Translations under genes and position numbers: made by a program
Shown: piece by piece, positions 1 to 60,462 of the stretch
Numbering within the stretch: the first letter of the stretch is position 1
Layout of the letters: each line of letters starts with the position of its first letter
Notes under the pieces: generated by a model
The model's input: only the letters and a program-made list of their open reading frames with translations
What the model was told of the DNA's origin: nothing
The model's database searches: none
From: Gammaproteobacteria bacterium
Lineage (GTDB): Bacteria > Pseudomonadota > Gammaproteobacteria > Steroidobacterales > PWYM01
Direction of reading: 5' to 3'
Length of the DNA: 60,462 nucleotides
Assembly (NCBI GenBank): GCA_003567475.1
Contig: PWZL01000012.1
Location: 69,290-129,751, forward strand

Positions 1-38
1 TGAGCTCCGGCGGCCCATTCTCCAGGCAGTAGGAAAAG

Positions 39-54
39 TTGCACGCGCGTGCAA
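39..54. promoter_or_regulatory. LacI-family operator, site A
   Basis: This is the perfect 16-bp palindrome TTGCACGCGCGTGCAA, which lies 32 bases before the ATG of the GMC oxidoreductase and just ahead of its ribosome binding site. The same 14-bp core occurs at four other places in the first 12 kb. LacI-family operators are typically palindromes with a central CpG, as here, and a LacI-family gene is encoded at 2976-4016. Assignment to that regulator is an inference. A weak -10-like AATACT at 53-58 overlaps the right edge, so binding would block transcription. Confidence 0.85.
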
Positions 55-86
55 TACTGCGCCCGGGCCGGTTTGCAGGACGTCTG

Positions 87-1598
87 ATGAGCGAATGGGA
101 CACTCTGGTCGTCGGTGGCGGCACGGCAGGCTGTGTGCTGGCCGCGCGTCTGTCCGAAGATCCGCGCGAGCGAGTGCTGCTGCTCGAGGCCGGCCCCGAT
201 TTCGGTGCCGTGGCCGCCGGTGGCTGGCCTGAAGCGCTGCTCTCGCCGGTGTATGGCGGTGCGGATACCGGTTATGACTGGGGTCTGACCGCCGATATCG
301 GTGGTCAGACCCGGGCGTATCTGCAGGGCCAGGTGATCGGCGGCTCCTCGTCGATCAATGCGACCGGCATCAACTGGGGGCTCGTCGAAGACTACGACCG
401 CTGGGCCGCTCTGGGTCTTCCGGGCTGGGACTTCGATGGCATGTGCCCGTGGCTGCAGCGCGTGGAAGGCCTGCAGGGCGATGCGCCGGGTGACCCGGAA
501 CGGGGTCGGGCAGGCTGCCTCCCGGTGCAGCGCCTCCCCGAGGCCTCTTCCGGCTGGCAGCCCGCGCTGATCGCCGCCATGACGGCATCCGGTTTGCCCG
601 CGGCGGACATCGGCGGGCCGCGCGCGGCCGAGGGCTATGGCATGCCCACGGTCAACGTGCTCGATGGCCGGCGTGTCACTGCGGCCGAGGCCTACCTCGA
701 CCCCGCCCGGGGCCGCAGTCACCTGGAAATCCGCGGGGATGCGCGCGTGCTGCGGCTGCTATGGCGGACAGGCACCGTGCATGGCGTCGTGCTGCAGCGG
801 CCGGATGGCACCGAAGAGACGATTTCCGCGGCCCGCGTCGTGCTCTGCGCCGGCGCCTTCGGCACCCCCCTTTTGCTGCAGCGTTCCGGCATCGGTGCTG
901 CGCAGCATCTGGCGCCGTTGCTCGGGGCAGGGACGCGGCTGCACGATCTGCCAGGCGTGGGCTGCAACCTGCGCGATCACTACGGCGCACGGATCTTCCA
1001 CCAGGGCGGACGGCTGGCCGCCGCCATGGCGCCGACGTTCCAGGCACTCACCGCCCGCGTCAAGAGTTCGCGCCAGCTCAGCGCCTATGACCTGAACCTG
1101 TTTTGCGTGCTGTCCTGGCAGGACGGTGTCCCGATGATCCGCTCGAGCCTGTTCGATATCCAGCCGAACGCCCACGGTTCGGTCCGGCTTGCCTCCGCCG
1201 ATCCAGCGGCGGCGCCGATCATTGACACCGGCTTCGGCAGCGACACGCAGCTCGCGCCGCTGGCCAGCGGGGTGGCCTGGCTGCGGCGGCTCGCCTCCCG
1301 CCCCGAGCTCGGCGAGTGGTTCGGCCAGGAAGCCGCCCCCGGGCTGGCGATCAGCGATGCGGCGCTGTATCCCTGGCTACGCGCCAACCTGTGCTTTTTT
1401 CACCATGCCGTGGGCACGTGTCGCATGGGTGCCGCGGATGACCCCATGGCGGTCACCGATGGACAGGGCCGCGTCCGCGGCTTCGACAATCTCGTGATCG
1501 GCGACGCCTCGCTGATGCCGGACATCCCCCGAGGGATGATCAACCTCAGTGTCTACGCCGTCGCGGAGAAAATTGCCGCGGCCCAACGACGCGTCTGA
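87..1598 (+). CDS. GMC-family FAD-dependent oxidoreductase
   Basis: The 503-residue protein belongs to the glucose-methanol-choline oxidoreductase family, which oxidises alcohol groups using FAD. The FAD-binding GxGxxG is at residues 10-15, with the ribose-binding Glu34 after strand 2. The GGSSSINATGINWG signature is near residue 85, GTPLLLQRSGIG is in the middle, and the catalytic His is probably H440 in HAVGTCRMG. A partner Asn lies in the MINLSVYAVAEK tail. ATG 87 is chosen because AGGA ends 6 bases upstream; the earlier in-frame TTG at 39 lies inside the operator. The substrate cannot be read from sequence. Its operator ties it to the adjacent glycoside-like locus, and some family members oxidise sugar hydroxyls. 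Confidence 0.93.
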   Translation: MSEWDTLVVGGGTAGCVLAARLSEDPRERVLLLEAGPDFGAVAAGGWPEALLSPVYGGADTGYDWGLTADIGGQTRAYLQGQVIGGSSSINATGINWGLVEDYDRWAALGLPGWDFDGMCPWLQRVEGLQGDAPGDPERGRAGCLPVQRLPEASSGWQPALIAAMTASGLPAADIGGPRAAEGYGMPTVNVLDGRRVTAAEAYLDPARGRSHLEIRGDARVLRLLWRTGTVHGVVLQRPDGTEETISAARVVLCAGAFGTPLLLQRSGIGAAQHLAPLLGAGTRLHDLPGVGCNLRDHYGARIFHQGGRLAAAMAPTFQALTARVKSSRQLSAYDLNLFCVLSWQDGVPMIRSSLFDIQPNAHGSVRLASADPAAAPIIDTGFGSDTQLAPLASGVAWLRRLASRPELGEWFGQEAAPGLAISDAALYPWLRANLCFFHHAVGTCRMGAADDPMAVTDGQGRVRGFDNLVIGDASLMPDIPRGMINLSVYAVAEKIAAAQRRV

Positions 1599-1608
1599 CC
1601 CTGTCCGC

Positions 1609-2979
1609 TCAGGACACCTGCAGCCGCTCTGCCTCCGTGATGGCGCCCCGGTAGGGCCTCAGCCCCAGCGACAGTGCCAGCAATGCCGGTACCCCCGTCA
1701 CGATGCTGGCCAGGGCCAGGGAGTGATGGATCCGTCCCGGATCCCCGAATACATAATCGGTGAACAGGGCGACCAGCGTGGCACCGAACCCCAGTCCGGT
1801 GACATTGATCGCCAGCAGAAACACCGCGGCCACCTGGCCGCGCAGCTGGTTCGGCGTCACCAGCGTGAACGCCGCCACGTTCGAGCCCTGGGGAAAGGTC
1901 AGGAAGAACACCAGGCCGGTGATCAGCAGAAACGCCAGGCGCACATCGCCGACCAGCGGCGCAGCCACGCCCAGCGGCAGCGCCACGCAGATGGCGTGCA
2001 CGGCAGTGCGCAAGGGGGCATCGCGACGCCCATGCCGGGCGAGCACGTCACACCACAGGCTGCCAACCAGGATGCCGCTCACCCCGCCGACCAGCGCGGC
2101 CGCGCCGAAGAACTGCCCGACCTCGCCGGCCGAAAGCCCGTGCACCCGCATGAAAAAGACCGCCACCCATGACATGTAGCCCGAGCCGAACATTGCCGAC
2201 AGCGACAGCCCGGCCAGCAGTGGCAGGTAGACGCCCCGGCGCGCCGACAGCCAGCGCAGCGTCTCGGTCAGTGGTAGCCCCGACCGCGCACTGGCCCCGG
2301 CGAGCAGGCCGGTGCGCCGTGGCTCGCGCACCGTCAGCCACACCCAGAGTGCCAGTGGCAGCCCCGGCAATCCCGTGATCAGGAACACCAGTTGCCAGCT
2401 GCGGACTTCGCCCAACACCGGCAGCGTGACCGAGCCGACCTCGCTTGCAAACGAAACAACCCAGCCGCCGATGAAGAACGCCAGCGCCGTGCCCAGTGGC
2501 GCGCCGAGCATCAGTACCGCGTAGGCGCGCGCCAGTCGGTGTCGCGGAAAGTAGTCGCTGACCATCGAATAGGCTGCCGGCATGAGCGTCGCCTCCCCGA
2601 CACCCAGCCCCATCCGCGCAATGAACAGCTGGAAGTACGTCTGCGCGAGGCCACAGGCGCTGGCCATCACCGCCCAGAAGCCGGCACCGACACTGATAAT
2701 GTTGCGGCGCGAATACCGGTCGGCCAGACGGCCAAACGGCACGCCGAGTGTGCTGTAGAACAGCGCGAAGGCCAGCCCCTGCAGCAGGCTCACGCCAGTG
2801 TCGGTGATCCCTAGATCGACCTTCAGCTGCTCCACCACCAGCGAGATGATGACCCGGTCGAGGAAGGAGTTGATGTAGAGAAACATCAGCATCGCCACCA
2901 CATACCAGGTATAGGCTGAAACCTGCTGGGTGTGTAGGCTCTGCGCCAGGCTGCCGTCGGCGCCTGCCGGTGGGCTCAT
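1609..2979 (-). CDS. MFS permease, Spinster-like
   Basis: The 456-residue inner-membrane protein has about 12 hydrophobic segments. The MFS motif between helices 2 and 3 is GRLADRYSRR (residues 83-92), and the N-terminus reads FLYINSFLDRVIISLVVEQL, as in Spinster-like proteobacterial permeases. Its ATG overlaps the TGA of the LacI gene (ATGA), so the two are probably translationally coupled. It is the last gene of a leftward operon that starts after operator site B. A longer reading from 3141 was rejected because it would run far back into the regulator gene. The likely role is moving the inducing compound, or a breakdown product, across the inner membrane. The substrate is unknown. Confidence 0.9.
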   Translation of the reverse strand: MSPPAGADGSLAQSLHTQQVSAYTWYVVAMLMFLYINSFLDRVIISLVVEQLKVDLGITDTGVSLLQGLAFALFYSTLGVPFGRLADRYSRRNIISVGAGFWAVMASACGLAQTYFQLFIARMGLGVGEATLMPAAYSMVSDYFPRHRLARAYAVLMLGAPLGTALAFFIGGWVVSFASEVGSVTLPVLGEVRSWQLVFLITGLPGLPLALWVWLTVREPRRTGLLAGASARSGLPLTETLRWLSARRGVYLPLLAGLSLSAMFGSGYMSWVAVFFMRVHGLSAGEVGQFFGAAALVGGVSGILVGSLWCDVLARHGRRDAPLRTAVHAICVALPLGVAAPLVGDVRLAFLLITGLVFFLTFPQGSNVAAFTLVTPNQLRGQVAAVFLLAINVTGLGFGATLVALFTDYVFGDPGRIHHSLALASIVTGVPALLALSLGLRPYRGAITEAERLQVS

Positions 2980-4016
2980 GGCTGCGGCAGGGTGGTGCCG
3001 CGGGGAATCAACGGACAGTCGAGCAGCAGCGTCTGCGCGGGCGTGTCCGGTGATTCCACACGCTGCAGCAGCGCGTCGGCCGCGTGTGATACGAGTTCGG
3101 CAATGGGCAGCCGCGCGGTGGTCAGCGCATGCGAGCGCCATGCGGCTGCCGGGATGTCACTGAACCCGATCACCGAAAGCGCTTCCGGTACGCGCAGTCC
3201 GAGTTCCAGCCGCGCAGCATCCACGACGCCCAGCGCCATCGGGTCGGCGATGCAGAACACCGCATCCGGGGGGCTAGCGCTGCGCAGCAGCCGCAATCCC
3301 GCGGCATACCCGCCCGCATAGCTGTACTGACCGTATTCAACCTGCACGCTGACGCCCTCGGCGCGGAGCATGCGCTCCATGAAACAGCGGGCCCGCTCGC
3401 TCAGTGGTTCGCCGGCATAGCCCTCGATCAGGGCGACCCGCCGGCGACCCTCGGCAAGCAGTCGCTCCGCAATTTCCAGCCCGAGTCGATCGCTGCGGAT
3501 CCACACATGCGAGGCGATCCCGTCCAGCGCGGTGTCGGCGCCGCGGTCGATAACCACCAGCGGCATGCCGTCGCGGACACAGCGTTCAGCGAGCGCCAGC
3601 GAAGGGCTGCAGGACACCAGCACCGCACCGTCCGGCTGATACTGGAACACCGACTCCAGTACCTCGTCCACTCCTTGGGCGCCCTCGACCGCCAGCAGGA
3701 GCGTCTGGTAACCGCGCTCCTGGAAATGGCGGTTGAACATCCCGAGCATGTCGGTGAAGAAAGGATTTCTCAGCTGCGCCATGACCAGCGCGATCAGTCG
3801 GGTCTGGCGAGTCATCAGACTGCGCGCCATCAGGTTGGGCTGATAGCCCAGCTCGGCCGCCGCCGCCATGACTTTGTCGCGGGTCTTCTCCGAAATACTC
3901 GCACCAGGTGTGAGTGCGCGGGACACCGCAGAGCGGGAAACGCCGGCGAGCCGGGCCACATCGCTTGCCGTGATGCGCCTGCTGGGCCGCGATGGGACGC
4001 CGTGCTCGCCGCTCAT
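2976..4016 (-). CDS. LacI-family transcriptional regulator
   Basis: The 346-residue protein has an N-terminal helix-turn-helix (residues 17-36, ASDVARLAGVSRSAVSRAL). A hinge helix follows (YQPNLMARSLMTR, about 58-70), then a periplasmic-binding-protein-like ligand domain (LIALVMAQLRNPFF to the C-terminus). Length and layout are standard for the family. It is the third gene of a leftward four-gene operon (small coiled-coil protein, methyltransferase, regulator, MFS permease) that begins next to operator site B, so it would control its own expression. Five identical palindromes with a central CpG in the flanking genes make it the likely local repressor. The effector is unknown but is probably a sugar-like catabolic intermediate. 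Confidence 0.95.
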   Translation of the reverse strand: MSGEHGVPSRPSRRITASDVARLAGVSRSAVSRALTPGASISEKTRDKVMAAAAELGYQPNLMARSLMTRQTRLIALVMAQLRNPFFTDMLGMFNRHFQERGYQTLLLAVEGAQGVDEVLESVFQYQPDGAVLVSCSPSLALAERCVRDGMPLVVIDRGADTALDGIASHVWIRSDRLGLEIAERLLAEGRRRVALIEGYAGEPLSERARCFMERMLRAEGVSVQVEYGQYSYAGGYAAGLRLLRSASPPDAVFCIADPMALGVVDAARLELGLRVPEALSVIGFSDIPAAAWRSHALTTARLPIAELVSHAADALLQRVESPDTPAQTLLLDCPLIPRGTTLPQP

Positions 4017-4034
4017 CGCAACGCCGTCAGCCGC

Positions 4035-5204
4035 TCAACGTACCGCCGAACAAAGGTACCAGCTGCCCATCGCCAGTCTGCCGTCAGGGTTGGCAATGTC
4101 ATCGAGTTCAGGCTCCAGGCGGGTCATGGCAGGAGTATAGCTGCGGAACCCGGTCATGATGTCCGCGGGCGCGAATCCCGACTCGGCGGCGATACGCCCG
4201 AAATCCAGGCGCCCGACCCCGGCCATGAACGGCTCGTTGTTGTAGTGGGATTCGAAGTCCGCACGCACCTGTTCCCACAGGCCAAGCTGGTCGTAGCGCG
4301 CTGGCACTTCCAGATGCACCATCACCCCGCCCGGACGCAGCAGCCGGTGGCTCTCGCGGAAGATCCGTCGCACAGCGGCGGCCGAGGTTTCGTGCAGGGT
4401 CACCGCTGACACCACCAGGTCGAAGTGCCCGTCGGGGTAGTCGGTATGCTCGGCATTCTGCTGCGAAAAATGTATCGCCGCCCCGATGTGTTCAGCGCGC
4501 GCATGCGCATAGCGCAACATCGGAGCGGCAATGTCGATCGCGTGCACTTCTGCCGCAGGAAAGTCCTCCTGCAGCGCGACGGTGGTGTGGCCGACGGCGC
4601 AACCGAGATCGAGTAACCGGTGGACCTCCAGATCCGGATAGCTCGAGATCACATGCGAGGCCAGGGTGTGTCCACGGCCGTCGTTCTTCCAGCCGCCGTT
4701 GCGCCAGACATGATAGGTGGAGGCGTAGCGGTCATACATGGCGCCGGGCCGCAGGTCGTCGTCGCTGCGCTCGGCATGATAGCTGCCGGTCATGCGATGA
4801 TGGTCGAAGGCAGCGATGTAGCGTGGAACGGGCAGCGCCGGGTCCAGGCGCAGTGAGCCGCGCGGCTCATGCAGCCGGTCTCGGGCCGCGGCCAGGTCGG
4901 CATACTGCCGGTCGACGCTCTCGCCGATCGTCTGCCAGAGCATGTCCTGATACAGGCGCTGCAGCGTAAGCCACACCTGGTGGTAGGGCTCAGCCTCGAG
5001 CGCGTCGCGCACTTCGGCGCTTTGGGTCGGCAGCCGACCCAGGTGGGCAGCGATCCGTGGCGCAACAACCTCGTTGCACAGGCGTCGGTCCAGCGGATCC
5101 ATCTCCTGCATCAGGTGCATGCGCATGTCGACAAGAAAAGACTCCAGGGCCTGCTCGTCATGTGTGGCCTGGGGCATCAACGCATGGCCCATTCGTTGCG
5201 ACAT
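4035..5204 (-). CDS. SAM-dependent methyltransferase, copy 1
   Basis: The 389-residue protein has an unrecognised, probably helical N-terminal domain (about 15-115). A conserved linker (RGSLRLDP...MTGSYHAE...GAMYDRY) follows, then a class I Rossmann methyltransferase domain. Motif I is LLDLGCAVGH (197-206) and the acidic ribose-binding residue is D224 in HAIDIAAPMLRYAHARA. It is clearly paralogous to the protein at 9808-10953 over its whole length, including the N-terminal domain. AAGGAG lies 10 bases before the ATG. It sits between a small coiled-coil gene (44-base gap) and the LacI gene (18-base gap). The methyl acceptor is unknown. Location in a catabolic regulon suggests a small-molecule substrate, but this is inference. 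Confidence 0.88.
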   Translation of the reverse strand: MSQRMGHALMPQATHDEQALESFLVDMRMHLMQEMDPLDRRLCNEVVAPRIAAHLGRLPTQSAEVRDALEAEPYHQVWLTLQRLYQDMLWQTIGESVDRQYADLAAARDRLHEPRGSLRLDPALPVPRYIAAFDHHRMTGSYHAERSDDDLRPGAMYDRYASTYHVWRNGGWKNDGRGHTLASHVISSYPDLEVHRLLDLGCAVGHTTVALQEDFPAAEVHAIDIAAPMLRYAHARAEHIGAAIHFSQQNAEHTDYPDGHFDLVVSAVTLHETSAAAVRRIFRESHRLLRPGGVMVHLEVPARYDQLGLWEQVRADFESHYNNEPFMAGVGRLDFGRIAAESGFAPADIMTGFRSYTPAMTRLEPELDDIANPDGRLAMGSWYLCSAVR

Positions 5205-5248
5205 CTGCGGGATCTCCTTACTTCACTGTCCTGTGCGGGGGTGGCTGC

Positions 5249-5617
5249 TCAGCCCTTCGGTTCGCTCTGAACCTCGTCCATGATGGTCTGATAGGCCCGT
5301 CCTTCGGCGCTGAGCTCCTCCGGCGGCAGTCGCTCGTTGATGGCACGCATGACATGGCGGAGGATGCGCTGACGGGTCGCCTGGCGATACTCGCGGGCGG
5401 CGGCATCGGGGACGAACGCGTCCACTGCCGCGGGCCCGACCGGCAGGCCGGCGCCGTCGAGCAGGCGTTCGTGGGCATCCAGGCGCTCGCGCAGCACGCT
5501 GACTTCAGCCGTCAGCGCCATCACCATCGACAGCAGTGTTTCCTGCACGGGATCCCCGAGGAACACCGTGTGATCGCCGGCGGCGCGGCCGAGGGGCTGG
5601 CGGGCAGCTTGGGTCAT
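5249..5617 (-). CDS. small coiled-coil protein, copy 1 (methyltransferase partner)
   Basis: This 122-residue protein matches no family I recognise. Residues about 28-52 (LLSMVMALTAEVSVLRERLD) look like an amphipathic coiled coil. They match the protein at 10950-11264 closely (AMTMALASEVAVLRERLD), as does the following ...AFVPDAAAREYRQATRQRIL segment. Each copy sits directly beside one copy of the same methyltransferase, so the pair is a duplicated module, and a protein-protein contact is plausible. It is the first gene of the operon, and operator site B lies 48 bases upstream. There is no signal peptide or membrane segment. Confidence 0.82.
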   Translation of the reverse strand: MTQAARQPLGRAAGDHTVFLGDPVQETLLSMVMALTAEVSVLRERLDAHERLLDGAGLPVGPAAVDAFVPDAAAREYRQATRQRILRHVMRAINERLPPEELSAEGRAYQTIMDEVQSEPKG

Positions 5618-5664
5618 CCTGAGATCACTCCGTGCGGCTGTATTTCAGACTCTACAAAAGCGTT

Positions 5665-5680
5665 TTGCACGCGCGTGCAA
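5665..5680. promoter_or_regulatory. LacI-family operator, site B
   Basis: A second perfect copy of TTGCACGCGCGTGCAA lies upstream of the leftward operon small protein–methyltransferase–lacI–MFS. Read leftward, TTGCAC at 5680-5675 could serve as a -35 element, followed after 18 bases by the weak -10-like TGTAGA, which would put the operator on the core promoter. The operator assignment is strong from repetition; the promoter reading is tentative. Confidence 0.85.
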
Positions 5681-5725
5681 TTTTAGCATGCCACCCACCG
5701 CCGACACAATGTGACCCCACGCGGC

Positions 5726-6403
5726 TCAGTCGAGCGTGACCGGTTCGACCGGATGCGATGAGCGCACCGCATCGAGGTCAGTGACCGCGAAGGTCCTGTT
5801 GCGACAGGCGGCGTGCTCCAGGCAGCGCAGCATCAGCGTCGCGACGTCGGCGCGCTGAACCGCGCCCAGCGTCCTGGGGTCGTCCACCAGTACCGCCCGT
5901 CCGGTGGGCTCGCCGGCCTGCAGGTGCCCAGGGCGCAGGATGGTCCAGGTCAGGCCGGACGCCTTGAGGTGCGCCTCGGCCAGCGTTTTCTTCTCGGCCA
6001 GCGAGCCCAGGATGGCGAGCACCGGGGGCGGCAGAGCAGACCGACTGTCGCCGGCACCCACCGTGGTGAGCAGCAGGAAGTGAGCGGCACCCCGGGCGTG
6101 CGCCGCATCGATCGCGTTGCGGTTGCCTTCCCAGTCCACCCGCCCGTCGCCGCCCGGCTTACCGCCGAGCACACTGACGAACAGTGCGCCGACAGGTACG
6201 GCGGCGAGGCTCTCGGCCAGCGCGTCGGCGTCCAGCGCATCGGCGCGCAGAATCGTCGCCCCGGCGTTTTCCGCCGCCAGCGCGTCGCTACCCGGGCGCA
6301 CCACCGCGTACGTCCGGTAGCCGGCGGCCGCAGCGAGTGCCGCCAGCCGCGCACCGATCGGGCTGGTGGCACCGAAAATCACCAGGGCCCTGTGTTCGGT
6401 CAT
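5726..6403 (-). CDS. NAD(P)-binding (NmrA/SDR-a5-like) oxidoreductase
   Basis: The 225-residue atypical short-chain dehydrogenase-like protein has an N-terminal GATSPIG nucleotide-binding loop (residues 11-17). The layout is typical of NmrA-like NAD(P)H-binding proteins: AAHFLLLTTVGAG, then LTWTILRPGHL. There is no classical YxxxK in the usual place, as is common in that subgroup. It follows the GPH transporter gene on the same strand after 35 bases, so both would be transcribed leftward from operator site C. Likely a cytosolic reductase or isomerase on the pathway intermediate; substrate unknown. Confidence 0.82.
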   Translation of the reverse strand: MTEHRALVIFGATSPIGARLAALAAAAGYRTYAVVRPGSDALAAENAGATILRADALDADALAESLAAVPVGALFVSVLGGKPGGDGRVDWEGNRNAIDAAHARGAAHFLLLTTVGAGDSRSALPPPVLAILGSLAEKKTLAEAHLKASGLTWTILRPGHLQAGEPTGRAVLVDDPRTLGAVQRADVATLMLRCLEHAACRNRTFAVTDLDAVRSSHPVEPVTLD

Positions 6404-6438
6404 GGTGCTGTCATCTCCTTCGTCGTGTTGCCCGGTGG

Positions 6439-7914
6439 CTAGGATGGCGCGCCACGGGTGTCGGCCGCCATGGCCGCCAGCCGCTCACGGGTCAGATCAT
6501 AGCGGGTGAGGAAAAACAGGCTCAGCGCCATCATCGTGGCCGGCAACAGCGCAACGCCGAATTGAATGGTGGTCACCGCGGAGCGCGGTTGGCAGGCCAC
6601 CTGGCCTGCGCTGGTCTCGAGGAAGCCGGACAGGCTCAGCAGCAGGCCGAGCAGCAGCGTGGCGAAGGCCGCAGAGCCCTTCTCGATGGTGCTCCATACC
6701 CCGGCGTAGATGCCCTCGCGCTTCTGACCGGTCAGATGGAAGTCGTATTCGATGGTGTCGGGCAGCATGGAGACGCCCAGCATGATCAGTCCGCCGGCTG
6801 ACAACCCGATCAGAAAAGCCAGGGTCAGCACCAGGCTCAACCCGCCCAGCGTCGCCGCCAGCAGGCCAAGGTCGAAGACGATAAACATGAGCGTAGCGGT
6901 GATGAACGCCTGCTTCTTGCCGGCCGCACGGGCATAGCGCAGCCACGCCGGCAAGGACAGGATCGTCCCCAGCGAGAACAGCCCGAAGAACATGCCCAGC
7001 TGAGCGCCAGTCATCTGTACGACGTACTGCGCGAAGAACGCCAACGAGGCCGAGAACGCGGTGACCCCCGTGAGCTGCAGCATCTTGGTCGCCACCAGCA
7101 ACACGAACGGGCGGTTGGCCAGAGTACTCAGCACCTGCTTGAAGAACGCCTGCGGCTGCGCGGAGCGCTCGGTGAAACGGGCCTGCCGCGTGCCAAGAAA
7201 GCTGAAGAACATGGAGGCAAACACCACGACGCCCAGCACCGCGCCCATGAACCGGAAGCCCTCCGGGGTGCCCACCATCTGTCCGCTCGCGAGCGAACTC
7301 ATGACACAGTCCGCTGTTGCATCCACAGGTCGCAGGACTTCCGCAGTCACCATGGCATCCGCGCCGGCGGCGCTGCCGATGGCCACCAGCACCGGTGCGA
7401 CCGCCGTGCCGATCAGAAGCCCTGTCGAACCGAACAGCGTGCGGAAGGACATCAACCGCGTGCGCTCGTGATAATCGGCGGTCATCTCCGCCGGCATCGA
7501 CAGATAGGGCACGGTGAATACCGTGTAGCTGGTCGCGTAGAGCAGCAGCAGCACGGTATACCAGGCGAGCAGCAGGCTCTGGTTGTCGAGCGTGGGCACG
7601 GAAAACAGCAGATACAGCGACCCCCCACAGAGCGCTGCCCCGAGCACCAGGTAGGGCCGACGGCGACCGATCCGGGTGGCGGTCCGATCGCTCAGGTGAC
7701 CCATCAGCGGATCGGTGAGCAGGTCGTAGATCTTGCTGACGAAGATCAGTGTGCCGGCGACTGCCGGCGATATCCCCAGCACGGTGGTCATGAAAAAGAG
7801 CAGGAAGATGCCGGTCACCCCCATCAGCGTCGCGCTGCCGTTGGTGCCCAGGCCAAAGCCCAGGCACAGGCCCAGCGGGAGGCGCTCGCTTGCGCGTGTG
7901 GGGGCGGCGGCCAT
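6439..7914 (-). CDS. GPH-family sugar:cation symporter (MelB-like MFS)
   Basis: The 491-residue multi-spanning protein carries the hallmark TDPLMGHLSDRTATRIGRRR of glycoside-pentoside-hexuronide symporters after helix 2. The N-terminus reads LGLCLGFGLGTNGSATLM. These proteins import sugars or glycosides with Na+ or H+. Start 7914 is chosen because GGAG sits 5 bases upstream. An ATG at 7947 has no ribosome binding site, and one at 7977 falls inside operator site C. It has about 12 helices, and a longer-than-usual polar segment near the middle explains its size over the typical 460. It is divergent from the glycosidase-like gene at 8036 and followed by the NAD(P)-binding protein. This is the best clue that a glycoside is the imported compound. 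Confidence 0.9.
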   Translation of the reverse strand: MAAAPTRASERLPLGLCLGFGLGTNGSATLMGVTGIFLLFFMTTVLGISPAVAGTLIFVSKIYDLLTDPLMGHLSDRTATRIGRRRPYLVLGAALCGGSLYLLFSVPTLDNQSLLLAWYTVLLLLYATSYTVFTVPYLSMPAEMTADYHERTRLMSFRTLFGSTGLLIGTAVAPVLVAIGSAAGADAMVTAEVLRPVDATADCVMSSLASGQMVGTPEGFRFMGAVLGVVVFASMFFSFLGTRQARFTERSAQPQAFFKQVLSTLANRPFVLLVATKMLQLTGVTAFSASLAFFAQYVVQMTGAQLGMFFGLFSLGTILSLPAWLRYARAAGKKQAFITATLMFIVFDLGLLAATLGGLSLVLTLAFLIGLSAGGLIMLGVSMLPDTIEYDFHLTGQKREGIYAGVWSTIEKGSAAFATLLLGLLLSLSGFLETSAGQVACQPRSAVTTIQFGVALLPATMMALSLFFLTRYDLTRERLAAMAADTRGAPS

Positions 7915-7975
7915 GGCGTCTCCGGTGGACCGCTCAGCCGCGGCCATGCTTGACGGGGATCGGGCGGCTGCTACC

Positions 7976-7991
7976 ATGCACGCGCGTGCAA
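7976..7991. promoter_or_regulatory. LacI-family operator, site C (divergent)
   Basis: ATGCACGCGCGTGCAA has a single mismatch to the perfect palindrome and keeps the 14-bp core. It lies between the leftward GPH transporter (start 7914) and the rightward glycosidase-like gene (start 8036), so one site could control both. The 121-base gap holds no other clear motif. Confidence 0.82.
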
Positions 7992-8035
7992 ATCCCGTCA
8001 AGCCATCCAGGCCGTGCCCGATGCAGGAGTCGCCG

Positions 8036-9097
8036 ATGAAGCTGCCCGATCCCGCCCAGCCCGGGCTCATCCTCGGTCCTGGACCTGCCGGCTGGTGGGA
8101 CTGCGAGCGTGTCTCGGGTCCGCGGGTGCTGCGCTGTGCCGACGGCCGCTGGCGCATGTGGTACTACGGTCGCGACCCCTCGTTCGATCGTGAGATCAAC
8201 CTGCCCACCGGCCGTTGTGGTCTGGCCACCTCGGCAGACGGCATCCGGTGGACGCGCGAGCGCGGACCGCTCACCGATGGCGCCGTATTCGAACCCCATC
8301 CTGATCCGGCACGATTCGACTGCGGCCATGTGGCTGTCAGCGATGTTCACGAGGCCGACGGACGTTACTGGATGTGGTATTTCGGCGGCACGCTGGCGCG
8401 CCAGTCCATCGGGCCCTACCAGGTGCGCGGCTTCGACCTGCGTCCAGGGCTCGCGGTCTCGGGCGATGGTTTGCACTGGCTGCGGGTCGAGGGGCCGTGC
8501 GCCGGGGCGCTGCTGGCGCTGGGCGCGCCCGGCGACTTCGACGCCGTGTTCTGCGGCTGGCCGCAGGTGCTGCGCGAGGCCGACGGCTGGAAGATGTACT
8601 ACCACACGCTCGACCCGCGCCGCGGCTTTGTGGTCGGGCTGGCCGTCTCGGGCGACGGGCTGAGCTGGGAAAAATGCGGTGAGGTGTTCGGTCCCGGCGA
8701 GGCCGGGGCCTTCGACATGCAGGGGGTGGCCACCCGCCAGGTTGTGCCGCTGGACGGGCAGTACCTGATGTTCTACGAGGGGGTCCAGCCTTCAGGGCAG
8801 CGCAGCATCGGCCTCGCGGTCTCCGCTGACGGGCGTGTCTGGCGGCGCGAGCGCGGCGCCGAGCCGGATGGTTCCGTATTCGCCCATGCGCCATCCGGTT
8901 CGGGGCGCTGGGACGCCTTCGCGGTGGGTACCCCGTGCGTCGTCGAGGTGCCCGGCGAGGGCCTGCGGATGTATTACATCGGTTCAAACGAGGCCGGCGA
9001 TCACGCGGTGGCCGACGAGATGCACCTCCGTCATCAGATCGGTCTGGCGTTGTCCGGTGATGGCGATCCCGCCCGCTGGCTGCGACTCGGGGCATGA
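8036..9097 (+). CDS. five-bladed beta-propeller glycosidase-like protein
   Basis: The 353-residue protein is built of five repeats, each with a strand motif: WRMWYYG 39-45, YWMWYFG 111-117, WKMYYHT 185-191, YLMFYEG 243-249 and LRMYYIG 310-316. Five S-x-D-G-type turns ending in Trp are also present (66-72, 142-148, 205-211, 263-269, 340-348). This is the pattern of five-bladed propeller glycosidases of the GH32/43/68/130 type. Each blade also starts with an aromatic-Asp pair (e.g. WD 21-22, FD 94-95, WD 292-293). AGGAG lies 6 bases before ATG 8036. No signal peptide is seen, so it should act in the cytosol on an imported glycoside. The exact linkage is unknown, and a non-catalytic role cannot be excluded. 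Confidence 0.85.
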   Translation: MKLPDPAQPGLILGPGPAGWWDCERVSGPRVLRCADGRWRMWYYGRDPSFDREINLPTGRCGLATSADGIRWTRERGPLTDGAVFEPHPDPARFDCGHVAVSDVHEADGRYWMWYFGGTLARQSIGPYQVRGFDLRPGLAVSGDGLHWLRVEGPCAGALLALGAPGDFDAVFCGWPQVLREADGWKMYYHTLDPRRGFVVGLAVSGDGLSWEKCGEVFGPGEAGAFDMQGVATRQVVPLDGQYLMFYEGVQPSGQRSIGLAVSADGRVWRRERGAEPDGSVFAHAPSGSGRWDAFAVGTPCVVEVPGEGLRMYYIGSNEAGDHAVADEMHLRHQIGLALSGDGDPARWLRLGA

Positions 9098-9110
9098 GCG
9101 GCAAGACTTG

Positions 9111-9126
9111 TTGCACGCGCGTGCAA
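9111..9126. promoter_or_regulatory. LacI-family operator, site D
   Basis: A perfect copy of TTGCACGCGCGTGCAA starts 13 bases after the glycosidase-like gene and 80 bases before the ureidoglycolate-lyase-like gene. It should control the rightward operon starting at 9207. Confidence 0.85.
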
Positions 9127-9140
9127 GCCTGCAGTATGCT
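9111..9140 (+). promoter_or_regulatory. putative sigma70 promoter overlapping operator D
   Basis: TTGCAC (9111-9116), an 18-base spacer and TATGCT (9135-9140) make a reasonable -35/-10 pair. The operator covers the -35 element and half the spacer, the geometry of direct repression. It would give a leader of about 60 bases before ATG 9207. The prediction is by eye. Confidence 0.5.
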
Positions 9141-9206
9141 GCGGGACGACAGTCCGTTCCGATGCCCCTCACGGGCATCCACCCGCCCGGTCAGCCGAGG
9201 TTCCCG

Positions 9207-9788
9207 ATGAGTGCGCAACCCCATCCGCTGGAAATCCGACGACTCACGCTGGAAGTGGCCACCCCGGAGGCCCTGCGGCCGTTCGGCGGCTGGCTCGGTC
9301 CCCAGTCCGGGGTGACGCCCATGGGGGTCGACTATTACGGCGGTGCCGTGGCGATGAGCCGGCCGGTCGACTTCAGCTGCAGCTCCCGGGCGGAAGTCTC
9401 GCTCACCAGCCTCAAGCGCCGGCCGCTGGAAGTGCGCTATCTGGAGCGTCATTTCCAGCATACCCAGACCTTCATCCCGCTGGGGGGGAAACCCTTCATC
9501 GCCGTGCTGGCGCCGCCGTGCGAGGACGAACTGCCGGCGCTCGACGGCGTGCGCGCGTTCCGGTTCGACGGCTCGGCCGGCCTGTGCCTCGATGTCGGCA
9601 CCTGGCACGAGTTCCCTTTCGCGCTGGATGACGACACGCACATCGCGGTCATCCTCTCCTCGCAGGTCACCGAGGATCTGCACCACCGCGCCGAGAACGG
9701 TATCGAGGCCTTCGGCCCGGATCTCGACAAGAAAGACCTGACGCTGCGTGCCGGTGTTCAGTTCGTCATCGAGTTGGCAGACGCCTGA
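9207..9788 (+). CDS. ureidoglycolate lyase (AllA)-family protein
   Basis: The 193-residue protein resembles AllA, a cupin-like fold enzyme that releases urea from ureidoglycolate. Matching blocks are LERHFQHTQTFIPLGGKPF (79-97; AllA has LERHPLGTQAFIPMKGEVF) and GTWHEFPFAL (131-140; AllA has NVWHHPLFAW). It is longer than E. coli AllA (160). No other purine-degradation gene is in the window, and it lies in the LacI-type regulon, so it may act on a different substrate. GAGG sits 6 bases before ATG 9207. The next gene follows after 19 bases. Family call is firm; reaction is uncertain. Confidence 0.83.
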   Translation: MSAQPHPLEIRRLTLEVATPEALRPFGGWLGPQSGVTPMGVDYYGGAVAMSRPVDFSCSSRAEVSLTSLKRRPLEVRYLERHFQHTQTFIPLGGKPFIAVLAPPCEDELPALDGVRAFRFDGSAGLCLDVGTWHEFPFALDDDTHIAVILSSQVTEDLHHRAENGIEAFGPDLDKKDLTLRAGVQFVIELADA

Positions 9789-9807
9789 GCCGCTCAGGAG
9801 GTTCCCC

Positions 9808-10953
9808 GTGTATCAGTCCGTCCCCCAGCGACACCACGCACTGCTGCCCCGGCCGGATCACGACGAGCAGGCCCGCCAGCTGTTCGCGCGTGATTTCCGC
9901 CGCTACATCCTGCTTGATGTGCCGCAACATACCCGGCGGGTGTACGAGCACACGGTGAAGCCCGTGCTGCTCGAGCAGGCGCCAGAGGCGGCCAGCGATC
10001 CGGTCACAGTGCGAGAGGCGATGTGGCAGCAGGGTTTCCTCCGCGCCGCCCAGGGTCTGCAGCGGGTTTCCCAGGAGCTCCTGTGGAACGCCGTCGTGCC
10101 TTATGTGGAATGCCGCGCCGACGAGGTCAATGCGCGGGTGCGGGCGCTCGGTGATGGCCCGGGCCGTGGCTCGCTCACGCTGGATCCCGACTTTGACGTC
10201 CCGGCCTACCTGCAGGACGTGGATATTCACTGCATGCCGGGTAACTACCATGCGGAATACGGTCCGAATGATGCCGCCCAGGGGGCGGTATACGATCGCG
10301 GCTCGTTCCTCTACGCCCTCGGTGGCGTGGGTGACTGCAATGACGGCATCGGCCGCACACTGATCGAGGCCTTGCGTCAGCGCTATCCGGATCTCGCGCC
10401 CCGGCGCATTCTGGATCTCGGCTGCACCATGGGGCATAACACCCTGCCGTTGTGTGAAGCGTTCCCGGAGGCCGAGATCCACGCCGTCGACGCTGCCGCA
10501 CCGATGCTTCGTTACGCTCACGCCCGCGCCCGCGACCTTGGGTGCGACGTGCACTGGCGCCAGGCCGACGTGCGGGCGACCGGCTATCCCGACGGTCACT
10601 TCGATCTGGTGATCTCGGTGATCCTGTTCCACGAAGTGCACCCGGACGAGATCGGCGCGGTGTTCAGGGAATGTCACCGCCTGCTCGCGCCCGGCGGCAT
10701 CACGGCGCACATCGACATCCCCGACTATTTCAAGTCGCCCGACCCGTTGTTCGTGACCCTGGTCGATGCCGACACCTTCCACAATAACGAGCCGTTCTGG
10801 GGCGAGATGCACCGCCGTGATCTGGAAGGGTTGCTGGCCAGTGCCGGCTTCCCGGACCGCGAAACCTTTCGCAGCATCGCCCCTATGGGTGGGTTTCCCT
10901 GGTCGTTCTTTGGCGCCCGCCGCGCGGCCGAGGTCGCGGAGGCGGCCGCATGA
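9808..10953 (+). CDS. SAM-dependent methyltransferase, copy 2
   Basis: The 381-residue paralogue of the 4035-5204 protein has the same unrecognised N-terminal helical domain. It shares the linker (RGSLTLDP...MPGNYHAE...GAVYDRG) and a class I methyltransferase core (ILDLGCTMGH at 201-210, then HAVDAAAPMLRYAHARA). The GTG at 9808 is chosen because a full AGGAGG ends 6 bases upstream; the earlier in-frame ATG at 9748 overlaps the previous gene. Its stop overlaps the ATG of the small coiled-coil gene (ATGA). Divergence between the copies is large outside the motifs, so they are probably not redundant. Acceptor unknown. Confidence 0.88.
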   Translation: MYQSVPQRHHALLPRPDHDEQARQLFARDFRRYILLDVPQHTRRVYEHTVKPVLLEQAPEAASDPVTVREAMWQQGFLRAAQGLQRVSQELLWNAVVPYVECRADEVNARVRALGDGPGRGSLTLDPDFDVPAYLQDVDIHCMPGNYHAEYGPNDAAQGAVYDRGSFLYALGGVGDCNDGIGRTLIEALRQRYPDLAPRRILDLGCTMGHNTLPLCEAFPEAEIHAVDAAAPMLRYAHARARDLGCDVHWRQADVRATGYPDGHFDLVISVILFHEVHPDEIGAVFRECHRLLAPGGITAHIDIPDYFKSPDPLFVTLVDADTFHNNEPFWGEMHRRDLEGLLASAGFPDRETFRSIAPMGGFPWSFFGARRAAEVAEAAA

Positions 10954-11264
10954 GCGCGACACTGCGTCTCAAGCAGACGGCACGCGGCGAGCGCCCGCAG
11001 TTCAGTGAACACCCCGAGGTCGACCGCGTGATGGCAATGACCATGGCCTTGGCCAGCGAAGTCGCGGTGCTGCGCGAGCGACTCGATACCATGGAGACGC
11101 TCGCCTCGCGCAAGGGCGTGGTGCTCACCGAGGAGATCGAGGCCTTCACCCCCGAGCCCGAGCACGAGGCCCGTCGCCAGCAATGGCGGCATGACTTCCT
11201 GGAACGCGTGCTCTACATTCTGCGCGCCGAGGCCGACCAGGCCGCCGAGCGCAATGGCGTCTGA
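10950..11264 (+). CDS. small coiled-coil protein, copy 2 (methyltransferase partner)
   Basis: The 104-residue protein is paralogous to the one at 5249-5617. The shared core is AMTMALASEVAVLRERLD, followed by an acidic stretch (EEIEAFTPEPEHEARRQQWR) and a helical tail. It overlaps the methyltransferase stop by four bases and is followed directly by a GTG at 11265, so three genes are tightly coupled. No membrane segment or known motif is visible. Confidence 0.8.
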   Translation: MSATLRLKQTARGERPQFSEHPEVDRVMAMTMALASEVAVLRERLDTMETLASRKGVVLTEEIEAFTPEPEHEARRQQWRHDFLERVLYILRAEADQAAERNGV

Positions 11265-11969
11265 GTGCGGGCGCTGGCGCCGGACCGGGGACGGGTCGAA
11301 ATGACCGGGCCCGCCCGGCTCCTCGACGAGGGGACGCTGCTCATCCGCGGCGGGGTCCCGATGTTCGACCGCGACGAGCACTTCCGCATCGAAGCCCTGG
11401 CCGGGGGTTACCGCATCCGCAGCGAGATCGCATCGCTCGATGGCAGCTATCGTTTCGACTGCCGCTTCGACTACGGTCCCGACTGGCTGCCGCGGGTCGC
11501 CCGCGCCACGGGTCGGCGCCAGGCGGGGCCGTTGCAGGTCTCGATCACCGCCGGCGAGGGTGCGGCCGTGCTCGAGATCCGGGAGGGTGAAGAGGCGCCT
11601 GTCTCGCGGGTGCTGGATCTGCCGCCGGCCTGCCTTATCGATCTGGAACCCAGCGCCTTGCCCATGTGGGCCATGACCCGGCGCTACGATCGCGCGCGCG
11701 AGGGGACTCAGCAGTTCCAGTGGTTGGGGCGTTCACTGACGCGCGACCTGGTGCTCGAGGGCGGACGCACCGCACTCGCGCGGGTGGCTGCCGACGCTGC
11801 GGCCGAACACTTCGAATTCAGCGAAGAACTGCCAACGCCTGACGGCGAGCTGTTCCGGGTCGAGTTCAAGCTGGCGACCTCGGCGGCCGGCTGGCTGCAG
11901 AGCTTCGAGGTCCAGGCCGGCGCGACCCAGGTGAGTGCCGTGCGGCGGCCGGTTGCAGCGGGAGCATAA
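11265..11969 (+). CDS. uncharacterised beta-rich protein
   Basis: The protein of up to 234 residues is not recognised. Alternating hydrophobic and polar residues (YRIRSEIASLDGSYRFDCRFDY, LFRVEFKLATSAAGWLQSFEV) suggest a beta-barrel or sandwich, perhaps a small-ligand-binding or lipocalin-like fold. There is no signal peptide. The GTG at 11265 follows the previous stop with no gap; ATG 11301 is an alternative start with an equally weak ribosome binding site. As the fourth gene behind operator D it probably serves the same pathway. Confidence 0.7.
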   Translation: MRALAPDRGRVEMTGPARLLDEGTLLIRGGVPMFDRDEHFRIEALAGGYRIRSEIASLDGSYRFDCRFDYGPDWLPRVARATGRRQAGPLQVSITAGEGAAVLEIREGEEAPVSRVLDLPPACLIDLEPSALPMWAMTRRYDRAREGTQQFQWLGRSLTRDLVLEGGRTALARVAADAAAEHFEFSEELPTPDGELFRVEFKLATSAAGWLQSFEVQAGATQVSAVRRPVAAGA

Positions 11970-11972
11970 CGG

Positions 11973-11985
11973 GGCGGCGACCGCC
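11973..11985 (+). other. short GC hairpin before TonB receptor gene
   Basis: GGCGG, loop CGA, CCGCC form a five-bp hairpin in the 51-base gap between the orphan gene and the TonB receptor. No T run follows, so it is not a standard terminator. It might reduce read-through or stabilise the 3' end. Confidence 0.35.
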
Positions 11986-12020
11986 GTCTCGGGACGATCA
12001 TCAACCTTTGGGGGTCTATC

Positions 12021-14387
12021 ATGAGCACCACGTTGAGAGCTTGTGTTGCACGCGCGTGCATCGCCTTGTCGGTCGCGGTTCCGGTGACGGGGCCTGCGCT
12101 GGCGCAGGGGGCTGCGGGACTCGACGAGATCGTCGTGACCGCCCGGAAACGGGCCGAGTCGCTGCAGGACGTGCCCATCTCGATCACCGCCTTCACCAGT
12201 GAGGAGCTCCGCGCCCGCTCGATCATGGACCTGGCCGATGTGGCGGCCGCCACGCCTGGCATGATCTATTTCGAGACGCTCAACGCCTCGCTTGGAACCC
12301 CGGTCGTGCGGGGTCTCAGCCAGACCAATCTCACCGCGGTGGACCGGAACGTAGCGATCTTCTACCGCGGTATTTTCCTGTCGAATCCCTATGCCTCGAA
12401 TTTCGACCTGCTGGATATGGGACGGATCGAAGTACTGAAAGGCCCGCAGTCGGCCCTCTATGGCCAGAACGCCTTCGCCGGCGCGATCAACTACGTGCCC
12501 GCCGAAGCCCTGGACGCGTTCGGCGGCCGGGTTGAGGGCACGGTGGGGAGCGATGAGCGCTACGAGGTGAAGGGCACGGTGAACCTGCCGGTCAGCGACG
12601 CGCTGGCCATGCGGCTGTCAGCCGGCTACAAGAGCTTCGATGGTACCTTCGGCAACGTCGCAGACCCCCGGAACAACCTGCAGGGCTTCCGCACCAAATC
12701 GGCGGGTTGGGATATCGCATTCCGCCCGAACGACAGCTTCCGCGCCAGCTTTTTCGGTTTCTATAGCGACGACAAACAGGAATCCAGCGCAGCCTTTCAG
12801 GTGGACAACAACTGCGGGGCCGCACCGCGGCCGCCGTTCCTGCCGCCAGAGGTGCCTTACGTTGGGCCGCCAACGCACTTCTGCGGACCGGTGCCGACCC
12901 GCGATCCGGTCTCCATCGACCCGCGAGCCATCGGCAACGAACGCGACGTGACCCTGTTGGGGCTTGAGCTCGAGTGGGACTTCGGGCCCGTGATTCTCTC
13001 GAGCCTGACGGGCTGGGTGCAGTCGGAGAACGTCGCGGTGGGGGACTACGACCTGGACGCCGCCGGAACGGTGTTCGACATCGTCAACCTCGCCGACGTC
13101 TTTGCCGTGGGACTGTTCGCCGCCCCGGCGCTGCGCCAGCAGGGCATTCCGATTTTCGGCACGCCTGGCGGTGTAGGCGAGACGCGCGACTTCAGTCAGG
13201 AACTGCGGCTGCAGAGTGCTGCCGATCAGCGTCTGCGCTGGATGACCGGCCTCTTCTTCTACGACACCGAGGACGATGAGATCGGCACCATCGGCCTGGA
13301 TTCCGCCGGACTGGCCCCAGGCGAGATCCCGCGGACTTTTTTCGCGCTGCTGCCAGGTGTGCTGTCCACCGATCCGGCGTTCGGTGCCATCATTGGCGAG
13401 CCGCTGCGCAAGACCCGTTCGTGGTCAGTCTTCGGGAGCACGGACTACGATCTGCGCGAGAACCTGAAACTGGGCACCGAGCTGCGCTACACTCGTGAGA
13501 AGCGTTCCAATGAGGACGTTCTGGCCGAGGGCAGTTTCTTCGAGGGCACCTTCAACCACTGGACCGGCCGGCTCTCGCTGGACTACAAGCCGGCTGACGA
13601 ACACCTGCTCTACGCCTTTGCCGCTCGCGGAATCCTCTCAGGCTTCTTCAACGATTACGACGTGTTCGCCGCGAACGTGCTGCCGGACGAGCTGGTGGCC
13701 TACGATCCTTCCAGCAACTGGACCTTCGAAGTCGGCGCGAAGTCGAACTGGCTCGACGGCAGCGTGCAGACGACCCTCGCCCTGTTCTACATCGACTATC
13801 AGGATCTGCAGATCTCCGCCGTGCCGCCCCCGCCGTTCCAGAACAACATCACCGCCAACGTCGGCGGCGCCACCTCCAAGGGCGTGGAACTGGACACCAC
13901 CTGGTTTGTCGGCGATCGCATGGTGCTTCAGGGGACTTACGCTTACGCTGATCCGAAGTACCGTGCGGGGACGGTGGACGCCGGGGTCAACCGTATCTGC
14001 AATGGCTCGGACCTCTGTACCAACGAGGTCGGCGGCAACACGCTCACCCGAGCGTCCAAGCACCAGGCGACCGCAGCCGCCACCGTGTTTGGCGCGCTCG
14101 CAGGCGACTGGAACTGGAGCTTGCGCGCGGATCTCTCCTACCAGTCCAAGCAATATGCCCGCTCGGTGAACCTGCAGGAGATTCCCAGCCGCACGCTGGT
14201 GAACGCCCGCATCGCCCTGCGTCAGGGCGAGCGTTTGGAGTTCGCGCTCTGGAGTCGCAACCTGTTCGATCGCAGCTACGTGGCCACCTCGATCGCCCAG
14301 CCCCGTCTCTCGGACTTCGTGTTTCTCACCCAGAGCATCCAGGGCAATGGCCGGACCTGGGGTGTGACGGCGAGTTACGCGTTCTGA
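12021..14387 (+). CDS. TonB-dependent outer-membrane receptor
   Basis: The 788-residue outer-membrane transporter has a signal peptide (1 to about 29, ending ALAQG) and a TonB box-like DEIVVTARK. A plug domain follows (DVPISITAFTSEELRARSIM, VLKGPQSALYGQNAFAGAIN), then a beta-barrel ending in aromatic F (GVTASYAF). The class is common in marine and sphingomonad-like bacteria and imports large or scarce substrates with energy from TonB. A GGGGG run lies 6 bases before ATG 12021. Codons 9-14 contain operator site E. It is the probable outer-membrane entry point for the compound handled by the cluster. The SDR gene follows after 5 bases. Confidence 0.95.
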   Translation: MSTTLRACVARACIALSVAVPVTGPALAQGAAGLDEIVVTARKRAESLQDVPISITAFTSEELRARSIMDLADVAAATPGMIYFETLNASLGTPVVRGLSQTNLTAVDRNVAIFYRGIFLSNPYASNFDLLDMGRIEVLKGPQSALYGQNAFAGAINYVPAEALDAFGGRVEGTVGSDERYEVKGTVNLPVSDALAMRLSAGYKSFDGTFGNVADPRNNLQGFRTKSAGWDIAFRPNDSFRASFFGFYSDDKQESSAAFQVDNNCGAAPRPPFLPPEVPYVGPPTHFCGPVPTRDPVSIDPRAIGNERDVTLLGLELEWDFGPVILSSLTGWVQSENVAVGDYDLDAAGTVFDIVNLADVFAVGLFAAPALRQQGIPIFGTPGGVGETRDFSQELRLQSAADQRLRWMTGLFFYDTEDDEIGTIGLDSAGLAPGEIPRTFFALLPGVLSTDPAFGAIIGEPLRKTRSWSVFGSTDYDLRENLKLGTELRYTREKRSNEDVLAEGSFFEGTFNHWTGRLSLDYKPADEHLLYAFAARGILSGFFNDYDVFAANVLPDELVAYDPSSNWTFEVGAKSNWLDGSVQTTLALFYIDYQDLQISAVPPPPFQNNITANVGGATSKGVELDTTWFVGDRMVLQGTYAYADPKYRAGTVDAGVNRICNGSDLCTNEVGGNTLTRASKHQATAAATVFGALAGDWNWSLRADLSYQSKQYARSVNLQEIPSRTLVNARIALRQGERLEFALWSRNLFDRSYVATSIAQPRLSDFVFLTQSIQGNGRTWGVTASYAF
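12046..12061. promoter_or_regulatory. LacI-family operator, site E (inside coding sequence)
   Basis: TTGCACGCGCGTGCAT has one mismatch at the outer base and keeps the 14-bp core. It lies 25 bases inside the TonB receptor gene, within the signal-peptide codons. No later start codon would leave a usable signal peptide, so the site is truly intragenic. It could act as a roadblock or as the second site of a DNA loop with site D. Confidence 0.75.
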
Positions 14388-14392
14388 TCGCC

Positions 14393-15310
14393 ATGCCGAC
14401 CACGCTGATCACCGGTGCCAACTCAGGCATGGGCCTGGCCAGCGCGACGGCGCTGGCCAGGCTCGGTCATCACCTGCTGCTATGCGTGCGCGCACCGGCC
14501 AGCATGGAGAGGGGCGTACGGAAGCTGAGACGGCGCTACCCGGCGTGCAGAATCGTGGTCGAGCAGCTGGATCTCGCCTCGCTGGCCAGCGTGGATGCGG
14601 CGGCGGCGCGGATTGCCGAGTCAGGTCTGGCGCCGGCGCACCTGTTGTTCAACGCTGGTGTGATGACACCGCCTCACACGCTGACAGAAGATGGCTATGA
14701 GTTGCAGTTTCAGGTGAACTACCTCGGCCATTTCGCGCTGTTCCACGCGCTCTACGCGCGCCTGCCCGAGCGCACACTGCAGCGGGTGGTGAGCGTTTCA
14801 TCGCTCTCCAGCGAGAAGGCGACGAACGCCACCGCCGACGCCTTTGCCGCGTTGTCGCGGTGCCCGGCGGCTGAGTACCAGGCGCTGCGGTGCTATCGTG
14901 AGGCCAAGCTTGCCCAGGTGATGTTCGCCCGGTCGGTGGCGGACCGCTACGCGGACGCCGGCGTGGCCAGCGCTTCAGTGCATCCCGGGATCGTCAACAC
15001 CCAGCTGTTTTATCGTCGGGTAGGCCCGCTGGGCCGAGCGCTGATGCAGCCGCTGGCGTGGCTCGGCTACCTCAGCGGGCGCCTGGCCACCCCGGCCAGG
15101 GGGGCCGCTACGGCGGTGCGTCTCATTGACACGCCTTTTTCCCCGAGTGGCCAGTACTGGCATGCGGGTCGGGTGCACCCGCACAACCCGTTGGCGGACG
15201 ATCGGGCCTTACGCGATGCGCTCTGGGACTGGTCGCTGGAGGCGGTCACCGCTGCCATGGCAGTGTCGCCGCGGCGATGGTCTCCGACATCGCCTCGGCC
15301 AGCAGCGTGA
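14393..15310 (+). CDS. short-chain dehydrogenase/reductase
   Basis: The 305-residue SDR resembles the retinol dehydrogenase/protochlorophyllide-reductase-like group. It has TGANSGMG (7-14), NAG (87-89), a serine cluster SVSSLSS (134-140) and the catalytic Y168xxxK172 (YREAK). It starts 5 bases after the TonB receptor stop, so it belongs to the same transcript. The 3' end overlaps the convergent oxyR gene by 65 bases, and the proline-rich tail past about residue 285 looks unlike the family. It probably oxidises or reduces an intermediate of the locus; substrate unknown. Confidence 0.88.
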   Translation: MPTTLITGANSGMGLASATALARLGHHLLLCVRAPASMERGVRKLRRRYPACRIVVEQLDLASLASVDAAAARIAESGLAPAHLLFNAGVMTPPHTLTEDGYELQFQVNYLGHFALFHALYARLPERTLQRVVSVSSLSSEKATNATADAFAALSRCPAAEYQALRCYREAKLAQVMFARSVADRYADAGVASASVHPGIVNTQLFYRRVGPLGRALMQPLAWLGYLSGRLATPARGAATAVRLIDTPFSPSGQYWHAGRVHPHNPLADDRALRDALWDWSLEAVTAAMAVSPRRWSPTSPRPAA

Positions 15311-16145
15311 GGGTGGTGCCTCGCGGATTGCTGGTCCGCCAGACCATCGCCACCGCGCGGTGAGGTGAGCCGGGCCTGATCGCGATAGTGGCGACTTCGT
15401 CGGGATCGCGTATCGCCAGACCGGGCAGAAGGGTCACGCCGATATTGGCCGCCACCATCTGGCGCAAGGTCTCGAGACTGGTGGCCCGCAGGTCATGCGC
15501 CTCGTGCGCATCGACGCGGCTGCAGATGTCCAGGGCCTGATCGCGCAGGCAGTGACCGTCCTCGAGCAGCAGCAGCGTCTCTTCGCGCAGTGCCTCCAGC
15601 GAGACCTGCTTGCGCTTGGCCAGCGCGTGATCATGGGCCACGGCTACGAAGAACGGCTCCTCCAGCAGGACGCGGTGTTCCAGGCCGTCGAGGGGCACTG
15701 GCAGCGCCAGCACGGCCGCATCGAGCTCACCGCGGTCCAGACGATCGAGCAGCACCAGCGTTTGATGCTCGAACAGCAGACAGCGAAGCTCCGGATAGCG
15801 GCTGCGCAGGTCAGGCAGGACGTGGGGAAGCAGGTAGGGCGCCAGCGTGGGAATCAACCCGAGGCGCACCTGGCCCACCATGGGGTCCTGCTGGCTGCGC
15901 GCCAGCGCGACGAGTTCGTCGGCATCCTGCAGGATTCGGCGGGCCCGCCGGGCGATTTCCGCACCGACGGGGGTGAGCAGGACATTCTTGTGGCGCCGCT
16001 CCACCAACTCCACCCCAAGCTCCTCCTCCAGTTTCTTCAACTGCGCTGAGAGGGTGGGCTGACTCACGAAGCAGGCCTCGGCTGCCCGTCCGAAATGGCG
16101 CTTGTCATCCAGTGCCACGAGATAGCGGAGCGTTTTGAGATTCAT
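15246..16145 (-). CDS. oxyR: OxyR hydrogen-peroxide sensor (LysR family)
   Basis: The 299-residue LysR-type regulator has an N-terminal winged helix (RHFGRAAEACFVSQPTLSAQLKKLE, written here in parts at residues 16-40). The redox pair falls exactly at C199 and C208 in EDGHCLRDQALDIC, as in E. coli OxyR, followed by RATSLETLRQMV. It forms a disulfide on peroxide exposure and activates antioxidant genes. It is divergent from ahpC with a recognisable OxyR box between them, so control of ahpCD and of itself is expected. Confidence 0.97.
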   Translation of the reverse strand: MNLKTLRYLVALDDKRHFGRAAEACFVSQPTLSAQLKKLEEELGVELVERRHKNVLLTPVGAEIARRARRILQDADELVALARSQQDPMVGQVRLGLIPTLAPYLLPHVLPDLRSRYPELRCLLFEHQTLVLLDRLDRGELDAAVLALPVPLDGLEHRVLLEEPFFVAVAHDHALAKRKQVSLEALREETLLLLEDGHCLRDQALDICSRVDAHEAHDLRATSLETLRQMVAANIGVTLLPGLAIRDPDEVATIAIRPGSPHRAVAMVWRTSNPRGTTLTLLAEAMSETIAAATLPWQR

Positions 16146-16155
16146 GCGCCCTATT

Positions 16156-16192
16156 ATAGTCAGTGCCTATCAAAACTATAATAACAATCGAT
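16156..16192. promoter_or_regulatory. OxyR binding site between oxyR and ahpC
   Basis: A perfect ATAG-N7-CTAT element (16156-16170) is followed after 7 bases by a degenerate ATAA-N7-CGAT (16178-16192). This matches the two-element, N7-spaced OxyR consensus. It ends at the -35 of the ahpC promoter, the position for activation. Confidence 0.8.
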
Positions 16193-16221
16193 TGGAATTA
16201 CGAGTGGCTGGCTCTTAGGAT
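16192..16221 (+). promoter_or_regulatory. putative ahpC promoter
   Basis: TTGGAA (16192-16197), an 18-base spacer and TAGGAT (16216-16221) form a sigma70-like promoter. The OxyR site abuts its -35, as expected for an OxyR-activated promoter. Confidence 0.55.
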
Positions 16222-16265
16222 GCGGGTTGGAGTCAACAATCAACTGCCTCACAAGGAGGTGTCTC

Positions 16266-16805
16266 ATGCTGGGTATTGGTCACAAGTTTCCTGAGCTGAC
16301 GCTCAAGGCCGTGGTATCGAACGACATCAACACGGCGTTCACCGAAGTCTCCACCGCGCCGGCCGAGGGCAAGTGGAAGATCGTGTTTTTCTGGCCGAAG
16401 GACTTTACCTTCGTGTGCCCGACCGAAATCGCGGCTTTCGGTCACCTGAACGAAGAGTTCAGTGATCGGGATGCCGAAGTGCTGGGCATCAGCACGGATT
16501 CGGAATTCGTTCACCTGGCCTGGCGCCAGGCGAAGGAAGAGCTGAACGACCTGCCGTTTCCGATGGTTTCCGACATTCGTCGGGAGCTCGCCACCACGCT
16601 CGGGATCATGAACGACGCCGAGGGGGTTGCCCAACGCGCCACCTATATCGTCGATCCCGACGGCATCATCCGGTTCGTCTACGTGACCGACCTCGACGTC
16701 GGCCGGAACCCGCACGAGGTATTGCGTGTGCTGGATGCCCTGCAGACCGACGAGCTCTGCCCGTGCAACTGGCAGAAGGGTGAAGAGACACTGAAGGTCG
16801 CCTGA
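16266..16805 (+). CDS. ahpC: peroxiredoxin AhpC, three-cysteine type
   Basis: The 179-residue peroxiredoxin has the peroxidatic Cys51 in DFTFVCPTE and a C-terminal pair C165 and C167 in ELCPCNWQKGE. That arrangement is the one of mycobacterial AhpC, which is re-reduced by AhpD rather than AhpF. It removes hydrogen peroxide and organic peroxides in the cytosol. ATG 16266 is preceded by AAGGAGG at 7 bases; the longer reading from 16227 has no ribosome binding site. ahpD lies 70 bases downstream. Confidence 0.95.
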   Translation: MLGIGHKFPELTLKAVVSNDINTAFTEVSTAPAEGKWKIVFFWPKDFTFVCPTEIAAFGHLNEEFSDRDAEVLGISTDSEFVHLAWRQAKEELNDLPFPMVSDIRRELATTLGIMNDAEGVAQRATYIVDPDGIIRFVYVTDLDVGRNPHEVLRVLDALQTDELCPCNWQKGEETLKVA

Positions 16806-16821
16806 CATCGGGTCGACGCGG

Positions 16822-16846
16822 GGAGGCGGCGCGGACTGTCGCCTCC
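16822..16846 (+). other. intercistronic hairpin between ahpC and ahpD
   Basis: GGAGGCG (16822-16828) pairs with CGCCTCC (16840-16846) around an 11-base loop. No T run follows. It may partly terminate or protect the ahpC message and lower ahpD expression. Confidence 0.45.
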
Positions 16847-16875
16847 TCCTTCATCCACTCAGGCAGGAGCACGTC

Positions 16876-17430
16876 ATGGGCATTACCGATATCAGGGGTC
16901 GCATCCCCGAATATGCGAAAGATCTGAAACTCAATCTTGGCAGTGTGCTGAGCGAGCAGGGGGCCCCCGGGTTGTCTGCACGCCAGGTGTGGGCCACCGC
17001 ATTGGCGTCCTCGCTGGCCGCCGGCCAGCAAAGCCTGACGGCCGCCATCGAGGCCGACGCCGCTGAGGTGCTTGATGCCGCGGATATCCGTGCCGCCCGC
17101 GCGGCAGCGGCGATCATGGGCATGAACAACGTCTATTACCGGTTTCTACACCTCGTCGAGGACGAGGAGTATCAGAAAATGCCGGCTGGGCTGCGCATGC
17201 AGGTCATCGGCAAACCAGGCGTCGACAAAGTCGATTTCGAGCTCTACTCACTGGCGGTCTCGGCCGTCAATGGCTGCGGCATGTGCATCGTCTCCCATGA
17301 GCGGCTGCTACGGCAGGAAGGCATGTCGCGTCAGGGGATTCAGAGCGCCGTGCGCATTGCCGCGGTCATCAGTGCCGTGGCCAGTGTGCTGACCTTTGAA
17401 ACGGCCGAGGACGCGGCGGCGGCGGCCTGA
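16876..17430 (+). CDS. ahpD: alkylhydroperoxidase AhpD
   Basis: The 184-residue protein has the AhpD signature NGCGMCIVSHE, with C134, C137 and the proton-relay H141. It passes electrons from a lipoyl protein (in mycobacteria, lipoylated SucB with Lpd) to AhpC and has weak peroxidase activity itself. An alanine-rich helical fold and a family-typical length are seen. GGCAGGAG lies a few bases before the ATG. It is co-transcribed with ahpC, and a clear terminator follows. Confidence 0.95.
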   Translation: MGITDIRGRIPEYAKDLKLNLGSVLSEQGAPGLSARQVWATALASSLAAGQQSLTAAIEADAAEVLDAADIRAARAAAAIMGMNNVYYRFLHLVEDEEYQKMPAGLRMQVIGKPGVDKVDFELYSLAVSAVNGCGMCIVSHERLLRQEGMSRQGIQSAVRIAAVISAVASVLTFETAEDAAAAA

Positions 17431-17516
17431 GCCGCGCACCTTCATCGGGCATCTTCAGGATGCCCACCAGGCTTCCCCCAGCAGGGAGGCAACGCGCGGC
17501 ACGGATGCCGTGCGGC

Positions 17517-17551
17517 GGGGGTGACCCGACAGGGTCACCCCCGATTTTTTT
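17517..17551 (+). terminator. Rho-independent terminator after ahpCD
   Basis: GGGGGTGACCC, loop GACA and GGGTCACCCCC form an 11-bp perfect stem, followed by GA and seven T. It closes the ahpC–ahpD unit. Confidence 0.92.
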
Positions 17552-17646
17552 GATCGGTGGCCTGCCATCCGGGCAGCCCGCGCTGCAACCGCATTGTAAA
17601 CTTTCTCCCTTAGCCTGCCGGGACGGTTCCGGCCGAGGGAGTCATC

Positions 17647-18408
17647 ATGCGCCGAAGTGCTCTGCTGTTTCTGTTCGGGCTGCTCGCTGGCTGTGCCACG
17701 CTCGGGCTGCGATCGCCTGTGCCGGAGGCCGAGCGTGCCGACATGCGAAATGTCGGCGTCACCGCGCTGCTCGGACAGCGCCACCACGCCATTCTTGTCG
17801 GCGTGACCAGCATCGGTAACCGCTACTACGCCGTGGATGCCAGCGCCTGGGATCTGGATGGTTTGGCGACGTCTGCAGCGGTGACCAGCTTGAGTGCCGC
17901 GTCCGCCTGGCAGGTAGCGCCGCTGGAGCGCCATGGTCGGGCCGCGGAGGCGTTCTACCGCGATGGCGACTACCGCAATCCGGACCGCGAAGCGCTTCTC
18001 GCGCTGGCCGCAGCACAAGCCTTCGATACGCTGGTGCTGGTCTTGCCGACGGCTGACGACACCTACCCGGACCGTGCCGGTGGCTACGGGTACCAGGCCG
18101 CATTCGGCATCGGTGGCGTCTCCGGGTGTCCCTATGTGCAGTTTGTCGTCGAGGTCGTCCGGGTGGCTGACGGCCGACGACTCGGCTGGGACCGGGTGCG
18201 CGACTGCGATGACGCGGCGGATCCGGGCTGGCGCCCCGTCGAGGAGGAGTATACCGGCCCCGAGTGGGCGATGGTGCGGGCCAGCCTCGAGCGTCAGGTC
18301 AGCCGTGGTGTGACCGGTGCCCTGCACTGGTTGGAGATGACGGCCGCATCCTCAGCCGGCCGCGAAACAGACGACACCCCTCCCCCAGGACTGTTCCGAC
18401 GCAACTGA
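17647..18408 (+). CDS. uncharacterised lipoprotein
   Basis: The 253-residue protein begins with a lipoprotein signal (MRRSALLFLFGLLAGC, Cys at 16). The mature part (TDTLVLVLPTADDTYPDRAGGYGYQ-type text around residues 125-155) matches no family I can name. GAGGGAG lies about 8 bases before the ATG. It stands alone between the ahpCD terminator and a convergent gene. The signal predicts a lipid anchor in the inner or outer membrane. Confidence 0.75.
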   Translation: MRRSALLFLFGLLAGCATLGLRSPVPEAERADMRNVGVTALLGQRHHAILVGVTSIGNRYYAVDASAWDLDGLATSAAVTSLSAASAWQVAPLERHGRAAEAFYRDGDYRNPDREALLALAAAQAFDTLVLVLPTADDTYPDRAGGYGYQAAFGIGGVSGCPYVQFVVEVVRVADGRRLGWDRVRDCDDAADPGWRPVEEEYTGPEWAMVRASLERQVSRGVTGALHWLEMTAASSAGRETDDTPPPGLFRRN

Positions 18409-18430
18409 TCCCCCGCCCTGTCGCGCCGGC

Positions 18431-19795
18431 TCAGCGGCCGGGCATGGGCTGCGGGACGGGCAGCACTTCCCCCTCGTCGCGGTGGGTGCCGGCGATCGCG
18501 ATGTTCGGTAACGCGCTGTTATCCCACTCGAGATCCTCGGGTGGCGCGCCGCCGGTACGCAGGATCACCAGCCTCTCTGAAGGGACGATGTAGACCACCT
18601 GGTTACTGTTGCCATCGAACAGGAACAGGTCACCCGCCAGGTAGGGTTCGGAGTGCAGCACGCCCCGCACACCAAACTGCGCCTGGCGCTCGGGGTTCGC
18701 GAAACCGCGCCGCTCGACGAACTCCCCCGGCAGATAGACGCCCAGCCCGTAACGGGCATACTGGGGGGTTCCCTGGCGCATTTCCTCGACGTAGCCCTCC
18801 GGGAGCAGCTGCGTCCCTTCCCAGGTCCCGTCCTCCAGCAGCAGCAGCGCCAAACGCAGCCAGGTCTGGGCCGGCAGCATGATGCAGCAGCCGGCGTGCG
18901 CCATACCGCCCGGGCGGTTGACCCAGACGTCGCCGCCGGCTGCGCCCAGCGGTTGCAGCAGTTCCTGCGACAGAAATTCCGCATAGCGCATGCCGGTGGC
19001 CCGCTCGATCACCACCGCGACCATCTCCGAGGTGGCATTGCTGTACTCGTAGCGAGTCCCCGGCGGGTCGACCAGCGGATAATCGTGAATGATGACTTCG
19101 TCATGACGCGGGTGCAGGTAGGCTCGATTGAGAATGTGTTCGGGCTCGAAGGCCAGTCCCTGCGGCAGAAAGCCGGTGCGCATGTCGAGCAGATGACGGA
19201 TCAGCATCTGCTCGCGCAACTCATCGCCCTGCCATTCGGTGACGAAATCGGCCACCGGCTGGTCGAGACTGTCGATGTGCCCGAGCGCCAGTGCCCGACC
19301 CACAGCGATGGCGGTGAGTGGCTTGGCGAGTGACCGAGAAACGATCGGCGTGTCGCGGTCGAACGCGTCGAAGTAGCGCTCCAGCTCCAGTGCACCATCG
19401 CGCCAGACCAGCAGGGCGGTGGTGTTTCTCGCCGCCGCGAAGGCCTCGATTTCAGCCAGTGCCGTCTCGTCAATTCGTCCGGTACCCGGCTCGATGGGCT
19501 CGAAAGGCACCACATCGGCCGCGCCCGGCACGGCCTCCAGCGGGTCGTAGGTCAGCAGCCCGAGGCCCGTCAACGCGCCTTCCGCCAGTCGCTGAAAACG
19601 TTGCAGATACAGCGCCTCATCCTCATCGCTGAAGCGTGTGCCCGTCATCAGTGCCGGGTCGGCCATCGCCTGTTCCGGCTCGGGCGCCGCGGCGACATCC
19701 TCGCGCGGCTTCTGCGGTTCAGGCGAGCAGCCGGCGGCCAGTGCCAGGAGCGACAGCAGTGCGGTCGTGCGTACAGAGTGCCGGAAACAGCTCAT
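18431..19795 (-). CDS. serine hydrolase lipoprotein, class C beta-lactamase fold
   Basis: The 454-residue protein has a lipoprotein signal (TTALLSLLALAAGC). The beta-lactamase/penicillin-binding-like domain carries SxxK as SLAK (in VSRSLAKPL) and YxN as YSN (in YEYSNATSEM). Such proteins are esterases or peptidases more often than antibiotic-degrading enzymes. Start 19795 is chosen because GGAG lies 6 bases upstream of the ATG; the same frame stays open back to 20278 only as a shadow of the photolyase gene. It acts in the periplasm. It lies downstream of the photolyase on the same strand, with a 148-base gap in which I see no clear signal. Confidence 0.88.
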   Translation of the reverse strand: MSCFRHSVRTTALLSLLALAAGCSPEPQKPREDVAAAPEPEQAMADPALMTGTRFSDEDEALYLQRFQRLAEGALTGLGLLTYDPLEAVPGAADVVPFEPIEPGTGRIDETALAEIEAFAAARNTTALLVWRDGALELERYFDAFDRDTPIVSRSLAKPLTAIAVGRALALGHIDSLDQPVADFVTEWQGDELREQMLIRHLLDMRTGFLPQGLAFEPEHILNRAYLHPRHDEVIIHDYPLVDPPGTRYEYSNATSEMVAVVIERATGMRYAEFLSQELLQPLGAAGGDVWVNRPGGMAHAGCCIMLPAQTWLRLALLLLEDGTWEGTQLLPEGYVEEMRQGTPQYARYGLGVYLPGEFVERRGFANPERQAQFGVRGVLHSEPYLAGDLFLFDGNSNQVVYIVPSERLVILRTGGAPPEDLEWDNSALPNIAIAGTHRDEGEVLPVPQPMPGR

Positions 19796-19943
19796 CTTGT
19801 TCTCCGAGTCGAAAGCCCCAGGCTCCGATTCAGCCACGTCGGGGCCAGCACGCAAGGTCATGGCTCTGATGCATCCGCTCAGTGGTCGGCATCGCCCCGG
19901 TTGGCGGTGCCCCCCGCGGGGCCGCGTACTGCGTCGCCGGCGG

Positions 19944-21389
19944 CTAGTCGCCTGCCCTGCGCGCCTCGTTGAGTGTGGCCAGTGCCGCGAGGGCCTGCGC
20001 GCGCGATTCGGCCAGGTCGACCACCGGTCGCGGATAGGTCTCGTCCAGCCTGATGTCGGCCTGCTCGAGCACCGCCGGGGGCGCGACCCACGGCTGATGG
20101 ATCCACTTGGCCGGGAGTCTGGCCAGCTCAGGAACCCAGCGGCGCACGTAAGCGCCCTCAGGGTCGAATTTTTCGCCCTGACGGACCGGGTTGAAGATGC
20201 GGAAGTACGGGGCTGCGTCGGCGCCGCAGCCGGCTGCCCACTGCCAGCCCAGCGTGTTGCTTGCGAGATCCGCGTCAAGCAGGGTGTCCCAGAACCATGC
20301 AGCGCCCTTCTGCCAGGGGGCGCGAATGTTTTTCACCAGCAGTGAGGCGACGATCATCCGCACGCGGTTATGCATCCAGCCGGTGTGCCACAGCTGGCGC
20401 ATGCCGGCGTCGACGATGGGCAGGCCAGTGCGCCCGCGTTGCCAGGCGACGAGCAAGGCCTGGTGGCCGCTGCGCCAGGGGAATGCGGCGAAGTGTGGCT
20501 GCAGCGGCTCGGTGGGCGTCGTGGGAAAATGGTAGAGCACGTGATGGGCAAACTCGCGCCAGCCGAGTTCGCGCAGATAGTGTTCGGCGTCCTCTCCAGC
20601 CTCCGGCAGCCGACTGGCGACGACCGACCACACCTGATCCGGCGACAGTTCGCCAAAATGCAGGTGTGGCGAGAGTCGCGACGAGCCGGCAACGGCTGGC
20701 AGCTCGCGGGCCTGGGCGTAGTCTCCCAGGGGGCCGTCGAGAAACGCGTCCAGCGCGTCCTGGGCGCCAGCTTCTCCCGGCGTCCAGTGCTCGGTGAAGC
20801 CCGTCGCCCAGTCCTGTCGTGGCAGCAGGCGGAGCGCCCCCAGGGACAACGATTCCGGCCAGGCCGCTGGTGTCTCCAGCTGCGCAGCGGGGGGCTGTGG
20901 TGAGCGCGCCGTCACCTGCCGGCGCGCATTGCGCCAGAACGGGGAAAACACCCGGTAGGGTTTGCCCGCCCCGGTGGCCACCTGCCACGGCTCGACCAGC
21001 AGGTTTGCCTGAAAACTTCTGACCACCTGGCCCCGGGCGCGCAACGCCTTCTTGATCGCGGTATCTCGGGCCACGCTTGCCGGCTCGTAGAGCCGGTTCC
21101 AGTAGACGCCTGACGCACCGGTCTTCTCGACCAGCTGTTCCAGCGCCGCGAGCGCGGGCCCGCTGCAGAGCACCAGTCGGCTGCCGAGGGCTGCCAGGCG
21201 ATCCTGCAGGGCCTCCAGGCTGTGATGCAGCCACCACTGCGCCGCGCCTCCCGGCGGCCAGTCCCCCTCCTCCGCGCGGGTATCGATCCACACCGGGATC
21301 ACCCGCGCGCCCTGGGCTGCGGCCGCCGACAGCGCCGGGTTGTCAGCGAGCCGCAGGTCGCGGCGGAACCAGACGATCACGGTATCCAT
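19944..21389 (-). CDS. phrB: deoxyribodipyrimidine photolyase
   Basis: The 481-residue class I CPD photolyase repairs UV-made pyrimidine dimers with blue light. The N-terminal antenna domain starts VIVWFRRDLRLADNPAL. The C-terminal FAD domain contains WHTGWMHNRVRMIVASLLVK, WFWDTLLDADLASN and GWQWAAGCGADAAPYFRIFNP, all highly conserved. The length fits the family. It needs FADH- plus a folate-type antenna. Confidence 0.96.
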   Translation of the reverse strand: MDTVIVWFRRDLRLADNPALSAAAAQGARVIPVWIDTRAEEGDWPPGGAAQWWLHHSLEALQDRLAALGSRLVLCSGPALAALEQLVEKTGASGVYWNRLYEPASVARDTAIKKALRARGQVVRSFQANLLVEPWQVATGAGKPYRVFSPFWRNARRQVTARSPQPPAAQLETPAAWPESLSLGALRLLPRQDWATGFTEHWTPGEAGAQDALDAFLDGPLGDYAQARELPAVAGSSRLSPHLHFGELSPDQVWSVVASRLPEAGEDAEHYLRELGWREFAHHVLYHFPTTPTEPLQPHFAAFPWRSGHQALLVAWQRGRTGLPIVDAGMRQLWHTGWMHNRVRMIVASLLVKNIRAPWQKGAAWFWDTLLDADLASNTLGWQWAAGCGADAAPYFRIFNPVRQGEKFDPEGAYVRRWVPELARLPAKWIHQPWVAPPAVLEQADIRLDETYPRPVVDLAESRAQALAALATLNEARRAGD

Positions 21390-21425
21390 AGGCTGCTCCG
21401 GCGCTCTCCGCCAGCTGGCGGGTGT

Positions 21426-22418
21426 TCAGTCGACCCGATGGCGCCGCTCTCCGGCCAGAAACGCCGCAACATTCGCTGCAGTCTCCTCGATGGCCCGCTG
21501 GCGTGCCTCGCGCGCCGCCCAGGCGACGTGTGGTGTGACGATCAGCCGGTCGTGGACCAGAGTGATCAACGGGTGGTCCTGGGGTGGCGGCTCGCTATCA
21601 AGTACGTCGATTCCTGCGCCGCCGATGCGTCCCCTGGTCAAGGCGTCGGCGAGCGCTGCGCCGTCGACCAGGCCACCGCGTGCCGTATTGATCAGCACCG
21701 CGTCAGGCTTCATCAGCGTCAGTTCGCGTTCCCCGATCAGCCCTCGGGTTGCCGTGGTCAGCGGACAATGCAGGCTCAGGACATCCGCCCGTTGCAGCAG
21801 CTCGTCGAACGCGACGCGGCCCTCCGGTCTCTTGTCGGCGCCGCGCCGGGCAGCGATCTCGACCCGCATGCCTAGCGCCTCGGCGAGCCGCGCCGTGGCC
21901 TGGCCGAGCACGCCCCAGCCCACCACGCCGAATACGCGTCCGGCCAGTTCCCGGATCGGATGATCGAACAGGCAGAACTGCCCACTGGCACTCCAGCGGC
22001 CGTGGTGGACGGCACGTCGGTAGCCCGGCAGCTGCTGGGTCAGTGACAGCAGCAGGGCAATGGCATGCTGTGCCACTGAAGCGGTGCAGTAGTCGCGGAT
22101 GTTGCAGACGGCGATGCCGCGGGCCCGGGCGGCCTCGAGATCGACATTGTCGGTGCCCGTGGCGGTCAGTCCGATGAAACGTAGCCGCGGCGCCGCAGCC
22201 AGCTCGGCGGCGCCGAAACGCTGCTTGTTCGTGAAGACGAACACCGCATCGGCAACGCGGGCGGCCCATTGGTCAGGCCGGGTGTCACCGTGCACGACCA
22301 ATGCCGGCAGCATCCGTGTGAGCGGTGCCGGATCGATATCGCCCGGTCCGATGGTGTCGTAGTCGAGAAACACGGCGGGGCTGCCGGCGAGCGGCTCCGG
22401 GGCTGCGGTGTTGCTCAT
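21426..22418 (-). CDS. D-2-hydroxyacid dehydrogenase (glycerate/hydroxypyruvate reductase-like)
   Basis: The 330-residue NAD-dependent dehydrogenase has GWGVLG in the nucleotide loop. The catalytic Arg is in NTARGGLVD, the Glu in VLDSEPP and the His in TPHVAWA. It interconverts 2-keto acids and D-2-hydroxyacids; glycerate dehydrogenase is the closest look. ATG 22418 has GGAGG about 6 bases upstream; the 20 extra residues up to 22478 were rejected. It is divergent from the YcgN-like gene. Confidence 0.92.
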   Translation of the reverse strand: MSNTAAPEPLAGSPAVFLDYDTIGPGDIDPAPLTRMLPALVVHGDTRPDQWAARVADAVFVFTNKQRFGAAELAAAPRLRFIGLTATGTDNVDLEAARARGIAVCNIRDYCTASVAQHAIALLLSLTQQLPGYRRAVHHGRWSASGQFCLFDHPIRELAGRVFGVVGWGVLGQATARLAEALGMRVEIAARRGADKRPEGRVAFDELLQRADVLSLHCPLTTATRGLIGERELTLMKPDAVLINTARGGLVDGAALADALTRGRIGGAGIDVLDSEPPPQDHPLITLVHDRLIVTPHVAWAAREARQRAIEETAANVAAFLAGERRHRVD

Positions 22419-22525
22419 CAATTCCTCCCATGGACCTTGGCGAGCGGTCGACCGCCCCCTTGCGAGCCTGATGGACATTATCCGGGATCGCCCTGCAGGA
22501 GCGCCAATGACGCTAGACTCCCGTC

Positions 22526-22984
22526 ATGACTGCATTCTGGCGCACCACACCGCTGGGCGAGATGAGCGACGAGCAATGGGAGTCGCTGTGTGATGGCTGC
22601 GGACGCTGTTGTCTGCACAAGCTCGAGGACTGCGAGACCGGCACGGTGCACTACACTGACGCCTGTTGTGTCCTGCTCGATAGCCACAGCTGTCGCTGCA
22701 GCGATTACGCCCACCGTCATGCGCGGGTCCCGGACTGCGTGAGCCTGCGCCAGTCCGACCTCGAGGCCTTGGGCTGGCTGCCGCGCACCTGTGCCTACCG
22801 CCGTCTGGCCGAGGGCCGGGAACTTGCCTGGTGGCATCCTCTGGTCTCCGGCCAGCCGGAGAGCGTGCATCGGGCTGGGATCTCCGTGCGCGGTCGGGTG
22901 CGTCCGGCTGGCGACGACTCCCCGGAAGCGCTGGAAGAGCGGGTGATCCGCTGGATTCCTCCGGTCCGCCCCGGACGCCGGTAG
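22526..22984 (+). CDS. YcgN-type zinc/iron-chelating protein
   Basis: The 152-residue protein of the UPF0260/YcgN family starts with [15 protein letters not shown] and adds more cysteines ([28 protein letters not shown]). This pattern (CxxCxxCC cluster) is linked to metal binding. The cellular role is not established. It stands alone, divergent from the dehydrogenase. Confidence 0.9.
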
Positions 22985-23074
22985 AGCAGTCATCCGGCCC
23001 TGGCGGGGGGCGCAGCCGCGCCCCCGGTCACCGCGGCTGGTAGACTGTCCGGAGGAATCCAGGGGAGAGGTGCT

Positions 23075-24361
23075 GTGGCCGGCGAAACCCCGCGGGTGCG
23101 CAGTCTGCTCGGCACTGCCGAGTTCGTCTACGCCGCCTGCCTGTTCGCAGTGGCTGTGGTGACCGTGTCGGTCGCGACGCAGGCCACAGGTGATCCGCTC
23201 GCAGGGCAATCGCCTGCGCTGGCGCTTTTCTTTGTGCTGTTCGGACTGTTCACCATCAGTACGGGCTACCACACACCCTCCGGAGCGCATGTTTCTTTCG
23301 ATCGGGTCGCGCAGATTTCCTGCATCCTCGTGCTCGGTCCGGTGGCGGCCGCCTGGGTGAATGGTCTGGCGTCGCTGCTGTACCCGTGGCACCGGATGGC
23401 GAGCGGGCGTCCCTGGCCGCAGGTCCTTGGGGCCTCGCTGCACAATGCCGGTTTGATGGCCCTGTTGAGCCTGGTGGCGGGCAGCCTGTATCTGTGGGCC
23501 GGCGGTCAGGTGCCGCTGCTCGCGCTGGATGCCAACGTCCTGCCGGCGCTGCTGCTGTTGTTGATCACCATGCAGCTGCTCAACGATCTGGCGATGCTGC
23601 TGGACAGTTGGATTTCAGGGGGCAAACTCTACTGGCCGTTCAACGGTTTCGTCATTTCCGTCGAGGGCGCCTCCGCGCTCACGGCCCTGCTGGTGGCGCT
23701 GGTCTTCAACCGGATGGAACTGCCCGTTGTCGTGCTGATGCTCGTGGTGCTGGCCACCGGGCTGCTGGCGCTCACCCAGTTCGCCCGGATGCGCACACAC
23801 CTCGAGGAGCTGGTCAACGAGCGCACTCGCCGGCTGCGCGAGCAGGCCGACGAACTCGAACGCCAGGCGACGCGCGATCAGCTGACCGCTCTGTACAATC
23901 GGCGTTTCGCTGATCGCTTCCTCGAGGAAGGCGTGCGCGACTTCGTCCGCCAGGGCCGCGCTTTTGCCATCGCGCTGCTCGATCTCGACCACTTCAAGCG
24001 CATCAATGACCACCATTCCCACCAGGTTGGCGACGAGGTGCTGTGCCGGGTTGCCGCCCTGCTGCTCGAAAACTGCCGCGGAACGGACATGGTGGCGCGC
24101 TTCGGGGGCGAGGAGTTCCTGATCTGCTTTCCCAACACTGATCTGGAGCGCGCGGCGCGCGCCTGCGAGCATCTTCGTGCCGCGTTGGAGCATACTGACT
24201 GGAGCGACATCGCCCCAGGTCTGGCCGTGACGCTGTGTGCCGGCGTGGCACAGATGCGTCCTGGGTTCGACCGCAGCCGCCTGCTGCGCGAGGCCGACCA
24301 GCGCCTGTACGCCGCCAAGGATGCCGGCCGCAACCGGGTGGAAGTCGACCTCGCCTCGTGA
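23075..24361 (+). CDS. membrane-bound diguanylate cyclase (GGDEF)
   Basis: The 428-residue protein has about seven hydrophobic helices (residues 15-225), a short coiled linker (LEELVNERTRRLREQADELE) and a C-terminal GGDEF domain. The active site is intact as GGEEF (in RFGGEEFLICFP). An RxxD inhibitory site (RGTD) sits five residues upstream, so feedback by c-di-GMP is expected. A GTG start at 23075 follows AGGGGAGAGG. A YajQ-like c-di-GMP binding protein lies 3 kb away. The ligand of the membrane sensor is unknown. Confidence 0.93.
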   Translation: MAGETPRVRSLLGTAEFVYAACLFAVAVVTVSVATQATGDPLAGQSPALALFFVLFGLFTISTGYHTPSGAHVSFDRVAQISCILVLGPVAAAWVNGLASLLYPWHRMASGRPWPQVLGASLHNAGLMALLSLVAGSLYLWAGGQVPLLALDANVLPALLLLLITMQLLNDLAMLLDSWISGGKLYWPFNGFVISVEGASALTALLVALVFNRMELPVVVLMLVVLATGLLALTQFARMRTHLEELVNERTRRLREQADELERQATRDQLTALYNRRFADRFLEEGVRDFVRQGRAFAIALLDLDHFKRINDHHSHQVGDEVLCRVAALLLENCRGTDMVARFGGEEFLICFPNTDLERAARACEHLRAALEHTDWSDIAPGLAVTLCAGVAQMRPGFDRSRLLREADQRLYAAKDAGRNRVEVDLAS

Positions 24362-24405
24362 TGCGGCGGGTCCGCAATCGCCTGTGCGCGCCGATCCAGC
24401 GTATG

Positions 24406-27126
24406 TCAGCCGGTGTTCTGTAGCCCGTGGGCGATGCCGTTCACAGAGGCCATCAGTGCGCGGAAAATGGCCTCGTCCTCGCGTCCCGATGCGCGCCAGC
24501 GCTGCAGCAGGTCCACCTGCAGGAAACTGATGGGATCCATGTAGGGGTTGCGCAGGCGGATGGAGCGCCGGAGCGTATCGTCACGGGCCAGCAGGCGTGA
24601 CTGCCCGGTCAGCTTGAGCACCCAGTCACGGGTCAGCTCGAACTCCTGCCGCACAATCGGAAAGAAGCGACCGTGCAGATCGCTGGCAAGCCCCGAGTAG
24701 CGCCCCGCGATGTCCATGTCGGCTCTCGCGAGCACTGTCTCGACATCTTCCACCAGGGCGTTGAGGAAATACCATTCGCGCGCCATCTCGATCAGCAGCG
24801 CTTCGTCATGGCGTTCTGCAGCTGCGGAAAGTCCTGTCCCCAGGCCGAACCAGCCAGGCAGCTCGAATCGCGACTGGCTCCAGGAAAACACCCAGGGGAT
24901 CGCCCGCAGGTCTTCGATGCTCGCCGAGGCCTTGCGCGAAGGCGGGCGTGAGCCGATGCGCATGCGTTCGATCACGTCGACTGGGGTGGCTGCGCGGAAA
25001 TAATCCGCGAAGCGATGGTCACCGTACACCAGCTTCTTGTAACGCTCGCGGCTGGTGTCGGCGACGGTCTCCATCACCTCATGCCAGCTGGACTCCTCGG
25101 CCGAGCGCGAGCGGGGGTGCAGCCCACGATCGAGTACGGCACTCCAGGTCTGCTCGAGGGTGCGCATGGCGATGGCGCGAAGGCCGTATTTCTGGTTCAC
25201 CATTTCACCCTGCTCGGTCAGCCGCAGTCGGCCGCGGACCGCGCCAGGGGGTGCCGCCAGCACCGCAGCATGGGTCTTGCCGCCGCCACGGCTGACCGTG
25301 CCGCCACGTCCGTGGAACAGCGTCAGTTCCACCCCGGCGTCGCGCAGCGTCTGCACGAGGGCCTGCTGCGCCTTCTGCAGGGCCCAGCGGGCCGCCGCCA
25401 AGCCGCCGTCCTTGTTGCTGTCCGAGTAGCCGACCATGACCATCTGATGGTGGTTACGCTGCGCCAGGTGCTCGGCATAGACCGGCAAAGCGAACAGCTC
25501 CTGCATGATTGCCGGACCCCGCTCAAGGTCCTCGACCGTCTCGAACAGCGGCACGATATCCAGCGGCACCGCGCCGGTCTTGCGCGCAAGCTCGCCCCAG
25601 CGCGCGAGCAGCAGCACGGCCAGGATGTCTTCGCTGCCATGGGTCATGCTGACGACATAAGCACCGATCGCCCGCTGCCCATATTTGCGCCGGCAGAACC
25701 CGATGGCCTGGAACACCGCGAGGACTTTCCGGGCCTGCGCCGAGAGCGTCCCACGTGGCAGCTCCCGCCCGGCCAGCGCACGGAGGAGCCGATCCCGGCG
25801 CGCCTGTTGCGGCAGGTCGAGGAATTCCGGCTCGCCAAGACCCTCTGCGATCACCGCGCGGTGGACTGCGGCGTCCTGCCGGACGTCCAGTGTGGCCATG
25901 TGAAAGCCGAACGTTTCGACGCGTCGGATGAGCCGGTGTACGGCGAACAGGCCGGCATGGCGACCGCGATGCTGGGTGAGACTCTCGGCAATCAGCCGGA
26001 GGTCTTCAAGCAGCTCTTCCGCCTGCTCATAGGGAAAGCTTGACTCGTCATGGGTCGACTGCAGCCGCGCCATGATCAGGCGCAGCAGCACGCGGTAGGG
26101 CATGTCGCGGTGGCGTGCCGGCACGTCATGGGCCGCATCGGGGAAATGCGCAGCGTAGGCTCGGCTGCGCTCGCGCAGTGTCCGACTGACGTCTATGCGA
26201 CCGTCGGTCTGGCTCAGCTTGTGGGCAAGCTCGGCGCACTCGCGGTAATAGAGATTCAGGACCAGTGCGCGTTGTCGGGCCAGGGAGGCCCGCACCGTCT
26301 TGGCGGTGACCTCGGGGTTGCCGTCCATATCACCCCCAACCCAGGAGGCGAAATGCAGAAAAGTCGGGACCTGCAGGTCTTCGCGGTCATAGACCTCGAC
26401 CAGCGCCTGTTCCAGCGATTCGTAAAACGGCGGAATCATCCGATAAAGCACGTCGGTGAAGAAGAACAGAACGTGTTCCAGTTCGTCGGCGACGCTCATG
26501 CGTTCGTTGGGATGCTCTTCGGTCTGCCAGCCGGTGGTGACTTCGAGGCGGATACGCTGGAGGTGGGTCCGACGCTCCTCGGGCGTGAGCATTGGATTCA
26601 GCAGATCGACCATGCGGCGGACGATCTTCTGCTGCTTACGCAGAATGGTGCGTCGCGTTGGCTCGGTGGGATGTGCGGTGAACACCGGTTCCAGGCGCAT
26701 CCGGCCGAGCTCGCCCTGCAGTCTTTCCCACTCGACGCCCTCGGTCTTCAACGCGCGCAAGGTATGCTCGAAGCTGCCCGGCTGGGCGACATCAGGATCA
26801 TTGAGATAATGGCGTCGCCGCCGGATGCGATGCACCCGCTCGGCGGTGTTTACCATCTGAAAATAAGTGGAGAACGCCCGGATGAATTCGCGGGCCGTGT
26901 CCGGCTTCATGGCGTCGACCAGCCCGACCAGTCTGGCTTCGGCGCCTTCCTGGATCTCGCGCCGCTCGATGGCGGCCCGCCGGGCACTTTCGACCACTTC
27001 GAACAGCGACTGGCCGCCCTGTTCGCGGACGAGTTCACCGACGAGGCTGCCCAGTACGCGCACGTCCTCGCGCAGCGCCTCGTCCTTGGCATCAAAGACC
27101 ACCTGCTCGCGACGCAATACACTCAT
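24406..27126 (-). CDS. ppc: phosphoenolpyruvate carboxylase
   Basis: The 906-residue enzyme carboxylates PEP to oxaloacetate, replenishing the TCA cycle. Catalytic H152 is in VFTAHPTEPTRRT. Other blocks are SWVGGDMDGNPEVT, MVGYSDSNKDGG, FHGRGGTVSRGGG, ALPWVFSWSQ-type text and the terminal NTG typical of the family. It follows yajQ by 30 bases on the same strand. Confidence 0.98.
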   Translation of the reverse strand: MSVLRREQVVFDAKDEALREDVRVLGSLVGELVREQGGQSLFEVVESARRAAIERREIQEGAEARLVGLVDAMKPDTAREFIRAFSTYFQMVNTAERVHRIRRRRHYLNDPDVAQPGSFEHTLRALKTEGVEWERLQGELGRMRLEPVFTAHPTEPTRRTILRKQQKIVRRMVDLLNPMLTPEERRTHLQRIRLEVTTGWQTEEHPNERMSVADELEHVLFFFTDVLYRMIPPFYESLEQALVEVYDREDLQVPTFLHFASWVGGDMDGNPEVTAKTVRASLARQRALVLNLYYRECAELAHKLSQTDGRIDVSRTLRERSRAYAAHFPDAAHDVPARHRDMPYRVLLRLIMARLQSTHDESSFPYEQAEELLEDLRLIAESLTQHRGRHAGLFAVHRLIRRVETFGFHMATLDVRQDAAVHRAVIAEGLGEPEFLDLPQQARRDRLLRALAGRELPRGTLSAQARKVLAVFQAIGFCRRKYGQRAIGAYVVSMTHGSEDILAVLLLARWGELARKTGAVPLDIVPLFETVEDLERGPAIMQELFALPVYAEHLAQRNHHQMVMVGYSDSNKDGGLAAARWALQKAQQALVQTLRDAGVELTLFHGRGGTVSRGGGKTHAAVLAAPPGAVRGRLRLTEQGEMVNQKYGLRAIAMRTLEQTWSAVLDRGLHPRSRSAEESSWHEVMETVADTSRERYKKLVYGDHRFADYFRAATPVDVIERMRIGSRPPSRKASASIEDLRAIPWVFSWSQSRFELPGWFGLGTGLSAAAERHDEALLIEMAREWYFLNALVEDVETVLARADMDIAGRYSGLASDLHGRFFPIVRQEFELTRDWVLKLTGQSRLLARDDTLRRSIRLRNPYMDPISFLQVDLLQRWRASGREDEAIFRALMASVNGIAHGLQNTG

Positions 27127-27156
27127 GCGAGCACTCCTGCCCGGATCGGGCCTGTT

Positions 27157-27642
27157 TCAGTCGCGAAAGTTTTCGTACTGCAGCGGAAGGTCAAGTTCGG
27201 CCTGCTTGAGCAGGGCGATGACCTGCTGCAGGTCGTCGCGCTTCTTGCCGGTGACCCGCAGCTTCTCGCCTTGGACGGCGGTCTGTACCTTGAGTTTCGA
27301 GTCCTTGATCAGCCGGATGATTTTTTTTGCCAGGTCCTGGTCGATGCCCGAGCGGATGGTCAGCACCTGATAGACCCGCTGTCCCGAGGTCACCGGCTCC
27401 GTGGAGGTGTCGAGACAGTCAATATCCACACCGCGCTTGGCCAGTCGTGGCAGCACGATATCCTGCATCTGTTGCAGCTGGAAATCGACTTCGGCATGCA
27501 GTGTGATGTGGCTGTCCTCGAGTTCGACCCGCGCGTCCGCACCCTTGAAGTCGAAACGGTTGGCGATTTCCCTGTTGGCCTGATCGACGCCGTTACGCAC
27601 TTCATGCAGGTCGACTTCAGAGACGATGTCGAACGATGGCAT
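27157..27642 (-). CDS. yajQ: YajQ-family nucleotide/c-di-GMP binding protein
   Basis: The 161-residue protein starts MPSFDIVSEVDLHEVRNGVDQ and ends LKQAELDLPLQYENFRD, both conserved across the family. YajQ proteins bind c-di-GMP in Xanthomonas and Pseudomonas and act in signalling. It lies 11 bases after the TlpA-like lipoprotein gene. Confidence 0.96.
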   Translation of the reverse strand: MPSFDIVSEVDLHEVRNGVDQANREIANRFDFKGADARVELEDSHITLHAEVDFQLQQMQDIVLPRLAKRGVDIDCLDTSTEPVTSGQRVYQVLTIRSGIDQDLAKKIIRLIKDSKLKVQTAVQGEKLRVTGKKRDDLQQVIALLKQAELDLPLQYENFRD

Positions 27643-27653
27643 CGGTGTCTCCC

Positions 27654-28904
27654 TCAGGCGGGTTCTTCCGCCAGCAGCGTGTTCATGAAAGCGATGAATT
27701 CTTCGCGCCAGCGCTCATGGTACTCGCCGGCGCCGGGCCCGAAAAATCCGGTGTGGATCCTGCGGACCTCGTGATGGCGATCAAGATAGATCGTCGTCGG
27801 GTAGGCAAGGATTTCGTCGAGCATCGGCAGTGTCTCGGCGGCCGCCTGCTTGTCGGAGATGCCCGCCACCAGCAGCGGATAGCGGATACTGTAGGTGTCA
27901 CGAAAACGGCCGATCGCTGCGGCGGCCTGCTGGAAATCCTCGAAATGCTCGTACATCAGCCCGACAATCGCCACACCTCGTCCGGCATTCTCGCGATACC
28001 ACTCTGCCAGGAAGGCCGCCTCGTCATGGCAGTTGGGGCACCAGCTGCCCCCGAGCGTGACGATCACCGCCTTGTCCTCGAAATAGGCATCAGCCAATGT
28101 CAGCGGCTCGCCATCCAGACCCGGGAAGTCGAAGTCGAAGGGCTCCGCGTCCGCCTGCAGTCGAGTGAGTGCGGTCGGATCCGGCAGCCGGGCCTGGTCA
28201 TCCCTGCGGGCTCGCCAGTCCTCGTGCCAGCGCAGACCTGACCAGAAATCGCCTTCCAACTCGCCGTCGTCATCCATTCGTGCGCGGAACAGGAAGACGT
28301 GACCGCCGGCAAACGTCGAGAGGAACAGCTCGCGGCCCCGGACTTCTCCCTCGAGGAAGCGATAGTCGCCGAGCGGCGTCAGAAATGTGCCCGTGACCCG
28401 GCCGTCCTGCTGGCGGAATTCGCCGATGGCCGGCGAGGGCTCATCGCCGCCCAGAAACTCCACCGCCCAGCGGCCACTGAAATCCGCCTCCACGGCGACC
28501 GGCTGGGCGAAGAACCGCCAGTCGCCCGGGCGCGCGCTGAACGGGATCAGCTGCTGCTCGCCCCCGGCGCGGGTCAGCGACAGCTGACCACTGATGAGTC
28601 CTTGGCTGACATTGGCAAGAATCGAGCTTCCGTGGGCAGGCAGGGTCAGAGTGAGCTGATCGCCATCACGCTGGATTTCGCCGACGGGCGTGCGTTCCTC
28701 GCCATTGATCAGCCAGGCCTGCAGCCTGCCGTCGGCTTCGCCGGCAAACTCCATGCCGAAGGGTAACGCGCCACCAGGGGTGAGCAGCTCGCCGCGCCAG
28801 CGGCCGTCGAGGGGCTGGGATTCCATGGGGGGCATCGGCTCGCAGCCTGCCAGCAGCAGGCCCAGCAAAGAGACAGAAACGGCAGCAATGGTGACCCTGC
28901 GCAT
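27654..28904 (-). CDS. TlpA-like thioredoxin-fold lipoprotein
   Basis: The 416-residue protein has a lipoprotein signal (LLGLLLAGC), about 250 residues of unassigned beta-rich domain and a C-terminal thioredoxin-like domain. The redox motif is SWCPNCHDE. It should be anchored outside the cytoplasm and reduce or check disulfides. ATG 28904 is taken because it yields a complete lipoprotein signal; its ribosome binding site is weak. It precedes yajQ and ppc in a probable operon and is divergent from the broken epimerase gene. Confidence 0.85.
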   Translation of the reverse strand: MRRVTIAAVSVSLLGLLLAGCEPMPPMESQPLDGRWRGELLTPGGALPFGMEFAGEADGRLQAWLINGEERTPVGEIQRDGDQLTLTLPAHGSSILANVSQGLISGQLSLTRAGGEQQLIPFSARPGDWRFFAQPVAVEADFSGRWAVEFLGGDEPSPAIGEFRQQDGRVTGTFLTPLGDYRFLEGEVRGRELFLSTFAGGHVFLFRARMDDDGELEGDFWSGLRWHEDWRARRDDQARLPDPTALTRLQADAEPFDFDFPGLDGEPLTLADAYFEDKAVIVTLGGSWCPNCHDEAAFLAEWYRENAGRGVAIVGLMYEHFEDFQQAAAAIGRFRDTYSIRYPLLVAGISDKQAAAETLPMLDEILAYPTTIYLDRHHEVRRIHTGFFGPGAGEYHERWREEFIAFMNTLLAEEPA

Positions 28905-28953
28905 GGCTGGATTGTATGCTGCAAGCCGGTCGCGATCATCCCCCGGAGCAGCG

Positions 28954-29990
28954 ATGGCCCTCGAGAGGCGCGAATTCCTGAAACTGTCCGCGGCCACCGG
29001 TGCTGGGTTCGGGCTTGCCGCCGTCGGCGCTGCTGCGGCGCCCGCGGTGGCACCCGCACCGCGCCCACTGCGCCTGCTGATCCTCGGTGGCACCGGCTTT
29101 ACCGGCCCGTTCCAGGTCGCTTATGCGGTGGCTCGCGGACATGAAGTGACGGTATTCAACCGCGGCCGCAGCGAGGCGAGCGTACCCCCAGGGGTGCAGT
29201 CACTGCGTGGCGACCGCGCCACCGGCGACCTCGATGCCCTGCGCGGCGGGCGCTGGGATGCGGTGATCGACAACCCGACCACCTTGCCTTACTGGGTGCG
29301 CGATGCGGCCGAGGTGCTGGCTGGGTATACCGGGCGCTACCTGTTCATCTCGACCGTCTCGGTTTATGACTTCGCGGGCCTGAGCGTCATCGACGAGAGC
29401 TCCCCGGTGCTGGAGTACCGTGACGGGGATCCGCTGGACATCCGGCCAGACACCTACGCCCCCGCGATCCGACCGACCGCTTCACCTACTGGCCGCTGCG
29501 CGTCGCCCGCGGTGGCGATATCGTGGCGCCCGGCGACGGTCGGGATCCGGTGCAGATCATCGATGCGCGCGACCTTGCAGAATGGACGGTGCGGATGGCC
29601 GAGAGCGGCGCGCCGGGGACGTATAACGCCGCCGGGCCGCGCGCGCGGCTGAGCATGGCCGAACAGCTGTATGGCATCCGCGCGGCCCTGTCGGGCAACC
29701 TCGATCTGCGCTTCCACTGGCTACCAGCGGCGTTTCTGGCCGATCAAGGGGTCTCGGCGTGGCAGGAGATGACCACCTGGTTCGGTGTGAACGACCCGGT
29801 GTCGGCGGTGAGTATCGAGCGCGCAGTGGCGGCCGGTCTGGCGTTTCGCCCCCTGGCCGAGACCACGCGGGAGACGCTCGCCTGGTTCCGGGAACAGCCT
29901 GCCGAGCGCCAGGCGGGGTTGCGAGCCGGGCTGGCAGCCGACAAGGAAGCGGCGGTGCTGGCTGCGTGGCGAGCTCATGTGGCAGGCTGA
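28954..29990 (+). pseudogene. Tat-exported NAD-dependent epimerase, frameshifted by internal deletion
   Basis: The first part (from ATG 28954, GGAG 5 bases upstream) encodes a Tat signal (RREFLK) and a Rossmann domain with GGTGFTG, then STVSVYD, up to DTYAP at about 29460. The matching C-terminal half (DPTDRFTYWPLRVARGG, then PVQIIDARDLAEWTV) lies in another frame from about 29466. Family members normally have YGxxK and RPGLIVGP-type segments between them. About 30-40 residues are therefore missing at the join, with a frame change. The catalytic Tyr/Lys would be lost, so it is probably non-functional unless this is an assembly error. Confidence 0.78.
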
Positions 29991-30027
29991 TGCCCACGCC
30001 GGGCGTGTCGCCCCGAGGACGATGACG

Positions 30028-30675
30028 ATGAAAACGCGTGCCCTCACAGCGCTGCTTGCCGCCCTCTTCGCGCTGGGGGCCATGCCTGCCGGGGCGCAAG
30101 AGCCTGTCGACGCGCTGGTGACCCTGCTGGAAGGCCGCTACCGGACCGTACATGACCAGCATTCACCCGACACCCCCCAGCTGACTGACCGGCGCCACCG
30201 GGTGGTGGTCCCGGCTCTCGGCACCCACGTGCTCTATTGGCAGCTCAACAGCGGACCGGAGCAGCGGATCTACCGTCAGCGCCTGCTGGTGATCGAGCCG
30301 GACGAGGCCAGTGGCCTGCTGCGCCAGCGCACCCTGAGTTTCCGTGAGCCCGCGCGCTACGCTGACGAGTTCGACAATGCTGCGTTGTTCGCCTCGCTGA
30401 CCGCAGATGATGTCCTGGACGAGCTTAACCCGGACTGCGTCCCGCTCTGGCAAGAGACGCGGCGGGGCTGGCGGGCCTACCTGGACCCCGCGCGCTGTCG
30501 GATCTTCTCCAGCCGTCATCAGGATTACCGCCACATCGAGGCTGAGGTCGAGCTCGAGCCGGAGTCGTTGCGCCAGGCCGAGCGGGGGTTCGACAGCGAG
30601 GGTCGGCAACTCTTCGGCACGCCGCCGGGGGAACTGCTGTTGCTGGAGCGGGTGTCGGTCATCGGCGTAAAATGA
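30028..30675 (+). CDS. CpeT/CpcT-like secreted protein
   Basis: The 215-residue protein has a signal peptide ([20 protein letters not shown]). A CpeT-type domain follows: [45 protein letters not shown]. In cyanobacteria relatives attach bilins to phycobiliproteins, but homologues in non-phototrophs have no known substrate. ATG 30028 has GAGG at 9 bases; ATG 30022 is possible. It is separated from pyrC by about 40 bases, or overlaps its earlier ATG. Confidence 0.8.
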
Positions 30676-30716
30676 CGGCACGTCCCCGCGCCCGCAGCAC
30701 TCCGGAACCCCATGGC

Positions 30717-31748
30717 ATGGATCAACTGACCCTCACCCGCCCCGACGACTGGCATCTGCATGTTCGCGACGGCGATGCCATGCGCGCCGTCCTGCCGTTC
30801 ACGGCCCGCCAGTGCGGCCGCGCCATCATCATGCCCAACCTGGTGCCGCCGGTGGTGACCACCGAGCAGGCACTGGCTTACCGGGAGCGCCTGCTCGCGG
30901 CGGTTCCGGATGGGCCGCCCTTCGAGCCGCTGATGACGCTGTACCTGACCGATGCCACGCCGCCCGAGGAGATTGTTCGGGCCCGGAGCAGCGGCCGGGT
31001 GGCTGGCGTCAAGCTTTACCCTGCCGGCGCCACCACCAACTCGGCCTCAGGGGTGACGGATCTGCGTCGCTGTGATGCCACGCTGGCTGAGATGGAACGA
31101 CAGGAACTGCCGCTGCTGATTCATGGCGAGGTCACCCACGCCGACGTCGATATCTTCGACCGTGAGGCCGTATTCATCGAGGAAGTCCTGATTCCCCTGC
31201 GGGCGCGATTTCCGGCTCTAAGGATCGTGTTCGAGCACATCACGACCGCCGATGCAGTCCAGTTCGTCGAACAGGCGGCCGGCCCTATCGGCGCCACCAT
31301 TACCGCCCATCATCTGCTGCTCAACCGCAATCATCTGCTGGCCGGCGGGATCCGCCCGCACAACTACTGTCTGCCGGTCCTGAAACGCGAGCGCCACCGT
31401 CAGGCGCTGCTGGCAGCGGCCACTTCCGGCAACCCGCGGTTTTTTCTTGGCACCGACAGTGCGCCCCACGCCCGGTCCAGCAAGGAGAGTGCCTGCGGCT
31501 GTGCCGGCACCTTCACGGCGCCGATGGCGCTGGAGCTGTATGCGCAGGCGTTCGAGGCGGTGGGTCGGCTGGACCAGCTGGAGGCCTTTGCAAGTTTCCA
31601 CGGACCGGAGTTCTACGGCCTGCCCCGCAATGCCGATACCGTGACGTTGCGGCGGGCGCCCTGGCAGGTGCCGCTGACGCTGCCGTATCCGGACAAGGAG
31701 ATCGTGCCGTTCCTCGCTGGGGAGACTCTGGACTGGCGGCTGCTCTGA
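30717..31748 (+). CDS. pyrC: dihydroorotase (class II)
   Basis: The 343-residue enzyme closes carbamoyl-aspartate to dihydroorotate in pyrimidine synthesis. Zinc ligands are H13 and H15 (DWHLHVRDG), the carbamylated Lys in [12 protein letters not shown], His in LLIHGEV and FEHITT, and the catalytic Asp in LGTDSAPH. It is similar in length to E. coli PyrC (348). ATG 30717 matches the family start; an ATG at 30672 overlapping the CpeT stop would add 15 residues. Confidence 0.97.
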
Positions 31749-31759
31749 GCCGCCGGCGC

Positions 31760-32638
31760 TCAGCGCGAGGCACTCCGCAGCCTGGCGATGAGCTCGTCTT
31801 TTTCCGACCATAGCGCGCCGATCCACTGCTGGAAACGCGCTCTGAACGCCGGATCGTCCTGGTAATTGCCACCCGCCCAGTCGGGGATCTCGCGCCGGCG
31901 AACGCGCACCCGCACCTCGGGCATCCGTCCACAGCACAGATCCCACAGACTCGGTACGCCGTAGGGATAGACGATGGTCACGTCCAGCAGTTCGCGCAGC
32001 GTCTGGTGCATCGCGTCGAGCACGAAGGCTGTGCCGCCGGCGCGCGGCTTGAGCAGGTGCCGATAGGGCGAGTCCTGGGCCGCCTGCTTGGCTGCGGTGA
32101 ACCGGGTGCCTTCGACGAAGTTCATCACCGAGGTGGGCTGTCGTCGGAAATGCTCGCAGGCCTTGCGCGTGGCCACGAGGTCCTGTCCGCGCGCCTCGGG
32201 ATGGCGTTCGAGATACTCCCGGCTGTGCCGGTGCATGAACGGAAAATCCAGCGCCCACCAGGCGAGTCCGAGCACCGGCACATAAATGAGTTGGCGCTTC
32301 AGAAAAAACTTCAGGAACGGAATCCGTCGGTTGAAGATGCTCTGCAGCACCGGGATATCCACCCAGCTCTGGTGGTTGCAGATCACCAGATACCACTGGT
32401 CGGGCGAAAGCCCCTCCAGGCCCTCGACATCCCAGTGAACGTTCTGGGTGAGGCGGAAGTTCAGCGCGTTGCCAGCGATCCAGTGCTCCGCCAGCCAGAC
32501 CAGTGCGCGGTCGCAGCGCAGGCGCAGGCCGGTAACCGGCACAAGCTTCACCACGGCGACCAGGTACAGGGGGATCGCCCAGAACAGCAGGTTCAGGACG
32601 ATCAGGCTGAAGCCGAGGATGCCGCGGAGGATGGCCAC
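31760..32638 (-). CDS. PlsC-type acyltransferase (YihG-like)
   Basis: The 292-residue membrane acyltransferase has an N-terminal helix (about 8-34), the HX4D catalytic motif as NHQSWVD and the acceptor-binding FVEGTRF. These enzymes move acyl chains to lysophosphatidate-like acceptors; the YihG/YihG-like subgroup is the closest. It ends 11 bases from the convergent pyrC. It follows the ABC exporter after 46 bases, so the two may be co-transcribed. Confidence 0.9.
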   Translation of the reverse strand: MAILRGILGFSLIVLNLLFWAIPLYLVAVVKLVPVTGLRLRCDRALVWLAEHWIAGNALNFRLTQNVHWDVEGLEGLSPDQWYLVICNHQSWVDIPVLQSIFNRRIPFLKFFLKRQLIYVPVLGLAWWALDFPFMHRHSREYLERHPEARGQDLVATRKACEHFRRQPTSVMNFVEGTRFTAAKQAAQDSPYRHLLKPRAGGTAFVLDAMHQTLRELLDVTIVYPYGVPSLWDLCCGRMPEVRVRVRRREIPDWAGGNYQDDPAFRARFQQWIGALWSEKDELIARLRSASR

Positions 32639-32684
32639 CGTTGGATTCTATCCCGCTTCGGGGGTTCGGCGGCCAATGTCAGCG

Positions 32685-34529
32685 CTACTCCCGATACCCC
32701 TGCGCCTGCAGCTCGAAGAGCTGCGCATAGCGCCCGCCGGCGGCCATCAGCGCCTCGTGCGTCCCCTGTTCGAGGACCTGGCCGTGCTCCATCACCACGA
32801 TCAGGTCGGCGCGCCGCACTGTCGAGAAGCGATGCGAGATCAGGATGGCGATCCGTCCGGCCGTCAGCGCCTGAAAATGTTCGAAAATCTCCGCCTCGGC
32901 AGCGGCATCCACCGCCGCCGTCGGCTCGTCTAGCACCAGAATATCGGCGCCTTCCCGCATAAATGCCCGAGCCAGCGCAATTTTCTGCCACTGGCCCATG
33001 GACAGTTCCCGTCCGTCGGCAAACCAGCGTCCCAGCTGTGTGGCGTAGCCTGCGGGCAGGGTGTCGACGAATTCCGCCGCCTTGCCCTTCATTGCCGCGC
33101 TGCGCCACAGCGTCTCGTCGCCCAGCCGGGTGACATCCCCCACGCCGATGTTCTCGCCGACCTTCAACTGATAGCGCGCGAAGTCCTGGAAAATCACCCC
33201 GATCCGCCGGCGCAGCGTGGCCTGGTCCCAGTCGCCGAGCTCGCGGCCGTCGAGCAGAATCCGTCCCCGTTCGGGGGTGTACAGTCCGGTGAGCAGCTTG
33301 ATGAGTGTGGTCTTGCCCGCGCCGTTCACACCCACCACGGCGAGGCTCTGTCCCGGGCGCACGTGCAGCGTAATGCCCTGCAGTGCCGGTGAGGCCTGTC
33401 CCGGATAGGTGAACCAGACGTCCTCGAATCTCAGCCCGTCGTTCGCCACCAGCGCCGTCACGGCCTGGCCGTGGTGAGGTTCCACAGGCTGTTCAAGGTA
33501 TTCGTAAAGGTTGGAGAGGTACAGGTTGTCCTCGTACATGCCGCCGATCGACGAGAGGATCGCACTCACCGCCGTCTGGCCCTGCTTGAAGACCATGAGA
33601 TACATGGTCATCTGACCGAGGGTGATCCGCCCGAACACCGTCGAGATGGCAATCCAGCCGTAGGCGCCGTAGAACGCGAGGCTGCCGATCAAACCCATGA
33701 AAAAGCCCCATACGTCGCGGCGAATGGTCAGCCGGCGATCCTCGCCATAGAGCTTTTCGAAGATTTTTCGGTAACGGTGCAGGAATTCCGGGCCGAGGTC
33801 ATAGAGCTGGACCTCCTTGGCGTAGTCCTCACGTGCGAGCACCGTTTCCAGGTACATCTGCTGCCGTGTTTCCGGCGAGCGCCAGCGAAACAGCCGGAAG
33901 GCCTCGCCCGAGAAGTGCGTCTCGGCGACGAAGGCGGGCAGCCCGGCGAGCACGAGGATCAGCACCGCCCAGGGTGAAAACTGCACCAGTAGCGCCGCGA
34001 AACTCGCCAGCGAGATGGCGTTTTGTGCCAGCCCGAAAGTCTTGGTCACCAGTGACAGCGGCCGTGTGGAGGCCTCGCGGCGGGCGCGCGTGAGCTTGTC
34101 GTAGAACTCCGAGTCCTCGAATTGCGCGAGCCGCAGCGTCAGCGCTTTCTCGAGGATCATCACATTGACCCGCTGACCGAGCTGTGCACGCAGCAGCGAC
34201 TGGCAGGTGCTGATCCCGCGCTGGACGGCCGCGAGTGCCACGACCAGCAGCGCCTCTACCGCGACCCACTGCAGCACCTCGCCGGCGGCCGCGTCTCCCG
34301 TGGCCTGCCACTCGTTGAAGGCGGCGACCACGGCGTCGACGATCAGTTGTCCGACCCAGGCAATCCCCGCCGGCAACAGTCCGGCGACCAGCGTCAGTGC
34401 ACCGAACCACAGGGTGAGGCTGCGACTGGTGGTCCAGACCAGCGCGAGGGCTGACCGGCTGTACCGGAAGACCCCGAGAAAGCCGGAGATTCCAGGCGCG
34501 CGTGGCGCCCGGTCAGCAGGGGGAGTCAC
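32685..34529 (-). CDS. ABC exporter, fused permease-ATPase
   Basis: The 614-residue half-transporter has about six helices (35-330) and a C-terminal ATPase. Walker A is GVNGAGKTT, the signature is LSMGQ (not LSGGQ), Walker B is ILVLDEP, and the switch is ISHRFS. It would work as a homodimer. A GTG start at 34529 is read, with a weak ribosome binding site. Substrate is unknown; a lipid-linked role is suggested only by the acyltransferase next door. Confidence 0.9.
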   Translation of the reverse strand: MTPPADRAPRAPGISGFLGVFRYSRSALALVWTTSRSLTLWFGALTLVAGLLPAGIAWVGQLIVDAVVAAFNEWQATGDAAAGEVLQWVAVEALLVVALAAVQRGISTCQSLLRAQLGQRVNVMILEKALTLRLAQFEDSEFYDKLTRARREASTRPLSLVTKTFGLAQNAISLASFAALLVQFSPWAVLILVLAGLPAFVAETHFSGEAFRLFRWRSPETRQQMYLETVLAREDYAKEVQLYDLGPEFLHRYRKIFEKLYGEDRRLTIRRDVWGFFMGLIGSLAFYGAYGWIAISTVFGRITLGQMTMYLMVFKQGQTAVSAILSSIGGMYEDNLYLSNLYEYLEQPVEPHHGQAVTALVANDGLRFEDVWFTYPGQASPALQGITLHVRPGQSLAVVGVNGAGKTTLIKLLTGLYTPERGRILLDGRELGDWDQATLRRRIGVIFQDFARYQLKVGENIGVGDVTRLGDETLWRSAAMKGKAAEFVDTLPAGYATQLGRWFADGRELSMGQWQKIALARAFMREGADILVLDEPTAAVDAAAEAEIFEHFQALTAGRIAILISHRFSTVRRADLIVVMEHGQVLEQGTHEALMAAGGRYAQLFELQAQGYRE

Positions 34530-34545
34530 CGGCGCAGGCCGCCGC

Positions 34546-34875
34546 TCAATCGCGCGGCGTGAAGTGGGCGAGGTGCTTGCGCGTCAGCTCGATGAAACGG
34601 GGGGTCTGGCCCGCGTCCTCGTAGATGGGATCACCGAACTCGTCCTCGCTGATGACCTTGTCTCCAGCCACATAGGGCATGGCTTCGGCGAGCTCGTCGA
34701 GTGCGTGGCTCAGCAGATCCATGAGAATCTGCTCCCGCCTGATCCCCGGAAACATTTCCGCGAGCGCCTCGACGCGCGCGGCATCCTCCAGCCGCAGCCT
34801 CAGGGTGTATTCCTCAGCGGTCAGCGGGGCCTCCGGGGCCTCGGCCCAGCGCTGCAGCAGTGCCTTGAAACTCAT
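34546..34875 (-). CDS. conserved small hypothetical protein
   Basis: The 109-residue acidic protein has EYTLRLRLEDAARVEALAEM and ILMDLLSHALDELAEAMPYV, then GDPIYEDAGQTPRFIEL. Similar proteins occur in pseudomonads under uninformative names. No signal peptide or membrane segment is present. It ends 16 bases before the ABC exporter start, so it is probably the first gene of that unit. Confidence 0.75.
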   Translation of the reverse strand: MSFKALLQRWAEAPEAPLTAEEYTLRLRLEDAARVEALAEMFPGIRREQILMDLLSHALDELAEAMPYVAGDKVISEDEFGDPIYEDAGQTPRFIELTRKHLAHFTPRD

Positions 34876-35021
34876 CGTGTCGACTCTCGACAGGGCTCAG
34901 AACCCAGTGTCGGAGTCTAGCGGTTCGCAGTCGCCGGGGGAAAGTGCGATCGGCCTGGTGCTTGGAGCGTCTACCCCTGCCGTGCTAATGGTGCACGCCT
35001 GTCCGTTACCGGAATCACTGT

Positions 35022-36866
35022 GTGCTTCTGCCTGATCCGCACATCGCCGCCGTCTGGTTGCTGGTGCTGCTGGCCCTGTGGCTGTTCGCGCAGGACCGGG
35101 TCGCCCATGAATCGGCTGCGCTGGGTTTTCTGATCGTCGTACTGCTCGTGGTGCACTTTTTCCCGCTGCCGGCGGACGTCGCATCCCTGTCTACCGGGCA
35201 GATACTGGCGCGACTCGGCCATCCGGCGCTGGTCACCATCGTCGCGCTGGTGATCCTGGCGCGGGGACTGGAGTCGACAGGTGCCTTCGCGCGGCTGTTC
35301 GAGGCGCTGGGGCGACTGTGGCAGCGCCATCCGGGCGCCGGGCTGCCTGCCATGCTGCTGGTGGCCGGTCTGCTCAGTGCCGTGCTCAGCAATGCGGCGG
35401 TCGTGGTGATGATCATGCCGGCGCTGATCGGCATCGCGCTCCAGCAGCAGCTGCGGCCTTCCCGCCTGCTGATGCCGATCGGCTTTGCGGTGCTCATCGG
35501 TGGCATGGCCACGGCGATAGGCGCCTCGACCAACCTGGTCGCGCTGGCGTTGGCTGCCGATCTCGGTGCGCCACCGATCGGGATCGCTGAACTCGCCTGG
35601 CCAGTCGCCATCGTCGGGCTGCTGGCGCTGCTCTACCTGTGGCTGCTGGCGCCGCGCCTGCTGCCCGAGCGCAATGCGCCGCTGGGCGACACGGCACCTC
35701 GCGTATTCGCCGCCGTGCTGCGCATCGACGAGGCCAGCAATGCGGCAGGGCTCACCCTGCCGGCCGTACGCGCGCTCACCGACAACCAGTTGCGCGTGGA
35801 CCGTGTGCAGCGGGGCGAGAACCTGTTCGTGGCCAAACTCCCGTCGCTCGTCATCCAGCCTGGGGATCGCCTGCATGTCCGCGATCTGCCCGAACGGCTG
35901 AAGCGGTTCGAACGTGCCCTCGGTGCCACGCTGGCCACGGAGTTGCCCGGCGACGCCGCGACCGCGCCTCAGCAGGACGCCATCCAGGGCCAGCAGCTCG
36001 CCGAGATCGTGGTGACCCGCGGCGCCCTGCTGCACCAGAGCACGCTCGGCGAGACCCGTTTTGCCAGCCGCTTCGGCCTGCTGCCGCTGGCGCTGCACCG
36101 AGCCCGTGCTGAAGCGCCCGGTGAACCGGTCGCCGACATCGCCAATACCGTGCTGCGCGCCGGTGATGTCATTCTGGTGCAGGGCAGTCGCCAGGCGCTG
36201 GAGCGTGTCCGGCGCAGTGGTGATGCCCTGGTGCTCGACGGCACGATGGACCTGCCGCGCACCCACCGTGCGCCCCGCGCTTTGGCGGTATTCACACTGG
36301 TGGTGCTGTTCGCCGCGTCAGGCTGGCTGCCGCTCGCCGCTTGCGCTGTGGGCGGCGTGGCATTGATGCTCGCGACCCGCTGTCTGGCCTGGCGGGACCT
36401 GCCGCAGGCGCTGAGTGCGCGTTTGATCCTGACGGTGGCTGCCGGCCTGACTTTGGCGTTGCTGCTGGAGCGTTCGGGCGCTGCCGCAGCCCTGGCGGCA
36501 GCGCTCGTCCCGGCGCTCGCGTCCTGGCCGCCCGCGCTGGTGCTGGCGGTGTTCATGGGGGTGCTGCTGTTGATCACCACGGTCACGGCCAATGTCATCG
36601 TTGCCGCTGTGGGCGTGTCCGTCGCGGTGCCGCTCGCGCTCGTACTTGGCGCGCCGGTCCAGGCGTATGTGCTGGCCGCCCTGTTCGGCGCGAGCTTGAG
36701 CTTCATGCGGCCAGGCGGCTACCAGAGCAATCTGCTGCTGCTTAGTACCGGGGGGTATCGCCGCGGTGATTTCGCGCGGGTGGGCACACCGCTGGCGCTG
36801 CTGCTGTGGCTGGCCTTCAGCGGCCTGCTCGCCCTGCGCTACGGGCTGCTTGACCCCCCGGGGTGA
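35022..36866 (+). CDS. SLC13-type permease with TrkA-C-like domains
   Basis: The 614-residue protein has two blocks of membrane helices around a central soluble stretch (about 235-410). That stretch holds two TrkA-C/RCK_C-like repeats (e.g. RVQRGENLFVAKLPSLVIQPGD, written in part). LSNAAVVVMIMPAL and TAIGASTNLVAL resemble the two SNT-type motifs of SLC13 sodium/anion symporters. The GTG start at 35022 has no strong ribosome binding site and is uncertain. Substrate (sulfate, dicarboxylate or other anion) cannot be told. Confidence 0.85.
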   Translation: MLLPDPHIAAVWLLVLLALWLFAQDRVAHESAALGFLIVVLLVVHFFPLPADVASLSTGQILARLGHPALVTIVALVILARGLESTGAFARLFEALGRLWQRHPGAGLPAMLLVAGLLSAVLSNAAVVVMIMPALIGIALQQQLRPSRLLMPIGFAVLIGGMATAIGASTNLVALALAADLGAPPIGIAELAWPVAIVGLLALLYLWLLAPRLLPERNAPLGDTAPRVFAAVLRIDEASNAAGLTLPAVRALTDNQLRVDRVQRGENLFVAKLPSLVIQPGDRLHVRDLPERLKRFERALGATLATELPGDAATAPQQDAIQGQQLAEIVVTRGALLHQSTLGETRFASRFGLLPLALHRARAEAPGEPVADIANTVLRAGDVILVQGSRQALERVRRSGDALVLDGTMDLPRTHRAPRALAVFTLVVLFAASGWLPLAACAVGGVALMLATRCLAWRDLPQALSARLILTVAAGLTLALLLERSGAAAALAAALVPALASWPPALVLAVFMGVLLLITTVTANVIVAAVGVSVAVPLALVLGAPVQAYVLAALFGASLSFMRPGGYQSNLLLLSTGGYRRGDFARVGTPLALLLWLAFSGLLALRYGLLDPPG

Positions 36867-36936
36867 GGCGGCCACGGGGGAGTCGCGTACACTGGCGACC
36901 CTCTGACAAGGTTTTGACCGGAAACGGGGTGGGACG

Positions 36937-37311
36937 ATGAGTGAAATCAGTGGAGTGCCTGGGAGTCCACCCAGCAAGGAAGAGCGCAACTGGGCCCTGC
37001 TGGCCCACCTGAGCGCGGTGGCCGGCGTCCTGCTTGCGGGGCTTGGGATGGTGTTGGGGCCGCTGGTGATCTGGCTGCTCAAGCGCGAAGACAGCGAATT
37101 CGTCGCCGACCAGGCCAAGGAAGCGCTCAATTTCAACATCACCATGCTGCTGGGCTATATCGTCGGCGTGATTCTCATCCCGGTATTGATTGGCCTGGTG
37201 ATTCTACCGGTGCTTGGACTGCTGCATCTGGTGCTGATGATCGTGGCGATGATTCGGGCCAGCGAGGGCGAGCGTTACCGCTACCCCGTCGCCCTCCGAC
37301 TGGTGAGCTGA
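36937..37311 (+). CDS. DUF4870 membrane protein
   Basis: The 124-residue protein matches the DUF4870/Tic20-like layout: RNWALLAHLSAVAG, ALNFNIT and three hydrophobic segments. Function is unknown; an inner-membrane location is predicted. It lies 70 bases after the permease and upstream of the trp promoter. Confidence 0.88.
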   Translation: MSEISGVPGSPPSKEERNWALLAHLSAVAGVLLAGLGMVLGPLVIWLLKREDSEFVADQAKEALNFNITMLLGYIVGVILIPVLIGLVILPVLGLLHLVLMIVAMIRASEGERYRYPVALRLVS

Positions 37312-37322
37312 GCGCGCGCCGC

Positions 37323-37351
37323 TTGACGGGCAGGACGGCGGCGGGAATACT
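37323..37351 (+). promoter_or_regulatory. putative trp operon promoter
   Basis: TTGACG (37323-37328), a 17-base spacer and AATACT (37346-37351) form a good sigma70-like promoter. Its start point would fall only a few bases before the leader-peptide ATG, leaving almost no room for a ribosome binding site. Confidence 0.55.
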
Positions 37352-37360
37352 CCGCCCACG

Positions 37361-37441
37361 ATGCAGACGCAGAGCCGTGATAGTCGCCGCCCCTTGGCGC
37401 AGTGGTGGTGGCCTCTCCCAGCGGAGAGGGTCATCAGCTAG
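37361..37441 (+). CDS. trpL: trp leader peptide
   Basis: A 26-residue open frame (ATG 37361, TAG 37439-37441) reads MQTQSRDSRRPLAQWWW and ends PLPAERVIS. Three consecutive Trp codons lie at 37403-37411, just before hairpin segment 1. This is the classic sensor of charged tRNA-Trp. It has no clear ribosome binding site. Confidence 0.85.
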   Translation: MQTQSRDSRRPLAQWWWPLPAERVIS

Positions 37442-37499
37442 GCGTCTCGACAACTGACTGAAACCACCCATCTCCGCAGTCCGGGGGTGGGTTTTTTTT
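37412..37499 (+). promoter_or_regulatory. trp attenuator
   Basis: Four segments are visible. CCTCTCC (37412-37418) pairs with GGAGAGG (37423-37429). GGAGAGGG (37423-37430) can instead pair with CCC-A-TCTCC (37467-37475, one bulged A). CCCATCTCCG (37467-37476) pairs with CGGGGGTGGG (37482-37491) around a five-base loop, followed by eight T. A ribosome stalled on the Trp codons would free segment 2 to bind segment 3, and transcription would continue into trpE. Confidence 0.88.
37467..37499 (+). terminator. trp attenuator terminator hairpin
   Basis: A ten-bp stem (37467-37476 with 37482-37491, two G-U pairs) is followed by T8 at 37492-37499. It acts when tryptophan is plentiful. Confidence 0.88.
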
Positions 37500-37528
37500 C
37501 GCCCTCGGCCAGCGGAATCGAGGAGCGC

Positions 37529-38914
37529 ATGCAGGCACCATTCGACATTGCGGCCGATCTGGACACCCCGGTGTCGGCCTATCTGAAACTTGGCCCGTTC
37601 CGGCCTCGCTTTCTGCTGGAGAGCGTGGAAGGGGGCAGCCGTCTGGCGCGCTACTCGTTCATCGGTTTCGGCGCGGCCATGGAAATTCGCCTCACGCCCG
37701 AGGCGCTGCTGGTCGACGGTCGCGAGATGCCGCGCCCCCAGGGCCGCGAGGCCCTGCTCGACACCTGGCGCACGCTGCTTGCCCGGGCGCCCCGTCCTGG
37801 TCCGGCGGTGCCGGGCATCCCGTTCACCGGTGGGCTTGTGGGCGTCGCCGGTTACGATGTGGTGCGTTTCTTCGAGCATCTGCCGTCGCGTCACCCAGCG
37901 CATCCGGGGCTGCCCGAGGCGGCTTTCGTCGCGCCTGAGTCACTGCTGGTGTTCGATCACCTGACCCGCCGTGCCGCGCTGCTGCATGCGGGGGGTGAGG
38001 AGGAGCGACAGGCCCTGCGCCGCGAGGTGATCGGCGCCCTGGCCGGCGGGATCGCCCGCAGCGCAAGTCGCGGCACCTTTACGCTCCCTCAGGGCAGCAT
38101 GGACGAGGCGGCGTACATCGATGCGGTGGGTCAGGCCCAGGCATCGATCGCGGCGGGTGACATCTACCAGCTGGTGCTGTCGGTACGCTTCGCCGGGCGC
38201 TACAGTCTCGATCCCTTCGAAGCCTACCGCGCGATGCGCCTGATCAATCCCTCACCGTACATGTTTTTCTGTGACCTCGGTGATCTGCAGCTGGTGGGCT
38301 CCTCGCCCGAGGCGCTGGTGCGCCTGCATGGGCGCAGCGCCTCGCTGCGGCCGATTGCCGGCACCCGGCCCCGGGGTGACAGCGACGAGGCCGACCTCGC
38401 CTTTGAACGCGATCTGCTGGCCGACCCCAAGGAGAATGCCGAGCATGTCATGCTGGTGGATCTCGCCCGTAATGATCTCGGCCGGGTGGCTCGTGCCGGC
38501 AGTGTGCACGTCGAGCCCTATCGCTCGATCGAGCGCTACAGCCACGTGATGCACATCGTCAGCGGCGTGCAGGGCGAGCTTGCCCCGGATGCCGATGCCT
38601 TCGACCTGTTCGCCGCCGCCTTTCCTGCCGGCACGCTGGTCGGCGCACCCAAGGTACGCGCGATGCAGCTGATCGACGAACTCGAGGCGGTGTCGCGCGG
38701 GCTGTATGCCGGCACGGTCGGCTATTTCGGGCACGGCGGCGACATGGACCAGGCGATCGCCATCCGGACCCTGGTGTTCCACGGCGACGAGTACAGTTTC
38801 CAGGCCGGCGCCGGGATCGTCGCCGACAGCGTGCCGGCAAGCGAATATGCCGAGGTGCTGGCCAAGAGCGCCATCCTGCGGCGCGCGCTGGCCATGGCGG
38901 AGAAGGGACTATGA
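37529..38914 (+). CDS. trpE: anthranilate synthase component I
   Basis: The 461-residue chorismate-using enzyme has an N-terminal feedback motif LLESVEGGSRLARYS and the catalytic C-terminal domain (IAAGDIYQLVLS, SPYMFF, LRPIAGTRPRG, FPAGTLVGAPK). It makes anthranilate with TrpG. ATG 37529 follows AGGAG by only 3 bases. The last four bases overlap trpG. It is shorter than many TrpE proteins (about 500). Confidence 0.96.
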   Translation: MQAPFDIAADLDTPVSAYLKLGPFRPRFLLESVEGGSRLARYSFIGFGAAMEIRLTPEALLVDGREMPRPQGREALLDTWRTLLARAPRPGPAVPGIPFTGGLVGVAGYDVVRFFEHLPSRHPAHPGLPEAAFVAPESLLVFDHLTRRAALLHAGGEEERQALRREVIGALAGGIARSASRGTFTLPQGSMDEAAYIDAVGQAQASIAAGDIYQLVLSVRFAGRYSLDPFEAYRAMRLINPSPYMFFCDLGDLQLVGSSPEALVRLHGRSASLRPIAGTRPRGDSDEADLAFERDLLADPKENAEHVMLVDLARNDLGRVARAGSVHVEPYRSIERYSHVMHIVSGVQGELAPDADAFDLFAAAFPAGTLVGAPKVRAMQLIDELEAVSRGLYAGTVGYFGHGGDMDQAIAIRTLVFHGDEYSFQAGAGIVADSVPASEYAEVLAKSAILRRALAMAEKGL

Positions 38915-39498
38915 GGCCGCGGCTACTGCTGATCGACAATTACGATTCATTCACCTACAACCTGGTGCAGGCTTTTCTGGTGCTGGGCGCAGACGTGCTG
39001 GTGCACCGTAACGACCAGATCGATGTGGCTGGTGCGCGGGCGCTGGCACCGAGCCACCTGGTGATCTCGCCGGGTCCCGGACGGCCCGAAGATGCGGGCG
39101 TGTCGATCGCCATGCTGGAGGCCTTCGCCGGGGCGGTGCCGATTCTTGGGGTGTGCCTGGGCCATCAGTGCATCGTGCAGCTGTTCGGCGGGGACATCGT
39201 CCGGGCGAAGCGGCTGATGCACGGCAAGACCTCGCTGGTGCACCACGATGGTCAGGGTGTGTACAGCGGTCTGCCCGATCCCTTCGAAGCGGGCCGCTAT
39301 CACTCGCTGATGGCCGCCGATGCGAGCCTGCCGGATGACCTCTTTGTCACGGCCCGGACCGACCAGCAGGAGATCATGGGCGTACGCCATCGGTCGCTCT
39401 CGATCGAGGGCGTGCAGTTCCATCCGGAAAGTGTGCTGACGCCCCGGGGTGATGCCCTGATGGCCAACTTTCTCGGTGTCGCCGGGGAGGCTCTCTGA
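38911..39498 (+). CDS. trpG: anthranilate synthase component II (glutamine amidotransferase)
   Basis: The 195-residue amidotransferase has the nucleophile Cys in LGVCLGHQ and the catalytic His-Glu in VQFHPES. NYDSFTYNLVQ is at its start. It supplies ammonia to TrpE. ATGA overlap with trpE shows coupling. A dual role in folate synthesis (PabA) is possible, as in many bacteria. Confidence 0.96.
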   Translation: MRPRLLLIDNYDSFTYNLVQAFLVLGADVLVHRNDQIDVAGARALAPSHLVISPGPGRPEDAGVSIAMLEAFAGAVPILGVCLGHQCIVQLFGGDIVRAKRLMHGKTSLVHHDGQGVYSGLPDPFEAGRYHSLMAADASLPDDLFVTARTDQQEIMGVRHRSLSIEGVQFHPESVLTPRGDALMANFLGVAGEAL

Positions 39499-40529
39499 TG
39501 GCCGGGCCGTGGCGGGACATGCTTGAACAGCTGCTTGCCGGACGTGATCTCGAGGAAGCCCAGGCCGGTGCGCTGATGCGCGCACTTGCCGCGGGCGAAC
39601 TGCCGGAAGCCCAGGCCGGGGGGCTGCTGTGTGCGCTGCGCGCCAAGGGGGAGACGTCCGCGGAGATCCGCGGCTTCGCTGGCGTCATGCGCGCGTTGGC
39701 GGTGCGCCCATCGTTGCCGGCGGGCGGACCCACCGTCGATACCGTCGGCACGGGCGGCGACGGCTCCGGTTCATTCAACATCTCGACGGGGGCCGGCCTG
39801 TTGGCGGCGGCCTGCGGGGTGCGGGTGGTCAAACATGGCAACCGCTCGATCTCCAGCCGTTGTGGCAGTGCCGACGTGCTCGAGCACCTCGGGCTGCCGA
39901 TGCCGCTGCCGCCGGCGCAGGTCGGAGACTGTCTGGCCGCCACCGGGTTCACCTTCCTGTTTGCGCCGGCCTACCATCCCGCCATGCGCAACATCATGCC
40001 GGTGCGCAGCGCGCTTGGCGTGCGTACGGTCTTCAATGTCCTCGGTCCGCTGACCAATCCGGCCGCCCCGGACTACCAGTTGATCGGCGCCTACAGCCTG
40101 GATATGGCCCGGCTGATGGCCGAAGCCCTGTCCGGTCTGCCGCTGTCGCGGGCGTTCGTGGTGCACGGTGAGCCCGGCTGGGATGAGGCCACCCCCGCCG
40201 GCTGCTATGACCTGTTCGACGTTCGCCCCGGGGTCGTGCGCCACGAGCGTCGCGATCCGCGCGACCTCGGGCTGGCCCGCTGTGCGCCCGAGGCGCTGGC
40301 GGGTGGCGATGCCGCCGCGAACGCGGCCGGACTGCGCGCCGTGTTTGCCGGCGAGGACCGCGGCGCCCACCGCGACGCGCTGGTCTTGAACACCGGGTTG
40401 GTGCTGGAGCTGATCGGTGAGGCGGCCGATCTCGGCGCCGGGCTGGCGGTCGCAGCCGCCGCCATCGACGATGGTCGCGCCCAGGCTGTGCTCTCGCGGC
40501 TGGCGGCGTTCGGTCGGCGCCGCGCGTGA
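39498..40529 (+). CDS. trpD: anthranilate phosphoribosyltransferase
   Basis: The 343-residue enzyme joins anthranilate to PRPP. The PRPP loop is VGTGGDGSGSFNIST, followed by KHGNRSISSRCGSADVLE and GVRTVFNVLGPLTNP. It starts in the trpG stop (TGATG) and overlaps trpC by four bases. Confidence 0.97.
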   Translation: MAGPWRDMLEQLLAGRDLEEAQAGALMRALAAGELPEAQAGGLLCALRAKGETSAEIRGFAGVMRALAVRPSLPAGGPTVDTVGTGGDGSGSFNISTGAGLLAAACGVRVVKHGNRSISSRCGSADVLEHLGLPMPLPPAQVGDCLAATGFTFLFAPAYHPAMRNIMPVRSALGVRTVFNVLGPLTNPAAPDYQLIGAYSLDMARLMAEALSGLPLSRAFVVHGEPGWDEATPAGCYDLFDVRPGVVRHERRDPRDLGLARCAPEALAGGDAAANAAGLRAVFAGEDRGAHRDALVLNTGLVLELIGEAADLGAGLAVAAAAIDDGRAQAVLSRLAAFGRRRA

Positions 40530-41353
40530 CCGCGGGGGCAGGCAACCTGCTCGAGCGCATGGCCGTGGCCGGCCGTGCGCGTGTCGAGGCGGCGCGCGCG
40601 CGCGAGCCGCTGGCCGCGCTGCGCGCCCGGGCCGTCGATCGGCCGGCACCCCCGGCACTGACGCTGGATCCGCGCGGGTTTGACCTGATCGCCGAGGTCA
40701 AGCTGCGCTCGCCGTCGGCCGGACGTCTGGCCGAGGACACGCTGGACCCGGCAGCGCAGGCCGTGGGCTATGCCACGGCGGGCGCCGCCGCAGTGTCCGT
40801 GCTCACCGAGCCGCTCGAGTTCGGCGGCAGTCTGGAGCATCTGGCGGCGGTGGCTGAAGCGCTGGCGCCGATCGGTGTGCCGGCGATGCGCAAGGACTTT
40901 CTGGTCGATGTCTACCAGATCTGGGAGGCCCGCGCGGTCGGCGCGGGAGGCGTCCTGGTGATCCTGGCGATGCTCGACAACCGGGCGGTGGTCGAGCTGG
41001 TGCAGGCCGCCGCCGAGGCGGGCCTGTTCGTGCTGCTTGAGGCTTTCGATGGCGCGGAACTGGAACGCGCCGCAGCGCTGCTCTCGCGGCTTGCCGAGGC
41101 CGAGGTTCTGCTCGGGCTCAACTGTCGTGACCTGCGCAGCCTGGCCGTCGACCGCCAGCGCTTCGAGAGCCTGCGTGGGGGTTTCGCGCCTGGCTGGCCG
41201 AGCGTGGCCGAGAGTGGGCTGGCGAGCGCCGCGGATGCGGCGTGGGTCTCCGGGCTGGGCTATGACCTGGCACTGGTCGGCGCCTCGCTGATGCGCGCTC
41301 CAGCGCCTGGTGCGCTGCTGGCGGAGATGCTCGTCGCGGGTCGGGCGGTCTGA
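40526..41353 (+). CDS. trpC: indole-3-glycerol phosphate synthase
   Basis: The 275-residue TIM-barrel enzyme has LIAEVKLRSPSAG, MRKDFLVDVYQIWEARA, LLGLNCRDL and VAESGL at the expected places. The usual NN in GINNRNL-type text is NC here, a modest variation. The GTG start overlaps the trpD stop (GTGA). It is not fused to trpF. Confidence 0.95.
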   Translation: MTAGAGNLLERMAVAGRARVEAARAREPLAALRARAVDRPAPPALTLDPRGFDLIAEVKLRSPSAGRLAEDTLDPAAQAVGYATAGAAAVSVLTEPLEFGGSLEHLAAVAEALAPIGVPAMRKDFLVDVYQIWEARAVGAGGVLVILAMLDNRAVVELVQAAAEAGLFVLLEAFDGAELERAAALLSRLAEAEVLLGLNCRDLRSLAVDRQRFESLRGGFAPGWPSVAESGLASAADAAWVSGLGYDLALVGASLMRAPAPGALLAEMLVAGRAV

Positions 41354-41952
41354 TGGCGTTGTGGGTGAAGATCTGCGGACTGCGCAGTGCAGCCGACGTG
41401 GCTGCGGCAGTCGCTGCGGGCGCCGATGCGGTAGGCTTCGTATTCGCCCCCTCGGTTCGCAGGGTCACCCCCGCGGAGGCCCGCGCGGCCTGCGAGGCGC
41501 TGCCTGCCGGTGTGCTGAGGCTGGCCGTGATGCGCCATCCCGAGCCTGCCGAATGGGAGGTGGTGGCGGCAGGCTTCGGGCCGGACGGGCTGCAGACCGA
41601 CTGGCAGGACTACGTCGGCCTGTCGCTTGCGACCGGTATGGGTCGTTTGCCGGTCTACCGTGATGATGCGCCGCCGCCCGCGGGGGTGGCGCTGCCGTCG
41701 CCACTGTTGTTCGAGGGGCGCGACAGCGGCACCGGGCGTCCCGCCAATTGGGCGCTGGCCACCGAGCTCGCGGCGCGCACGCGCCTGGTGCTGGCCGGTG
41801 GACTCGATGCGGACACGGTCGCTGAGGCCGTGCGGCGTGTGCGTCCCTGGGGTGTGGATGTGTCAAGTGGCGTGGAGTCGGCGCCCGGAGTGAAAGACCG
41901 CGGCCGGATCAACGCCTTCATTGAGGCGGCACGGATGGCCGCCACGGAGTAA
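41353..41952 (+). CDS. trpF: phosphoribosylanthranilate isomerase
   Basis: The 199-residue enzyme starts WVKICGLRSAADVAAAVAAG with the catalytic Cys, has ADAVGFVFAPSVRRV, and ends LAGGLDADTVAEAV and GVDVSSGVESAPGVKD. It overlaps the trpC stop by one base. Confidence 0.95.
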   Translation: MALWVKICGLRSAADVAAAVAAGADAVGFVFAPSVRRVTPAEARAACEALPAGVLRLAVMRHPEPAEWEVVAAGFGPDGLQTDWQDYVGLSLATGMGRLPVYRDDAPPPAGVALPSPLLFEGRDSGTGRPANWALATELAARTRLVLAGGLDADTVAEAVRRVRPWGVDVSSGVESAPGVKDRGRINAFIEAARMAATE

Positions 41953-41956
41953 CAGC

Positions 41957-43210
41957 GTGACGATTGAATTCAGCGAAGCGGAGAAAGCCCGGCTGCTGGC
42001 CGAGACCATCGCCGGGCGTCTGCCCGACGAGCGCGGCCGCTTCGGGCCCTTCGGCGGACGCTATGTCCCCGAGACCCTGATGCCGGCGCTCGAACGGCTG
42101 ACCGAGGGCATGCACCGTCATCTCGCCGACCCGGCGTTTCTCGAACGTTTCCGCCATGAGCTCACCACCTGGGTGGGCCGGCCGACGCCGCTGACCGAGG
42201 CGCCCAACCTGGGCCGCGCCTGGGGCGCGCAGGTGTGGCTGAAGCGCGAGGACCTGGCCCATACTGGCGCGCACAAGATCAACAATGCCATCGGCCAGGC
42301 ACTGCTGGCGAAGCTGCTGGGTGCGCGTCGGGTGATCGCCGAGACCGGCGCCGGTCAGCACGGCGTGGCCTCAGCGGCTGCCTGCGCCAGGGTCGGCCTG
42401 CCCTGCACGGTCTATATGGGTGCCGTGGACGTTGAGCGTCAGGCGCCCAATGTCGATCGCATGCGCAGGCTCGGTGCCGAGGTGCACGCCGTGCAGTCCG
42501 GTGACCGGACGCTGCGTTCGGCCATCGACGAAGCCCTGCGGGACTGGGTGTCCGATCCCGCCGGCACGTATTACCTGCTCGGCTCCGCCGTTGGACCACA
42601 TCCCTACCCCTACCTGGTGCGGGAACTGCATTGCGTCATCGGCCGCGAGTCACGCGAGCAGATGCTCGCTGCGGCCGGTGCGCTGCCCGATGCCGTGTTC
42701 GCCTGTGTGGGCGGCGGCTCCAATGCAATCGGCCTGTTTCATCCCATGGTGCGCGATTCGGATGTGGCACTCATCGGGGTGGAGGCCGGTGGCCGGGGCG
42801 GCGGGCTGGGCGAACATTCGGCCACCCTCTCGCGGGGGCGTCCGGGGGTCCTCCAGGGCTGCTATACCCTGTTGCTGCAGGATGATGACGGCCAGGTGCA
42901 GGGCACCCACTCGATCTCCGCCGGGCTGGACTATCCGGGTGTGGGTCCGGAGCATGCGCTGCTGCAGAGCATCGGCCGGGTGAGCTACATCAGCGCCAGT
43001 GACGAGGATGCCCTCGACGCCCTCAATGAATGCAGCGCGCTGGAAGGCATCCTGCCGGCACTGGAGACCGCCCATGCCTTCGCGGGCGCCCGCGTCTGGG
43101 CCCGCAGGCATCCGGGTCGTCGCCTTCTCATCGGTCTGTCCGGACGCGGTGACAAGGACATGCCGACGCTGAGCCGTTTCCCGATGGAGGCCCGACATGC
43201 AACCGCATGA
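41957..43210 (+). CDS. trpB: tryptophan synthase beta subunit
   Basis: The 417-residue PLP enzyme has its lysine in HTGAHKINN, plus GAGQHGVA and CVGGGSNAIG. It makes Trp from indole and serine. GTG 41957 is chosen, with GGAG 8 bases upstream at the end of trpF; the longer reading from 41921 overlaps trpF. It overlaps trpA by 14 bases. Confidence 0.96.
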   Translation: MTIEFSEAEKARLLAETIAGRLPDERGRFGPFGGRYVPETLMPALERLTEGMHRHLADPAFLERFRHELTTWVGRPTPLTEAPNLGRAWGAQVWLKREDLAHTGAHKINNAIGQALLAKLLGARRVIAETGAGQHGVASAAACARVGLPCTVYMGAVDVERQAPNVDRMRRLGAEVHAVQSGDRTLRSAIDEALRDWVSDPAGTYYLLGSAVGPHPYPYLVRELHCVIGRESREQMLAAAGALPDAVFACVGGGSNAIGLFHPMVRDSDVALIGVEAGGRGGGLGEHSATLSRGRPGVLQGCYTLLLQDDDGQVQGTHSISAGLDYPGVGPEHALLQSIGRVSYISASDEDALDALNECSALEGILPALETAHAFAGARVWARRHPGRRLLIGLSGRGDKDMPTLSRFPMEARHATA

Positions 43211-43979
43211 GCGCATCACCGCGAGTATCCGCCGCGCCAACGCCAGCGGACGTCCGGCGCTGGTCGCCTTCATGACCGCCGGCCACCCCGATCCTGCGGG
43301 CTTTCTGCCCGCGCTCGCCGCCATCGCCGGCGAGGCGGACGTGGTCGAGATCGGCGTACCGTTCAGTGATCCGATGGCCGACGGCATGACCATCCAGCGG
43401 GCCAGCCAGTCGGCGATTGCCCAGGGGGTAAGCCTGCGCTGGATTCTCGACCGGCTCGCCGAACACGACGGAGACGGCAAGGCGCCACTGTTGCTGATGA
43501 GCTATCTCAATCCGCTGTTGAACTTCGGCTATGAAGCCCTCGCCCGCCGAGCGGCCGAGGTGGGCGTCTGCGGGTTCATCGTGCCTGACCTGCCGCTGGA
43601 AGAAAGTGCGCCGCTCGGGGAGGCGCTGGCCGCGGCAGGCGTCGGCCTGGTGCAGATGGTGACGCCGGCGACGCCGCCGGCGCGGGCCCGCCGTCTCTGC
43701 GAGGCCAGCCGCGGGTTTGTGTATGCCGTCACCATGACCGGCATTACCGGCGGGGCCGGGGGGTTGCCGGAGGGTGTCGCGGACTACCTGGATGCGCTGT
43801 CGGAGATGTCGCCGCTGCCGGTGTGTGCGGGTTTTGGTATCCGCAGTGCCGAACAGGTGCGGATGATCGGCGGTCATGCCGCGGGCGCGGTGGTCGGCTC
43901 GGCACTGGTCGAGGCGCTGGAAGACCGGCAGACCGACGTGGCGGGGTTTCTGCGTGGCTTGCGCGGCGAGTCCGTCTGA
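43197..43979 (+). CDS. trpA: tryptophan synthase alpha subunit
   Basis: The 260-residue TIM-barrel protein has FMTAGHPDPAGF, VVEIGVPFSDPMADGMTIQRA, GFIVPDLPLEES and YAVTMTGITG. It splits indole-3-glycerol phosphate and channels indole to TrpB. It completes a contiguous E-G-D-C-F-B-A order. Confidence 0.97.
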   Translation: MQPHERITASIRRANASGRPALVAFMTAGHPDPAGFLPALAAIAGEADVVEIGVPFSDPMADGMTIQRASQSAIAQGVSLRWILDRLAEHDGDGKAPLLLMSYLNPLLNFGYEALARRAAEVGVCGFIVPDLPLEESAPLGEALAAAGVGLVQMVTPATPPARARRLCEASRGFVYAVTMTGITGGAGGLPEGVADYLDALSEMSPLPVCAGFGIRSAEQVRMIGGHAAGAVVGSALVEALEDRQTDVAGFLRGLRGESV

Positions 43980-43994
43980 GGGCATTACTCCACC

Positions 43995-44333
43995 GTGAAG
44001 AAGGTCTACAGCCACGAGTCGATCGTGACCATCAATCACCTGCGCAACCTGCTGGAGGCTCAGGGTATCCGTGCGATGGTGCGTAACGACCGGTTGTTCG
44101 GCGTGCTCGGCGAAGTGCCCTTCATGGAGTGCTGGCCGCAGCTGTGGGTGCTTGACGATCTGCAGGCCAGTTACGCCGAGCAGGTGCTGCAGGAAGCGAT
44201 GACCGCCCCGGACAGCGAGGCACCGGAGTGGCGCTGCCCGGCCTGCGGTGAGCGCGTCGACGGGCAGTTCGCGGTCTGCTGGAACTGCGGGGCCGCCCAT
44301 CCCGATGATCCCTCGGAGCAGGAGCCGCAATGA
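43995..44333 (+). CDS. DUF2007 protein with C-terminal zinc ribbon
   Basis: The 112-residue protein has an N-terminal DUF2007 domain (KKVYSHESIVTINHLRNLLE) and a C-terminal zinc ribbon (WRCPACGE, CWNCGA). The GTG start lies 15 bases after trpA, and its stop overlaps the channel gene (ATGA). Function unknown. Confidence 0.85.
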   Translation: MKKVYSHESIVTINHLRNLLEAQGIRAMVRNDRLFGVLGEVPFMECWPQLWVLDDLQASYAEQVLQEAMTAPDSEAPEWRCPACGERVDGQFAVCWNCGAAHPDDPSEQEPQ

Positions 44334-45622
44334 GTGTGCCGAGCGAACGTGGCCTGATGCCTGACGCCGCGACCCTGGCGCACGGGCTGGCCTGGCTGGA
44401 GCTGCTGCCACCGTGGGCGCAGACCGCGGCTGCGGTGACGCTGCTGCTGTTGGCCGCTTGGCTTGCGCATCTGGTGGCACGGGCGATCGTCGGTCGCGTC
44501 GTCACCGCCCTGACCGCGCGGGTGCCGAGCTGGTGGGTCGGGGTGGTCAACGAGAACCAGGTGTTCCACCGGCTGGTGCCGGTGGTGCCGGTGCTGGTCA
44601 TCAACCGCGGTGTCCTGCTGGTGCCGGACCTGCCAGCGCTGGTCGTGGATTTCGTCCAGCGCGTGATGCTGGCACTGATGGCGGTCCTCGTGGCGCGGGC
44701 CATCGGGGCGCTGGTCAACGCCGCGCATGCGATCTACCAGCGCTACCCGATCGCGCGCGGCCGGCCCATCAAGGGCTACGTGCAGGTGTTCAAGCTGATC
44801 ATCTACCTGCTCGCGGGTTTCATGGTAATCGCGGCGCTGGCGAACCAGTCGCCGTGGTTCTTCATCAGTGGTTTGGGCGCGATGACCGCCATCCTGCTGC
44901 TGATTTTTCGCGATACCATCCTGTCGTTCGTGGCGGGCATCCAGCTGGTGAACAACGATCTGGTGCGGGTCGGCGACTGGATCGAGATGCCCCAGTTTGA
45001 TGCCGATGGCGACGTGATCGACATTGCGCTGAATGTGGTCAGGGTGCAGAACTGGGACCGCACGATCACGGTCATCCCGACGCACAAATTTCTTGAGCAC
45101 AGCTTCCGCAACTGGCGCGGGATGTTCGAATCGGGCGGGCGGCGCATCAAGCGCACCGTGCACCTGGACCTGTCCACGGTGCGCTTTCTCACGCCTGAGG
45201 AGATCGCGCGTTTCCGGCGGTTCATCCTGCTGAAGGATTACGTCGACACCAAGGAACGCGAGCTGGCCGAGTGGAACGCCGAGCATTGCCCGCCCGACCA
45301 GGCGGACGTGTTGGCCAATACCCGCCACCTCACCAATATCGGCACCCTCAGGGCCTATATCAGCGAGTATCTGAAGCGCCACCCGCAGATCCATACGGAT
45401 CGCATTTTCCTGATCCGGCAGATGGCGCCCACGTCCAAGGGGGTGGGTATCGAGGTCTATGTCTTCGCCAAGGACACCCGGTGGGTGTTCTACGAGGGCA
45501 TCCAATCGGATATTTTCGACCACATCCTGGCGATCGTGCCGGAGTTCGGGCTGCGGGTCTTCCAGGAGCCCGGCGGGGCTGATTTCGCGCGCCTCGGCGG
45601 CCCCGGCAGCCGCGCTGACTGA
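44330..45622 (+). CDS. YbdG-like mechanosensitive channel (MscS family)
   Basis: The 430-residue protein has about five membrane helices and an MscS beta domain (FRDTILSFVAGIQLVNNDLVRVGDWIEMP). A long C-terminal domain follows (NWRGMFESGGRRIKRTVH, written in part), typical of YbdG. It releases solutes on hypo-osmotic shock. It is coupled to the DUF2007 gene and may be read with the trp operon. Confidence 0.92.
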   Translation: MSVPSERGLMPDAATLAHGLAWLELLPPWAQTAAAVTLLLLAAWLAHLVARAIVGRVVTALTARVPSWWVGVVNENQVFHRLVPVVPVLVINRGVLLVPDLPALVVDFVQRVMLALMAVLVARAIGALVNAAHAIYQRYPIARGRPIKGYVQVFKLIIYLLAGFMVIAALANQSPWFFISGLGAMTAILLLIFRDTILSFVAGIQLVNNDLVRVGDWIEMPQFDADGDVIDIALNVVRVQNWDRTITVIPTHKFLEHSFRNWRGMFESGGRRIKRTVHLDLSTVRFLTPEEIARFRRFILLKDYVDTKERELAEWNAEHCPPDQADVLANTRHLTNIGTLRAYISEYLKRHPQIHTDRIFLIRQMAPTSKGVGIEVYVFAKDTRWVFYEGIQSDIFDHILAIVPEFGLRVFQEPGGADFARLGGPGSRAD

Positions 45623-45658
45623 GCGAATTTTCGGAAACTCCTTATGCCATCGCCGGAT

Positions 45659-45687
45659 TTGCCGTAATTCCCCCTCGGCTCTGTAAG
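45659..45687 (+). promoter_or_regulatory. putative promoter of small RNA
   Basis: TTGCCG (45659-45664), a 17-base spacer and TGTAAG (45682-45687) resemble a sigma70 promoter pointing at the structured region that ends in a terminator at 45860. Confidence 0.45.
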
Positions 45688-45693
45688 TCTCAC

Positions 45694-45860
45694 TATGCAA
45701 CTGACGTTGGCAATTCCCCCCAGGTTGTCGCGTCCGGACACGGTGTCCTGGATTCACCTGGCAAGACCCCCCACTCGAGTGACTCGAGATGCTTCGCCAG
45801 GATCGAGCCCCCTCCAGGCCGTGACCCTCGACGGGCGGTTTCTGACCGCCCGTTTTTTTT
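45694..45860 (+). ncRNA. candidate C-rich small RNA (or long regulatory 5' leader)
   Basis: The 381-base gap between the channel and the peptidase holds a promoter-like pair, about 165 bases with clear secondary structure and a strong terminator, with no convincing protein frame. TGGCAAnnCCCCCC occurs twice (45708-45721 and 45759-45772). The repeats flank a stem CAGGT...ACCTG with an inner TCC/GGACAC–GTGTCC/GGA helix. A third C-run (45808-45812) follows. C-rich single-stranded loops resemble sX13-type trans-acting RNAs that bind G-rich mRNA. It matches no RNA family I recognise. The 143 bases after 45860 hold only the ribosome binding site of the next gene. Confidence 0.5.
45831..45860 (+). 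terminator. Rho-independent terminator
   Basis: ACGGGCGGT, loop TTCTG and ACCGCCCGT form a nine-bp perfect stem ending in eight T. It ends the candidate small RNA and possibly also the trp–channel transcript. Confidence 0.92.
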
Positions 45861-46003
45861 GGCGATTCCGCGGGACCTGGTCTGGGTCGCGGCGATCGAG
45901 CCCGGTGCTGACCCCCTGGCCGTCATCAATCGCCGTTTCGGGTCGCATCGGCCTGCAGAGGTCGTTTAAGCTCTGCCGCTGCATTCCAGGAGGGGTTCAC
46001 GGC

Positions 46004-48544
46004 ATGAAGCGTTTTCTCGGCATGGTCGGTCTTTGGCTGCTCTTGGGTGGCGCGTTTCCGGTGTTGGCACAGGGTCTGCTGCCGGCAGACTTCGATCCTG
46101 ATCCGTCCGTGCCGTCTCCGGCGGAGATTCTCGGTTTCGAGGCCGGTGAGCGCCATGTCACCCACCACGAGATGCTGCGGGTGTTCTCGACGCTGGCCGC
46201 CGCCTCGCCGCGCATGCATGTCGAGGTGATCGGCGAGAGTCACGGGGGCCGTCCGCTGCTGCTGGCGTACTTTCATGCCGACGGCTCGTCCGAGCGGATC
46301 ACCGCCCTGCGCGAGTCCAGAGCCGACCAGGCCGCCGCCGGCGAGGGACCGTTGACGGTCTGGCTGGGCTACCAGGTGCACGGTGACGAGGCCTCGGCGA
46401 TGCCGGCGGCCATCGAGATCGCCTGGTACCTGGCGGCCTCGCGCAGCGAGCGCGTGGTCCGGCTGCTCGAGGATGCTGTGGTCGTGCTGGAGCCCGCGCT
46501 CAATCCCGATGGCACCGACCGATTCGCCCAATGGGTCAACGACAACCGGGGCCGCCACCCCAATGCAGATCCGAACGATCGCGAGCATCGCCAGGGCTGG
46601 CCCACCGCGCGGACCAACTACTACTGGTTTGACCTCAACCGCGACTGGCTGCCGCTGGTGCATCCCGAGTCGCAGGCCCGCCTCGCCCACTATCACCAGT
46701 GGCAGCCGCACGTGGTTGGCGATGTTCACGAGATGGGCCATACCACCACCTACTTTTTCCAGCCCGGGGTGCCGGAGCGGAACAACCCACTGACGCCGCA
46801 GGAGAACTTCGATCTCACCGGGCGCATCGCAGAGTTCCATGCCGCCGAGCTCGACCGCCGCGGTGAACCCTATTTCACCCGTGAGCTGTTCGACGACTAC
46901 TACGTCGGCAAGGGATCGACCTATCCCGATCTCACCGGCGGCGTCGGTATCCTGTTCGAACAGGGGTCGACCCGCGGACACGTGATGGAGACCCCACACG
47001 GCACTCGCCACTTCCGCGACGCCATCGCCAACCAGGTCAGCACCTCGCTGTCGACACTCGCTGGCGCCCATGCACTGGCCGACGAGCTGCGCCGTTACCA
47101 GCGTGATTTCTTTGCCAGTGCACTGGATCAGGGGCAGCGCGTCGGCCATGCCGGTTGGGTGATCGGGGATGGCGGCGAACCCGGTCGTGCCACCCGTCTG
47201 GTGGAGCTGCTCCTGCAGCATCAGCTGGTGGTGCATGACGCCCGCGGTCCCGTGGTCATCGATGGGCAGGAGTACGCGCGCGGCTGGGTGATCCCGGCGG
47301 CCCAGCGCCACTTCCGCCTGGCCGCCTCGCTGCTCGACCCGGCACTGGCGTTTCCGCACGAGGAGTTCTACGACGTCTCGACCTGGTGGTTGCCGGCCAT
47401 GTTCGACGTCCCGGCGACCCAGGCGCGGCGGCTGCCGGCGCATGAGGCGCGGGCCCTCGAGGCCGCGCCGAGGGTCGCGGGCAACCTGCCGGCGGGCGAC
47501 GAGGCGCTGGCGTGGATCATTCCCTGGGACCAGCTGGCGGCACCCCGAGCCCTCGACCGGCTGCTGGAGGCTGGCGCGCACGTCCGCGTCGCCACCCGCG
47601 AGATCGAGATCGACACCGCGGATGGGACCCGGCGATTCGCGCGCGGGGCACTGGTGCTGCTGCGTGGACTGGAGATGCAGCCCGACCTGCGGGCAGTGCT
47701 TGCGCCCCTGGCCCGTGAAGACGGCCTCGTGGTCGCAGCCACGGCCAGCCTGCTGGCGCGCTCCGGACCGGATCTCGGTGCGCCTTCGGTACGGCCGCTC
47801 GAGCCGGTCCGCCCGTTGCTGCTCACCGGGGTGGGCCTGTCACCCGGTTCTGCCGGCCAGATCTGGCACTGGTTCGATACCGTGGTTCAGCGCCCGCTCA
47901 CCCGCGTTGAATGGGAGCGGATCCAGGCTGTCAATCTCGCCGATTACACCCATGTCCTGCTGCCGGACGGGGAGTACGCGGACCTGCCGGAACGCCTGGT
48001 GACCCAGCTGACGCGCTTCGTCGAGGCCGGGGGCACCGTGGTGGGGATCCAGCGTGGCGCCGAGTTTGCCGGCCGGCTGGCGCTGGAGCCGGCGCTTGCG
48101 TCCGCGCCTGAGCCTGCGGCGGACACCCAGCCGCCCGCACCACGGGGCTACGAGGACTTCATCATGGATCTCGCCGAGCTGCGCATCGCCGGTGCCCTCC
48201 TGAACCTGGAGCTGGACATCACGCATCCGTTGGGTTTCGGTTTCACCCGCGCGAGCGTCCCGGTCTTTCGCCAGGGTGCGACGCGGCTGCCCGCGCCGGC
48301 GAATGCGTATGTGCAGCCGGGCCGTTATGCCAGCGAGCCGGTGCTCTCGGGTTATGTCTCGGCGGCGCGGCGCGAGGCGCTGGCGGGCTCGCCGGGGCTG
48401 CTGGCGGAGCCTCGCGGCCGCGGGCTGGTCGTGCGGGTGGCGGATGACTACCTGTTTCGGGGCACCCAGCTGGGCACCTGGCGGCTGTTCGCGAACCTGG
48501 TGTATTTCAGCCAGCTGGTCGAGGCGCGCGAGCTGCCGCGCTGA
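46004..48544 (+). CDS. secreted M14-type zinc carboxypeptidase
   Basis: The 846-residue protein has a signal peptide (LGMVGLWLLLGGAFPVLAQG) and an N-terminal M14 peptidase domain. The zinc ligands are in YQVHGDEAS (HxxE) and GDVHEMGHTT (His), with NPDGTDR and FDLNRDW nearby. The long C-terminal half, with YTHVLLPDGEYA and VEAGGTVVGI, resembles a glutamine-amidotransferase-like fold, without a clear nucleophile. AGGAGGGG lies 8 bases before ATG 46004; the open frame back to 45695 covers the small RNA. Probably a periplasmic peptidase; substrate unknown. Confidence 0.9.
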   Translation: MKRFLGMVGLWLLLGGAFPVLAQGLLPADFDPDPSVPSPAEILGFEAGERHVTHHEMLRVFSTLAAASPRMHVEVIGESHGGRPLLLAYFHADGSSERITALRESRADQAAAGEGPLTVWLGYQVHGDEASAMPAAIEIAWYLAASRSERVVRLLEDAVVVLEPALNPDGTDRFAQWVNDNRGRHPNADPNDREHRQGWPTARTNYYWFDLNRDWLPLVHPESQARLAHYHQWQPHVVGDVHEMGHTTTYFFQPGVPERNNPLTPQENFDLTGRIAEFHAAELDRRGEPYFTRELFDDYYVGKGSTYPDLTGGVGILFEQGSTRGHVMETPHGTRHFRDAIANQVSTSLSTLAGAHALADELRRYQRDFFASALDQGQRVGHAGWVIGDGGEPGRATRLVELLLQHQLVVHDARGPVVIDGQEYARGWVIPAAQRHFRLAASLLDPALAFPHEEFYDVSTWWLPAMFDVPATQARRLPAHEARALEAAPRVAGNLPAGDEALAWIIPWDQLAAPRALDRLLEAGAHVRVATREIEIDTADGTRRFARGALVLLRGLEMQPDLRAVLAPLAREDGLVVAATASLLARSGPDLGAPSVRPLEPVRPLLLTGVGLSPGSAGQIWHWFDTVVQRPLTRVEWERIQAVNLADYTHVLLPDGEYADLPERLVTQLTRFVEAGGTVVGIQRGAEFAGRLALEPALASAPEPAADTQPPAPRGYEDFIMDLAELRIAGALLNLELDITHPLGFGFTRASVPVFRQGATRLPAPANAYVQPGRYASEPVLSGYVSAARREALAGSPGLLAEPRGRGLVVRVADDYLFRGTQLGTWRLFANLVYFSQLVEARELPR

Positions 48545-48560
48545 CAGCTGACAGGCGCGG

Positions 48561-50210
48561 TCAGGCTTTCGGTCGGCTGAGGGCGAGCAGGGCCAGGCCG
48601 GCACCGCCGAGAGTCCAGCCGAGCCAGATCGGGCTGGTGGCCAGCCCCAGCCAGACGGTGCCGGCCACCAGCATGCCGGCGCCGGTGATTGCCCCATGGC
48701 GCTGGCGATGCGCCCGGCGGTTGTCCTCGCGCAGCCGTGCCACCTCGCGGTCTTCGATCTGCAGCCGCAACTTGCCTTCCGAGGCACGCTGGATGAACGT
48801 CTGAGCCAGCGAGGGCAGGAGCTGAATGTTCTCACTGATGTCCGGGTAGTGCCGCCACAGCTTGCGCAGCAGCGTCTTGGGACTGGTGCGATCGATCATC
48901 CAGGACTCGAGTACCGGCTGGGCGGTTTCCCACAGGTCCAGCTGCGGGTAGAGCTGGCGACCGAGACCCTCGATGTTCAACAGCGTTTTCTGCAGCAGGA
49001 CCAGTTGCGGCTGGACTTCCATGTGGAATCGCCGCGCCGTCTCGAACAGCCGGATCAGCACCTGCGCAAACGAAATGTCCTGCAGGGGCTTGTCGAAAAT
49101 GGGCTCACAGACCGTGCGGATCGCCGACTCGAGCTCGTCGACCCGGGTATCGGGCGGTACCCAGCCGGAGTCGATATGGGCGCGAGCGACCCGGTGGTAG
49201 TCGCGGTTGAAAAACGCCAGGAAGTTTTCGGCCAGGTAGTGCTGGTCGCGGTCGGTGAGCGTCCCCATGATGCCGAAGTCCACGGCCATGTACTTCGGAT
49301 ACTCCGGATCGCTGACATCGACGAAGATATTGCCCGGGTGCATGTCCGCATGAAAGAAGTTGTGCCGGAACACCTGCGTGAAGAAGATCTCCACGCCGCT
49401 GGCCGCCAGCCGCCGGATGTTCGTGCCCGCGGCTTTCAGGGCGGCCATGTCGCTGATGTGGATGCCGTAGATGCGCTCCATCACCAGCACGTCGGTGCGG
49501 CAGTATTCGAAGTGCACGCCCGGCACGTAAATCAGCTCCGAGCCCTCGAAGTTGCGCTTCATCTGCGTGCAGTTGGCCGCCTCACGCATCAGGTCGAGCT
49601 CGTCGATGATGGTCTTTTCGTACTCGCTGACAATCTCCACGGGGCGTAACCGCTTGCCCTCCGGCCAGTAGCGCCAGGCAAGTTCGGCGATCGCATAAAG
49701 GACTTCGATGTCGCGGTCGATCCGCGCGCGCATCCCGGGCCGCAGCACCTTGACGATGACCTCCTCACCCGAGTGCAGTCGTGCGCCGTGGACCTGTGCG
49801 ATCGAGGCTGCGGCGATGGGGTCGCGGTCAAACCGGGCGAAGACCTGCTCCACGGGGGCACCGAGCGCCGCCTCGACCTGTGCGACCGCCTGTTCGACGG
49901 GGAACGGCGGCACGCGGTCCTGCAGCTGGGCCAGCTCGTCGGCGATGTCATCCGGCAGCAGATCCCTGCGCGTGGACACCGCCTGGCCGAACTTGACGAA
50001 GATCGGCCCGAGCTCGACCAATGCCATGCGCAGTCGCGCGCCTAGCGGCAGCGCGCGGTAGGGTCGGCTCCAGGAGAACGGATTGAGTCGCTGCAGCGCC
50101 CTGAGCGGCCGGTACAGATGGGTGGCGACGATGATCTCGTCCAGCCCGTAGCGCAGCAGGGTGTGCTGGATGACAAGCAGGCGCAGCAGCAGCCGCGGCC
50201 TGAACTTCAC
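48561..50210 (-). CDS. ubiB: UbiB ubiquinone-biosynthesis ATPase/kinase-like
   Basis: The 549-residue protein has the ADCK/UbiB signatures: the KxGQ motif in [16 protein letters not shown], the alanine-rich loop in [11 protein letters not shown], and [11 protein letters not shown] plus VDFGIMG. Two C-terminal hydrophobic helices anchor it to the inner membrane. A GTG start overlaps the ubiJ stop (GTGA). It helps move ubiquinone intermediates within the Ubi complex. Confidence 0.97.
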
Positions 50211-50827
50211 GTGGTCGGCCCCGAGCCACCCCGCAGCCGCTCGAGACGGCTGAGCCGCGCGTCCAGCCGGGCAACATCATCGCGCAGGCGGTCGACCTCA
50301 TCAGCAAAGCGCCTGACGTCCTCGCGGCCCGCCAGCGTGCGGGTTTCTGTCTGCAGGTACGCGCCGACATCGCGCCCGGCCTGGCTGAGGTTGCGCCGCG
50401 CAAACGCGCGCAACGCCCTGATCGATTCGCCGACCTGATGGGCAATCACATCCCCGGTCAGACGCGAGAGTTCTTCCTCCCAGTCCGGCCGCGCCGCCTC
50501 CAGCAGCACCTGGAACTGTTCTGCGACTTCGCCATCCCCCAGGAAGCGCACCTGACCCTCGCGCACCGCGGCCGAGCCTTCGCCGCTGGCCAGTCGCCCC
50601 ATCGCAACCACCGAGCCGACCACACTGGCATCGGGCGTGCCCTCGAAATGCCGGTCGATGCCGAGCTGATCCGCCATGGCGGTGAGATACAGGCCGAAGG
50701 GCGCCCCGGTGATGCGGATCTCGAGCACCCGGCCCTCAAGGTCAGCAAGCGCGCTGCTGGCGATCTCCGAGCCGGCGATCCGTCGGTTGAGTTCGCGCTC
50801 CAGCGGGGAGAGCAGAAAGTCTGTCAT
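50207..50827 (-). CDS. ubiJ: UbiJ, SCP2-domain ubiquinone accessory protein
   Basis: The 206-residue protein has an SCP2-like lipid-binding domain (about 15-120) and a C-terminal coiled coil ([20 protein letters not shown]). Order ubiE-ubiJ-ubiB is the standard one. Start 50827 is used because the longer reading to 50971 runs into ubiE. Confidence 0.92.
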
Positions 50828-50852
50828 GGTGCATCCTTGCCGTGCATGACGT

Positions 50853-51638
50853 TCAGTACTTGACGCCAACGTGCAATGCGACGATGCCGCCGGCGAGGTT
50901 ATGGTACCGGACAGCGTCGAAACCGGCCTCCCGCAGCAGCCCGGCCAGCGTGTCCTGGTCGGGATGGACACGGATGCTCTCGGCGAGGTAGCGGTAGCTG
51001 TCCGCGTCGCCAGCCACCAGTCGACCCATCAGCGGCATCACGCGGAAAGAATAGAAATCGTACGCCGGACGAATCGCCTCCAGCACGGGCTGCGAGAACT
51101 CCAGGACCAGCAGGCGTCCCCCGGGCTTGAGCACGCGGTACATCGAGCGCAATGCCGCGGGTTTGTCGGTCACGTTGCGCAGGCCGAAGCCGATGGTGAC
51201 GCAGTGGAAACTGGCCGCCGGAAAGGGCAGGGCCTCGGCATCGGCCAGCACGTAGTCGACGTTGCCCGCGAACCCGGCATCGGTCAGGCGGCTCCGGCCC
51301 TGCTCCAGCATCGCAGGGTTGATGTCCGAGAGCACCACTCGGCCCTGCTCACCGACCTGACGCAGCATGCCCATGGCCAGGTCGCCACTGCCGCCGGCCA
51401 CGTCCAGCGCCTGCTGTCCTGGCCGCAAGGTCGTCTGCGACAGCGTATAGCGTTTCCAGAGGCGGTGCAGGCCAGCCGACATCAGATCGTTCATCAGGTC
51501 GTAACGCGAAGCCACGGAGTCGAACACGCCCGCCACGCGGTCCTTCTTCTCGCCACGCGGCACCCGCTGAAAGCCGAAGTCGGTGATCTGTTCGTCGCCG
51601 CCCGGGGGCGGGCCACCGGGGGACTGCTGAGTGCTCAT
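50853..51638 (-). CDS. ubiE: UbiE ubiquinone/menaquinone C-methyltransferase
   Basis: The 261-residue methyltransferase has [36 protein letters not shown] and FGLRNVTD, all UbiE hallmarks. It methylates the quinone ring. ATG 51638 is chosen, with GAGG 9 bases upstream, over the reading to 51692. It overlaps the DUF971 gene by four bases. Confidence 0.97.
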
Positions 51639-52000
51639 GTCTCGCGCCTCTCGATCCCGGCGGCTGCCAGCCGCGCGAGATACGTCTGCCATTTCCGCGG
51701 ATAATCGCGGCCCAGTTCGTGCAGTATACGCCAGCTGTACAGGCCGCTTGAGTGGCCGTCATCGAAGACCAGCCGCACGGCGTAATTGCCGACCGGCTCG
51801 ATCCCCGTGATCTCGGTGGACTCCTTGCCCGTGACCAGGATGCCCTGGCCGGGTCCATGGCCCTGGACCTCCGCCGACGGCGAGTGCACCCTCAGGTATT
51901 CGAAAGGCAACTCAAACCGGGTGCCGTCATCGAAGCTCACGGCCAGCAGTCGCGAGCGCCGGCGAAGGCGGATGTCCACAGGCATCGGATGATCAGACAC
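51635..52000 (-). CDS. DUF971 protein
   Basis: The 121-residue protein has [35 protein letters not shown] and [18 protein letters not shown], as in the DUF971/gamma-butyrobetaine-hydroxylase N-terminal family. Such proteins often sit near hslUV. GTG 52000 is chosen because GGAG ends 6 bases upstream; ATG 51985 lacks one. Function unknown. Confidence 0.9.
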
Positions 52001-52019
52001 GATCGGCTCCGGCGGAGGT

Positions 52020-53336
52020 TTACAGGATGTAGCGTGACAGGTCCTCGTCCTTGACCAGCTCGGCGAGCTGGCCATCGACGTAGTCGCGGTCGATGACGAT
52101 GGTCTCCCCACCGCGGTCGGCGGCGCTGTAGGAAATCGTCTCCAGCAGCCGTTCCAGCACCGTGTGCAGGCGTCTCGCGCCGATGTTTTCGGTGCGCGAG
52201 TTCACCTGGAAAGCCACCTCGGCAATCCGCTGCACGCCGGAGTCCGCGAAGTCGACCTGCATCCCCTCGGTGGCCAGCAGCGCCGTATACTGCTGGGTCA
52301 GCGAGGCATCGGTCTCGGTCAGAATCCGGACGAAATCCTCGACCGACAGCGCCGCGAGTTCCACGCGGATCGGCAGTCGGCCCTGCAGTTCCGGGATGAG
52401 GTCCGAGGGCCGGGCCACATGAAAGGCACCGGAGGCGATGAACAGGATGTGATCTGTCCGGATCATGCCGTGTTTGGTGCTGACCGTGCAGCCCTCGACC
52501 AGCGGCAGCAGGTCGCGTTGCACACCCTCACGCGAGACGTCTGCGCCGGCGGTCTCCTGGCGCCGACAGACCTTGTCGATCTCATCCAGAAAGACGATGC
52601 CGTTCTCTTCGACCGCGCGGACGGCACGCAGCTTGATGTCCTCCTCGTTGATCATCTTGGCCGCCTCCTCGTCGGTGAGCAGCTTCATCGCTTCCTTGAT
52701 CTTGAGTTTGCGCGTGCGCGTGCGCCCGCCGGAGAGGTTCTGGAACATCGACTGCAGCTGGTTTGCCATGTCCTCCATGCCCGGAGGGGACATGATCTCC
52801 ACACCGACTGGGACGGCCCGGACCTCGGTTTCGATTTCGCGGTCATCGAGGCTGCCTTCCCGGAGTTTCTTGCGGAATTTCTGCCGGGTGTCCTGCTCGC
52901 TACCGGACTGGATCCCATCACGGCTGCCGGGGAGCAGCGCATCCAGCACCCGCTCCTCGGCGGCATCGGCCGCGCGGTGGCTGACCTTGGCCATTTCCTC
53001 TTCGCGAACCAGCTTGATCGCAACGTCGGCAAGATCGCGGATGATGCTGTCGACTTCGCGACCGACATAGCCGACTTCGGTGAACTTCGTGGCTTCGACC
53101 TTGATAAACGGCGCGCGCGCGAGTTTCGCCAGACGCCGGGCGATTTCCGTCTTGCCGACGCCCGTCGGGCCGATCATCAGGATGTTCTTGGGGGTGATTT
53201 CGGCGCGCAGCGATTCATCGACCTGCATCCGCCGCCAACGGTTTCGCAGCGCGATGGCCACGGCCCGCTTGGCGCCGTCCTGGCCAATGATGTGCTTGTC
53301 CAGTTCCTGGACGATTTCGCGTGGTGTCATGGACAT
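52020..53336 (-). CDS. hslU: HslU ATPase subunit of HslUV protease
   Basis: The 438-residue AAA+ unfoldase has [17 protein letters not shown], Walker [19 protein letters not shown], the I domain (about 110-240) and the C-terminal SRYIL that activates HslV. The ATG at 53336 has GGAG 9 bases upstream; the ATG at 53351 has none. It follows hslV by 66 bases. Confidence 0.97.
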
Positions 53337-53402
53337 GACAGAGAACTCCATGGGGCCGCAGCCTCCCGGCGTGTCTCGCAGAGGCGGGGGGGCGGTGGAC
53401 GG

Positions 53403-53942
53403 TCAGTCGTCGCTCAGGGTTTCGACGGCCAGGTTACGGTTGGTGTAGATGCAGATGTCGCCAGCAATGTTCAGGGCTTTCTCGACCACGCTGCGGGCAT
53501 CGAGTTCGGTGTTCTCGAGCAGTGCACGGGCGGCAGCCTGGGCGAAAGGGCCACCGGAGCCGATGGCCATCAGGTCATCCTCCGGCTCGATGACATCGCC
53601 GTTGCCGGAAATGATGAAAGACTTTTCCTTGTCGGCGACACACAGCAGCGCCTCGAGGCGTCGCAGCCGCCGATCGGTCCGCCATTCCTTGGCCAGTTCG
53701 ATGGCCGCCCGCGTGAGGTTGCCAAACTGTTGCAGCTTGCCCTCGAACAGCTCGAACAGCGTGAAGGCATCGGCAGTGCCCCCTGCGAAGCCGGCGAGCA
53801 CGCGGCCGTCGTACAGCCTGCGGACCTTGCGGGCATTGCCCTTGACCACGGTGTTGCCCAGCGTCACCTGACCGTCGCCGCCAATGGCGACTTCGCGGCC
53901 GCGTCTCACCGAGACGATGGTGGTGCCGCGAAACTGTTGCAT
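53403..53942 (-). CDS. hslV: HslV protease subunit
   Basis: The 179-residue peptidase has [21 protein letters not shown], where the first Thr after removal of MQQFRG is the nucleophile. The G-rich [12 protein letters not shown] is conserved. AAGGAG lies 9 bases before ATG 53942. The short propeptide is longer than in E. coli (MTTIV). Confidence 0.97.
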
Positions 53943-53946
53943 TCGA

Positions 53947-54864
53947 CTACTCCTTGTCTGGGCCGTTACGTCGTCGTGCCCGAGGGTGCGCTCGATCGTA
54001 TATCTGGGCGAGGTGCTGGAAATCAAGGTGGGTGTAGATCTGTGTCGTGGCGATGTCGGCGTGTCCCAGCAACTCCTGGACGCCCCGCAGGTCGCCACTG
54101 GACTCCAGCAGGTGGCTGGCGAAGCAGTGTCGCAGCAGATGGGGATGGACCGGGACCTGGCTGCCCGCCCGCCGGGACCACTGGGCGATGCGCAGCTGCA
54201 CGGCCCGCGGTGTCAGGCGTCGCCCGCCCCGGCCGACAAAGACCGCGGTCTCGTTGCCGGCCGCCAGCCGGCCGCGGCGGGACAGCCACGCCCCGAGAGC
54301 CTCGACGGCCTGGCGCCCGACCGGGAGCACCCGGGTGCGCGCGCCCTTGCCGGTGACCCTGACGGTGGCGTCGTCGAGGTCGAGATCGGTCAGGTCGACC
54401 GCGGTCAGCTCGGCCAGGCGCAGTCCCGACGAATACAACAGCTCAAGCATGGCTCGGTCGCGGATGGCGAGGTCGTTCTCGCCGCCGATGGCGAGCAGGT
54501 GCGCGACCTGGTCGGCGTCCATGGTGCGCGGCAGCCGCTTGGGGGCCTTCGGTGGCTGGACGTCCGCGGCTGGGTCTGCCTCCAGTACCGCTTCGCGCAC
54601 CAGATAGGCGAAGAAACTGCGGGCGGCCGACAGCCGGCGGGCGATGCTGCGCGGGTGCAGACCCTCGCGATGACCCTGCGCCGCGTAGGCGCGAAGCTGC
54701 CAGTTGGACAAGGCCGCCCAGGTGGGAATTTCCTGGGCATCCATGAAGTCCACCAGCTTGGCCAGATCACGGGCGTAGGCGTCGATAGTATGTCCCGAGA
54801 GCCGGCGCTCGCTGGCCAGGTGTCTCAGGAACCGGTCGATCCACGTCCGCTGATCGGTCAGCAC
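53947..54864 (-). CDS. xerC: XerC tyrosine recombinase
   Basis: The 305-residue recombinase has the catalytic Arg in SSGLRLAEL, Lys in GKGARTR, HxxR in HPHLLRH, His in [10 protein letters not shown] and Tyr in IYTHLD. It resolves chromosome dimers at dif with XerD. A GTG start at 54864 is read. It sits four bases before hslV. Confidence 0.96.
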
Positions 54865-54897
54865 CTCGCCGTCCTGCCTGGCCGCCGCGCTTCGGCC

Positions 54898-55605
54898 TCA
54901 ACCGAGCCGCACGGCTGCGCTGACGATCTCGCCGATCCGGCGCAGTAAATCCGTGCCCTTGCCCGGATTGAAGTGATCACGTTCACTGCTGCCGAGCGCA
55001 AGCAGCCCGGTCGGCGCCCTGCCCCCCAGCGGGATCATCGCCGCCGAGCCGACCTCGTTGGTGTCGGTGCCAAACAGGAAGTCCCGTTGGCTGTCGCGGA
55101 TCTGTCCGCAGCGCGGGTTGCCGCCCTCCAACAGGGTCGCGAAGGGTCGGAGCTCAGCATCATCCGGCGTCATGATCCGCAGGAAGCGGCCCATCGCCAG
55201 TTCGCTTTCAGTCTCGGGCGTGCCGAACAGGACCATCACGGCCTGGTCCACGCGGAAACTCTGACGCAGCTGCGCTTCCAGCACCTGCAAGCGTTCGCTC
55301 AGACTGCTCCGGTCGAGCAGGGCGACAGCCAGTCCGTGGACACGCTGTACCAGGGTTTCATTTTCCCGGGCGATCGTGACCAGTTCGCGCAGCTGCTTCT
55401 CCAGTCTGGCATTGCGCGCGCGCAGCTGGTCGAGCTGACGCTCGACCAGCGATACCGCGGCCCCACCCGTCGGATGCGGCACCCGCAGACTGTCCAGCAG
55501 CTGAGGGTGCTGGGAGAAGAATTCCGGATGTTGCGAGAGGTAGGTGCTGACCGCCTCGCCAGTCGGTTCGTCGATCAGGGCGCTCGCCCGTTGCCGTGTG
55601 CTCAT
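54898..55605 (-). CDS. DUF484 protein
   Basis: The 235-residue protein has VSTYLSQHPEFFSQHPQLL, a coiled coil (about 50-85) and a GAF-like domain. DUF484 genes usually lie between dapF and xerC, as here. The ATG overlaps the dapF stop by four bases. Function unknown. Confidence 0.95.
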   Translation of the reverse strand: MSTRQRASALIDEPTGEAVSTYLSQHPEFFSQHPQLLDSLRVPHPTGGAAVSLVERQLDQLRARNARLEKQLRELVTIARENETLVQRVHGLAVALLDRSSLSERLQVLEAQLRQSFRVDQAVMVLFGTPETESELAMGRFLRIMTPDDAELRPFATLLEGGNPRCGQIRDSQRDFLFGTDTNEVGSAAMIPLGGRAPTGLLALGSSERDHFNPGKGTDLLRRIGEIVSAAVRLG

Positions 55606-56423
55606 AAATTCAACCGTCCCTCGTAAACCCTGACCGCTTCGCCGCCCATCCAGAGGGTGTCGCCTTCACCATTCCAGCGTATTTCAAGCATTCCGCCGGG
55701 GAGTTCCACGGTGACTGTCGCACCCAGTTGGCCGCTCAGTCGACCCACGGCCATGGCCGCGCAGGCCCCGGTCCCGCAGGCACGGGTCTCGCCGACCCCG
55801 CGTTCGTGGACCCGCAGCCGCAGCCGCGTGCTGTCGATCACTTGCATGAACCCGACGTTTACGCGGTCCGGGAAGTCGGGGTGTCGCTCCAGCGCCGGGC
55901 CCAGTATACCGACTGGTGCGGCGGAGACATCAGCCACGGCGATGACCGCGTGAGGATTGCCCAAGGAGACGGCGGCGAACTCGACCATGCGGCCGGCGAC
56001 CTCGCGCCGGTAGCTCGGCTGTCGGTCACCGGCGAGAAACGGCAGCGCCGCCGGCGCGAAATCGGGGCGTCCCATCTCGACATCGATCCGGTCGGGCGCC
56101 CTGACGCGCGCGCAGACCGTCCCGCTCGGGCTGGCCAGCCGCACGGCAGAGCGCCCGTCCCGCTCGGCCACCCAGCGCGCGACACAACGCGCCCCGTTGC
56201 CACACTGGCCCGCCTCGCTGCCGTCGGCGTTGAAGATGCGGTAAGCCGCGTCATGGTCGGGATCGGGGGCTGGGAGGATGAACATGAGCTGGTCGAAACC
56301 CACGCCCGTGCGGCGGTCGGCCAGCGTGCGGACCCGCGCAGCCGTGGGCAGCTGGTCGGGCCTCCCGGCCATCACCAGGAAGTCGTTGCCGAGCCCATGC
56401 ATCTTGGTAAACGTGCCGTCCAT
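55602..56423 (-). CDS. dapF: diaminopimelate epimerase
   Basis: The 273-residue enzyme makes meso-diaminopimelate for cell wall and lysine. The two active cysteines are in QCGNGARC and ETRACGTGACA. FTKMHGLGNDFLV is at the N-terminus. It is the first gene of the nine-gene leftward run. Confidence 0.98.
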   Translation of the reverse strand: MDGTFTKMHGLGNDFLVMAGRPDQLPTAARVRTLADRRTGVGFDQLMFILPAPDPDHDAAYRIFNADGSEAGQCGNGARCVARWVAERDGRSAVRLASPSGTVCARVRAPDRIDVEMGRPDFAPAALPFLAGDRQPSYRREVAGRMVEFAAVSLGNPHAVIAVADVSAAPVGILGPALERHPDFPDRVNVGFMQVIDSTRLRLRVHERGVGETRACGTGACAAMAVGRLSGQLGATVTVELPGGMLEIRWNGEGDTLWMGGEAVRVYEGRLNL

Positions 56424-56549
56424 GACCTTCCTCAGCCTGGCGTCGCCACTCTAGCCGGCTCCGCCCGGGATTGCGACTGCATGGACTTTTGTCGTATCCG
56501 CCGCTACGGTTACCCGGCCGTTGCGGGTGGGGAAGGGGAGTATTTTCGC

Positions 56550-57188
56550 ATGCGTCACATCATGGTCATGAACAGCAAGGGCGGTTGTGGCAAGAGCACA
56601 CTGGCCACCAGCCTGGCGGGGCTGTATGCCTCCGAGGGCTTCGAGACTGCCTTGGTAGATTTCGATCCGCAGCGCTCCAGCCTGGACTGGCTCGCGGTGC
56701 GCCCGGAGGACTATCCGAAGATCACCGGGGTGGCAGGTTTCGAGGACGGGTTACGCAGCGTGCCTCGCAATGCCGATTTCGTGATCATCGACGCGCCTGC
56801 GCGCACTCACGCGAAGGAGCTCAACGAGCTGGTCCGTCGCGCCGAGACCATCATCGTGCCGGTGCTGCCGTCACCTATCGACATGAAGGCCAGCGAGCAC
56901 TTCATCAAGGAACTGCTCACGGTCGGCAAGGTCGCCCGCAAACAGGCAAAAATCGGCGTGGTGGCCAATCGGGTGCGCGAGCACACACTGATCTTCGAAG
57001 AGCTCGATGAGTCGCTGCAGAAGCTCCAGGTGCCTTACATCGGCCACCTGCGCGAGGCGCAGAATTACATTCGGGCCTACCAGCGCGGCTTGAGTATTTT
57101 CGAACTGCCGCAGTACCTGGCCTGGCCTGACTGGGAACAGTGGGAGCCGGTGTTGGAGTGGCTGGACAGCCGACGCAGCCAGCCCTGA
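56550..57188 (+). CDS. orphan ParA/MinD-like ATPase
   Basis: The 212-residue ATPase has the deviant Walker A SKGGCGKST, DFDPQRSSLDW and VIIDAPA. AGGGGAG lies about 10 bases before ATG 56550. No parB or min partner is next to it, so its cargo is unknown; chromosome ParA is usually larger and paired. It lies between dapF and the hem operon. Confidence 0.9.
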   Translation: MRHIMVMNSKGGCGKSTLATSLAGLYASEGFETALVDFDPQRSSLDWLAVRPEDYPKITGVAGFEDGLRSVPRNADFVIIDAPARTHAKELNELVRRAETIIVPVLPSPIDMKASEHFIKELLTVGKVARKQAKIGVVANRVREHTLIFEELDESLQKLQVPYIGHLREAQNYIRAYQRGLSIFELPQYLAWPDWEQWEPVLEWLDSRRSQP

Positions 57189-57195
57189 GGCCCGC

Positions 57196-58077
57196 TCAGT
57201 CCGCGCGCGCCGGCCGGGGTGGCATCGCGGCGGTATCGGTCGCGGTCAGGCTCGCGCGGATACCCGCGAGGGGATCGGCGTAGCGGGGTGTGAGTCCGAG
57301 CACCCGGCGGGTCAGGGTATCGTCCAGCTCGCGCGTCTCTGTCATGAACCCGAGCATCGCCGGCGACAGGCGCTGGCGGGCGGTGTGGAGATCGACGCAC
57401 TCCGGCGGCGGCAGACCCGCGAGCCTGGCGACGGTGAGGAACCATTGCCCCAACGACCACCGCGAGTCATCGCGCACAAGGTAAGTGCCGGCCGGCGAGC
57501 CTGCCGCCAGCGCCCGCTCGATGGCCGTGACCAGGTCGTCCACGTGCACCCGATAGCTTGGCGGCGAGATGGCGGGGTCCAGCACCGGGTCTGCGCGCCG
57601 AAGGCGTTCCAGCGGCAGTCGCCCCGGACCGTAGATCGCGGGCAGCCGTAGCACCAGCAGGGGCACGGCGCGGGCCGCGCACCATTCGCCAAGGCGGCGT
57701 TCGGCGTCTGCACGGCGGCGCGCCCGCGCCTGTGCGGGCCGCAGCTCGGAGTGCTCGTCAAGTCGCTCGCCAGGACGGTCGCCGTAGACCGCCGTGGTGC
57801 TCAGATAAACGATGCGCTCGGGTCGGCCCTCGAGCAGGTCCAGCCAGCGCGCCATGCGGCCATCATGCTCGCCTGCGGGGGGCGGCGGGATGGCATAGAC
57901 GATCGCGGTCGCCTCCACGGGCAGCGATGTCGCCACAGCCGTGTCGAGATCCAGTGGCAGGCTGTCCTGGCGCCCACTGGCGGAGTGTGCGCGCCAGTCG
58001 ACCCCTGCGACGTCGAGCCGTTCGGCCAGGCGGCCGGTGGTGTAGCCGAGGCCCGCCAGCAGGATCGAACGGGTCAC
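57196..58077 (-). CDS. extended SDR-like protein (YeeZ-like)
   Basis: The 293-residue NAD(P)-binding protein has GLGYTTGRLAERL at its start, YLSTTAVYGDRPGE, RLPAIYGPGR and a C-terminal substrate-binding part. It resembles YeeZ, of unknown role. The GTG start overlaps the hemY stop by four bases, so it is part of that operon. Confidence 0.85.
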   Translation of the reverse strand: MTRSILLAGLGYTTGRLAERLDVAGVDWRAHSASGRQDSLPLDLDTAVATSLPVEATAIVYAIPPPPAGEHDGRMARWLDLLEGRPERIVYLSTTAVYGDRPGERLDEHSELRPAQARARRRADAERRLGEWCAARAVPLLVLRLPAIYGPGRLPLERLRRADPVLDPAISPPSYRVHVDDLVTAIERALAAGSPAGTYLVRDDSRWSLGQWFLTVARLAGLPPPECVDLHTARQRLSPAMLGFMTETRELDDTLTRRVLGLTPRYADPLAGIRASLTATDTAAMPPRPARAD

Positions 58078-59300
58078 GATCGGCCCGACTCGTCCTCGCG
58101 CTGCGGTGGCGCGAGCGCGGGCAGATCACCCGCCGGGCCTGCCACCAGGGACAGCCCACTGCGAAAAGCCTCGGCAGCGAGATCGGCATCCCCCAGGTGA
58201 GCCATCAGTTTCCCGTAGACCTGGTAGGCGTCGGCGCGCGGTTTGAGTTCGAGACTGGTTTCGAGATAACTGCGGGCCTTGCCCCACAATTCAGTGGCGA
58301 TGGCGAGGCGGCCGGCGGCAAGCAGCAGCTCGGCATCTTCCGGGTGTTTTTCCAGCCATTTCTCGACCTGCCGCAGCCGACGGTCGGCGTCGACGCCGTC
58401 GAGTTCACTGTAGAGCAGGACGAGCTCCCCGTCCCACCCCTGGCGCACGAGATATTTCCGGAGTTCCTCCTCGCAGCGCTCGCCCTGGCCCAGCCGCATC
58501 AAAGCCCGGGCGCGAGCGCGCAGCAGTGTGCTGTCTTGTTGCAGCGCTTTGGGCAGGCTCCGCCAGGTGCGTTCCAGTTCGTCAGCGTCAAGATCCGCCA
58601 GGCCCAGGACCCGCTCCACCGCGGTGCGGGTGAGTCCCTCCATGCGGTGATCTTCCAGCCTGGCATGGCTGCGCAGCCGCGGCAGTAGCGCGGCGAGTTC
58701 TCGCCATTGACCGCGCTGCTCGTGCAGCCGTGCCGTCAGGCTCAAGGCCTGGGGGTGGTTGGCGTGGCGTTCGTCGATCCGCCGCAGGGTCGCCAGCGCT
58801 TCCTCGTACTGTTCGTGTGCCAGCTGCAGTTCCGCCTGGGTCAGCAACACGGCGGTCGCGGCCTTGGGCGTGCTCTCATAGGCGAGCTTGAGCCAGCGGT
58901 CGCGGCGCTCGTAGGCGCCCTGCAGCTGTGCGGCGCGGGCCGCCGTAAGGTAGTGGATCAGGGGGGCGTCGCTGCCCCCACCGCCGCGGGCGAGGATGCG
59001 TTCGCCGCGCGCCCACTGTCCCTCGGCATAGGCAATCAGCCCGCGGGTGAAGCGGTTGCCACTGCGCCGTTCCTGATAGCGGCCCACCGCCTCGCCCAGC
59101 CGCCGCGGGGCCGCCCAGGCCCACGCCAGCAGACGCACCAGCAGATAGAGCACCAGCAGGACCATCAGCAGGACCGGCACGGAGGCCTCGGCCGTGTACC
59201 CCAGGAAGCGGATCAGGACGTAGCCGCGGTCCTCCAGCAGGAAGTGCGCACCGAACGCGCCGGCGAGCAGCGCGACCAGCACCAGCAGCCCGACTCTCAC
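58074..59300 (-). CDS. hemY: HemY-like inner-membrane TPR protein
   Basis: The 408-residue protein has two N-terminal membrane helices (about 3-22 and 35-60) and TPR-like repeats. RFTRGLIAYAEGQW and LARGGGG are typical of gammaproteobacterial HemY. A GTG start overlaps the hemX stop (GTGA), with GGGAGGG just upstream. It is linked to haem synthesis but is not the oxidase of the same name. Confidence 0.9.
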   Translation of the reverse strand: MRVGLLVLVALLAGAFGAHFLLEDRGYVLIRFLGYTAEASVPVLLMVLLVLYLLVRLLAWAWAAPRRLGEAVGRYQERRSGNRFTRGLIAYAEGQWARGERILARGGGGSDAPLIHYLTAARAAQLQGAYERRDRWLKLAYESTPKAATAVLLTQAELQLAHEQYEEALATLRRIDERHANHPQALSLTARLHEQRGQWRELAALLPRLRSHARLEDHRMEGLTRTAVERVLGLADLDADELERTWRSLPKALQQDSTLLRARARALMRLGQGERCEEELRKYLVRQGWDGELVLLYSELDGVDADRRLRQVEKWLEKHPEDAELLLAAGRLAIATELWGKARSYLETSLELKPRADAYQVYGKLMAHLGDADLAAEAFRSGLSLVAGPAGDLPALAPPQREDESGRS

Positions 59301-60462
59301 CCCTCCCGCTCCCGCAGCCGCGCGTATTCGCGCAGTCGCCGCAGCGCACCATCGGCCGTCGGCAGCGACGGGGCAACGTCGAGTCCGGCGAGTTCCTCGA
59401 GGCTGCGCTGGACGCCTGCTACGGTCGGGTCTTCGGGGTCGAACCAAGCCTCCAGCCAGCGGACCGCACTGCGCAGGTGATCCTGATACAGCGCGCTTTC
59501 GCGCTGCAACAGGGCGAGTCGGGCGTTCTCGATCTGCAACTCCAGATTGCGGCGCAGGAAAAACACCTCTGCGGGCGCCAGTTGCGGGGTGAGCGGCGCG
59601 TCGTCCCGACGGACGCTCAGCATGCCTGAGAGGGCTTGGCGCAACGCTGCCAGCGCGCGTTCCAGGCCGGGCTCGGCGTCGTCAGGGCTGAGCGGCCGGT
59701 CCCCGGCGAACACGCCCGGCGCTGGCTGGGGCAGTGGCAGGTCATCGACCTGCTCGGCCAGGCTGGCCAGCCGCAGGCTGATGCCGGCGCGGTCGACTCT
59801 TGGCACCGCCGCGAGCTGTGTCAGCTCACGTGCAATCTCGGCGCGCACAGGCGCCAGTGCCGGCTCGTCGGCTTGCCTGAGCCGCGCGTCGGCAAGCTCC
59901 AGGGCGCGCACGGCGCGCTCGACGTCGGCGGTCAGCGCAAGTTCGGTGTTGGCGATATTCAGGAAATACTCCGCCTCGGCCCGCAACCAGCGCCGCCGGG
60001 CATCGTCGGAGACCCCGCGCAGACTGGCCACACTGTCTTCCAGATCGGCAAGTCGAACAGGCCACTGCTGGACGTCCTCGCGCAGGCGCTGCACGTCGCG
60101 CCCGAGGCTGTCGCGCAGCCCGGTCACCTCCTGGTCACTGGTCTCGCGCAGTCGGGAGATCTCGCTGGAGAGGGTCTCTTCGAGCGCCGTGAAGGCGCGC
60201 CGGCGTGTCTCGCCCTGTTCGCGCAGACTGTCGACGTCGGTGCGCAAGGCCTCCAGGCGCCTGCGGTTACTGCCGGTGACCTCCAGCGCCTCGCGCGCGA
60301 GGTCATCACCGCCGCGCAGCTCCGTCAGCTGTCGGGCCATGCGCTCCTGCTGCCACCAGGCCGTGCCCCCCAGGCCCACTGCAAGCAGGGCCAGGAGCAG
60401 GGCCAGCGTGCCAGTGACGCGCCCGCGGCGGCCACGTGGCGCGGCGGGCGGCTTCGCCCGCC
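59297..60462 (-). CDS. hemX: HemX-like protein, 5' end beyond window
   Basis: The frame is open to the window edge, so the N-terminus is missing. The visible part has a basic stretch, one membrane helix (TLALLLALLAVGLGG), a coiled coil (about 80 residues) and WLRAEAEYFLNIAN, a hallmark of HemX. HemX is often annotated as uroporphyrinogen methyltransferase, but the sequence gives no methyltransferase motif. hemY overlaps its stop. Confidence 0.9.
   Translation of the reverse strand, partial: RAKPPAAPRGRRGRVTGTLALLLALLAVGLGGTAWWQQERMARQLTELRGGDDLAREALEVTGSNRRRLEALRTDVDSLREQGETRRRAFTALEETLSSEISRLRETSDQEVTGLRDSLGRDVQRLREDVQQWPVRLADLEDSVASLRGVSDDARRRWLRAEAEYFLNIANTELALTADVERAVRALELADARLRQADEPALAPVRAEIARELTQLAAVPRVDRAGISLRLASLAEQVDDLPLPQPAPGVFAGDRPLSPDDAEPGLERALAALRQALSGMLSVRRDDAPLTPQLAPAEVFFLRRNLELQIENARLALLQRESALYQDHLRSAVRWLEAWFDPEDPTVAGVQRSLEELAGLDVAPSLPTADGALRRLREYARLREREG

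Follow-up and report, generated by a model that had tools for sequence, protein, structure and literature searches.

A probable small RNA with conserved C-runs, located between a mechanosensitive channel gene and an M14 peptidase gene, and its similarity to the mRNA of a DksA-N-like protein

The stretch of DNA analysed here (60,462 nucleotides of contig PWZL01000012.1; Gammaproteobacteria, Steroidobacterales, PWYM01), referred to as the window, contains a gene-free gap between genes encoding a mechanosensitive (MS) ion channel and an M14 zinc carboxypeptidase-like protein, the latter beginning with the ATG at 46004 (Table 1). An earlier note on this DNA had placed in the gap a candidate small RNA with a promoter, a structured body of about 165 bases and a strong terminator. 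The gap and the terminator were found as described, and the locus very probably holds a genuine small RNA gene, for which we infer a transcript most likely about 155 nt in length (45703 to about 45858). The promoter was not recovered, as no sequence at the small RNA exceeded the threshold of a sigma-70 scan and the only candidate was a conserved -10-like box, CACTAT or CATTAT in the related genome G004, with a poor -35. This box lies within the conserved GTCTCAYTATGCAA and ends 6 nt upstream of the first stem, so that the start would fall on the first base of hairpin 1 (45703). An element further upstream is possibly a promoter or operator, and its first part, TTCGGAAA (45630-45638), was located a few bases past the channel gene stop codon in all five members of the genus, before the small RNA or a small ORF alike.

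Table 1. Features of the small RNA locus and of the neighbouring genes, in window coordinates
Feature	Positions	Strand	Remarks
Upstream neighbour, mechanosensitive ion channel (PF00924)	44330-45622	+	
Conserved element upstream of the RNA, TTCGGAAA...TTTnCCGTnATT	45630-45669	+	Possible promoter or operator region
-10-like box CACTAT (CATTAT in G004)	45691-45696	+	Poor -35; sub-threshold in the sigma-70 scan
Hairpin 1, stem GACG(U)YGGCAR / UUGYCRCGUC, apical C-rich loop	45703-45734	+	Pairing retained despite two-sided changes, four species
C-run 1, CCCCCC, apical loop of hairpin 1	45716-45721	+	Predicted unpaired
Long second domain, helices CACGG/CCGUG, CCUGGA/UCCAGG and CCUGGC/GCCAGG	45736-45826	+	Predicted; mostly invariant
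Remnant of the first ~20 codons of a DksA-N-like ORF, start codon now CTG	45749-45802	+	Alignment with G001, 0/1000 shuffles
C-run 2, CCCCCC, internal loop	45767-45772	+	Predicted unpaired
Apical hairpin CUCGAG-UGA-CUCGAG	45774-45788	+	Predicted fold
C-run 3, CCCCCUCC, CCCCC forming a bulge, complementary to the peptidase RBS	45808-45815	+	Predicted unpaired; duplex energies
Intrinsic terminator	45830-45860	+	11 pairs + T8, strong; also closes the G001 mRNA
G-rich RBS of the peptidase gene, AGGAGGGG, candidate target	45988-45996	+	Complementarity
Downstream neighbour, M14 zinc carboxypeptidase-like (PF00246)	46004-48544	+	

The C-rich 14-mer TGGCAAnnCCCCCC, described earlier as a repeat on both sides of a stem, was present in two copies (45709-45722 and 45759-45772). 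Elsewhere in the 3.06 Mb genome it occurred once, apparently within coding sequence. The exact repeat was not kept as a pair in the related genomes G003 and G004, each of which had one or two altered copies, and the conserved features were the C-runs with their adjacent stems rather than the 14-mer. The C-runs number three, not two, with the CCCCC of the third at 45808-45812. At least three runs of at least five C occurred in 10 of 6032 window stretches of that length, some of them overlapping the small RNA locus, and in 3.75% of shuffles of the small RNA; three such runs within one RNA-length stretch are thus uncommon. Loss of the C-rich repeats in relatives had been named as evidence against a small RNA, and in the sister genomes the C-runs were conserved and the exact 14-mer was not; the small RNA reading thus withstood this check. 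Most inspected sites with YCCCCCCAGG elsewhere lay within long open frames, one unrelated C-rich hairpin apart. That hairpin, GGGGCGRCACGCC-(C-rich loop of 18-20 nt, almost entirely C)-GGCGTGTCGCCCC, belongs to another intergenic locus that is conserved and was matched in all five genus members (L198, G000:C57:38368-38572, minus strand; L154, 1441-1660, in G003; L197, L199 and L200), the hairpin being seen in at least our genome, G003 and G004. It matched no Rfam family, and the element GGGACCAGAG...CTCTGGTCCC that follows its hairpin could be a repeat end.

When 59 relatives were searched at the DNA level, close copies of the small RNA came from two species of this genus, G003 (92%) and G004 (87%), which we take to be metagenome bins from soda-lake samples. 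The genomes compared are apparently all metagenome bins or assemblies, and the RNA-bearing species number three. When the interval between the channel and peptidase genes was aligned, the RNA body was 95% (G003) and 86% (G004) identical to ours; the terminator reached 97% and 90%, and the gap past it only 56% and 40%. Third codon positions were 75% and 58% identical in the peptidase gene and 64% and 52% in the channel gene. The RNA and its terminator therefore form a strongly constrained unit that reaches from near the -10-like box to the T-run. A covariance model trained on our sequence and those of G003 and G004 gave no matches beyond G003 and G004 in 396 genomes of the order and 369 of the class, and none at E up to 5 in the other genus members, G001 and G002, so that of the covariance search proposed earlier two sisters were the entire yield. 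A pattern scan of the named genomes likewise returned only the two sisters, its remaining 15 matches being at chance level. No paralogues were found in the genome itself and no copies in a plasmid search. The G004 channel gene (L085, G004:C135:3813-5024) encodes a protein only 58% identical to ours, compared with 87% for the neighbouring RNA and 85% for the peptidase, and from these sequences it looks to have been replaced by a foreign allele.

The fold of the small RNA beat 200 of 200 shuffles (z -3.4), in agreement with the structured body proposed earlier. Three pairs of hairpin 1 were changed on both sides among four species, and standard pairs occurred in 97.5% of cells compared with 25-60% when the partner strand was slid. 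A shuffle control was weaker, with 25 of 500 shuffles reaching the same level, as is expected with only four sequences. The stems beyond hairpin 1 were nearly invariant, and covariation consequently says nothing on them. The C-runs were predicted to be mainly unpaired in our species, G003 and G004, with mean unpaired probabilities in that order of 0.89, 0.69 and 0.89 for C-run 1, 0.86, 0.85 and 0.48 for C-run 2 (only half exposed in G004) and 0.99, 1.0 and 0.98 for the CCCCC of C-run 3.

The earlier note had likened the locus to sX13 of Xanthomonas, in which C-rich loops pair with G-rich motifs close to start codons and which acts without Hfq (PMC3771888). The likeness held for a tightly folded RNA with three C-rich segments, here predicted to be single-stranded, for high conservation within variable flanks and for a host in which G-rich sites often precede start codons (PMC3771888). 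The small RNA is not a member of the sX13 family, however. All sX13 homologues lie downstream of polA, whereas this RNA has the MS channel and M14 peptidase genes as neighbours; its C-runs occupy an apical loop, an internal loop and a bulge rather than three apical loops, and its length is about 155 nt compared with 115 nt (PMC3771888). It is also confined to another genus, derived from an mRNA as described below, and without an Rfam match: no family reached the gathering threshold, and a lax search (E up to 10) gave chance-level hits, none of them sX13.

G001 and G002, in which DNA and covariance searches found no small RNA, carry a gene of about 75 codons directly behind the channel gene, and the protein encoded in G001 gave a match to the DksA-like N-terminal domain (PF21173, E 2.4e-11). 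No copy of this gene was detected in our genome or in G004. The sole DksA-N-like copy in G003 is diverged, located elsewhere in the genome and fused to a DJ-1/PfpI-like protein (named by eye); the coiled-coil and the DJ-1/PfpI-type part share one frame (L108, 1501-1692, minus strand; G003:C92:7039-7230). In G002 (L107) a second DksA-N-like gene precedes sequence similar to the DJ-1/PfpI-type part.

Both ends of the G001 transcript unit matched the small RNA. The 5' UTR sequence GACG-A-UGGCGGCUCCCCCAGGCCACCA-CGUC aligned with hairpin 1 and the alignment extended through about 20 codons of the ORF, with a score of 198 compared with a mean of 76 (sd 12, maximum 126) for 1000 shuffles. The ORF part by itself scored 119, above the shuffle maximum of 114 and reached by none of 1000 shuffles. 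The last bases of the gene and the 3' UTR with GCCCCCTCC and the terminator matched the small RNA 3' end (E 1.6e-6), and the score of this part without the terminator was reached by 1 of 1000 shuffles. In an unfiltered search with the full model the G001 stretch ranked first of five loci (17.7 bits, E 0.027). When the small RNA and the G001 gene were aligned jointly, the 3' part was misplaced, and that alignment was set aside. The ORF start codon has become CTG in our species, G003 and G004, the frame is shifted in our species and in G003, and the G004 remnant reads LDSPGKTPTLESLE against MDMTAKAPTIEELE. From the length comparison the deleted coding sequence is estimated at about 180 nt. Taken from the alignments, this indicates that the small RNA is a DksA-N-like mRNA minus its start codon, intact frame and most codons. 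The UTR sequences of G002 differ, yet its 5' UTR has a hairpin around GCCCCCA and its terminator hairpin carries UCCCCCCAGG. Identity to our genome in the longest common frame beside hfq was 94% (G003), 91% (G004), 82.5% (G001) and 75% (G002); by these pairwise identities the RNA-bearing species group together, with G001 and G002, which have the ORF, outside them. Relatives of the ORF were also found across the order, and together with the species order this makes an ancestral ORF and a derived RNA the simplest reading.

As a whole, the best explanation, to which we give a probability of roughly 60%, is an independent regulatory RNA that is mRNA-derived and whose C-runs block translation of G-rich mRNAs. 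The segment 45703-45858 would be transcribed independently and end at its own terminator, the DksA-N-like mRNA behind the channel gene having presumably lost its start codon and most codons while the 5' UTR hairpin, the 3' UTR and the terminator stayed. The C-runs in the apical loop, internal loop and bulge would pair with G-rich ribosome-binding regions, and this pairing would block translation in the manner of sX13. G-runs before ATG were 2.6- to 3.7-fold above the reversed pattern in all five genomes, and Hfq (PF17209) was encoded in each of them. The adjacent peptidase mRNA would be the first candidate target. Its ribosome-binding site includes GGAGGGG, found among the predicted gene starts in the window at the peptidase only, and is GGAGGGGGGG in G003 and GGAGGGGG in G004. 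Duplexes of C-run 3 with this site had predicted energies of -18.3 (our species), -21.1 (G003) and -22.4 kcal/mol (G004), which places them among the top 1.9, 0.3 and 0.1% of random stretches. These energies are compatible with a target yet could mean merely a strong ribosome-binding site; such an SD sequence can pair with any C-rich RNA. The G002 peptidase ortholog is located elsewhere in its genome, without such a G-run. A long, imperfect duplex between the entire RNA and the peptidase site (-43.8 kcal/mol) was set aside as it demands an opened terminator and internal stem.

The complementarity to the peptidase ribosome-binding site would also suit an attenuating leader or 5' UTR element of the peptidase gene, as offered in the earlier note, in which read-through of the terminator is switched or the C-run masks the ribosome-binding site in cis, and the peptidase gene does lie downstream on the same strand in all three RNA-bearing species. 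We consider this reading unlikely because G001 has these two elements, hairpin 1 and the terminator, around a different, small gene with no peptidase gene behind it; an attenuator or riboswitch has its terminator tied to the downstream gene across relatives, and G001 departs from this. Conservation moreover ends at the T-run, the next gap being only 40-56% identical, no antiterminator was noticed (without a systematic search), and a separate conserved block precedes the peptidase RBS. This block, GTCGTTTAAGCTYTGCCG at 45960-45996, may be the peptidase gene's own promoter. It is quite unlikely that the C-rich loops bind or titrate a protein instead of mRNAs. Repeated short single-stranded loop motifs are a feature of protein sponges such as the CsrB-type RNAs, but the GGA motifs that mark CsrA binding are mostly within stems here, G004 lacks one of the three, and we know of no bacterial poly-C-binding partner.

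Descent from a protein gene that has no start codon and has lost most codons could equally leave a dying remnant, a functionless pseudogene whether transcribed or not. This is very unlikely, as the conservation is strong: the RNA is more conserved than the third codon positions of both neighbours, and the pairs of hairpin 1 changed on both sides. Highly improbable is a short peptide from the ATG at 45695 (MQLTLAIPPRL...), even with that ATG conserved and 26 codons open in all three species, because most codon changes alter the amino acid (3 of 3 codons in G003, 5 of 7 in G004) and a net length change in G003 breaks the downstream frame. The ATG also overlaps the -10-like box and has no preceding ribosome-binding site.

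The regulatory RNA favoured here shares features with two known kinds of transcript. Like the dual-function RNAs SgrS/SgrT and VcdRP (PMC4021124, PMC8672173), the G001 transcript contains a small ORF and, beyond its boundaries, structured elements that are conserved; unlike in the SgrS type, the ORF intact in G001 has been destroyed and mostly deleted in our clade, where the start codon is lost and the frame broken. Small RNAs from mRNA 3' ends (reviewed in PMC9438474) share with the regulatory RNA proposed here the use of an mRNA terminator, although those usually coexist with a working coding gene and in this case the gene is gone and both UTRs are kept. In a predicted fold of the whole G001 mRNA the 5' UTR pairs with the 3' UTR around the ORF and three CCCCC runs are unpaired (0.99, 0.92 and 0.96), so the C-run architecture seems older than the loss of the protein, a fold of a 339-nt mRNA being only suggestive. 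The ancestral transcript could tentatively be viewed, at slightly below even odds, as a dual-function mRNA that encoded the DksA-N-like protein and carried three exposed C-rich segments regulating G-rich messages, from which one lineage dropped the protein and kept the riboregulator. The literature gave no direct bacterial precedent of an mRNA turned small RNA, a weak negative with the subscription literature mostly uncovered.

The locus may be a clear case of a message turned regulator. The origin of new bacterial small RNAs is poorly documented because small RNAs diverge fast. Here synteny, a common terminator, a common 5' hairpin and a readable frame remnant link the small RNA to an mRNA that is intact in close relatives, which makes the order of RNA function and protein loss directly testable. 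If the dual-function ancestor is true, the steps by which an mRNA gave rise to a stand-alone small RNA could be followed in living species.
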